Assembly (NCBI GenBank): GCA_026416715.1
Contig: JAOAEQ010000029.1
Location: 1 to 33,533 of the forward strand
DNA: 33,533 bases
Reading direction: 5' to 3'
Origin: a bacterium
GTDB taxonomy: Bacteria > UBP4 > UBA4092 > JAOAEQ01
Below the pieces are notes generated by a model. It was not told where the DNA came from and made no database searches. It saw only the letters and a list, made by a program, of their open reading frames with translations. Shown here one piece after another: positions 1 to 33,533 of this stretch. The position numbers were made by a program, and so were the translations under genes. Every line of letters begins with the position of its first letter. Within the stretch, counting starts at the first letter, position 1.

Positions 1-76
1 TCTTCCCATGATCAATATGCCCTATCGTACCCACATTCACATGTAACTTCGTCCGCTCAAACTTCGGCTTCGCCAT
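1..76 (-). CDS. tuf: Elongation factor Tu, N-terminal fragment cut by the window edge
   Basis: The reverse strand from position 76 reads [10 protein letters not shown], then [15 protein letters not shown]. This is the start of EF-Tu up to the P-loop (GHIDHGK) that binds GTP phosphates. EF-Tu delivers aminoacyl-tRNA to the ribosome. Only 25 codons plus one base are present; the rest lies outside the window. It follows fusA on the same strand, the classic rpsL-rpsG-fusA-tuf order, with 107 bases between the fusA stop and this start. The identification is firm because of the P-loop and the operon context. Bacteria often carry two nearly identical tuf copies, which may explain why the assembly stops inside this gene (inference). 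Confidence 0.95.
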
Positions 77-98
77 AAAACTAACTCCGTTGGAAACC

Positions 99-165
99 CG
101 AATTTCGAATATCGAATGTCAAAACTAAATGGATATTGTTAGTTTATTTCGATATTCAAATTCCG
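99..165. repeat. Imperfect inverted repeat between fusA and tuf
   Basis: The arms at 99-127 and 139-165 are near-complementary around a loop of about 11 bases. Both are built from CGAATTTCGAATATCGAA-like words. The word CCGAATTTCGAA also occurs as a direct repeat at 98-109 (one mismatch) and 163-174. It lies in the spacer upstream of tuf on the minus strand. It could fold in the mRNA, or it could be one copy of a dispersed AT-rich palindromic repeat. No U-tract marks it as an intrinsic terminator. Confidence 0.6.
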
Positions 166-183
166 AATTTCGAAATTTTAATA

Positions 184-2277
184 TTAAGTGTTTTGAAAAC
201 TTCCTCCTGATTGAAGTACCAGCTTCTCAGCGATATGTCGTGGTACTTCCTCATAATGGGAAAATTGCATCGTATAATTCGCTCGACCTTGCGTCAATGA
301 CCGCAATGTCGTCGCATACCCAAACATCTCACCTAATGGAACAATCGCTCGGGCAATTTGCGCATTTCCGCGTTTATCAATACCGACTATTCGTCCCCGA
401 CGCGAACTGATATTTCCAATTACATCACCCATAAACTCTTCCGGCATAACCACTTCAACTGCCATAACCGGTTCGAGCAACACCGGCTGACATCGTTTTG
501 CCCCTTCTTGAAACGCCATTGACGCCGCGATTTTAAACGCTAACTCCGAAGAATCAACTTCATGATAACTGCCATCAAATAAGGTTACCCGAACATCTAC
601 CACGGGATACCCAGCTAACACGCCACATTCCATTGCTTCAATTACACCTTTTTCAATCGCTGGGATATATTCTTTAGGAATTACTCCGCCATAAATTTCA
701 TTTACAAATTCAAATCCGAACCCTGGTTCCATCGGTTCAATTCGCAACCAGACATGTCCATATTGTCCCTTACCACCGGATTGCCGAATAAATTTCCCTT
801 CAGCTTCAGTCGCGCGTTTTAACGTTTCACGATATGCGACCTGCGGCTGACCGACATTCGCTGCTACATCAAATTCCCGGGTTAACCGGTCAACGAGAAT
901 TTCTAAATGTAATTCTCCCATTCCGGAAATCACTGTTTGTCCTGTCTCCTCATTGACTGAGACGCGAAACGTCGGGTCTTCATCAGCTAATCGCGCTAAA
1001 CTACTCCCGAGTTTATCCTGGTCAGCTTTTGTTTTCGGTTCAATAGCCACGGAGATAACCGGTTCTGGGAACGTCATTGCTTCTAAAATTATCGGATGTT
1101 CTTCATCGCACAAGGTATCTCCGGTTCCGGTATGTTTCAAACCAACTGCGGCGACGATATCGCCAGTATATACGACTTCTTTATCCTGCCGTTTATTCGC
1201 ATGCATCTGCAGAATACGGCCTATCCGTTCTTTTTTCTGGTCGGTAGCATTATAGACATACGAACCAGCAGTTAATGTTCCGGAATATACTCGCAAATAG
1301 GTCAATTTCCCGACATACGGGTCGGTCATGACCTTAAATGCTAACGCGGCAAACGGTGCGGAATCATCCGGAACCCTTGTTTCTTTTTCATTCGTTATCG
1401 GATTTATACCTGAGATAGCCGGCATATCCAGCGGAGACGGCATATAATCTACAATTGCATCTAATAACGGTTGAACCCCCTTATTTCTAAATGATGATCC
1501 GCAAAGAACCGGGGTATATTTCGCAGCGATTGTCGCTTTGCGAATGGCTAACTTTATTTCTTCAACGGTAGGTGAACTTCCTTCTAAAAATTTATGTAAT
1601 ATGGTTTCATCGATATCCGCTAAACTTTCGAGCATTTTATCTCGCATTTGTTTCGCTTGCGCTTTTAGATTCGCTGGTATCGGTTGAATTTCAAATATCG
1701 CACCGAGTTCATCGGTTGTCCAGACGTAAGCTTGTTCGGTAACCAAATCAACTACACCACAGAAACTATCTTCTACTCCAATCGGAATCTGAATTGGTAA
1801 AGGATGGGCACCAAGCCGTTTTTTCATCATCTCAATCGTTCCAAAATAATCAGCACCTACACGGTCCATTTTATTGACAAACGCGATCCGGGGAACATGA
1901 TATTTATCCGCCTGTCTCCAGACAGTCTCCGATTGCGGTTCAACTCCACCGACCGCACAGAATAACGCTACTGACCCATCTAATACTCGAATTGACCGCT
2001 CTACTTCAACGGTAAAATCTACATGACCTGGCGTATCGATTATATTTATCTGATGCCCTTTCCATTCGCAAGAAGTTGACGCTGCGGTTATCGTTATCCC
2101 GCGTTCCTTTTCCTGTATCATCCAATCCATTTCGGTTGACCCATCATCAACGTCGCCCATTTTATGGATTTTACCAGTATAATACAGGATACGTTCAGTC
2201 GTAGTCGTTTTCCCGGCATCAATGTGCGCCATTATCCCAATATTTCGTAGTTTATTTAACTCAAATTCCCTTGGCAT
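184..2277 (-). CDS. fusA: Elongation factor G
   Basis: This 697-residue translational GTPase moves tRNA and mRNA through the ribosome after each peptide bond, and works with RRF in ribosome recycling. The length is normal for EF-G. The G domain is complete: P-loop [10 protein letters not shown] near residue 17, switch-region RGITI near 60, DTPGH near 82 and NKMD near 136. The EF-G-type domains follow ([14 protein letters not shown] in domain IV, SSRRGRI in domain V). The C-terminus (residues 660-697) is intact. It lies 50 bases downstream of rpsG and upstream of tuf, so it is part of the str operon. The start [15 protein letters not shown] is the usual EF-G start. The stop is TAA. No second EF-G paralogue is in the window. 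Confidence 0.98.
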
Positions 2278-2327
2278 AATACTTAGCTACTACTTTGCTT
2301 TGCGATTTAATCCTTAACCTTATATAC

Positions 2328-2798
2328 CTACCAGCGGAAATGCGCAAACGCTTTATTCGCTTCCGCCATTTTATGTGTATCTTCTTTCTTTTTAATTGCG
2401 CCACCCTGATTTTTTGACGCATCAATAATTTCCTCTGCTAACCGCTCTTCCATCGGTTTCCCTTTACGTTCTCGTGCATACTGGATTAACCAGCGAATCG
2501 CTAACGCTTGTTTCCGATTCTGTCGGACTTCAGTTGGAACCTGATAAGTCGCTCCACCCACACGCCGTGACCGAACTTCAACCAATGGCTTCACATTATC
2601 CATTGCCGCTTTAAATACTTTCAATCCCGGCTCGTTCGTTCTCTGCTGAATGATTTCAAGAGCACGATAGAATATCCGCTCTGCAACACTCTTTTTTCCG
2701 CAGCGCATCAAATTATTGATAAATTTCGCTACCACGCGATTGTCAAATTTTAAGTCCGGAATAACTTCTCCGCGGGGTTTATATGGTTTTCTTGGCAT
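2328..2798 (-). CDS. rpsG: 30S ribosomal protein S7
   Basis: This 156-residue protein is the primary assembly protein for the head of the 30S subunit; it binds the 3' major domain of 16S rRNA and contacts E-site tRNA. The family signature is clear: [10 protein letters not shown] at the start, [20 protein letters not shown] near residue 25, [20 protein letters not shown] near 74, and the C-terminal [11 protein letters not shown]. The length matches bacterial S7. It sits second in the str operon, 149 bases after rpsL. In E. coli, S7 represses its own operon by binding the rpsL-rpsG spacer. The long spacer here, with a stem, leaves room for comparable control (inference). Confidence 0.98.
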
Positions 2799-2879
2799 AA
2801 TCGGTTAACCTTAACTTTATTGATACTCGATTATAATTTTTTAGTTATCTATATATATCCGACTATAATCTATTGACAT

Positions 2880-2936
2880 AAAAAAAGCAGTATGCTTACG
2901 TCCTTATTGCTTCTGGACTCTGGCTTCCTGCTTTTT
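2880..2936 (-). terminator. Stem with U-tract in the rpsL-rpsG spacer, possible attenuator
   Basis: On the minus strand AAAAAGCAG (2936-2928) pairs with CTGCTTTTTTT (2890-2880) across a loop of about 37 bases and ends in a run of T. This resembles a weak intrinsic terminator, or part of an S7-type translational control site, inside the 149-base rpsL-rpsG spacer. The loop is long, so premature termination would be partial at most. It could equally be an internal stem with no role. Confidence 0.4.
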
Positions 2937-2947
2937 GGTATCAGCCA

Positions 2948-3322
2948 CTATTTTTTCGGTTTTTTCGTTCCGTACTTTGACCGACCCCGGTTTCGTCCCT
3001 CCACACCGGTAGCATCAAGGGTACCGCGAATTATATGGTAGCGGACACCGGGCAAATCTTTGACACGACCACCGCGTATCATGACAATACTATGTTCCTG
3101 AAGATTATGACCTACTCCAGGAATATATGCGGTTACCTCAAATCCATTCGTTAGCCGAACCCGGGCGACTTTTCGTAACGCTGAGTTGGGTTTTTTCGGT
3201 GTTTGGGTGTATACCCGAACGCAAACCCCCCGCCGTTGCGGACATTTAGTTAACGCCGGAGTTTTAGCTTTATAAACTACTTTTTTACGCATTCCGCGTA
3301 CGAGTTGATTAATCGTTGGCAT
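2948..3322 (-). CDS. rpsL: 30S ribosomal protein S12
   Basis: This 124-residue protein sits at the decoding centre of the 30S subunit and affects fidelity. The sequence carries [10 protein letters not shown] at the start, the loop [17 protein letters not shown] near residue 41, and [14 protein letters not shown] near 87. These are the two loops where streptomycin-resistance changes arise. Both key lysines have the usual sensitive-type residue. The Asp in VKDLPG is the site methylthiolated by RimO in some bacteria. It is first in the str operon. Transcription probably starts about 170 bases upstream, at a strong promoter beside the XRE gene end. Confidence 0.98.
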
Positions 3323-3499
3323 AAATATACTTCAAGTAATAGTAATAATAATTGTAAAATTGAACTAACAAGTAATAAAATTACTATGGCGTTCTGTTAA
3401 AGAAATTTTAGTTTGCTACTTTACGACGTCGCGAAAATTATCCGGGTTCGCTGAAGAAATCCCGATATTTTCAGTGTCAAAATTTCAGCAAGAACAAAT

Positions 3500-3528
3500 A
3501 TTATAGATTAAATTTATTTATTTGTCAA
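3500..3528 (-). promoter_or_regulatory. Strong sigma-70-type promoter for the str operon
   Basis: Read on the minus strand, TTGACA (3528-3523) is followed by a 17-base spacer and TATAAT (3505-3500). This is a full match to the sigma-70 consensus with ideal spacing. It fires towards rpsL and leaves a leader of about 170 bases. It begins only a few bases beyond the stop of the XRE gene on the same strand, so XRE transcripts may also run into the str operon. No terminator is visible between them. Confidence 0.85.
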
Positions 3529-3535
3529 GTGGTTT

Positions 3536-4243
3536 TTACGAGTTTATGTCTTTTTCTACAATTCGGCATTTATTTTTATTCAGGACTTCCGTCTTATACG
3601 CTCGAATGACGCTTAATATATAGGCTAGGTCTCTCGGCGTTAGATCTATCAATTCATCGATAATCGCTTGAATACTCTGGGGATACGCTGGCAATCGTTT
3701 CGCTAAAAATTCGATTGTTCGCTCAATCTCCCGGAGTTTATTTTCTATTTCTATTGCAATGGGACGATGATAGTTAGCAATAAATCTAAGGTTACGAAGA
3801 AAATATGGTTCTTCTTGGGGAATCCTCGACTCCTTTTCTTGGTTGGTATCCTTTTGGAGAAATAGAATATCATTAAAACTTTCATTAAACTTATCCGGCT
3901 TTTTTTTATTCTTTAACCTTTTACCGTGTATTAAAAACATTTTTTCAGGTTCCACCACCAAAGATTTCAGCTCTTCGGTTAACTGATGGAGTTCTTCAAT
4001 TTTTCCGGTTATATTATGTATTTCTTGGGGAACTTTCTCCTGATGCGCTAGATATAATAACTGGGTTGCATCTTCACCAAGCACCTCCGCTAATCCGCGA
4101 ACGATTTCATCTTTCGGCGGACGTTTTATCCCTCGTTCGATGAAACTGAGATACCCCTTCGTTATCGCTAGTTTATTACTGATTTCATCTAGCGATAATC
4201 CTTTGGCTTTTCGCAAATGTCGAATATACTGCCCAAATGTCAT
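3536..4243 (-). CDS. XRE-family helix-turn-helix transcriptional regulator
   Basis: This 235-residue protein has an N-terminal Cro/CI-type helix-turn-helix (about residues 5-62: FGQYIRHLRKAKGLSLDEIS, then ITKGYLSFIERG). The rest is a charged, helical region with no domain I recognise (about 75-235). It includes a lysine-rich stretch near 108-118 and ends in EKDINS. The family binds palindromic operators as a dimer. It is divergent from the ARPP-1 gene at 4422. The shared region holds the palindrome ATAGTATACTAT inside the ARPP-1 promoter, so it probably represses that gene and perhaps itself (inference). The start ATG at 4243 has AAAGGA just upstream. The C-terminal half may sense a ligand or partner. 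It has no visible protease or toxin motif. Confidence 0.85.
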   Translation of the reverse strand: MTFGQYIRHLRKAKGLSLDEISNKLAITKGYLSFIERGIKRPPKDEIVRGLAEVLGEDATQLLYLAHQEKVPQEIHNITGKIEELHQLTEELKSLVVEPEKMFLIHGKRLKNKKKPDKFNESFNDILFLQKDTNQEKESRIPQEEPYFLRNLRFIANYHRPIAIEIENKLREIERTIEFLAKRLPAYPQSIQAIIDELIDLTPRDLAYILSVIRAYKTEVLNKNKCRIVEKDINS

Positions 4244-4268
4244 AAATTACAATCCTTTACTCCATAAT

Positions 4269-4298
4269 AGAGTAGCATAGAGAATATATTGGTGTCAA
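4269..4298 (-). promoter_or_regulatory. Candidate promoter of the XRE gene
   Basis: The minus strand shows TTGACA (4298-4293), an 18-base spacer and TACTCT (4274-4269). The -35 box is perfect and the -10 box is weak. A short inverted repeat TACTC-7-GAGTA (4258-4274) overlaps the -10 box and could be an operator. Confidence 0.45.
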
Positions 4299-4324
4299 CA
4301 AAAAATGCAAAATATTTACTAAAA

Positions 4325-4385
4325 AGTATACAATTTTTTAAATTACCTCTTGACAAATAGTATACTATGTGGTATAATATATACT
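4325..4385. promoter_or_regulatory. Cluster of AGTATACT-type operator candidates
   Basis: ATAGTATACTAT (4357-4368) is a perfect 12-base palindrome placed in the spacer between the -35 and -10 boxes of the ARPP-1 promoter. A related site AGTATACA lies at 4325-4332 and a half site TATACT at 4380-4385. A repressor bound between the promoter boxes would block RNA polymerase. The adjacent divergent XRE regulator is the obvious candidate to bind here (inference). Confidence 0.6.
4350..4378 (+). promoter_or_regulatory. Consensus promoter of the ARPP-1 gene
   Basis: TTGACA (4350-4355), a 17-base spacer and TATAAT (4373-4378) match the sigma-70 consensus completely. Such a strong promoter with an operator palindrome in its spacer suggests a gene that is tightly repressed and strongly induced. 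Confidence 0.85.
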
Positions 4386-4405
4386 GTATTCGGTAAACAC
4401 CGGTG

Positions 4406-4413
4406 AAAGGAGG
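4406..4413 (+). promoter_or_regulatory. Shine-Dalgarno site that fixes the ARPP-1 start
   Basis: AAAGGAGG ends 8 bases before the ATG at 4422. The upstream in-frame GTG at 4413 overlaps this site and so cannot be the start. Confidence 0.85.
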
Positions 4414-4421
4414 TGAATCCT

Positions 4422-5450
4422 ATGCCTTTGCATTCTGTAATCGAAAAATTCATCAATCAGCTCGAGTTCAGCGCTCCTCTCAATCATCGCAACCTGATGC
4501 TTTTCCCCATAACCTATCCAGAAAACGGCAATCCCGCTATTCCCTATATAACGTTAGATGAAGCGTTTGAAAAGCAGTTTCTGACCATTTCCGAAGTTTC
4601 TGATGGCGGAATTGTTCCTATCCTGAAAGTTACCAATAACTCCGATCATAAAATCCTAATACTTGACGGAGAAGAACTAATCGGCGCAAAACAGAATCGG
4701 ATTCTCAACACTACTATTTTAGTTCCGGAAAAAATATCGCTACCTATCCCGGTCAGTTGCGTTGAAGCGAATCGCTGGCACTATGTTTCGCCAGAATTTA
4801 AAACCGCAGGAACCCAAGCACATGTGAATCTGCGTGCTAAAAAAGCTGCTAGCGTTTATAGAAATTTAAAGGTATTCAAGGAATACCGTTCGAACCAAGC
4901 GGAAGTCTGGGATATCGTTGACCATATACTTTATTGTTTACGGACTGAATCTCCAACTTCAGCGTTACACGACGCTTATATCCATCATACAGTTACGCTA
5001 GATGATTATGTTAAAGCACTCTCATTTCAATCGGGTCAAAAAGGAATTGCGGTCGCAATCAACAACCGGTTCGTTTGTGCAGATATCTTCGATAAATCGG
5101 AAACGCTTGAAAAATATTGGAAGAAACTTATCCGCAGCTATGCGCTAGACGCTTTAGTGAACTTAATCGAACCTGAATCGAATAATCAGAAAAATATCCC
5201 GCAATCTGACTCGGAACACTTGAAAGAAGAAATTGCACAAATTAAAGTTCAAATGTTACAATCTGAGTCCGACTCGTTCAAATCGGTTGGGTTAGGCGAT
5301 GATATCCGGATTCGAGGCAAAAAACTGATTGGAACCTCACTGGTTTACGAGCAAACTCCTATCCATTTCGCTATTTTCCGAACTGAAACAACTGAAAATA
5401 CTAGTGTTAATGATGTGTTCGGTTTTCTATACCACCGACGGTTCCGATAA
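4422..5450 (+). CDS. ARPP-1 domain protein (ADP-ribosylation-associated family), function unknown
   Basis: The protein has 342 residues from the ATG chosen by its strong ribosome-binding site. I recognise the ARPP-1 family (ARG and Rhodanese-Phosphatase-superfamily-associated Protein) by the segment ILILDGEELIGAKQNRILN, followed by TTILVPEKISLPIPVSCVEANRW (split here: TTILVPEK then ISLPIPVSC). The C-terminal segment GTSLVYEQTPIHFAIFR is also typical. No signal peptide or membrane segment is seen, so it should be cytoplasmic. A low-complexity, charged stretch (about 250-275) separates the core from the C-terminal part. The family name reflects gene neighbourhoods with ADP-ribosylglycohydrolases, but neither partner is in this window. 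It is monocistronic, driven by a consensus promoter and faced by an XRE regulator. Its biochemical activity is not known to me. Confidence 0.75.
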   Translation: MPLHSVIEKFINQLEFSAPLNHRNLMLFPITYPENGNPAIPYITLDEAFEKQFLTISEVSDGGIVPILKVTNNSDHKILILDGEELIGAKQNRILNTTILVPEKISLPIPVSCVEANRWHYVSPEFKTAGTQAHVNLRAKKAASVYRNLKVFKEYRSNQAEVWDIVDHILYCLRTESPTSALHDAYIHHTVTLDDYVKALSFQSGQKGIAVAINNRFVCADIFDKSETLEKYWKKLIRSYALDALVNLIEPESNNQKNIPQSDSEHLKEEIAQIKVQMLQSESDSFKSVGLGDDIRIRGKKLIGTSLVYEQTPIHFAIFRTETTENTSVNDVFGFLYHRRFR

Positions 5451-5495
5451 TAATCTTGATATTTGGGTTCTCTTTCGCTTGCCTCGAGCTTACGT

Positions 5496-5538
5496 GGAGA
5501 GACTACGAACGAGATAATATCTCGTTCGTAGTCTCTCC
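5496..5538. repeat. Perfect 20-bp hairpin between convergent genes
   Basis: The arm at 5496-5515 (GGAGAGACTACGAACGAGAT) is exactly complementary to 5519-5538, with only AAT as a loop. A weaker outer pairing, TCTCTTT (5469-5475) with AAAGAGA (5547-5553), flanks it. It lies between the ARPP-1 gene and hypE, which converge. It lacks a U-tract on either strand, so it is not a classic intrinsic terminator. It could still block read-through or be a mobile palindrome. Confidence 0.85.
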
Positions 5539-5629
5539 GGTATATCAAAGAGAGACAAAATAGCCATACCATATAAATGTTTGCTATTTAATATTTCTGC
5601 CAAGCCGAGTATTCATTGGTCGGAATCAC

Positions 5630-6655
5630 TCAGCAGATTCTAGGAAGTTGCTCACCGGAGAGCATATCAAGGATGCGGGTTCCACCAACCGAAGTTTTTA
5701 ATAGAACGGTTTTTTTCGGACTAGAGATAACTTCGCCGATTATCGCCGCATTTTTCCCGAACTTATGCTTTTTCATCACTGCTAGAACTTTCTCCGCAAC
5801 TGAATGTTTAACAACCGCAACTAGTTTCCCTTCATTTGCTACATAGAGCGGGTCAAACCCAAGCAAATCACAGATACTTCTTACTTCTTTCCGAACCGGA
5901 ACCGCTGGTTCGTCTATCTTAATTCCGACATTGGAAGCTTGGGCGATTTCATTTAACGTTGACGCGAGTCCACCACGGGTTGGGTCGCGCAGACAATGGA
6001 TATCTTTAGTCACCTTAAGCATTTCTTGAACTAGAGAATTAAGCGGTGCGCAATCGCTTTTCAAGGTAGTCTGCAATGCGAGGTCTTCCCGTTGCGCGAG
6101 GATAGCCATACCGTGGTCGCCAACGGTTCCGCTGATAAGAACTTTATCTCCGACTTGGGCATTTGAACCACTGATATTAATCCCTTCTTTAACCAAACCA
6201 ATTCCGGAAGACGAAATGTATATTTTATCCGCATTCCCGCGATTGACTACTTTCGTATCTCCGGCAACAATCAGAACGTTGGCGGAGCGCGCTGTCGTTC
6301 GCATAGAGTTAAGTATCTTTTCGAAATCAGATAGCGAAAATCCTTCTTCAATAATGAATGCTACGGTTAGATATTGGGGAACCGCTCCAACCATCGCCAA
6401 ATCGTTTATTGTCCCGCAGACCGCTAGTTTCCCAATATTTCCACCGGGGAAAAACAGCGGACTTACTACATAGGAATCGGTTGTATACGCTATCTGACCA
6501 TTAACTTCTGGCTTCTGAATCCTGATAATTCCGCTATCGTCCAGTTTATCTAGAATCGGATTCCCAAAATATTTCAGAATTAGGTCTTTAATCAGTTTCT
6601 GGGATAACTTCCCGCCACTTCCATGCGCGAGTTGGATTTTTTCATTATTCATCAT
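5630..6655 (-). CDS. hypE: Hydrogenase maturation protein HypE
   Basis: HypE takes the carbamoyl group made by HypF onto its C-terminal cysteine and dehydrates it with ATP to a thiocyanate. This is the source of the cyanide ligands of [NiFe] hydrogenases. The 341-residue protein has the AIR-synthase/PurM-like fold signature: HGSGGK near residue 11, TTDSYVVSPLFFPGG near 58, and CLRDPTRGGLASTLNEIAQ near 220. It ends in GEQLPRIC, the diagnostic tail with the reactive cysteine. A second ATG three bases later (6652) is equally possible as the start. It lies 65 bases downstream of a zinc dehydrogenase on the same strand. No other hyp or hydrogenase genes are in the window, so its partners must be elsewhere. 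Confidence 0.95.
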   Translation of the reverse strand: MMNNEKIQLAHGSGGKLSQKLIKDLILKYFGNPILDKLDDSGIIRIQKPEVNGQIAYTTDSYVVSPLFFPGGNIGKLAVCGTINDLAMVGAVPQYLTVAFIIEEGFSLSDFEKILNSMRTTARSANVLIVAGDTKVVNRGNADKIYISSSGIGLVKEGINISGSNAQVGDKVLISGTVGDHGMAILAQREDLALQTTLKSDCAPLNSLVQEMLKVTKDIHCLRDPTRGGLASTLNEIAQASNVGIKIDEPAVPVRKEVRSICDLLGFDPLYVANEGKLVAVVKHSVAEKVLAVMKKHKFGKNAAIIGEVISSPKKTVLLKTSVGGTRILDMLSGEQLPRIC

Positions 6656-6720
6656 GTAACTAGCTACCTAAATAATAAATTTTAATTGCTAACAAGGATT
6701 CAATGAATCGCGTTCGGACA

Positions 6721-7746
6721 TCATAGATACGGGTCGATTGCCATTTTCAGAATTTTCTCTTTCTGATTCACGAACATATCGAATGCATGCGCTAATTCAT
6801 TCAGCGGCATGATATGAGATACGATACCGTTATAATCAATTTTTCCGGACTCAAGTAAAGCGATGGCTCGACTCATAGTATAGGGTGGCATTTTCGCACC
6901 GAGAATCGTTATTTCATTCGCAAACATTTCATACGGCGAAAAGGTTACCCGCGCTTCTTCAGGACAAACGCCGAATATCATCAATGTTCCGCAGCGTTTA
7001 ACCAGCTTTAATCCTTCAGCAACCGCTTCTGGATTCCCGGTTACATCAACTACATACTCGAATCCTTGCGGAAACTCTTGTTTGATCTCGTGCCAAATCT
7101 TTTTATCGGAAGGATTGAAAACTATATCCGCTCCATATTTTTTCGCGAATTGACCTCTGGATTCAATCAGTTCCACTTGCACAATCTGTTTAACTGGTGA
7201 ATGGTTCAGCAGTTGCGTCCAGAGAAGACCAATCGGTCCCGCACCGAGCAGAAGGATATTGCTCCCCGCACGGAGATGTAACAAATCATACCCATGCAAC
7301 ACGCACGCAAGCGGTTCTGCGATAATTCCTGCCTTCACTCCTAGCTCTTTCGAAATCGGATATGCCTGCTTGCGATTGATTTTTGAATACTGCGCAAACC
7401 CGCCGGTGATATGATATCCGTTGATGATAATATTCGAACAATGGTTATAACTTCCGTCCTGACAGTTCGGACAATATCCGCAGGGAGATAACGGGTCAAC
7501 ACAAATCCAATCGCCGAGATTGAATCCGGTAACTTCTTTCCCAAGTTCAACTATTTCACCAACATACTCATGTCCGAGCACAACTGGCGGGCGCGCTAAC
7601 GGCACCTCGCCAGCATAAATATGTTGGTCAGTGCCGCAAACACCACATCCGAGAACTTTCAGAACGATTTCATCTTGTTCCGGTTTCGGTATCGGCATTT
7701 CCTGTAATTCAATCGTGAACCTTTTAGTATATACTGCCGCGCGCAT
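6721..7746 (-). CDS. Zinc-dependent medium-chain alcohol/polyol dehydrogenase
   Basis: This NAD(P)-dependent dehydrogenase of about 341 residues belongs to the sorbitol/threonine dehydrogenase branch of the medium-chain family. The catalytic zinc site is C38 (GCGVCGTDQH) with H60-E61 (GHEYVGEI). The structural zinc site is C90, C93, C96 and C104 (CGYCPNCQDGSYNHC). The Rossmann motif GAGPIG lies near 168. (Numbering is from the upstream ATG at 7749.) I chose the ATG at 7746 because AAAGGA lies 7 bases before it and only 4 before 7749. The substrate cannot be read from sequence; sugar alcohols, 2,3-butanediol or threonine are possible. It probably shares a transcript with hypE downstream, although no functional link is obvious. 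Confidence 0.88.
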   Translation of the reverse strand: MRAAVYTKRFTIELQEMPIPKPEQDEIVLKVLGCGVCGTDQHIYAGEVPLARPPVVLGHEYVGEIVELGKEVTGFNLGDWICVDPLSPCGYCPNCQDGSYNHCSNIIINGYHITGGFAQYSKINRKQAYPISKELGVKAGIIAEPLACVLHGYDLLHLRAGSNILLLGAGPIGLLWTQLLNHSPVKQIVQVELIESRGQFAKKYGADIVFNPSDKKIWHEIKQEFPQGFEYVVDVTGNPEAVAEGLKLVKRCGTLMIFGVCPEEARVTFSPYEMFANEITILGAKMPPYTMSRAIALLESGKIDYNGIVSHIMPLNELAHAFDMFVNQKEKILKMAIDPYL

Positions 7747-7749
7747 CAT

Positions 7750-8100
7750 GTATTCCTTTCAGTCTTATTTAGGAAACAAGGAAACAGAGGACGCTATAAA
7801 ATCTCCATTGTTGTTTCATGGTTTCCTAACTTGATAGATACTTAATCAATGAATATTGAAAAATTCATTTTAGCAAATTAACTCCCAATCAACAAGTTGA
7901 ATGAAACAATAATTTCAAAAAAATCTGATTTCCCTTGCTGCATCAAGATTTTATCAGAAATTAGAATTATGCATTTTTTTGGGTATTTTGCATTTTTCCT
8001 CTTGACAAACGGCGCATTCAGTCGTATGATTTCGCTAGAATTCGATATTGCATTTTTTATTTTTCATAACTATTTTTTGCCATAGAAAGGGGGTGCACCA
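7750..8100. other. Intergenic region with an inverted repeat and the HU-like gene promoter
   Basis: This divergent spacer is AT-rich. TTAGGAAAC (7769-7777) and GTTTCCTAA (7821-7829) form an inverted repeat with 43 bases between the arms. It lies upstream of the dehydrogenase start. The right half holds the promoter of the DNA-binding protein gene. I see no convincing gene here; the 62-codon open frame at 7897-8085 runs through the promoter. Confidence 0.5.
8002..8030 (+). promoter_or_regulatory. Promoter of the HU-family gene
   Basis: TTGACA (8002-8007), a 17-base spacer and TATGAT (8025-8030) are one base from full consensus. The leader to the ATG at 8101 is about 63 bases. Confidence 0.85.
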
Positions 8101-8379
8101 ATGACGAAGGCGGAACTCATCGATGCTGTGAAAGCAACGAAATGCTGTTCAGCATTGAGCAAGAAAGATATCGAAGGAGTAATCGATTGCGCGTTTGATG
8201 CAATTGCTAAAGGAATCAAAAAAGATAAACGCATGGCGATTCCGGATTTCGGTGTATTTACCGTTCGGTCACGGAAAGCAAGAATGGGGCGGAACCCGCA
8301 AACGGGCGCTGCAATTAAGATTCCGGCAAGTAAAACCGTTGGATTCAAACCAGCACCAGCACTGAAAAAAGGACTGTAA
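8101..8379 (+). CDS. HU/IHF-family DNA-binding protein
   Basis: This 92-residue histone-like protein bends and compacts DNA as a dimer. The start MTKAELIDAV, the beta-arm region and the DNA-intercalating tip GRNPQTG (near residues 62-68) are all present, with the arm proline in place. An unusual pair of adjacent cysteines (KCCSAL near 14-15) occurs in the first helix. A strong GAAAGGGGGT ribosome-binding site precedes the ATG. Its own promoter and terminator make it a single-gene unit. HU and IHF subunits cannot be told apart from this sequence; HU is more likely because no partner subunit is nearby. Confidence 0.93.
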   Translation: MTKAELIDAVKATKCCSALSKKDIEGVIDCAFDAIAKGIKKDKRMAIPDFGVFTVRSRKARMGRNPQTGAAIKIPASKTVGFKPAPALKKGL

Positions 8380-8404
8380 TTCGTCCGGTATAAGTTGACA
8401 CGTG

Positions 8405-8467
8405 AAACAGGTTATAGGGAACTCGATTCACGCATGAAATCGAAGGAACTATAACCTGTTTTCTTTT
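8405..8467 (+). terminator. Intrinsic terminator after the HU-family gene
   Basis: AAACAGGTTATAG (8405-8417) pairs fully with CTATAACCTGTTT (8449-8461) and is followed by TCTTTTTT. A small inner stem (ATCGA-type) lies in the loop. Confidence 0.85.
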
Positions 8468-8730
8468 TTATAATTTCCACGAATGACCCATATGATAAAA
8501 TTAATTACAATTGCACTGAGAGATAATACTGGAAAAGACATGCGTATACATTAGGAAAAAATAAATGAAAAATAGATCGTTTCATTTTTTCAAATTTTTT
8601 TTACTCGTTTATCTTTCCTATATACTTTTTTCTTCGCCGTTTGCCATAGTTGCTAAATTTTGATACAATATTTGCTCATATTACATTAAATCTAATTTCT
8701 ATTTCTAACGATAAGGAGATAAAAACAAGC
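8468..8730. other. AT-rich spacer upstream of hppA
   Basis: Apart from the promoter at 8641-8669 I see only homopolymer-rich sequence, with T-runs near 8586-8600, and no gene. Confidence 0.4.
8641..8669 (+). promoter_or_regulatory. Candidate hppA promoter
   Basis: TTGCCA (8641-8646), a 17-base spacer and TACAAT (8664-8669) each differ from consensus by one base. Transcription from here would start near 8676, downstream of the possible TTG start at 8650. This supports the ATG at 8731 as the hppA start. Confidence 0.65.
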
Positions 8731-10836
8731 ATGGCACATCTAGAGATTTTAACCGGAATCATCGCATTAGCTTCATTAGGGTATGTGGTGTATTTAATTC
8801 GCTGGATATGGCAGCAGGATTTAGGTGAAGATAAAATGCGGTCAATCGCCGACGCGATTCGAGAAGGAGCAAACGCATTCTTGAATCGGCAATATCGTAC
8901 GATTGGATATCTCGCGTTAGTGCTCACTGTTCTATTATACGCTGCCTATGCGGTAAGCGGAAATTCAATGTTAGGAATCCAAATTGCTTCATCATTCCTT
9001 TTCGGTGCAATATGTTCAGCGGTTGCGGGATTTATCGGTATGTATATTTCGGTGAGAACGAATATCCGCGTTGCTGCCGTCGCGAAACAGGGTATGGGCA
9101 AATCGTTGGTAACCGCATTACGCGGCGGTGCGGTCTCTGGAATAACCATCGTAGCAATGAGTTTACTCGGGATTTCAATCCTCTATTTTATTTATGATAC
9201 GCTACTCCATTTTCCAATAGATAAAATCCCTAGTCTGATTGTTGGGTACGGTTTCGGTGCGAGTTTTGTTGCGTTATTTGCGCAGCTCGGCGGCGGGATT
9301 TATACGAAAGCGGCTGATGTCGGTGCGGATTTGGTTGGAAAAGTTGAAGTGGGGATACCCGAAGATGACCCGCGCAATCCAGCCGTGGTCGCTGATTTGG
9401 TTGGAGATAATGTTGGCGATTGCGCTGGTCGTGGAGCGGATTTATTCGAATCGACTGCGGCGGAAAATATCGGCGCAATGATACTCGGTGCCGCTGTGTA
9501 TGCAGCGTTGAAAAAAGCTAATCCGGATTTGCCAGCAACAGCGTTTATCGGTTGGATTATGTTCCCGTTAGTTGTCCGTGCAATTGGGTTAATTGCAACT
9601 ATCATCGGCGTATCGTTCGTTAAATCGAAAGAAACCGACCATCCGATGAGCGCATTAAACCGTGGATATTTTATTACCAGCATCCTAGCAGCAATCGGAT
9701 TCTACTTTACGACAATGTGGCTCCTTAACAACATTTGGTTCTTCTATTGTGGACTGGTTGGTATTTTGATGAGCATCGCGTTTGTGTTTATCACTCAATA
9801 CTATACTGAAGCAAGGTATCGGCCGGTACGCGAAATTGCTGAAGCATCAAAAACCGGACATGCGACTAATATCATCGCTGGTATGGCGGTAGCATTTGAA
9901 TGCACGGCAATTCCGATTATTACCATTGCGGTTTCGCTCTGGTTATCGTATATGTTTGGCGTGTGGAGTGGATTAGAAAACGGCGGACTGTTCGGAACCG
10001 CAGTAGCAACGATGGGCATGCTCGCAACCTGCGGATATATTTTAGCGATGGATACATTCGGTCCGATAGTAGATAACGCTGGTGGTATCGTAGAAATGTC
10101 CGGTGCTCCAGAAGAGATTCGCAAGAATACCGATAAACTCGATGCAACAGGCAATACCACAAAAGCGTTAACGAAAGGATACGCAGTTGGTAGCGCAGCG
10201 TTAGCAGCATTTCTGCTTTTCTCAGCGTATTTAACGGATGTAAGTATGTTACGGATTGAAAAAGGAATGCCTGCGCTCCTCTCGGTTGACATTGCGAAAA
10301 TTGAAGTATTCATCGGTGCGATGTTCGGTGCGATGTTGGTTTTCCTATTTTCTGCGTATGCGATTAAAGCGGTCGGTAAAACAGCACAGTATATTATCAC
10401 TGAAGTTCGACGTCAATTCCAAGCTGATAGTGGAATTATGGCGGGTACTTCTAAACCCGATTATGCGAAATGTGTTGATATCACCACGAAAGGCGCATTG
10501 AAAAATATGATTCTACCCGGACTGATTGCGGTAGCGGGTCCGGTCTTAATCGGGATAATATTACGAGCAGAAGCAGTCGCTTCTATGTTAATGATAGGAA
10601 CTATAGTGGGCGTGATTATGGGGTTAGTTCTCAACAACGGTGGTGGTGCATGGGATAACGCAAAAAAATATATTGAAGCGGGGCATCTCGGTGGAAAAGG
10701 TAGTGATGCGCATAAAGCGGCGGTGACCGGCGATACGGTCGGCGACCCGTTTAAGGATACTGCAGGTCCATCGTTGCATGTTCTCGTGAAATTATTAAGC
10801 ACACTGACGTTAGCGTTAGCGGCGTTATTTGTATAA
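8731..10836 (+). CDS. hppA: Membrane-bound proton-pumping pyrophosphatase, K+-independent type
   Basis: This 701-residue integral membrane enzyme couples pyrophosphate hydrolysis to ion pumping. About 16 hydrophobic segments are evident. The catalytic signature is intact: DVGADLVGKVE near residue 200, then DDPRNPAVVADLVGDNVGDCAGRGAD (read as DDPRNPAVVADLVGD and NVGDCAGRGAD). The C-terminal GDTVGDPFKDTAGPS is also present. The class-defining motif reads GNTTKALTKG, with K478 and T481 at the positions that separate K+-independent proton pumps (Lys, Thr) from K+-dependent ones (Ala, Gly/Ala). The ATG at 8731 is preceded by AAGGAG (8713-8718, 12-base gap), better than the TTG at 8650. The gene has its own promoter and terminator. 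It would conserve energy from biosynthetic pyrophosphate. Confidence 0.96.
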   Translation: MAHLEILTGIIALASLGYVVYLIRWIWQQDLGEDKMRSIADAIREGANAFLNRQYRTIGYLALVLTVLLYAAYAVSGNSMLGIQIASSFLFGAICSAVAGFIGMYISVRTNIRVAAVAKQGMGKSLVTALRGGAVSGITIVAMSLLGISILYFIYDTLLHFPIDKIPSLIVGYGFGASFVALFAQLGGGIYTKAADVGADLVGKVEVGIPEDDPRNPAVVADLVGDNVGDCAGRGADLFESTAAENIGAMILGAAVYAALKKANPDLPATAFIGWIMFPLVVRAIGLIATIIGVSFVKSKETDHPMSALNRGYFITSILAAIGFYFTTMWLLNNIWFFYCGLVGILMSIAFVFITQYYTEARYRPVREIAEASKTGHATNIIAGMAVAFECTAIPIITIAVSLWLSYMFGVWSGLENGGLFGTAVATMGMLATCGYILAMDTFGPIVDNAGGIVEMSGAPEEIRKNTDKLDATGNTTKALTKGYAVGSAALAAFLLFSAYLTDVSMLRIEKGMPALLSVDIAKIEVFIGAMFGAMLVFLFSAYAIKAVGKTAQYIITEVRRQFQADSGIMAGTSKPDYAKCVDITTKGALKNMILPGLIAVAGPVLIGIILRAEAVASMLMIGTIVGVIMGLVLNNGGGAWDNAKKYIEAGHLGGKGSDAHKAAVTGDTVGDPFKDTAGPSLHVLVKLLSTLTLALAALFV

Positions 10837-10851
10837 GCATAAGTAAACTAG

Positions 10852-10880
10852 AAAGCGGAACCTTGGTTCCGCTTTTTTTA
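10852..10880 (+). terminator. Intrinsic terminator of hppA
   Basis: AAAGCGGAACC (10852-10862) and GGTTCCGCTTT (10865-10875) form an 11-bp stem with a 2-base apex, followed by TTTT. Confidence 0.92.
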
Positions 10881-10923
10881 TTTATATGAATACTGCAAAG
10901 AAAATACTGGAGGGTTAAAAACC

Positions 10924-12153
10924 ATGCGCCATCGATTTAGATTGATTATGGTTGTCGTTTTTCTTATGTTCGCAATATCATTCGGATTTACTGCCCAATA
11001 TCCCGCAAAATCTAAGGTTAAGCTCGGAATAGATGTTTTACTCGAAAAACAGTTTGCACCGCTGCGTGGTAAACGCGTTGGGTTACTCACTAACCCAAGC
11101 GGAGTTAATCGTCAGCTGATTCCGACACTCGATTTATTCGCTAAACAAACGACATTTCAACTGGTAGCGTTGTTTGCTCCGGAACATGGTATTCGTGGCG
11201 ACCTCTTCGCCGGAGAAGAAGTGAAAACCTATACCGATGAGCGCACCGGACTAACGGTATATAGTTTGTATGGGAAAAATAAACAACCGACAGAAGAGAT
11301 GCTTAAAGATATTGACGTGCTGGTTTTCGATATCCAAGATATCGGTTCGCGAACGTATACCTATATTTCTTCTATGACCGAATCGATGAAAGCTGCAGCG
11401 AAATATAATAAAGAGTTTATGGTACTCGACCGACCGAACCCTTGTGGAGGACTACTCTTTGAAGGACCGGTTCTTGAACGGGAACGAATTAGTATGGTTG
11501 GCATTGCACCGATTCCGGTTACCCATGGAATGACCGCCGGTGAATTTGCGAAATATGTTAATACTGAAGAGAAGATTAATTGCAAACTAACGGTTATCCC
11601 AATGGAAGGGTGGACTCGCGATATGCTCTGGGAGGATACCGGCCTAGAATGGGTACAGACTTCACCGCATATTCCGCATGCTATGCATGCTATTCTATAT
11701 ACTGCAACCGGCATGCTTGGTGGTGTAGGAATTGATATTAATGAAGGAGTCGGGTATACTCTACCATTTGAAACTATAGCCGCAGAATGGATTAAGAGTC
11801 CTGAAGAACTGGCAGAAGCGTTTAATGCGATAAATCTTCCTGGGGTATACTTCCGCCCGATAACCTATCGCCCGTATTATTTCAAATTCAAGGATAAGAT
11901 TCTTAACGGAGTGCAATTACATGTTTACGATTGGCACGCTTTCCGACCATTAGAGACCGCAATTCAGATGCTTGCAACGATTAATCTTATGTATCCGGAC
12001 AAAATCCAACCGAGAAAAAGTTTCGAAACCTACTGGGGTAATAAGCTTCGAGAACAACTACAACAAAGAATGACTGCGGAACAAATCATCGCGACTTGGC
12101 AACCTGGCCTTCAGGAGTTTGCAAAAAAACGCGCAAAGTATCTTATGTATTAA
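10924..12153 (+). CDS. namZ: Secreted exo-beta-N-acetylmuramidase NamZ family (GH171, DUF1343)
   Basis: NamZ enzymes remove terminal N-acetylmuramic acid from peptidoglycan fragments. This 409-residue protein opens with a signal peptide (MRHRFRLIMVVVFLMFAISF, cleavage probably near residue 24). The DUF1343 domain follows, with GIDVLL near 35, GKRVGLLTNPSG near 49, APEHGIRG near 85, DIQDIGSRTYTY near 136 and DRPNPCGG near 169. TEEMLKDIDVLVFD and VGIDINEGVGYTLPFE also fit the family. GGAGG precedes the ATG. It may share a transcript with the methyltransferase-like gene downstream. Together with the amidase and the lytic transglycosylase elsewhere in the window it suggests wall recycling or feeding on other bacteria's murein. 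The exact specificity is inferred from family membership. Confidence 0.88.
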   Translation: MRHRFRLIMVVVFLMFAISFGFTAQYPAKSKVKLGIDVLLEKQFAPLRGKRVGLLTNPSGVNRQLIPTLDLFAKQTTFQLVALFAPEHGIRGDLFAGEEVKTYTDERTGLTVYSLYGKNKQPTEEMLKDIDVLVFDIQDIGSRTYTYISSMTESMKAAAKYNKEFMVLDRPNPCGGLLFEGPVLERERISMVGIAPIPVTHGMTAGEFAKYVNTEEKINCKLTVIPMEGWTRDMLWEDTGLEWVQTSPHIPHAMHAILYTATGMLGGVGIDINEGVGYTLPFETIAAEWIKSPEELAEAFNAINLPGVYFRPITYRPYYFKFKDKILNGVQLHVYDWHAFRPLETAIQMLATINLMYPDKIQPRKSFETYWGNKLREQLQQRMTAEQIIATWQPGLQEFAKKRAKYLMY

Positions 12154-12211
12154 GCTGTTGTTTAGCTTAACTTGTTTGATAGATAGATTGATGTTACCTC
12201 ATGCTGAACTT

Positions 12212-13339
12212 ATGAACTCGTTAACTTCCCGAGAACGATTATGTTATACGCTTGACGGAAAACCGGTTGATCGCGTTCCTATCTCACTCTATGAATTCGA
12301 TGGATTCTATGAATCTTGGATACATCAGGAAGTGGAATATCAGGCGATTCTCGATTATGCACATGGGAAAACTGATAAACTATTTGCCTGGGTTCCTGAC
12401 AGCGCTCTACCGCAGTTCGGATATAGTGCGCTTGATCCGGAAATGATTAAAACCACGTGCTGGGTTTACCAGAATTCGCAGTTTTCGAAAACCGTTTTAC
12501 AAACTCCGAAAGGTGAGCTGGTTGCTCAAACTCGGCAAGATGAAGGAATGCATACTCGATGGGTTATTGAACATTACTGCAAGACCGCAGCTGATGCGGA
12601 GAAAATTTTATCTATCCCATATTTCCCCTGGAAACCATCCGTTGATTCATTCTTCGAACTGGATAAGAAACTCGGAGATACCGGCATTGTTCTCGGCGAT
12701 ATCCCTGACCCGTTATGTCTGACCGTTGACCTATTCGGCTTTTCAACATTTTTAACGTTCTATATCGATATCCCTCAGCTAATTTTCCGATTGCTTGATT
12801 TTTTCCACGAAAGAATTATGCAGTATTTAAACTATCTGCTCGAATCCGGCGCGGTTACGTTATACCGTATCTACGGACCAGAATATGCGACCCCACCTTA
12901 TTTATCCCCTGCGGATTTCGATAAACTGGTTATGCCGTATGTAAGTGATATGAGCCATCTGATGCATCGGTATGGTGCAAAAGTCAGAATCCATTCTCAT
13001 GGAAAAATTCAGCAGGTGCTATCTTCACTCGCCAAGATGAATATTGATGCTATCGACCCGCTGGAACCGCCACCTGATGGTAATGCGGAATTCGCCGAGG
13101 TCCGGCGAGTGCTCGGGAATAAAGTTGTACTTATCGGCAATATCGAAGAACGGCTATTTGAAGTTGGAACGAAACAGGATATAGAAACTGCGGTAAAAAC
13201 AGCAGTTGAAGAAGGCGCAAAAGACGGACCATTTATTCTGAGCCCAACCGCTATGCCGTTAACTACTCCGCTAGATAAAAAGATTCAAGAGAATATTATC
13301 CATTATATCGACTGCGGATTGAGATACGGCAAAACTTAA
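12212..13339 (+). CDS. URO-D superfamily protein, methyltransferase-like
   Basis: The protein has the uroporphyrinogen decarboxylase fold, which includes true HemE and the MtaA/CmuA-type cobalamin-linked methyltransferases. Visible elements are SRERLCYTLDGKPVDRVP at the start, GDIPDPLCLTVDLFGFSTFL near residue 160, HSHGKIQQVLSSLAKMNID near 260 and LIGNIEERLF near 302. The HemE substrate signature RPVWFMRQAG is absent, so heme synthesis is unlikely. The methyltransferase or demethylase branch fits better. The start is uncertain. ATGs at 12191 and 12212 both lack a good ribosome-binding site; I use 12212 because the family usually begins just before SRER. The open frame extends back to 12119, overlapping namZ, but that part has no family match. 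No corrinoid protein gene is adjacent. Confidence 0.8.
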   Translation: MNSLTSRERLCYTLDGKPVDRVPISLYEFDGFYESWIHQEVEYQAILDYAHGKTDKLFAWVPDSALPQFGYSALDPEMIKTTCWVYQNSQFSKTVLQTPKGELVAQTRQDEGMHTRWVIEHYCKTAADAEKILSIPYFPWKPSVDSFFELDKKLGDTGIVLGDIPDPLCLTVDLFGFSTFLTFYIDIPQLIFRLLDFFHERIMQYLNYLLESGAVTLYRIYGPEYATPPYLSPADFDKLVMPYVSDMSHLMHRYGAKVRIHSHGKIQQVLSSLAKMNIDAIDPLEPPPDGNAEFAEVRRVLGNKVVLIGNIEERLFEVGTKQDIETAVKTAVEEGAKDGPFILSPTAMPLTTPLDKKIQENIIHYIDCGLRYGKT

Positions 13340-13409
13340 CCGCAGATGAATACAATCAAACACAGTAAACACTAAATTTGATATAAGGTTAATCCATGAC
13401 TAATGGTGG

Positions 13410-14582
13410 CTAAAAGAGTTGTGAAAAGACTTCGTTGGAAAGCAGGATACCTTTATCGGTCAGTCGAAGGTATTGGTCAGTCTGCTGAAGTAGTCCTGAT
13501 TCAAATAATTCAGGTAATTCAGTATCGAATACTTCACGAAATTCTTTCTGAAACTTCTGCTGAAACTTTTTTAAATCTAGCCCTTGCATCGTTCGAAGCG
13601 CTAACATAGAATACTCTGCCATTTTCTGCTTCCCTTCTAAACGTTCTGAAGCCGCACGCGCTGGGTGACCAGATTTAATTCGCTGTATATATTCTTCCAG
13701 TGAATGGACATTCCACGACCGTTCGCCATTAAGATATGAATGCGCACTCGCTCCGAACCCAAGATAGTCATTATCGTTCCAGTAATTCAGATTATGTTGA
13801 CATTGCCGACTCACGACTTTGCGGGTAATTAAGTCAGGACCGGGTAATGCGAAATTTGAGATTTCATAATGGACATATCCTGCGTGTTGAAATATATCAA
13901 TTGCATATTGGTACATCTCTAATTCAACCTCTTCATCAATCGGTTTAACTTGACCAGATTTGAGCTGATGATATAAATTGGTATTCGGTTCAACTGTGAT
14001 ATTATAAGCGGAAATATGTTCCGGTAATAAGGTTACGGTATGTTCAACCGTTTCTTGCCAACTCTGCAATGTTTGGCCAGGGTAACCAAAAATCAAATCG
14101 AGATTGATATTATCGAATTCCGCATCCCGAGCAAACTGAAAACTAGCAAAATTATCTTCGACTGAATGAACTCTACCCATTGCGGTTAATACTGTTTTAT
14201 CAAATGATTGAACGCCTAAACTGATTCGGTTAACTCCCGCTTGTTTATACTGCTTTAACTTCTCAACATCAACAGTTCCCGGATTAGCTTCAAGTGTTAT
14301 TTCAACGTTTTCTAGCGGCGGGGGCTGATTCATCATGCCTTTGCCAAAAAGTTCAGCTATTATTCTCGCGATTTGTTCCGGCGGAACTAATGAGGGAGTT
14401 CCGCCACCAAAATAAATCGAACTTGGGATGAATGGCAATGAAGCTTTTATCTGATTTATTTCCTGAATCACAGATTCAATATATTCATTCATTAAACTAG
14501 ATTTATCCGCATACGAAATAAAATCACAATAATTACATTTCTTTAAACAAAATGGAATATGTATGTATATACCTAACTGCAT
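13410..14582 (-). CDS. hemW: Radical-SAM heme chaperone HemW
   Basis: This 390-residue radical-SAM protein resembles oxygen-independent coproporphyrinogen oxidase. The cluster motif is C12-x3-C16-x2-C19 followed by DF. HemN proper has another cysteine there, so this is the HemW type that binds and transfers heme. IYFGGGTPSL near residue 57 and GVNRISLGVQSF near 135 are radical-SAM core motifs. HNLNYWNDNDYLGFGASAHSY near 262 (read HNLNYW and GFGASAHSY) is the HemW signature. It ends the minus-strand lepA-lepB-lepB-hemW cluster, an arrangement resembling lepA-hemW in Firmicutes. It converges on the URO-D-like gene with a 70-base gap. Confidence 0.93.
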   Translation of the reverse strand: MQLGIYIHIPFCLKKCNYCDFISYADKSSLMNEYIESVIQEINQIKASLPFIPSSIYFGGGTPSLVPPEQIARIIAELFGKGMMNQPPPLENVEITLEANPGTVDVEKLKQYKQAGVNRISLGVQSFDKTVLTAMGRVHSVEDNFASFQFARDAEFDNINLDLIFGYPGQTLQSWQETVEHTVTLLPEHISAYNITVEPNTNLYHQLKSGQVKPIDEEVELEMYQYAIDIFQHAGYVHYEISNFALPGPDLITRKVVSRQCQHNLNYWNDNDYLGFGASAHSYLNGERSWNVHSLEEYIQRIKSGHPARAASERLEGKQKMAEYSMLALRTMQGLDLKKFQQKFQKEFREVFDTELPELFESGLLQQTDQYLRLTDKGILLSNEVFSQLF

Positions 14583-14593
14583 TGGATTATAAG

Positions 14594-14676
14594 TAACCGC
14601 GAAGAACGTCTAGTAGACGCCAAAACTATGGATTTCTTTGTGAACCTTGCGTATGACCTAATACGTTCTACGGTTA
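14594..14676. repeat. Imperfect inverted repeat filling the hemW-lepB spacer
   Basis: TAACCG and AGAACGT (14594-14609) are complementary to ACGTTCT and CGGTTA (14663-14676). A 13-base palindrome, CGTCTAGTAGACG (14607-14619), lies inside. The spacer between the two signal-peptidase genes (15235-15346) has similar words (ACCGCAATGACACAAAG, TTAGCGTTCTTTGC). These look like worn copies of a dispersed repeat. Confidence 0.5.
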
Positions 14677-14682
14677 ACGTTC

Positions 14683-15234
14683 CTATTGTATTTTTCTCAT
14701 TCGCCAGAGTTGCCAGCGTGGAAATAAACTACCGTTACGTTCTCTTTTCGCCCAATAAATCAGAAACGCTTTTCCTTTAATCATCGATTCCGGGAGAAAT
14801 CCCCAATATCGGCTATCCCGACTATTATTTCGATTATCCCCGAGCATTAACAATGAATTCGATGGGACAACTACCGGTCCATAATTATCGAACGATGGTT
14901 CCTTAACATACGGTTCAATCAGCTCCGAGCCATTGATTATTATTTTCCCAGCAGAAATGGTAACCGTATCTCCGGATAAACCAATTAACCGTTTAACAAA
15001 ATCCTGTTTCGGGTTCTCCGGATATTTGAAGACAACAACATCTCCTCGTTGCGGCTGTTTAAATAGATAGTCGAACCGGTTAACAAAAATCATATCGCCA
15101 ACTTGCAACGTATTTTCCATTGAACCGGAAGGAATTTTAAACGGTTTAACGACATAGGTCTGAACGATTAGCGCGACCACGAATGCTACGGTGATAATTT
15201 CACTCCATTCCCGGAGAAAAGATTTCTTCTTCAT
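14683..15234 (-). CDS. lepB: Signal peptidase I, first copy
   Basis: Signal peptidase I cuts signal peptides from exported proteins at the outer face of the cytoplasmic membrane. The 183-residue protein has one N-terminal membrane anchor (about residues 12-29). Its box with the catalytic serine is PSGSM (S38). The general base is K81 in DFVKRLIGLSGDTV. MLGDNRNNSRDSRYWGF near 131 is the conserved C-terminal box. The size is that of the small, single-anchor type. It lies 112 bases downstream of a paralogue with the same architecture. Both lie between lepA and hemW on one strand. The tail (residues 165-183) differs from the second copy and is rich in Arg and Trp. Confidence 0.95.
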   Translation of the reverse strand: MKKKSFLREWSEIITVAFVVALIVQTYVVKPFKIPSGSMENTLQVGDMIFVNRFDYLFKQPQRGDVVVFKYPENPKQDFVKRLIGLSGDTVTISAGKIIINGSELIEPYVKEPSFDNYGPVVVPSNSLLMLGDNRNNSRDSRYWGFLPESMIKGKAFLIYWAKRERNGSLFPRWQLWRMRKIQ

Positions 15235-15346
15235 ATCTAATACTGCTCAACCGCAATGACACAAAGATAAATCGTACCGCGTGTAACCTAAAAATGTTAT
15301 CTTAGCGTTCTTTGCCACTATGGAGTGACTGTATCGATTGGCTTTT

Positions 15347-15880
15347 TTAACTAATCAATCGTATTCTAGTAATTGGGAAGTAAATCAGGAACGCTTTCCC
15401 TTTAACGAACTTTTTATCTAAAAATCCCCAATACCGACTATCTTTACTATTATTCCGATGGTCGCCCATAACGAAAAGATATCCTTTCGGAACCGTTACC
15501 GGTCCGAAATTATACTGGCGCGGTTCATAATAAAACGTATTCGAATATTTAATATACGGCTCAACGATTGGGTTACCGTTAATGTATAATTTCCCATCTT
15601 TCAATTCGAGTGTTTCACCTTCAACCGCAACCACTCGTTTGATATAATCTACCTTTAACCCGTCTGAAGGTGCTTTAAAAACAATAATATCACCCCGTGC
15701 TGGCTCTTGAAACCAATAAAGAAATCGACTGACAAATAACATATCGCCTACTTTTAACGTATCTTCCATTGAGCCGGATGGTATTTTAAACGGTTTCATC
15801 GCAAAGGTAAATAGGATCAGCACTAAAGCAAATGAGGTAACGATGGTTTCCATCCATTCTCGTAACTTTGATTTCTTCAT
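15347..15880 (-). CDS. lepB: Signal peptidase I, second copy
   Basis: This 177-residue signal peptidase I has a single N-terminal anchor (about residues 12-27). The catalytic Ser is S37 in PSGSM and the catalytic Lys is K81 in DYIKRVVAVEGETL. The box MGDHRNNSKDSRYWGF is intact. The shared stretches KPFKIPSGSM and DSRYWGFL show it is a tandem duplicate of the gene at 14683, but the two have diverged well beyond a recent copy. An extra insert (about residues 115-126, FYYEPRQYN) distinguishes it. It lies 158 bases downstream of lepA. Both copies keep every catalytic residue, so both should be active. They may differ in substrate preference or timing. Confidence 0.95.
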   Translation of the reverse strand: MKKSKLREWMETIVTSFALVLILFTFAMKPFKIPSGSMEDTLKVGDMLFVSRFLYWFQEPARGDIIVFKAPSDGLKVDYIKRVVAVEGETLELKDGKLYINGNPIVEPYIKYSNTFYYEPRQYNFGPVTVPKGYLFVMGDHRNNSKDSRYWGFLDKKFVKGKAFLIYFPITRIRLIS

Positions 15881-16038
15881 AAATTCACCTATCGCAAAAA
15901 ATTATGTTTTATATGGATAATACCTTCAACTGTATCTATTAAATATTATTTAATTAGCTAAAATTACATTATCCTCGTCTGAAATTGTAAGGTAAAAATG
16001 ATAAGATTGTTTTGCTGCTCTGATTATGAGACTACGAA

Positions 16039-17832
16039 TCATTCTACTGCTAAAACGGCCATAAAAGCTTCCTGCGGAACTTGGACTTTTCCGATTTGTT
16101 TCATTCGTTTTTTCCCTTCTTTCTGTTTTTCGAGCAATTTCCGTTTCCGGGTAATATCGCCGCCGTAACATTTCGCAAGCACGTTTTTTCGTAACGGTTT
16201 AACGGTTTCTCGTGCAATAATCCGACTCCCAATAGCTGCTTGAATAGCCACTTCAAACATCTGCCGCGGAACCAGTTTCCGTAACTTTTCAACAATCGCT
16301 TTCCCGCGATGATATGCATTCGCCCGATGAACGACTACTGATAACGCATCTACTGGTTCTCCGTTAAGTAAGATATCGAGTTTAACCAAATCCGAAGCAC
16401 GGTATCCGATAAACTCATAATCTAACGAAGCATACCCGCGACTTAACGATTTCAATTTATCATAAAAATCGAGTATAATCTCCGATAATGGCAGTTCAAA
16501 AATAACCGTTGCCCGTGAACTATCCGCAAATTTCATCTCTTTATGTTCACCACGACGGCTGACCGCTAAATCCATGATACTACCTAAATATTGCGTTGGT
16601 GTGCTAATGATCGCTTTAATATACGGTTCCCGACACTCAAGGATTTGTCCAGTGGGAAACTCGGATGGATTATTTACTTCAACCACTTCACCATTCGGCT
16701 TAACGATTTGATAGACAACATTCGGTGCGGTGGTAACTAACGTTAGTTGGTATTCGCGTTCTAGTCGCTCTTGAATTATTTCCATATGGAGTAACCCGAG
16801 GAACCCGCAACGATAACCGAACCCTAGTGCTGGCGAATTATCCGGTTCATATATGAACGAAGCATCGTTTAACTTTAGTTTTGCTAATGCATCGCGTAAC
16901 GATTCGTAATCTTCGGCGATGGCAGGGTAAAGTCCACAATAGACCATTGGTTTAACTTGTTTATATCCGGGTAGTGGTTCTGTCCGTCCTTGAACTGCGT
17001 TGGTTATCGTATCCCCAACACGCACATCAGCAATGGTTTTAATCGTTGCGAGGAGATATCCAACCTCACCAACACTTAACGATTCTACCGGTTCCATTTT
17101 CGGTGTAAATATACCGACTTCCGTCACTTCATAAACGCTATTCGTTGACATAATGCGGATTTTATCCCCAGGATGTACCTCGCCATCCATAACCCGAATA
17201 TAGACTACTACACCACGATAGGCATCATATTTCGAATCGAAAATCAGCGCGGCTAACGGTCGGGTTCGTTCCCCTTTTGGCGGAGGAATACGGTTGACAA
17301 CCGCTTCTAGGATATCCTGAGTTCCAATTCCTTCTTTAGCGCTCGCAAGGATAATCTCCGATTCTTTAACCGCTAATAAATCGACTATTTCCTGCGCACA
17401 GGTTGCAACATCCGCATTCGGTAAATCTATCTTATTAATAACCGGAATAATCGCGAGATTATTCTCGAGCGCTAAATACGCATTCGCTACCGTTTGCGCT
17501 TCAACTCCCTGCGCAGCATCAACCACTAATACTGCACCTTCACACGCGGCAAGACTCCGCGAAACTTCATAGGAAAAATCTACATGACCAGGGGTATCCA
17601 GGAGATTCAGTTGATATTCGATTCCATCTTTCGCTTTATATTTCAATCGAACCGGATGCGCTTTTATGGTTATTCCACGTTCCCGTTCCAAGTCCATCGC
17701 ATCGAGCATCTGTTCCCGCATTTCCCGTTCCGGCACCGCACCACTTAGTTCGAGTAACCGGTCGGACAATGTGGTTTTCCCATGGTCAACATGCGCAATT
17801 ATACAGAAATTACGAATACGACTTATTTCCAT
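16039..17832 (-). CDS. lepA: Elongation factor 4 (LepA)
   Basis: LepA is a ribosome-associated translational GTPase, linked to 30S biogenesis, initiation and back-translocation. The 597-residue length is normal. The G domain has [16 protein letters not shown] near residue 13, [14 protein letters not shown] near 51, [16 protein letters not shown] near 78 and NKIDLP near 133. The LepA-specific C-terminal region is present ([20 protein letters not shown]-like near 338, and [26 protein letters not shown], read as [15 protein letters not shown] and [11 protein letters not shown]). There is no good ribosome-binding site just before the ATG at 17832. A hairpin ends about 15 bases upstream. It heads the lepA-lepB-lepB-hemW cluster. 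Confidence 0.97.
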
Positions 17833-17846
17833 TTAAAGAAAAAGAT

Positions 17847-17901
17847 GAATCGGTGAACAGATGTCGAAAAGCTTTTTCTCCTCCTACCCACTCACCGATT
17901 C
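17847..17901 (-). terminator. Hairpin between the ROK gene and lepA
   Basis: On the minus strand GAATCGGTGA (17901-17892) pairs perfectly with TCACCGATTC (17856-17847), and ATCTTTTTC follows. It probably terminates the ROK kinase transcript. The loop contains AGGAGGAG (17885-17878), an orphan Shine-Dalgarno-like word with no start codon at normal distance, and an AAAAGCTTTT palindrome. Confidence 0.6.
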
Positions 17902-17907
17902 TAGAGT

Positions 17908-18897
17908 TTATTTCGGACGTTGTCTTCGGGCATTGATGTCTGCAAAAACTACACCAGCGGCACCAATCATTCCGGCATCGTTACCGAGCTTAGCTAAAAC
18001 GATTGCAGTCCGTTCAGCTAAAAATTTAAACGCGCGTTTTTTCACTTCTTCCCGTGCAGGGATTAATAACCAATCTCCGGATTTCATCACGCCACCACCG
18101 AGAATAACCATTTCCGGATTTAATAGATTAATGAGCGTCGCGATTCCGATACCGAGATATTTTCCAGTTTCAAGCAGGATTTTCCGCGCTAGTTTATCTC
18201 CAGCGACTGCCGCTTCATAGACCAATTTCGAAGTTATTTTCGATAAATCATGGCTAACCAGTTCGGTTATTTTCGTTGTTTCGCCAGATTCGATCGCGAT
18301 AATGGTTCGTTTCACGATACCCGTTGCTGATGCATACGCTTCTAAACAGCCATAATTCCCGCAACCGCATTGTAGACCGTCTGGGATTAGATTTATATGC
18401 CCGGGTTCACCACCTGCACCATCAGCGCCATGCCAGATTTTCCCATCGAAAATCAATCCGCCACCGATACCAGTTCCGATGGTTAAAACAATTACGGTCT
18501 GGTTATCTTTCCCAGCGCCCATCCATTTCTCGCCGAACGCTGCGGCGTTCGCATCGTTTTCAATATAATACGGAAACGAGAATCCTTTTTGCATCTCGGG
18601 TAGTAACGGAACATTAACCCATCTAGCGAAATTCGGCGCTACACGCACTATCCCGGTTTTAAAATCTACTAAGCCCGGAGTCGCTACACACGCACCAACA
18701 ACTTCCCCTCGGTTTTTACAAGCAACATCAACCAACTGCTGAGTTAACTCTTGAAGTTGAGCTACCACTACCGGGAAACCATCATTCGCTTTTGTTGGGA
18801 TTTCTAATCGGGTCAGGATGTGTCCTTGTTCATCAACTAACGCTGATTTTATAAAGGTTCCACCTAAATCTATTCCAATTGCATAGGGGGTATTCAT
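17908..18897 (-). CDS. ROK-family sugar kinase (glucokinase-like)
   Basis: ROK kinases phosphorylate glucose or amino sugars with ATP. The 329-residue protein has the phosphate-binding motif GIDLGGTFIKSAL near residue 8 and the second motif VLTIGTGIGGGLIFDGKIW near 141. The zinc/ROK signature is EPGHINL followed by CGCGNYGCLEAYASATG near 178. All four signature cysteines or ligands are present. No N-terminal DNA-binding domain is present, so it is an enzyme and not a NagC-type repressor. Glucokinase is the usual label. Given the murein hydrolases in the window, an N-acetylglucosamine kinase role is possible; sequence alone does not decide. The ribosome-binding site AGGAG precedes the ATG by about 10 bases. 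Confidence 0.88.
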   Translation of the reverse strand: MNTPYAIGIDLGGTFIKSALVDEQGHILTRLEIPTKANDGFPVVVAQLQELTQQLVDVACKNRGEVVGACVATPGLVDFKTGIVRVAPNFARWVNVPLLPEMQKGFSFPYYIENDANAAAFGEKWMGAGKDNQTVIVLTIGTGIGGGLIFDGKIWHGADGAGGEPGHINLIPDGLQCGCGNYGCLEAYASATGIVKRTIIAIESGETTKITELVSHDLSKITSKLVYEAAVAGDKLARKILLETGKYLGIGIATLINLLNPEMVILGGGVMKSGDWLLIPAREEVKKRAFKFLAERTAIVLAKLGNDAGMIGAAGVVFADINARRQRPK

Positions 18898-18939
18898 ACT
18901 TATTTCTCCTGCTTGATTCTTATCATTATTAAACTAATT

Positions 18940-18969
18940 ATTATAGTATACTAATTTTAATCTTAACAA
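18940..18969 (-). promoter_or_regulatory. Candidate promoter of the ROK kinase gene
   Basis: On the minus strand TTGTTA (18969-18964), an 18-base spacer and TATAAT (18945-18940) are seen. The -10 box is perfect and the -35 box has four of six matches. Confidence 0.4.
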
Positions 18970-19198
18970 GGTAACGTATTGATTTCTTAACCTGTTCTAA
19001 TTCCTAATTACTACGGTGAAAATGAGAGGGGAAAACTGAATAAGTAAACCAAGAGAGAAAGTGTTTAAGAATAAACCCTTAATAAAAGATAAGAAATCAA
19101 ATTTACCAATGGTAAGTTTGATTTTTTACTCGTTTCATTAGAGTTAGACATCGCGCACTTTTTCGCGAAATTGAATCATTCGATTCAATAAGTCATCC
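18970..19198. other. Spacer downstream of the PTA/PTB-like gene
   Basis: Besides the terminator at 19094-19127, this part of the 301-base gap holds A-rich, purine-rich sequence (19018-19080) and no recognisable gene. Confidence 0.4.
19094..19127. terminator. Bidirectional intrinsic terminator
   Basis: AAATCAAATTTACC (19094-19107) pairs with GGTAAGTTTGATTT (19111-19124), with one wobble or mismatch and an AAT loop. A T-run follows on the plus strand, and TTTCTTATCTTTTA follows on the minus strand. The gene it serves is the PTA/PTB-like gene ending at 19199 on the minus strand. Confidence 0.75.
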
Positions 19199-20461
19199 CT
19201 ATTGGGAAACATTCAAATAGAATGCGGTGATTAACGAATGGAATTTATGCGCTTCCGCATCTGACCGTGACGGAATTAAAACGATATTCGTTCCGCCGAC
19301 TGCAATATCTCCCGCAATCCACGGCATCCGCCATTTATCGAAATTCTGATATACTTCAGTTAAAAACAGGGCACTATCCGCATCCGGACAGAAGATGATA
19401 TCCGGGTCACCGGCAACTTGGCTTTTATTTCCCATAAAATTCTTAATTCTCGCTGCTTCCGCAGAAATAACAATATCATACGCCATCGGTCCTTCAACTA
19501 TCACTTCCGGATTAACTTTATACTCTTCAACCAGCTTAACACTATCATAAATTGAGGAAACATTCAGCAGGAGTTGTTCCGTAAAATCGATCAGCCCGAT
19601 TTTCAGTTTACTTGATTTCCCTAACCCATAATTTTTTGCTGTTTCAATCGCAAGCTGAACCGTGCGCTTTTTCTTGACATAATCAGCGGTATCGACTGCG
19701 GCCGCAATGAAGAGATACCCGCCGTTCGGTTCGATAGTAGCCTTCCTAAAAATATAAATTATTCCGCCTTGAGAATCTGATAGGGTTCTCTCATATTCCA
19801 GCGTCCAAGGTAGTTCATGTATCACTGATTTATAGACGATATTCCCCGGCGTTATCCAGGGCATAATCAGGATATTCGCTCCATCCTGCATTGCTTGCGC
19901 GAAAGTATAGGTTCCGCTTAATTCCGCAGGTTTTGGTTCGAGTCCTAACCGTTTCGCTACCTCGACCGCATTATCTAATATCTTCTGTTTAACTGCAGGA
20001 GTAGGATGGATAATAATCCCGCCATCGCTCATCAGCAGCATTCCTTTCGGGGTTTCAAAAACTCGAATATGGCTGATGATATTCCCGGGTTTACGTAACC
20101 CGCGAGTTTCATCAAGAACTAATCGCATCAACTGGTCGGAAGTGATTTTCCCTTTAGCGAGAATATGCGCTTTCCCATCACGTATGAGCTGCATCGCAGT
20201 ATATACCGCTTCATCTTTATCTTTTATATCAATTATTTTTTCTTTGAGAAATAGGGCGAGCTTATCCCGATTGATGATTGTGTCGATTTCTTCTTTATCG
20301 CCTACTAAGAGAATATCAACAATACTGTTCCCAAGTTGTCGGTAACTATATTCAACTGCATGCAGGGAGAGTTCATCTTGTGCAGGTGCAACGATGACGG
20401 TGATCGGTCTCGTCTGCTCTTTTAGAATCTTAACGATATCCGCAAATTTTTCTATTTGCAT
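19199..20461 (-). CDS. Phosphate acetyl/butyryltransferase-family protein with an internal duplication
   Basis: Family members swap CoA and phosphate on acyl groups. The C-terminal third is clearly PTA/PTB: IVEGPMAYDIVISAEAARIK near residue 321, VAGDPDIIFCPD near 349 and IPSRSDAEAHKFHSLITAF near 396. The N-terminal half also fits (GKAHILAKGKITSDQLMRLV near 96). At 420 residues it is about 120 longer than butyryltransferases. The extra length lies in the middle. LLMSDGGIIIHPTPAVKQKI (142-161) is echoed by LFIAAAVDTADYVKKKRTVQ (250-269). ANILIMPWITPGNIVYKSV (195-213) resembles the motif that normally appears only near the C-terminus. The product and substrate are uncertain, and the enlarged form may not be a simple acyltransferase. 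No acetate or butyrate kinase gene is adjacent. Confidence 0.75.
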   Translation of the reverse strand: MQIEKFADIVKILKEQTRPITVIVAPAQDELSLHAVEYSYRQLGNSIVDILLVGDKEEIDTIINRDKLALFLKEKIIDIKDKDEAVYTAMQLIRDGKAHILAKGKITSDQLMRLVLDETRGLRKPGNIISHIRVFETPKGMLLMSDGGIIIHPTPAVKQKILDNAVEVAKRLGLEPKPAELSGTYTFAQAMQDGANILIMPWITPGNIVYKSVIHELPWTLEYERTLSDSQGGIIYIFRKATIEPNGGYLFIAAAVDTADYVKKKRTVQLAIETAKNYGLGKSSKLKIGLIDFTEQLLLNVSSIYDSVKLVEEYKVNPEVIVEGPMAYDIVISAEAARIKNFMGNKSQVAGDPDIIFCPDADSALFLTEVYQNFDKWRMPWIAGDIAVGGTNIVLIPSRSDAEAHKFHSLITAFYLNVSQ

Positions 20462-20610
20462 AGAAATACCCTGTAATTTTAAGATGCTATTTATTATATT
20501 ATACTGCTAATAAAAATAAAAACTTTTCTAATAACTCTTGCCCTTGTTCACTTTTCAACTATGAACTTATCTGAAGTTATCCTATAATAATTTTTTAGGC
20601 AACATTAATT

Positions 20611-21450
20611 ATGGATAAATATAGTTCCCCGATTGTAGTTATTCGAATTGATGATATCTTCATGCTGGATTCGGAGATTGAACCGAGTAGTATCCTTAAT
20701 TTTGCGAATACAGCGGAAAAACATCTGGCGAAATTAACTCTGCATACTATTCCCGCACGATTATTACAAAAGACTAATAACTATAAACGAATGGAAAAAG
20801 AACTACGCCGGCATATAACCTTTGGTCACGAAATAACCCAGCATGGATATACGCATCAATGTGCGATTTGCGGCAGTACGGGACATGAATTTGATTGTAG
20901 TGCTACCGGAAAAATTGTTGCACAAGATATCCAAGTCGCTCAAATAAGAAAAGGACGTGACTTACTCACTCAAGTTCTCGGCATACACCCTCGCGCGTTC
21001 GGTCCCAGCGGAACCGACCGTTATGTTCCGCAAATGATTGCTGCAATGAAACAGCTGCGGTTTCCTTATCATACCGATGTCGGAAATCATCTTCCGTTCA
21101 TTGACCGTGGGATTTGGGCTATCCCAGTTCAGAATGATTATTGTTGGGCGTTATCGAAGAAAAAATATCGCTCGGTAATGAATAAGGCAATTGATGATTT
21201 TAAACGGCATGCGAAGCAATACGGTTATTTCGGCATTCTATTTCACGACCATTTCACCCGTATCGGGTATGAAAACGGGGTGGTTATCCATTGGCTTGAT
21301 GAATTTCTCACGAAAATCAATCAAATAACTGATGGTAATATTCGATTTATGACCTTAACTGAATTTGGCGATTGGTATCGTAAGAGATATCCCGGCAAGA
21401 AAAATCCTTATCATCCGATGAAAGGTAATAAGACTACTCTCGGTGCTTAA
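20611..21450 (+). CDS. DUF2334/polysaccharide-deacetylase-like protein
   Basis: The 279-residue protein has a carbohydrate esterase 4-like metal site: D14-D15 in VIRIDDIF and H78-x3-H82 in QHGYTH. FHDHF near 212 could supply the late histidine. This resembles DUF2334/NodB-type deacetylases, which remove acetyl groups from polysaccharides with a divalent metal. There is no signal peptide, so it would act inside the cell. Directly after H82 come C84-x2-C87 and C96 (CAICG, then HEFDC). These are not part of the usual deacetylase site and could bind an extra metal. TATAAT at 20583-20588 may be its -10 box. The gene stands alone, divergent from the PTA/PTB-like gene. The substrate is unknown. Confidence 0.7.
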   Translation: MDKYSSPIVVIRIDDIFMLDSEIEPSSILNFANTAEKHLAKLTLHTIPARLLQKTNNYKRMEKELRRHITFGHEITQHGYTHQCAICGSTGHEFDCSATGKIVAQDIQVAQIRKGRDLLTQVLGIHPRAFGPSGTDRYVPQMIAAMKQLRFPYHTDVGNHLPFIDRGIWAIPVQNDYCWALSKKKYRSVMNKAIDDFKRHAKQYGYFGILFHDHFTRIGYENGVVIHWLDEFLTKINQITDGNIRFMTLTEFGDWYRKRYPGKKNPYHPMKGNKTTLGA

Positions 21451-21452
21451 TG

Positions 21453-21602
21453 CTACTTCTCTTGAGCAGAAAATCGTTTACTATATACCGACCGACTATA
21501 ATTAACCACATTTTTCTGTTGCGGTTTCATCAACCGTTGGTTCGGTAAATTCACTGTTCTGGTTATTTTTCTTTTCCCAATATTAACAATCGGTGGTTTC
21601 AT
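21453..21602 (-). CDS. Possible small basic protein, 49 residues
   Basis: A minus-strand ATG at 21602 opens a 49-codon frame, MKPPIVNIGKRKITRTVNLP onward, ending in FSAQEK and a TAG two bases from the deacetylase stop. It is rich in Lys and Arg and has no hydrophobic segment. I see no ribosome-binding site and no family match. It may be a real small gene or chance. Codon choice looks like that of neighbouring genes. Confidence 0.28.
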   Translation of the reverse strand: MKPPIVNIGKRKITRTVNLPNQRLMKPQQKNVVNYSRSVYSKRFSAQEK

Positions 21603-21759
21603 AGCTTATTAATTTCACATTTTGTATCATTAGTGTCCAATAGACAATAGAGACAGGAATCGGATTCGATCGAGCGCTAGCCCAGGGAATATATCCCCGG
21701 CTAAAATCGGGTCGAAATAAGTCCGCTTGGCACCTCAAGTTCCTATATGTACATTCATT
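21603..21759. repeat. REP-like hairpin in the spacer after the glycoside hydrolase gene
   Basis: TAGCCCAGGGA pairs with TCCCCGGCTA (21678-21703) with a one-base bulge around ATATA. The surrounding sequence includes CGATCGAGCGCTAG. It is more G+C-rich than its surroundings. It lacks a U-tract and resembles an extragenic palindrome more than a terminator. Nothing else is seen in this spacer. Confidence 0.45.
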
Positions 21760-24171
21760 TTAGTTATACAGTTCCCAGCGGGTAACTGTTGCTGCAGGTT
21801 GGGTTAAATAGAGATACACCGTGCACGTTTGCGGACTATTCTCCGCAAAAGTTCCTGTAACAGTTATATGCCCGGTATATGCACCGGCGGATAATCCGCT
21901 GATATTAATTTCGGTTGTAACCCGTGTATATTCTAGTAATGGGATAAATCCAGTGGTTCGCGATAGGGTTAGCCAGCTCCGGTCAACTGATGCTGACCAA
22001 TACATCGAACCATTTCCGTCGTTATAAATATATAACAGTTGCGATGCTGGATTGCCTGCGCCCACTTCGGTGGTGATACCGATATACGTCGGTGATATTC
22101 TCAATACCGGCGGAAGTAAGGTTAAATATACCGTACAGGTTTGTGTTCCATTCGTTGCACCGGGTGCGCTGATGATAATTTGTCCGGTTCTAGTTCCTCC
22201 AGATAACCCGGCGATATTAATTCCGATAGATACACTCGTTGACATACCGACGGGAACTGTTCCGCTGGCTGGCGTTAAACTTAACCAACTTTGGGTTGGA
22301 GCTGCTGACCAGGTCATCGTCGCGTTTCCTAGATTAGATATCGTTAACGTTCGCACGGGTGAACTTCCTGCCACTGCGGTAGTTATACCGATATACGTCG
22401 GTGAAATCTGTAAACTTGGCGCTTCAACATAATCCGGTCCAGCGAGTTTAAAATCATGGATTTGTGCTTCGTTCAAATTATAACTCATCAATCGAATCCA
22501 ACCGACTTTTTGCCCGGAATCGGTAACTGTCCAGTTCACCACCGGAGTCGAACTACCATTTTTGTATATTTTAATCGTGATATTTGAATCTTTCGCCACA
22601 ACGTTGATTCGGAACGAATCCCCGCTATTAATCCCATCAGAGATATATTGGTTATAGCTCCCGATTTGCGTCCAATCATTTGTTCTTCGCAAAATGATAC
22701 GATTGGTATTCACTAACGAACCAGCAGTAAAGAAGGTTATCGAATACCCTTTCGACCCTTCACGGAACCGCAAATCGAAATTGGCTTCGCTATTGCTAGT
22801 ATTAGACCGATTTGCGTTCGTAATGGTTATATTCGTTTCCAGCCAGAAATTACCATACACATACCCCGCGGTTCGAATTCCACCGCCGCCATTAACGCTA
22901 CCGTTCCCTAACAATCGAACGGAACCGCTTCCGCTCATAGTTACACTCCCTGACCCGGTTACTTCCGGTTTCCAATCCGGTAATGGCGGGTTGGTGTCAA
23001 GGGTAGCGCCGGTGAAATCGTCATACCACCAGACGGAATTCTGGCTTACCGTCGGCCCACCGCCAGAACTACCTTTCCCATAATTCAATCCACAAGCGTA
23101 TTGGAACGAATACCACGGATTGAGCTCCTTATCCGTTGACCCGATTCCGGTTTTCCAATATTGCAGCGAATATTCATCCCACCCCGCACCGGAAGGATAC
23201 ACAAACCAGGTTGCCGCAATAACATTATGGTTCGGCTGACCAGGCCATTCGCCGTCGCGACCGGTATTCCAAGCATACATCTGGGTTAACGCCCGATGTA
23301 AAAATTTCGCACCGATATTCGCTTCCGATGAATTCGGCATATGTTTATTCCATTCGGTAATAAAAACCGGTCGATCACTTAATCCGAACTGGTCGATTAT
23401 CATCAACTGTTCCCGAATCGTATCCCAAAAACCGGTAACTCCATAATTTTCGCCACCGGGTTCAGCATAACTATGTAACGCAAATCCGTCTATTTTATTT
23501 TTATCCGGAACCGCTTCTATCATTCGCCATAAAAATTCGTTTCCATCCATAAACCGAACCCCGCTGATAACATTCCCCGGACTGACTGGTTGCATGAGAA
23601 CTATCTGGGTTGCCGGAGTGGTAGTTGGAGTAACGAGATGGATCGAGTCACGACAGTAGAGATAGGTCGTAGCATATTCTGCTGGACTTGGTTGCCAAGT
23701 TACATTATAGCTGGAACCACCCCAACGGTAATTTTCTCCGATAAGATTAACTTCGTTCCCGATTTGCCAAATATGACAGTAGTCTTTCAAGGTTTCAGCC
23801 ATGCTTTTACAATCGCGGGCGTAGTTCCCGAGCGTATAAGGATCGGACGAATGCGGAACATTGCGACTCCAATATGGATGAACGCGAAATATAACCGAAT
23901 GATTTTTCCCTGACCCGGTTATAACTGGACAAACATTATTCGCAAAATAACTTGGTCGGTCCCATTCTGGTGCAACACTCGCATCAAGATGGGTTATTTC
24001 TAAATCCCAGATACCTTTCCCACCAGACATTGTTTCAACATCAGTTGACCATACGTTCCCATACCAATGAATCCCATATAACCACGGGGAATCCGTTGCG
24101 CCTGCCCAACCAGTTGTATTGAACCCTCCTATCAATATAAGGCTGATATATAAAATATACCTATATTTCAT
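21760..24171 (-). CDS. Secreted glycoside hydrolase (clan GH-A-like) with two BACON-like domains
   Basis: This is an 803-residue exported protein. The signal peptide is residues 1-23 (ISLILIGGF core, cut near GWA). The catalytic domain (about 28-365) has HIWQIGNE with E140 as likely acid/base and RPVFITEW with E273 as likely nucleophile, the GH-A pattern. A Gly/Ser linker (368-373) leads to a beta-sandwich region (about 378-580, DDFTGATLD then FWLETNITITN) that looks like a concanavalin-type binding domain. Two BACON/Ig-like repeats follow (about 586-685 and 688-790), each beginning ISPTYIGITT and carrying a W-L-(S/T)-L core. It probably cuts plant-type or microbial polysaccharide outside the cell. 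The exact family and substrate are not clear to me. It ends in RWELYN without a dockerin or sorting signal. Confidence 0.8.
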   Translation of the reverse strand: MKYRYILYISLILIGGFNTTGWAGATDSPWLYGIHWYGNVWSTDVETMSGGKGIWDLEITHLDASVAPEWDRPSYFANNVCPVITGSGKNHSVIFRVHPYWSRNVPHSSDPYTLGNYARDCKSMAETLKDYCHIWQIGNEVNLIGENYRWGGSSYNVTWQPSPAEYATTYLYCRDSIHLVTPTTTPATQIVLMQPVSPGNVISGVRFMDGNEFLWRMIEAVPDKNKIDGFALHSYAEPGGENYGVTGFWDTIREQLMIIDQFGLSDRPVFITEWNKHMPNSSEANIGAKFLHRALTQMYAWNTGRDGEWPGQPNHNVIAATWFVYPSGAGWDEYSLQYWKTGIGSTDKELNPWYSFQYACGLNYGKGSSGGGPTVSQNSVWWYDDFTGATLDTNPPLPDWKPEVTGSGSVTMSGSGSVRLLGNGSVNGGGGIRTAGYVYGNFWLETNITITNANRSNTSNSEANFDLRFREGSKGYSITFFTAGSLVNTNRIILRRTNDWTQIGSYNQYISDGINSGDSFRINVVAKDSNITIKIYKNGSSTPVVNWTVTDSGQKVGWIRLMSYNLNEAQIHDFKLAGPDYVEAPSLQISPTYIGITTAVAGSSPVRTLTISNLGNATMTWSAAPTQSWLSLTPASGTVPVGMSTSVSIGINIAGLSGGTRTGQIIISAPGATNGTQTCTVYLTLLPPVLRISPTYIGITTEVGAGNPASQLLYIYNDGNGSMYWSASVDRSWLTLSRTTGFIPLLEYTRVTTEINISGLSAGAYTGHITVTGTFAENSPQTCTVYLYLTQPAATVTRWELYN

Positions 24172-24292
24172 CGCAGAATATCCTTTCTGTAAGTTTTTAT
24201 TATTTTGCTATTAAACTTTTGCTATTATTTTAGTATATCACAAAAACCAAGCCGATTTCAGTTCAGATTAACCTCTTTTTTCACCTGAGTTG

Positions 24293-24320
24293 GGATGAAC
24301 GAGCTCGAGCTCGTTCATCC
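24293..24320. repeat. Perfect 28-base palindrome between divergent genes
   Basis: GGATGAACGAGCTC followed directly by GAGCTCGTTCATCC is fully self-complementary with no spacer. It lies in the divergent spacer between the glycoside hydrolase and amidase starts, so it is not a transcription terminator for either. It could be an operator for a dimeric regulator, a cruciform-forming repeat, or a copy of the element seen at 5496. Confidence 0.85.
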
Positions 24321-24443
24321 TTGCTCCACTATTTTTACGCTAATTTTTAATATTTAGGTATTGTTGTGGCGGTGTATGCGAAAAAATCACGTGGTTTTGC
24401 ATTTCCGGGTAACCAGTGGTAAAATTAAATGCTAAATTCCATC

Positions 24444-24450
24444 TAGGAGG
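24444..24450 (+). promoter_or_regulatory. Shine-Dalgarno site that fixes the amidase start
   Basis: TAGGAGG ends 7 bases before the ATG at 24458. The in-frame GTG at 24416 has only a weak GGGT upstream. Confidence 0.75.
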
Positions 24451-24457
24451 CATTGGT

Positions 24458-25774
24458 ATGGATATACTTGGTGTAGCTACTTTAAGCACTCTTGGCACCT
24501 TGCTGTTGACCGGACTAGGTATGACAGCATCACTTGATACCAAAGCAAGTTCGGTTTTGAAAGGGAAAAAGATTTGCCTCGACCCAGGTCATGGCGCAAC
24601 CGCAGCAACGGACTCGTTCCGGCAAGGACCAACCGGAGAACGGGAAGAATGGGTTAACCTGCGAGTCGCATTAATGCTTAAAGAGATGTTGGAAAAAGCT
24701 GGTGCGGAAGTGATTATGACTCGAGTGAAAGATGAAGATGTTTCATTACGACGTCGCGCGGATATCGCCATCGAAAATCAAGCGGATATTTTCGTTTCCA
24801 TCCATCATAATGGAACTGACCAAGACCCCGCCGTGAATTATCCGCTGATTTTCTTCTGGAAAGATGCGAACAACAATCCCGCAAGCATTGATTTAGCGAA
24901 ACTAGTTTTGAAACATATCCAAAAAAATCTTGGACTCCCGCGCGGAGATGTATATTCTGATTTCTTGGTTTTCCCGGGAACCGGCACTGGCGTGCTGCGT
25001 ATGACATATCCGTATATGCCGGGAATTATCGGAGAAGCGTCGTTTTTCACCAACCCGGATGAAGAGCAGCGGCTGAAACAGACTGCATATAATCGGAAAG
25101 AAGCGGAAGCATATTTCGCAGCGCTCGTGGAATATTTCAGGAATGGATTACCGACCGCAGAATTGATTGAACCGAAACCAGGCGAGAAACTCCCCGCAGA
25201 GAATACCCGCATCCGATTCAAGCTGAACGATGGGTTAGGCGGAACCAAAATGGATGAACAATCTATTCGGGTTATCTTTAATGGAGAAGAAATCCCGTTT
25301 ACGTTCTCTATGAAAGATGGAGTTTTAACGATTGAAACCAGCAAACTTCGCGGGGGAGAGCAAATAGTGCAACTGTTCGCCAAAAATAACAACGGGCAAT
25401 CGATACATCCGAAACTCTATTACTTCCAGCTTGAAGGACCGGCAGCGAAACCAGAAAAAAAGCTCTGGGTGAAAACCTATGAACAGGGGAAAGCATTGTT
25501 CGACCAAGTCAAATCTACTAAAGCGAAAGATAAAACTGACCAGGCGAAATTGAACGAAGCGATAAAATTATTTGGTCGAAGTTTGCAGTTATTCCCGAAT
25601 AGTCCGGTCTCCGATAAAGCGCAATATTATACTGCGGTAGCGTATGAGAAGATGGGAGATAGTTTTGAGTATCGGAAAAAAGCGATTGAAGCATACCAGC
25701 GGTTGCTGGATTATTATCCAACCAGCGATTTTATCCCAGATGCAGAAAAAGCTGTGGAACGCCTATGGAAATAA
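24458..25774 (+). CDS. N-acetylmuramoyl-L-alanine amidase (AmiC type) with C-terminal TPR-like repeats
   Basis: The Amidase_3 domain (about residues 37-230) cuts the bond between MurNAc and the stem peptide. Zinc ligands are visible: H45 in LDPGHG, E63 after the GER motif, and the His of SIHHNG near 121. The late catalytic Glu is in IGEASFF near 205. An Ig-like region follows (about 235-345), then helical TPR-like repeats (about 355-435, YTAVAYEKMGD then AIEAYQRLLDYYP). It ends in AVERLWK. The N-terminus is hydrophobic but has no positive residue when started at 24458. The GTG at 24416 would add two lysines and a better signal sequence, so that start remains possible. The role is murein remodelling outside the inner membrane. 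Confidence 0.9.
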   Translation: MDILGVATLSTLGTLLLTGLGMTASLDTKASSVLKGKKICLDPGHGATAATDSFRQGPTGEREEWVNLRVALMLKEMLEKAGAEVIMTRVKDEDVSLRRRADIAIENQADIFVSIHHNGTDQDPAVNYPLIFFWKDANNNPASIDLAKLVLKHIQKNLGLPRGDVYSDFLVFPGTGTGVLRMTYPYMPGIIGEASFFTNPDEEQRLKQTAYNRKEAEAYFAALVEYFRNGLPTAELIEPKPGEKLPAENTRIRFKLNDGLGGTKMDEQSIRVIFNGEEIPFTFSMKDGVLTIETSKLRGGEQIVQLFAKNNNGQSIHPKLYYFQLEGPAAKPEKKLWVKTYEQGKALFDQVKSTKAKDKTDQAKLNEAIKLFGRSLQLFPNSPVSDKAQYYTAVAYEKMGDSFEYRKKAIEAYQRLLDYYPTSDFIPDAEKAVERLWK

Positions 25775-25879
25775 TGGTTGGAGTATATAAGTTTACTTGC
25801 GCTTTTCATTTACCAATTTGAGTTATTTTAGATTATAATATGCAATCATTATACTTCTGAAAAGGTGAGGGATATGATT

Positions 25880-26116
25880 ATGACTGAAGGAGCGATTCAG
25901 GTGTATGTATTCAATGTATTTTATGCAATCGGTGGAATAATTGTAGGGCTGGTTGCAGCCTGGTTCGTCTATTGGTTTTTTGATAAAGTAACGCCGACCT
26001 GCAATTTCGATGAAGAGTTGAAAAAGGGGAATGTTGCAGTCGCAATTGCGGTTGGCTGTTTATTCATTATGATTGGATTATTAGTCGGACTTATTGTTGG
26101 TTTAGGATTAAATTGA
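25880..26116 (+). CDS. Small DUF350-like membrane protein
   Basis: This is a protein of about 78 residues with two hydrophobic helices (about 8-33 and 50-76) around a short loop. The loop reads DKVTPTCNFDEELKKGNVAV, and the T-P...EE-x-x-x-GN-AVA pattern is that of DUF350 integral membrane proteins. I start at the ATG at 25880, 9 bases after AAGGTGAGG; the ATG at 25874 is too close, and the GTG at 25865 lies inside the ribosome-binding site. It is between the amidase (91 bases after its stop to the GTG) and the transglycosylase. DUF350 proteins have no firmly established function; a link to the envelope is inferred from its neighbours. Confidence 0.65.
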   Translation: MTEGAIQVYVFNVFYAIGGIIVGLVAAWFVYWFFDKVTPTCNFDEELKKGNVAVAIAVGCLFIMIGLLVGLIVGLGLN

Positions 26117-26154
26117 GAAAAATAGAAGCAAGCAACTAGAATGTAGGTAATCCA

Positions 26155-26928
26155 ATGAACAAATCGCCTAATATCCGTTTATCTAATATTCTCTTTATTA
26201 GATTTATCCTTGTTTCGCTTTTAACAGCTGGAGTAATAGCGAGAGTTATAGAAAATCGAAAGAAAAGAAAAAGGCAAAGAAGCATAGCTACCGTTAGTAA
26301 GTTGTGCCTTGTGATATTATTAGCATTCTGTATAGCATCTGTTTCAGCAGCGCAACCGAACCCGACATCATGTATCCCGCAGAAGCGGTTCACCCGATAC
26401 GATGGAGTAATCAAAAAATATGCAAAACATTATGGATTCGACTGGCGACTTATCCTCGCGCAGATCAAACAGGAATCGGCGTTTAACCCGCAAGCGAAAA
26501 GTCAATGTGGTGCGCGCGGGTTAATGCAGTTGATGCCGAAAACCGCAGCGGAAATGAAAGTTAAAAATATTCTGAATCCGAGCGAAAATATCGCTGCCGG
26601 TATCCGGTATCTCCGAAAACAATATGATTTGTTTCCCGATGTTCCGGAACCACATCGGGAACTGTTTGCATTAGCGAGTTATAATTGTGGGGCTGGGCGG
26701 TTATTCGATTCCCGTGATATTGCGAAATATGAATTGCGACCTGACCATGAATGGGATGATATCCAACTCGTTATGCCGAAATTAACGAAAGAATATAAAG
26801 AGTTACATTTAAAAATTTGGCAGCAACCGCAACCGCGCTATGGTTATTTCTCCGGCTGGAAAGAAACGATAACGTATGTTGCTAATATCTGGAACTACTA
26901 TCTAGAGTATCGCGAACAAACTATCTGA
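26155..26928 (+). CDS. Lytic transglycosylase (SLT/GH23 domain)
   Basis: Lytic transglycosylases cleave the MurNAc-GlcNAc bond of peptidoglycan non-hydrolytically. The domain spans about residues 80-235. The catalytic Glu is E107 in AQIKQESAFNP. GLMQLMPKTA near 122, NIAAGIRYL near 144 and ASYNCGAGR near 174 are the standard GH23 motifs. The tail ending YVANIWNYYLEYRE also fits. The first 66 residues are odd. A weak hydrophobic patch (13-29) is followed by the very basic ENRKKRKRQRS, and only then comes a proper signal-peptide core (SKLCLVILLAFCIASVSAA, cleaved near 66). No later ATG exists before the domain, so the true start may be a non-ATG codon. It lies 38 bases after the DUF350-like gene and may share its transcript. 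Confidence 0.9.
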   Translation: MNKSPNIRLSNILFIRFILVSLLTAGVIARVIENRKKRKRQRSIATVSKLCLVILLAFCIASVSAAQPNPTSCIPQKRFTRYDGVIKKYAKHYGFDWRLILAQIKQESAFNPQAKSQCGARGLMQLMPKTAAEMKVKNILNPSENIAAGIRYLRKQYDLFPDVPEPHRELFALASYNCGAGRLFDSRDIAKYELRPDHEWDDIQLVMPKLTKEYKELHLKIWQQPQPRYGYFSGWKETITYVANIWNYYLEYREQTI

Positions 26929-26975
26929 TACACCACCAAATGTCAATAGCAAACAATTTTGGTTAGAAGTTTATC

Positions 26976-27054
26976 GTTACGGTTAGGGTTGAACCTGAGA
27001 AACTCAACCTGTTCTAACGCCATGGGATTCGTTACCCTAACCCGATACCGTAAC
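26976..27054. repeat. Multi-arm inverted repeat upstream of the YkgJ-type gene
   Basis: GTTACGG (26976-26982) pairs with CCGTAAC (27048-27054), and the adjoining TTAGGGT (26983-26989) pairs with ACCCTAA (27034-27040). This leaves a 7-base bulge. A competing hairpin GGTTGA/TCAACC (26987-26992, 27004-27009) lies inside. It looks like a foldable RNA or a worn repeat. No T-run follows. Confidence 0.5.
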
Positions 27055-27092
27055 CTTTAATTTGCATTAAAAACAGTATATAACCACTTTCC

Positions 27093-27755
27093 TTGAAACC
27101 TATTAATCGAAACCAGCGAATAAATTCTATTTTACAAAAGTACGGGAAACTACTCTCTCAAGTCGACCGATGGTTCGCTGCTGTCCAGAAACGGTACCCG
27201 AAAGACGTGGTATGTAAAAAAGGCTGCTATGATTGTTGTTTAGGATTGTTCGATATCTCGCTATTAGACGCTTATTATCTGCAACAAGGATTCTCTCAAC
27301 TACCGAAATCAATGCAAAAAAAGGTTATCAACCGTGCGGAAAAGATTCTTATAGAAGTCCAAAAAGTTCAGCCAAACCTTACATCGCCATATTATTTAAC
27401 CGAACTCTCTGATGCCGATATCGATTGCATCTGCAACACTTTTGCCGAGACCCGATGCCCGTTGTTAAGCGACCGGAATCAATGCTTAGTATATCCATAC
27501 CGACCAATGACCTGCAGATTGCATGGGATCCCGTTGATTGATGTTAAGCACGGAATATATTTCGACCAATGGTGTGAATTGAATTTTGTAGGTAGAAAAG
27601 CTGAATCGCTGACCGATATCGCATACAATTTTACTGAATTAGATAAACGAGAATTGCAGTTATTTGTTGCGCTTACAGAAACGGTATTTGCAAAGCCGAT
27701 TTATGAGATATATCTATTCATTCCCGCAGCACTAGTTCCAGCAAACGTACTTTAA
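27093..27755 (+). CDS. YkgJ-type cysteine-cluster protein
   Basis: The 220-residue protein has the YkgJ zinc/iron-chelating signature C41-x3-C45-x2-C48-C49 (CKKGCYDCC). A second pair of motifs lies near 127-150 (CPLLSDRNQCLVYPYRPMTCR, read as CPLLSDRNQC and PYRPMTCR). The CPYRPxxCR-like element is typical of the family. Members bind a metal through these cysteines, but their role is poorly known. No signal peptide or membrane segment is seen. The only usable start is a TTG at 27093, since an in-frame stop lies four codons upstream and no ATG occurs before the cysteines. No clear ribosome-binding site precedes it. It converges on gdhA. Confidence 0.75.
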   Translation: MKPINRNQRINSILQKYGKLLSQVDRWFAAVQKRYPKDVVCKKGCYDCCLGLFDISLLDAYYLQQGFSQLPKSMQKKVINRAEKILIEVQKVQPNLTSPYYLTELSDADIDCICNTFAETRCPLLSDRNQCLVYPYRPMTCRLHGIPLIDVKHGIYFDQWCELNFVGRKAESLTDIAYNFTELDKRELQLFVALTETVFAKPIYEIYLFIPAALVPANVL

Positions 27756-27796
27756 GGTGAAATTATACATTTAAATGAACCAATCGCTACCAAGTC

Positions 27797-27858
27797 GTAT
27801 CAAAAGGATAAAGAATGAAGTATATGCAACGCTCTATTCCTTATCCTTGATATGATAC
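27797..27858. terminator. Hairpin between the convergent YkgJ-type gene and gdhA
   Basis: GTATCA and AAGGATAA (27797-27811) pair with TTATCCTT and TGATAC (27841-27858), with a small internal bulge. The position between two convergent gene ends fits a shared terminator. The T-run is missing on both strands, so confidence is limited. Confidence 0.5.
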
Positions 27859-27861
27859 TTG

Positions 27862-29202
27862 TTAAACCAATCCTTGTTCAAGCATAGCATCCGCAACTTT
27901 AATAAACCCGCCGATATTCGCGCCATCAACATAATTCACAAAACCATCCGGCTGTTTGCCATAATAGACGCAGGTTTCGTGAATAGACTTCATAATTTGT
28001 TTCAGACGACTATCTACTTCTTCAGCGCTCCAGGAATACCGCATACTATTCTGCGACATCTCGAGCCCGCTCACAGCTACACCACCGGCATTCGCTGCTT
28101 TCCCCGGTCCATAAAGGATCTTCGCGGCTAAAAAAACATCGATCGCTTCTGGAGTAGACGGCATATTTGCCGCTTCTGCAACGCAGATACATCCGTTTTT
28201 AACTAACGTTTTTGCATCTTCTTCATTAATTTCATTCTGGGTAGCTGCAGGTATCGCAACATCGCATTTGATACCCCAGGGTCGTTGCCCTTCAAAATAC
28301 TGGCATTTGAATTCTTTTGCATATTCTTTAATTCGACCCCGCCGAACATTTTTCAACTCGAAGACATACTCAAGTTTTTCACGAGTTATTCCATCTGGGT
28401 CATAAATAAATCCGTTCGAATCGGATAAGGTCACCACTTTTGCGCCCATATGCAATGCTTTCTCAACCGTACCCTGTGCTGCATTACCAGAACCGGAAAC
28501 AACTAATACCTTCCCAGCTAATGAATCATTTCTGGTTTTCAACATTTCTTCAGCAAAATATAAGGTTCCGTATCCAGTTGCTTCTTTGCGCAGGAGACTT
28601 CCACCCCATTTCAATCCTTTTCCGGTTAAAACGCCAGTAAATTCGTTGGTTAGTTTACGGTATTGTCCGAATAAAAATCCTATTTCACGTGGACCAACCC
28701 CAATATCACCTGCAGGAACATCCGTATCCGGTCCAATATAGCGAAACAATTCGGTCATAAACGCTTGGCAAAAATGCATAACTTCATTATCCGATTTCCC
28801 TTTCGGGTCAAAGTCAGAACCACCTTTTGCGCCGCCCATTGGTAGAGTCGTGAGTGCATTTTTAAATACCTGTTCAAATCCGAGAAATTTTAATATACTG
28901 AGGTTGACCGATGGATGGAATCGGAACCCGCCTTTATAAGGACCAATGGCGCTATTCATTTGGATGCGATACCCACGGTTAAATTGGATTTCTCCATTAT
29001 CATCAACCCACATAACTCGAAACTGCAGGATTCGTTCTGGTTCAACAATCCGTTCGAATATTTTTGCTTTTTGATATTTTGGATTCTTTTCGATAAACGG
29101 AAGTATCGACCGGGCAACCTCATATACCGCTTCATGAAACTCATATTGTCCCGGGTCTTTAGCTTTTACTTTTTCCATAAAATCAGCTAGTGATTGTCCC
29201 AT
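27862..29202 (-). CDS. gdhA: Glutamate dehydrogenase (GdhA type)
   Basis: It catalyses the reversible amination of 2-oxoglutarate to glutamate, a main entry of ammonia into the cell. The 446-residue length and the start (FHEAVYEVARSILPFIEKNP near residue 22) match the hexameric, usually NADP-linked, small GdhA group. The substrate site GYRIQMNSAIGPYKGGFRFHP near 77 is intact. The catalytic-lysine motif is PMGGAKGGSDFDPKGKS near 121. GDIGVGPREIGFLFGQYRKL lies near 165. The nucleotide-binding motif VVSGSGNAAQG is near 239. AAKGG-like and AGGVAVSGLEMSQNS near 380 also fit. AAGGAG sits 8 bases before the ATG. Upstream is a leader with a terminator-like hairpin. Cofactor choice is inferred from the family. 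Confidence 0.96.
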   Translation of the reverse strand: MGQSLADFMEKVKAKDPGQYEFHEAVYEVARSILPFIEKNPKYQKAKIFERIVEPERILQFRVMWVDDNGEIQFNRGYRIQMNSAIGPYKGGFRFHPSVNLSILKFLGFEQVFKNALTTLPMGGAKGGSDFDPKGKSDNEVMHFCQAFMTELFRYIGPDTDVPAGDIGVGPREIGFLFGQYRKLTNEFTGVLTGKGLKWGGSLLRKEATGYGTLYFAEEMLKTRNDSLAGKVLVVSGSGNAAQGTVEKALHMGAKVVTLSDSNGFIYDPDGITREKLEYVFELKNVRRGRIKEYAKEFKCQYFEGQRPWGIKCDVAIPAATQNEINEEDAKTLVKNGCICVAEAANMPSTPEAIDVFLAAKILYGPGKAANAGGVAVSGLEMSQNSMRYSWSAEEVDSRLKQIMKSIHETCVYYGKQPDGFVNYVDGANIGGFIKVADAMLEQGLV

Positions 29203-29237
29203 ACCTTTTTCTCCTTATATCCCTCAGATTAATATAT

Positions 29238-29287
29238 AAAAAAAATAGATATTGCATTTAACCCCCATTGGGGTTCGGCGCAATATC
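29238..29287 (-). terminator. Terminator-like hairpin in the gdhA leader
   Basis: On the minus strand GATATTGC (29287-29280) and AACCCC (29275-29270) pair with GGGGTT (29265-29260) and GCAATATC (29255-29248). TATTTTTTTT follows at once. It is either the terminator of the upstream DUF202 gene or an attenuator within the gdhA leader, because a promoter candidate at 29411 lies before it. Confidence 0.65.
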
Positions 29288-29410
29288 ACTGATATTTAGA
29301 TTTCCTTTGTTATCTGTAACAAGCAAAAACTGTTGTTGTCAAAACGGATAGAAGTTTACCCTAATAAATCTTCTCCTTTTCACCTAAACCTCTATATTTA
29401 TAAGTTTAAT

Positions 29411-29419
29411 ATTATATCA
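29411..29419 (-). promoter_or_regulatory. Extended -10 promoter candidate for gdhA
   Basis: The minus strand has TGATATAAT (29419-29411), an extended -10 element without a clear -35 box. A separate TTGACA (29342-29337) lies further on with a poor -10 box. Either could start gdhA transcription; only the first and second both lie before the hairpin. Confidence 0.4.
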
Positions 29420-29483
29420 TAAAAATTTTGCTCAAAAAATATCTACTATTTATTTTTAAGATGAAAATGATTGTGGATAGCGG

Positions 29484-29819
29484 TTAACGGCAAGGATTTG
29501 ATACCGTAAATTTAATCCTGGGTTTATTCTGAACAGGCATTTTTTTAACTTTGTTAACCATTTGTTTCATTTTATATAGACGAAGTAATCCGACAATAAA
29601 AATGAAAATACTTATAGGGACGAAAATATATCCGAACATGAAAAATACCGGTGATTTAAAAAATTGAACTAACGTTATTCCAACCGCAAATAACGTTAAT
29701 GCGGTTCTGATATAGGCAAGAAACGTTCGTTCGATAGCTAATACCCGTCCGGTGAATTGCTAGATGGTCAGGTAACATTAAATTTTCTCTCGCACCTTAT
29801 CATACGGAGATTCATCCAT
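29484..29819 (-). pseudogene. DUF202 (YidH-like) membrane protein gene with two frameshifts
   Basis: On the minus strand, MDESPYDKVREK starts at 29819. A one-base loss near 29779-29786 moves the frame to MLPDHLAIHRT. An extra G in the GGG run at 29744-29746 restores the first frame, giving VLAIERTFLAYIRTALTLF and then AVGITLVQFFKSPVFFMFGY. It continues through IFIFIVGLLRLYKMK to a TAA at 29484. Joined, this is about 112 residues, the size of DUF202 proteins, with the R-T-VLA-x-ERT-FLAYIRTAL signature and three hydrophobic segments. Without repair two stops (TAA at 29780, TAG at 29762) break it. It may be a decayed gene or carry sequencing errors. A start at the ATG at 29778 would leave only one shift. 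Confidence 0.75.
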
Positions 29820-29895
29820 AATCTTTTTTTCTATCCTATCAGATTAAAAGCCAACTCACCACCGGTAAGCTTTCTTTCTATTTACTTTAGATAAT

Positions 29896-30819
29896 TTACC
29901 GATTGAAACAGGCATCAATCAAATCGTCTAGGTTCGCCGTCGCTACACATTGTACCGTATCCGCACCGCCGTAATAGATTTTCACTGTCCCATTCGATTC
30001 CGGAATTGCACCGCTGGTGAACACAACGTTCATGGTTAATCCGACACGTTCATACGGCATTTTCGGAGATAATATCGGCGCTTTCCCGCGAGCGATAACT
30101 TTACTCGGGTCATCTAAATCTAAGAGCATAACCCCGAGATGATAAACATACCCACTTGCCATAACATGGACACCGTGGAATATTTCTAACCAGCCTTGTT
30201 TCGTTCGAATCGGTGGCGCACCCGCTCCGATTTTTTTCCAAGCCCAGCCACCACCGGTTTTCGCAATACATTTCGACCGACCCCAATGAATTAAATCCGG
30301 CGAGTATGAAATCCAGATATCACCATGGTCGCCAGGGGTTATCGGTCGGTCAAGCCGAACATAATCTCCCTTGATTCGTTCGGGGAACAATGCCGCATTG
30401 CGATTATCAGTTTCGGAAATGCAACCATGCCATTGATATTGTTTAAAATCTTTCGTGCTCATCAATCCAATCCGGACACCATGGTTACTATGGCAAGCGA
30501 AGGTTAGATAAAATGTTCCTTCTATTTCAACAACGCGCGGGTCATAAATCATTCCGCTAGCATATTCGTTAAACTCATCATCATCCGGCATCGGAACCGG
30601 CGCGTCCCAGATGGTAAAATTATATCCGTCATCACTAGTCGCAACCCAGAAATAATCGGTGATATCGATACTTTCAACCCGTAGCATCATTAGATATTTA
30701 TCATTAAACTTGCAGGCACCGGAATTATATACTCCGGAGCATTCAAATGGCATATCGTCAGCGGTAATTATCGGATTTTTCTCATATCGTTTAACAATTT
30801 GCTTTTTGGGATATAACAT
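29896..30819 (-). CDS. GH130-family glycoside phosphorylase/hydrolase
   Basis: GH130 enzymes act mainly on beta-mannosides. Most split beta-1,4- or beta-1,2-linked mannose with phosphate; some hydrolyse. The 307-residue protein has the five-bladed propeller signatures: RYEKNPIITADDMPF near 11, YDPRVVEIEG near 92 with D93 as the likely proton donor, NAALFPERIKGDYVRLDRP near 141, GAGAPPI near 198 and IYYGGAD near 281. There is no signal peptide, so it is cytoplasmic, consistent with an intracellular phosphorylase that processes imported mannosyl sugars. The exact linkage cannot be read here. It lies 36 bases downstream of thiM and upstream of the DUF202 remnant on one strand. Confidence 0.9.
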   Translation of the reverse strand: MLYPKKQIVKRYEKNPIITADDMPFECSGVYNSGACKFNDKYLMMLRVESIDITDYFWVATSDDGYNFTIWDAPVPMPDDDEFNEYASGMIYDPRVVEIEGTFYLTFACHSNHGVRIGLMSTKDFKQYQWHGCISETDNRNAALFPERIKGDYVRLDRPITPGDHGDIWISYSPDLIHWGRSKCIAKTGGGWAWKKIGAGAPPIRTKQGWLEIFHGVHVMASGYVYHLGVMLLDLDDPSKVIARGKAPILSPKMPYERVGLTMNVVFTSGAIPESNGTVKIYYGGADTVQCVATANLDDLIDACFNR

Positions 30820-30855
30820 AATTTATCCCCTGTCTTCGCTTTGCTATAACACTAC

Positions 30856-31662
30856 TTATTTTACTTTCGCGAATTTGATAACATCTTGGTCAGTGAGCTG
30901 TTTCATTGCATCATATAACGCAGTATGGAAACTGCCCGGCTTCCCATCGGTCTGTTGCGCAGCAAGTTCTGCTGCAATCCCGTAAATACATAATCCGCTA
31001 ACTGCAGCGCGGAAATAATCCTTCTGCACGCCGGCACAACAAGCAATTACCGTGGTTGCCATACATCCGGTACCGGTGACGGTAGTCAACATCGGATGCC
31101 CGTTATCAATATACGCTATATTTTTGCCGTTACTGACAACATCCTGCGCACCGGTTATCGCAACTATACATTGATATTTTTCCGCTAATTCAGTGGCAAC
31201 AATTTCCTTTTCGCTCTTTGCACTGATTGATTCTACACCACGAATTTCAGCCTTATGTCCAGCTAAAATTGAAATTTCAGCTAGGTTCCCACGAACAATA
31301 GCGATGGTTAATTCTTCCATCAGCCGATGACTACTATCCGTTCTTAATTTGGTCGCACCAGCACCAACCGGATCAAGTACTATTGGAATCCCGGAACGGT
31401 TCGCTTGTTTCCCGGCGAGCAGCATCGCTTCGATCCATTCGGGGGTTAACGTGCCGATGTTCAGAAGCAGACAATTTGCCATCTGAACCATTTCCGCAAC
31501 TTCTTCTTTCGCATGCGACATAATCGGCAATCCGCCAGTGCATAAGGTCATATTTGCGGTTTCATTCATCACCACGAAATTGGTTATATGGTGTACAAGC
31601 GGTTTTTTAGAACGAACTAATGTTAAATCTGCAGCAATTTGGGTAGGAGTTATAGAAGACAT
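30856..31662 (-). CDS. thiM: Hydroxyethylthiazole kinase
   Basis: ThiM phosphorylates 4-methyl-5-(2-hydroxyethyl)thiazole for thiamine salvage. The 268-residue length is usual. Signature elements are VHHITNFVVMNETANMTLC near 23, PIVLDPVGAGATKLR near 95 (ribokinase-like Mg/ATP region), IVAITGAQDVVSNG near 166 and the catalytic-loop VTGTGCMATTVIACC near 195. No other thiamine gene is in the window. The 82 bases up to the tRNA contain no TPP riboswitch. They carry only AT-rich inverted words, AAATTTAC (31680-31687) and GTAAATTT (31713-31720). This suggests a salvage-only or scattered thiamine pathway (inference). Confidence 0.93.
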   Translation of the reverse strand: MSSITPTQIAADLTLVRSKKPLVHHITNFVVMNETANMTLCTGGLPIMSHAKEEVAEMVQMANCLLLNIGTLTPEWIEAMLLAGKQANRSGIPIVLDPVGAGATKLRTDSSHRLMEELTIAIVRGNLAEISILAGHKAEIRGVESISAKSEKEIVATELAEKYQCIVAITGAQDVVSNGKNIAYIDNGHPMLTTVTGTGCMATTVIACCAGVQKDYFRAAVSGLCIYGIAAELAAQQTDGKPGSFHTALYDAMKQLTDQDVIKFAKVK

Positions 31663-31744
31663 AATAATTTAGTTAATTTAAATTTACCATTGAACATTTT
31701 AAATTTTGTATTGTAAATTTTAGGTTTTAACTACATGAGGCAAA

Positions 31745-31821
<77 letters not shown>

Positions 31822-32175
31822 ACATAACTTCCTCACCGCCGGAGAACGCAGTGAGTTCGGATTTTCCTTTAAGACTAATTTATTTTATCATTTACTCGAA
31901 CGAACTGCAACTTGAGAAAAATAGAAAGAACGATTTGTCAGGTTCAGGTAAAATATAGGATTATCTATCCGAAGACAATTTTGTATCCGGCGCGAACAGA
32001 ATTGGAATTTCTTTTTAACCTCATACCAATTGTAATAAACCATAGCGTTATCTTATTTCACCGCATTCTGCTCAATGATGACATATTTTATTCATCTGGT
32101 TAAGAAACAAAAACTTCGGCATAATTCCTGCTCAATTTATGAATGGTTACATAATCTATGCGGAGAAAAGCATTT
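31822..32175. other. Spacer between tRNA-Arg and the small gene
   Basis: This stretch is AT-rich and holds the tRNA promoter candidate at 31882-31910 and a short CTCAC/GTGAG hairpin near 31832-31854. The 63-codon open frame at 31912-32103 starts with TTG and has no ribosome-binding site or family features, so I do not call it. Confidence 0.4.
31882..31910 (-). promoter_or_regulatory. Weak promoter candidate for tRNA-Arg
   Basis: The minus strand has TTGCAG (31910-31905), a 17-base spacer and TAAAAT (31887-31882), about 60 bases before the tRNA. Only the -10 box is a good match. Confidence 0.35.
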
Positions 32176-32424
32176 ATGGCAGCAAGAATAACGTTCTTAA
32201 CTGAAGAAGCTGAACCGAAACCAGTTAAATCATTGACTCGATTAAACAGTTTACTTGCGGAAGATGATATAATCTGTCCCGTATCTGATGATGCAAAAAA
32301 TGCCCGAGTTAAGCTTCAAACCGAGTATCAAATTCAAAAAGACTCGTTCTTAAAGGCTAAATCGGTGGTGAATGCGACCAACCTGTTTATTTGTAATCAT
32401 CTCCGTCTTCCTCGAAGAGTTTAG
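32176..32424 (+). CDS. Small hypothetical protein, 82 residues
   Basis: From the ATG at 32176 (GGAG at 32162-32165, 10-base gap) the frame reads MAARITFLTEEAEPKPVKSL and on to RLPRRV. An upstream in-frame ATG at 32158 is possible but lacks a ribosome-binding site. The protein is charged and mixed helical, with no membrane segment, metal motif or match I know. It stands alone between tRNA-Arg and comB, and a perfect palindrome at 32451 lies just beyond its stop. It may be a real orphan gene or chance. Confidence 0.38.
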   Translation: MAARITFLTEEAEPKPVKSLTRLNSLLAEDDIICPVSDDAKNARVKLQTEYQIQKDSFLKAKSVVNATNLFICNHLRLPRRV

Positions 32425-32450
32425 CTTAACGAGGGAGTGAGTGGAGAGAG

Positions 32451-32477
32451 ATGAGAATTGAACCGTTCAATTCTCAT
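32451..32477. repeat. Perfect palindrome with 13-base arms
   Basis: ATGAGAATTGAAC (32451-32463) and GTTCAATTCTCAT (32465-32477) are exact complements around a single C. It follows the small hypothetical gene. No proper T-run follows. It shares the GAAC/GTTC core with the palindromes at 5496 and 24293. Confidence 0.8.
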
Positions 32478-32638
32478 TCTTGTTCGGTAGTAAATCTAAC
32501 TCGAAAATGTGAATAAACCCGAGTTTTAATTTGAGGATTATAGGTTTTACCCTATGAAATAGGAGTTTTGTGGCTAAATTGCTTTACTTTCCCCAATAAT
32601 CTGCGCAACTTCCTAACGATAGCAACTATTGAAGAATC

Positions 32639-33355
32639 CTAACTGGTAATAATCCCGGATGTGAATCGCGGAACTAGGGTAAGAGTATCAACCTGAGCGC
32701 AGTAATCTAAATCCGCTTGATATCCCAGGGAAGCGAGATATTGACCATGTTCACAGGTATTAAACATCTGGCGAAGATTAGATTTATAAATGGTATAAAG
32801 TATCTGGGATACGCGAGCTGCATCAGTTATAGCAAATTCATTTCCCGCATTCAGTTTATCAACAAACGCTCCGGCGCAAACCACATCTTCTAACGAAAAC
32901 CTACCTTCTTTCCCAGAAGTAATCAGTAAAACATTCCCTTCTGCCTGGTTAACGAAATGCGTTACCGCAGTTAAGTTAAGAAAACAACCGATAACCGATA
33001 CACTTGCATTCTGTGCGGTATGGCATGCTTTCGTTCCGTTCGTCGTTGACATAATTAACGTCTTCCCGGCAACAACTTCTGGAACAAACTCACGTGGGGA
33101 GTTGCCTAAATCGAATCCGGGAATTTTGTTACCTTCGCGTTCTCCACAAAGAAGCACTTCTCCGGTCGGGAACTGTTTAGCGAGTTCTTTCGCTTCCTGC
33201 GGTTCGTTCACTGGAATAACCTGTTTCGCCCCGTTTGATAGTGCAGTCAAGATAGTCGAACTCGCACGCAGAACATCGATAACCACTGCAACCGACCCAG
33301 CAACCTGCTGGCTATTAACCATATTCGGGAGTAATGCAACATCTATCGTTTTCAT
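32639..33355 (-). CDS. comB: 2-phosphosulfolactate phosphatase family protein (ComB)
   Basis: ComB removes phosphate from 2-phosphosulfolactate in coenzyme M synthesis in methanogens. Bacterial homologues are common, and their role is less clear; sulfolactate metabolism is one possibility. The 238-residue protein has the family motifs VVIDVLRASSTILTAL near 25, LLCGEREGNKIPGFDLGNSP near 67 and MSTTNGTKAC near 102. GKEGRFSLEDVVCAGAFVD lies near 145. The ATG at 33355 is preferred because AAGG is 10 bases upstream; the GTG at 33361 would be too close. No comA, comC or other sulfolactate gene is seen, so the pathway is not resolved. Confidence 0.9.
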   Translation of the reverse strand: MKTIDVALLPNMVNSQQVAGSVAVVIDVLRASSTILTALSNGAKQVIPVNEPQEAKELAKQFPTGEVLLCGEREGNKIPGFDLGNSPREFVPEVVAGKTLIMSTTNGTKACHTAQNASVSVIGCFLNLTAVTHFVNQAEGNVLLITSGKEGRFSLEDVVCAGAFVDKLNAGNEFAITDAARVSQILYTIYKSNLRQMFNTCEHGQYLASLGYQADLDYCAQVDTLTLVPRFTSGIITS

Positions 33356-33419
33356 AACCACAAAACCTTAAGAAAAAATTGGAAACCAAAACTCATATGC
33401 TAAAATTTTTTGTTACCTT

Positions 33420-33456
33420 CGGTTCTTACGTTCTTTCGTTCTTTCGTTCCTACGTT
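33420..33456. repeat. Short tandem repeat of CGTTCTTT-type units
   Basis: Four degenerate units, CGGTTCTTA, CGTTCTTT, CGTTCTTT and CGTTCCTA, then CGTT, lie head to tail upstream of comB. Confidence 0.75.
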
Positions 33457-33520
33457 TGCATATATCTTACTGAAATTTATTACTATCCTGCAACCGCAAA
33501 TTAATAGAACCATTTGACAT

Positions 33521-33533
33521 CTGTCTCTTATAC
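33521..33533. other. Untrimmed Tn5/Nextera mosaic-end adapter
   Basis: The last 13 bases, CTGTCTCTTATAC, equal the start of the Nextera adapter complement CTGTCTCTTATACACATCT and stop exactly at the contig end. This is library sequence, not genome. Real sequence probably ends at or before 33520. Confidence 0.9.

Follow-up and report, generated by a model that had tools for sequence, protein, structure and literature searches.

Enzymes of the PTA/PTB family tie CoA thioesters to ATP production and act as dimers in which the active site borrows residues from the partner subunit. In the phosphate butyryltransferase of Clostridium acetobutylicum (CaPTB; PMC9706017), the C-terminal domain comprises residues 118-271, Asp217 pairs with Lys254 across the dimer, and Asp282 is expected by the authors to act on the substrate. 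For MtPTA, the same paper describes a CoA site to which one subunit contributes Asn279, Tyr282 and Lys283 and its partner Gln244 and Lys257; the contacts of GN..YK with CoA are made inside one subunit. According to a study of MaeB (PMC7902834), the PTA domain of that protein takes Q683 from the opposing monomer. Neither an internally duplicated PTA/PTB protein nor a heterodimeric Ptb was found in that part of the openly licensed literature that was searched.

The window examined here is a stretch of 33,533 nucleotides that makes up an entire contig of a 2.96 Mb bacterial genome, for which completeness is rated at 100% and contamination at 0.4%. The collection includes one further genome of its phylum. 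The contig carries a PTA/PTB-family gene as an intact open reading frame of 420 codons (Table 1). The encoded protein, detected in a single genome among those searched, is most probably a genuine and unusual variant of a known family of enzymes.

Family assignment and genomic setting

PTA_PTB (PF01515) is the only Pfam family detected in the protein. It matches above its curated cut-off (75.4 bits vs 24; E 6.6e-21), with the match split into three stretches. The best NCBIfam models are the phosphate butyryltransferases TIGR02706 and NF004472 (164.7 and 153.8 bits, the latter being the TIGR02706 score), and all lie well below their cut-offs, which for the Ptb equivalog TIGR02706 is 410.5 bits. 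The Pta equivalog TIGR00651 falls further short (30.7 vs 311.2 bits). By sequence, the closest solved structure is CaPTB (PDB: 7VG9). The protein resembles Ptb in its best family match, in its overall predicted fold and in the conserved KG, D, GP...D, K, G..D and SR.D motifs. It differs from Ptb in having 420 rather than approximately 300 residues, a second truncated copy of the C-terminal domain, a GN..YK motif that is intact only in copy 1, scores far below the curated cut-offs, and no linked butyrate kinase. With Pta and the PTA domain of MaeB it has a superfamily and fold in common; unlike them, it scores poorly against the Pta model, bears no malic-enzyme domain, and is encoded in a genome with a separate, normal Pta (contig C49, 426.7 bits). 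There is no malic-enzyme domain of the MaeB type at the N-terminus; the match of residues 1-193 to the Ptb profile sets in at the beginning of that profile. A reading made from the sequence only had put the protein at about 120 residues longer than butyryltransferases; this is borne out, with an excess of approximately 115-120 residues over ordinary Ptb. For comparison, 82 open reading frames scoring above 280 bits span 298-347 residues, measured from stop to stop.

The gene is flanked by a ROK-type sugar kinase gene (17908-18897, minus strand) on one side and by a DUF2334/polysaccharide-deacetylase-like gene (20611-21450, opposite strand) on the other. Elsewhere in the window, two adjacent genes at 14683-15880 on the minus strand appear to encode diverged signal-peptidase-I-like proteins, and a full-length ARPP-1 domain protein (PF20208, E 2.6e-89) is encoded at 4413-5450.

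It had also been remarked that no matching acyl kinase gene lies nearby. This holds for the contig, since the whole window is devoid of acetokinase-family genes, including a butyrate kinase beside the 420-codon gene; it means little, given that the genome has four such genes on other contigs (one each on C11 and C40, and two adjacent on C3, the second of them short and diverged). None of the four reaches the cut-off of the butyrate kinase model. Since kinases are encoded elsewhere in the genome, a partner kinase acting in trans is possible, and the absence of one from the contig is weak evidence either way. Within this set of genes, locus L125 (6944-9269) holds two overlapping tandem acetokinase-family genes, the second being short, strongly diverged and devoid of the start of the family model. 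At locus L126 (3825-6547), an acetokinase-family gene directly follows a putative AMP-dependent acyl-CoA ligase-like gene, near genes labelled as rubrerythrin-like.

Within its own genome the protein matches only itself, and a search with the single protein returned no relative among the genome contigs. Residues 173-300, searched against 386 genomes, returned the protein itself, a 36-residue match interrupted by a stop, and five proteins interpreted as MaeB, which align with 178-212 or 178-218. The likeness to the five proteins lies in their GN..YK region, which residues 178-217 resemble with 43-50% over 34-40 residues. Derivation of the GN..YK piece from MaeB or Pta was considered and rejected; the comparison with Ptb comes close to a tie (35.0 and 33.5 bits).

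The duplicated layout was sought widely. It was found neither among 98 relatives nor in the two genomes of the phylum, in none of 40 genomes of the phylum of G013 and 4 of that of G099, in none of the 80 best of 337 loci, and in none of 15 of the 47 plasmid records listed, where H1 covers 92% of the query in only 813 bases. Among the matches listed in at least 201 of the 386 genomes, judged by match span and open frame, it was likewise absent; frames of 342-380 codons were examined in part. Long frames of 426, 489, 765 and 823 codons were rejected as the same layout because each has one ordinary Ptb domain behind an N-terminal extension, and a listed frame of 557 codons reads as a 310-codon Ptb.

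Profile layout and predicted structure of the repeat

Ptb profiles were made from 28, and then from 110, normal-length Ptb proteins of other genomes. Against the 110-sequence profile the protein aligns in three pieces: residues 1-193 with positions 8-197 (151 bits), residues 194-214 with positions 245-265 (10 bits) and residues 260-416 with positions 157-305 (63 bits). This layout is nearly unchanged with the 28-sequence profile. Ahead of residues 194-214, the 47 profile positions 198-244 are missing. Since positions 245-265 are matched by residues 194-214 and again within the third piece, the GN..YK motif is present twice. The CoA-binding motif is intact at residues 206-211, and in its usual collinear place, residues 364-369, it is degenerate, with A364, L365 and E369 replacing the G, N and K of the family.

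Table 1. Segments of the 420-residue protein in window coordinates, and other ptb genes discussed in the text in the coordinates of their own loci
Feature	Coordinates	Strand	Basis
Whole gene, 420 aa, PTA/PTB-family protein with putatively duplicated C-terminal domain	19199..20461	-	ORF, PTA_PTB
Residues 1-123, N-terminal domain with K103-G104 motif	20093..20461	-	First profile match; pLDDT >90
Residues 124-193, putative copy 1 of C-terminal domain, front (hairpin, helix, strand), D146 and P153	19883..20092	-	First profile match to position 197; invariant residues kept
Residues 194-214, putative copy 1 strand and helix, intact GNIVYK (N207, Y210, K211)	19820..19882	-	Profile 245-265; pLDDT <50 in both models
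Residues 220-287, putative copy 2 front of C-terminal domain, degenerate	19601..19804	-	Weak sequence signal; predicted domain-front fold
Residues 288-390, putative copy 2 back: E295, G324-P325, D329, K340, G351, D354; GN..YK lost at 364-369	19292..19600	-	Third profile match
Residues 391-420, last helix of N-terminal domain, S398-R399 and D401	19202..19291	-	Third profile match to 305; pLDDT >90; limits set by analogy with CaPTB (PMC9706017)
Complementary tandem ptb pairs	L006 201-2172; L018 1393-3245; L105 4890-6655		
Complementary tandem ptb pairs (continued)	L171 423-2355; L172 418-2300; L173 381-2335		
Downstream ptb paralogue clade, D225F and D290E, beside intact upstream ptb	L070 6198-7109; L103 5783-6817		
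Downstream D225F and D290E paralogues (continued)	L165 1206-2129; L168 355-1311; L169 1065-2036		
Complementary Ptb types on different contigs	G180: L185 678-1667 with L184 571-1566; G314: L187 722-1711 with L186 787-1782		

The sequence-only reading had described a helix-plus-loop module at residues 142-213, which is present as M143-S-D-G-G and A195...K211, and had proposed that it recurs at 250-300 and 353-372. Part of this stands. The GN..YK stretch genuinely repeats a motif of the family: residues 195-214 match profile positions 246-265 with an i-Evalue of 3e-5 (28-sequence profile, one-sequence search), and the real sequence of residues 194-286 outscored all 5000 of its shuffles (12.2 bits vs at most 6.1 bits, 28-sequence profile). 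The stretch at 353-372 proves to be the ordinary collinear place of GN..YK in its degenerate form. The recurrence at 250-300 is weak by sequence, but the region is predicted to fold as a domain front.

Sequence support for a repeat of the first half of the domain (residues 220-287) is indeed weak. Of 5000 shuffles, 585 reached the profile score of residues 250-290 taken alone, 294 that of residues 245-300 and 555 that of residues 215-290; for residues 215-286 placed before the third piece, 69 of 3000 shuffles did so. The corresponding numbers in a glocal test with 1500 shuffles were 8, 16, 17 and 49 for four segments and 455 for the hairpin on its own. Among 367 segments from unrelated proteins of the window, 17 scored as well as residues 214-292. 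A self-comparison had been proposed as a check. For chosen segments, the number of shuffles out of 2000 that matched the self-alignment score was 10, 29 or 84, according to the segments compared; for the two halves (1-214 vs 215-420), it was 445. Between residues 194-214 and 340-380 there was no pairwise signal (1317 of 2000 shuffles equal). Plain self-comparison misses the GN..YK repeat, which becomes visible only with a family profile.

The AlphaFold model of the full-length protein (67 alignment rows) has a mean pLDDT of 78.3. Residues 1-180 and most of 321-420 are confident, and 190-300 are mostly of low confidence. Superposition on 7VG9 (Z 38.3, 296 residues aligned, 1.8 Å) reveals one ordinary two-domain Ptb fold, which, judged from the confident segments, combines the copy 1 front with the copy 2 back. 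This preference for copy 1 is partly by construction, since the alignment tied the Ptb front to copy 1. As the full-length alignment had partly built in the choice of the copy 1 front, residues 190-420 were predicted separately, with relatives aligned only from approximately residue 290 on and none over 190-289.

The model of residues 190-420 contains strands at 220-228, 233-241 and 249-255, a helix at 261-277 and a strand at 286-291. The ten-residue means of pLDDT across 220-289 are 70, 71, 52, 69, 88, 86 and 86, and residues 190-217 are below 50. Residues 231-374 superimpose on residues 121-259 of 7VG9_B (Z 14.8, 134 aligned, 2.7 Å), and the structures 1YCO, 3TNG and 3U9E together with Pta structures also match this domain. 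Against this support for a copy 2 front stands its weak sequence signal, and AlphaFold may be able to complete a familiar fold from any suitable stretch. From the match to 7VG9 and the domain limits of CaPTB, residues 220-390 of the model are best read as a nearly complete second C-terminal domain. Residues 124-214 are best read as a first copy of the domain without positions 198-244 and everything after 265; with positions 198-244 and 266 onward missing, copy 1 cannot be a whole domain. The active-site place of GN..YK is a presumed one, since pLDDT is below 50 there in both models. The internal duplication proposed by the sequence-only reading is the best explanation, with the amendments that the duplicated unit is the C-terminal (CoA-binding, dimerising) domain rather than the whole core and that copy 1 is internally truncated. 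A single ordinary fold with an unrelated insert and no repeat had been named as the outcome that would speak against it. That outcome came about in part: the full-length model is one Ptb fold, but a repeat signal is present and residues 190-420 fold as most of a C-terminal domain.

Division of active-site residues and competing explanations

Among positions that are conserved in at least 80% of Ptb proteins, 20 are present in both copies, of which 15 are kept in copy 1 and 6 in copy 2. Four of the positions shared by the copies are invariant (profile D149, P156, N258 and K262); copy 1 keeps all four and copy 2 none, where the losses of D149 and P156 are read from gaps in the weak front alignment and those of N258 and K262 are independent of it. 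Seven positions conserved in at least 99% are covered by copy 2 alone (G220, P221, G244, G278, P282, S287 and R288). Six are kept, and the only one lost is P282, which is I393 in the protein and is absent from copy 1. Copy 2 also keeps D225, K236 and E189 of the profile; copy 1 has a tyrosine at E189 and is missing the stretch that holds D225 and K236. In protein numbering, the residues kept are D146, P153, N207 and K211 in copy 1 and E295, D329, K340, G351, S398 and R399 in copy 2. No single C-terminal domain holds all the invariant active-site residues, as the N and K of GN..YK are lost in place. Since the copies keep complementary positions, the chain holds nearly one full residue set, split between them.

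The published contacts give this split a possible meaning. Counted by hand on the alignment, MtPTA Lys257 is profile position 236 and CaPTB Asp217 is position 225; D401 of the protein corresponds to CaPTB Asp282 (matched by counting). By these contacts and the positions of the residues, copy 1 carries residues with a role inside a subunit, and copy 2 carries residues whose role lies across the interface. The two copies are complementary in this own/partner sense, with D149 and P156 of copy 2 judged through the weak alignment. The own/partner split is largely confounded with front/back position in the domain, and only the N and K of GN..YK break the confound.

The layout is best explained by a tandem duplication of the C-terminal domain. 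It is considered somewhat probable that the protein is a Ptb-type phosphotransacylase with such a duplication (or with fused tandem ptb genes), whose copies have worn complementarily and which has one composite active site. The duplication would have arisen within a Ptb-type gene or, alternatively, two tandem ptb genes would have been fused by a deletion across the tail of the upstream gene and the N-terminal domain encoded by the downstream one. Copy 1 would afterwards have lost the 47 profile positions, and the two copies would have worn down in complementary fashion. A single composite site could then be drawn from the N-terminal domain (K103), copy 1 (D146, P153, N207, K211), copy 2 (E295, D329, K340) and the last helix (S398, R399, D401). 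The protein most likely still builds one site for acyl-CoA and phosphate; the chain would move an acyl group between CoA and phosphate, and the product would feed one acyl kinase encoded elsewhere in the genome. Since no relative with the same layout was found, conservation cannot test this function. Two packings may be envisaged. One ordinary C-terminal domain could be assembled from the copy 1 front and the copy 2 back, with the remainder extruded, as favoured by the full-length model and the position of S398-R399. Alternatively, the copies could be placed next to each other in the manner of the paired C-terminal domains in a Ptb dimer; that N207 and K211 have remained in copy 1 along with D146 and P153 favours this packing. 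It is a tentative and somewhat doubtful proposal that the chain is a pseudo-heterodimer, in which copy 1 would provide its own subunit's CoA-binding residues and copy 2 the interface-crossing residues of a partner, with one complete site per chain. If true, the protein would be the fused counterpart of a wider two-gene class of Ptb with split active sites.

Other explanations were weighed against a duplicated, active enzyme. The duplication may be present in a protein that is no longer an enzyme but a degenerate, possibly acyl-CoA-sensing relative of Ptb. The PTA domain of MaeB provides a precedent, as it binds acetyl-CoA without PTA activity in the study noted above (PMC7902834). The score far below the Ptb equivalog cut-off (153.8 vs 410.5 bits), the losses of GN..YK at its usual place and of P282, and the presence of a normal Pta in the genome all agree with a sensor. 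This is nevertheless doubtful because K103, D146, G324-P325, D329, K340, S398, R399 and D401 survive, the last at the position of the Asp282 that is expected to act on substrate in CaPTB (PMC9706017; matched by counting), and there is no attached domain to regulate. A duplication could also be dispensed with altogether if residues 194-287 were an unrelated insert in a single Ptb fold and the GN..YK-like stretch were convergent or a small stray copy. Such an insert would suit the 296 residues of the full-length model that align on 7VG9 at 1.8 Å, the mostly low confidence of 190-300, the weak self-alignment and the shuffle tests on 215-290 alone, most of which are non-significant. It is unlikely, since the GN..YK copy exceeds all 5000 shuffles, residues 220-291 form a domain front in the prediction whose alignment lacked relatives across 190-289, and the third profile match reaches back to position 157.

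An assembly or frameshift artefact that joins two genes or frames is very unlikely. While the layout occurs in only one genome among those searched and the codon-usage index of codons 194-287 (0.63-0.64) is poorer than that of the remaining gene (0.69-0.78) and similar to that of its wrong frames (0.59, 0.65), the frame is single and uninterrupted, no other frame of the gene has a PTA_PTB match, and the genome is rated complete with little contamination. The third-position G+C of codons 215-287 (0.40) equals that of the gene (0.41), the exception being the 21 codons of 194-214 (0.57). A frameshift in particular is considered unlikely.

Tandem ptb genes with a similar split

Adjacent ptb genes occur in at least 18 of the 201 matching genomes listed, from 386 searched. 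As a sample rather than an exhaustive set, 20 distinct tandem pairs were compared at ten residues; two of these, L162 and L163, are approximately 1 kb apart. The residues were divided into a partner-type set (E189, D225, K236) and an own-type set (K105, D149, P156, N258, K262, S287, R288). These sets were fixed after a first look; the place of E189 in the partner-type set, and of K105, D149 and P156 in the own-type set, follows the patterns here rather than a paper.

Complementary loss is found in 6 of the 20 pairs (L006, L018, L105, L171, L172 and L173). In these, the upstream gene lacks only E189, D225 or K236, and the downstream gene lacks at least one own-type residue and keeps all those of the partner type. 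The six pairs look as if they form obligate heterodimers, judging by their residues. Eight pairs have no loss at the ten residues, the L170 pair has K105N alone, in the downstream gene, and in five pairs (L070, L103, L165, L168, L169) the downstream gene has D225F together with D290E, a partner-type loss that is contrary to the pattern. Across all 20 pairs, the upstream genes have 0 own-type and 13 partner-type losses and the downstream genes 16 own-type and 5 partner-type losses, some of them mild (K105R, D225E, K236R, K262R). The Fisher P of 9.8e-6 for this distribution is to be read with the pairs related, the residues not independent and the sets chosen after the first look.

Like copy 1 of the 420-residue protein, the upstream gene of the complementary pairs keeps the own-subunit residues, and like copy 2 the downstream gene keeps those of the partner subunit, so that the order also agrees; unlike the single chain, the pairs are two full-length genes. 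Treatment of the six complementary pairs as independent cases was rejected because the own-type and partner-type genes cluster in a tree: nine of ten own-type genes fall in one clade (99/95) and five of nine partner-type genes in another (95/92), the other four being long branches elsewhere, with the bootstrap still unsettled. The complementary pairs may have one or a few origins. Descent of the two halves of the protein from these pairs is unsupported. The protein is absent from the tree, and the best BLAST scores of its segments are with single Ptb proteins, above those with the complementary pairs. Since the protein is not closest to them, the pairs are best taken as a parallel rather than an ancestor.

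If the proposed division of residues is true, the one chain and the gene pairs with a like split could reveal how a shared active site divides and then rejoins. It would also caution against annotating a gene of this kind, or either member of such a pair, simply as a butyryltransferase. The two-gene Ptb with complementary residue loss may outrank the single protein in usefulness.

Single full-length Ptb proteins, meaning the only Ptb in the fetched stretch and not necessarily in the genome, were compared at the same residues (n = 120). No loss was found in 115, an own-type loss in 0 and a partner-type loss in 5, namely L015 (E189D, K236L) and four with D225K, which are off-pattern. Ptb proteins of the L015 type are encoded in G180 and G314, two genomes that belong to one family, and each of these genomes also has a downstream-type gene (K105R, D290E) on another contig.
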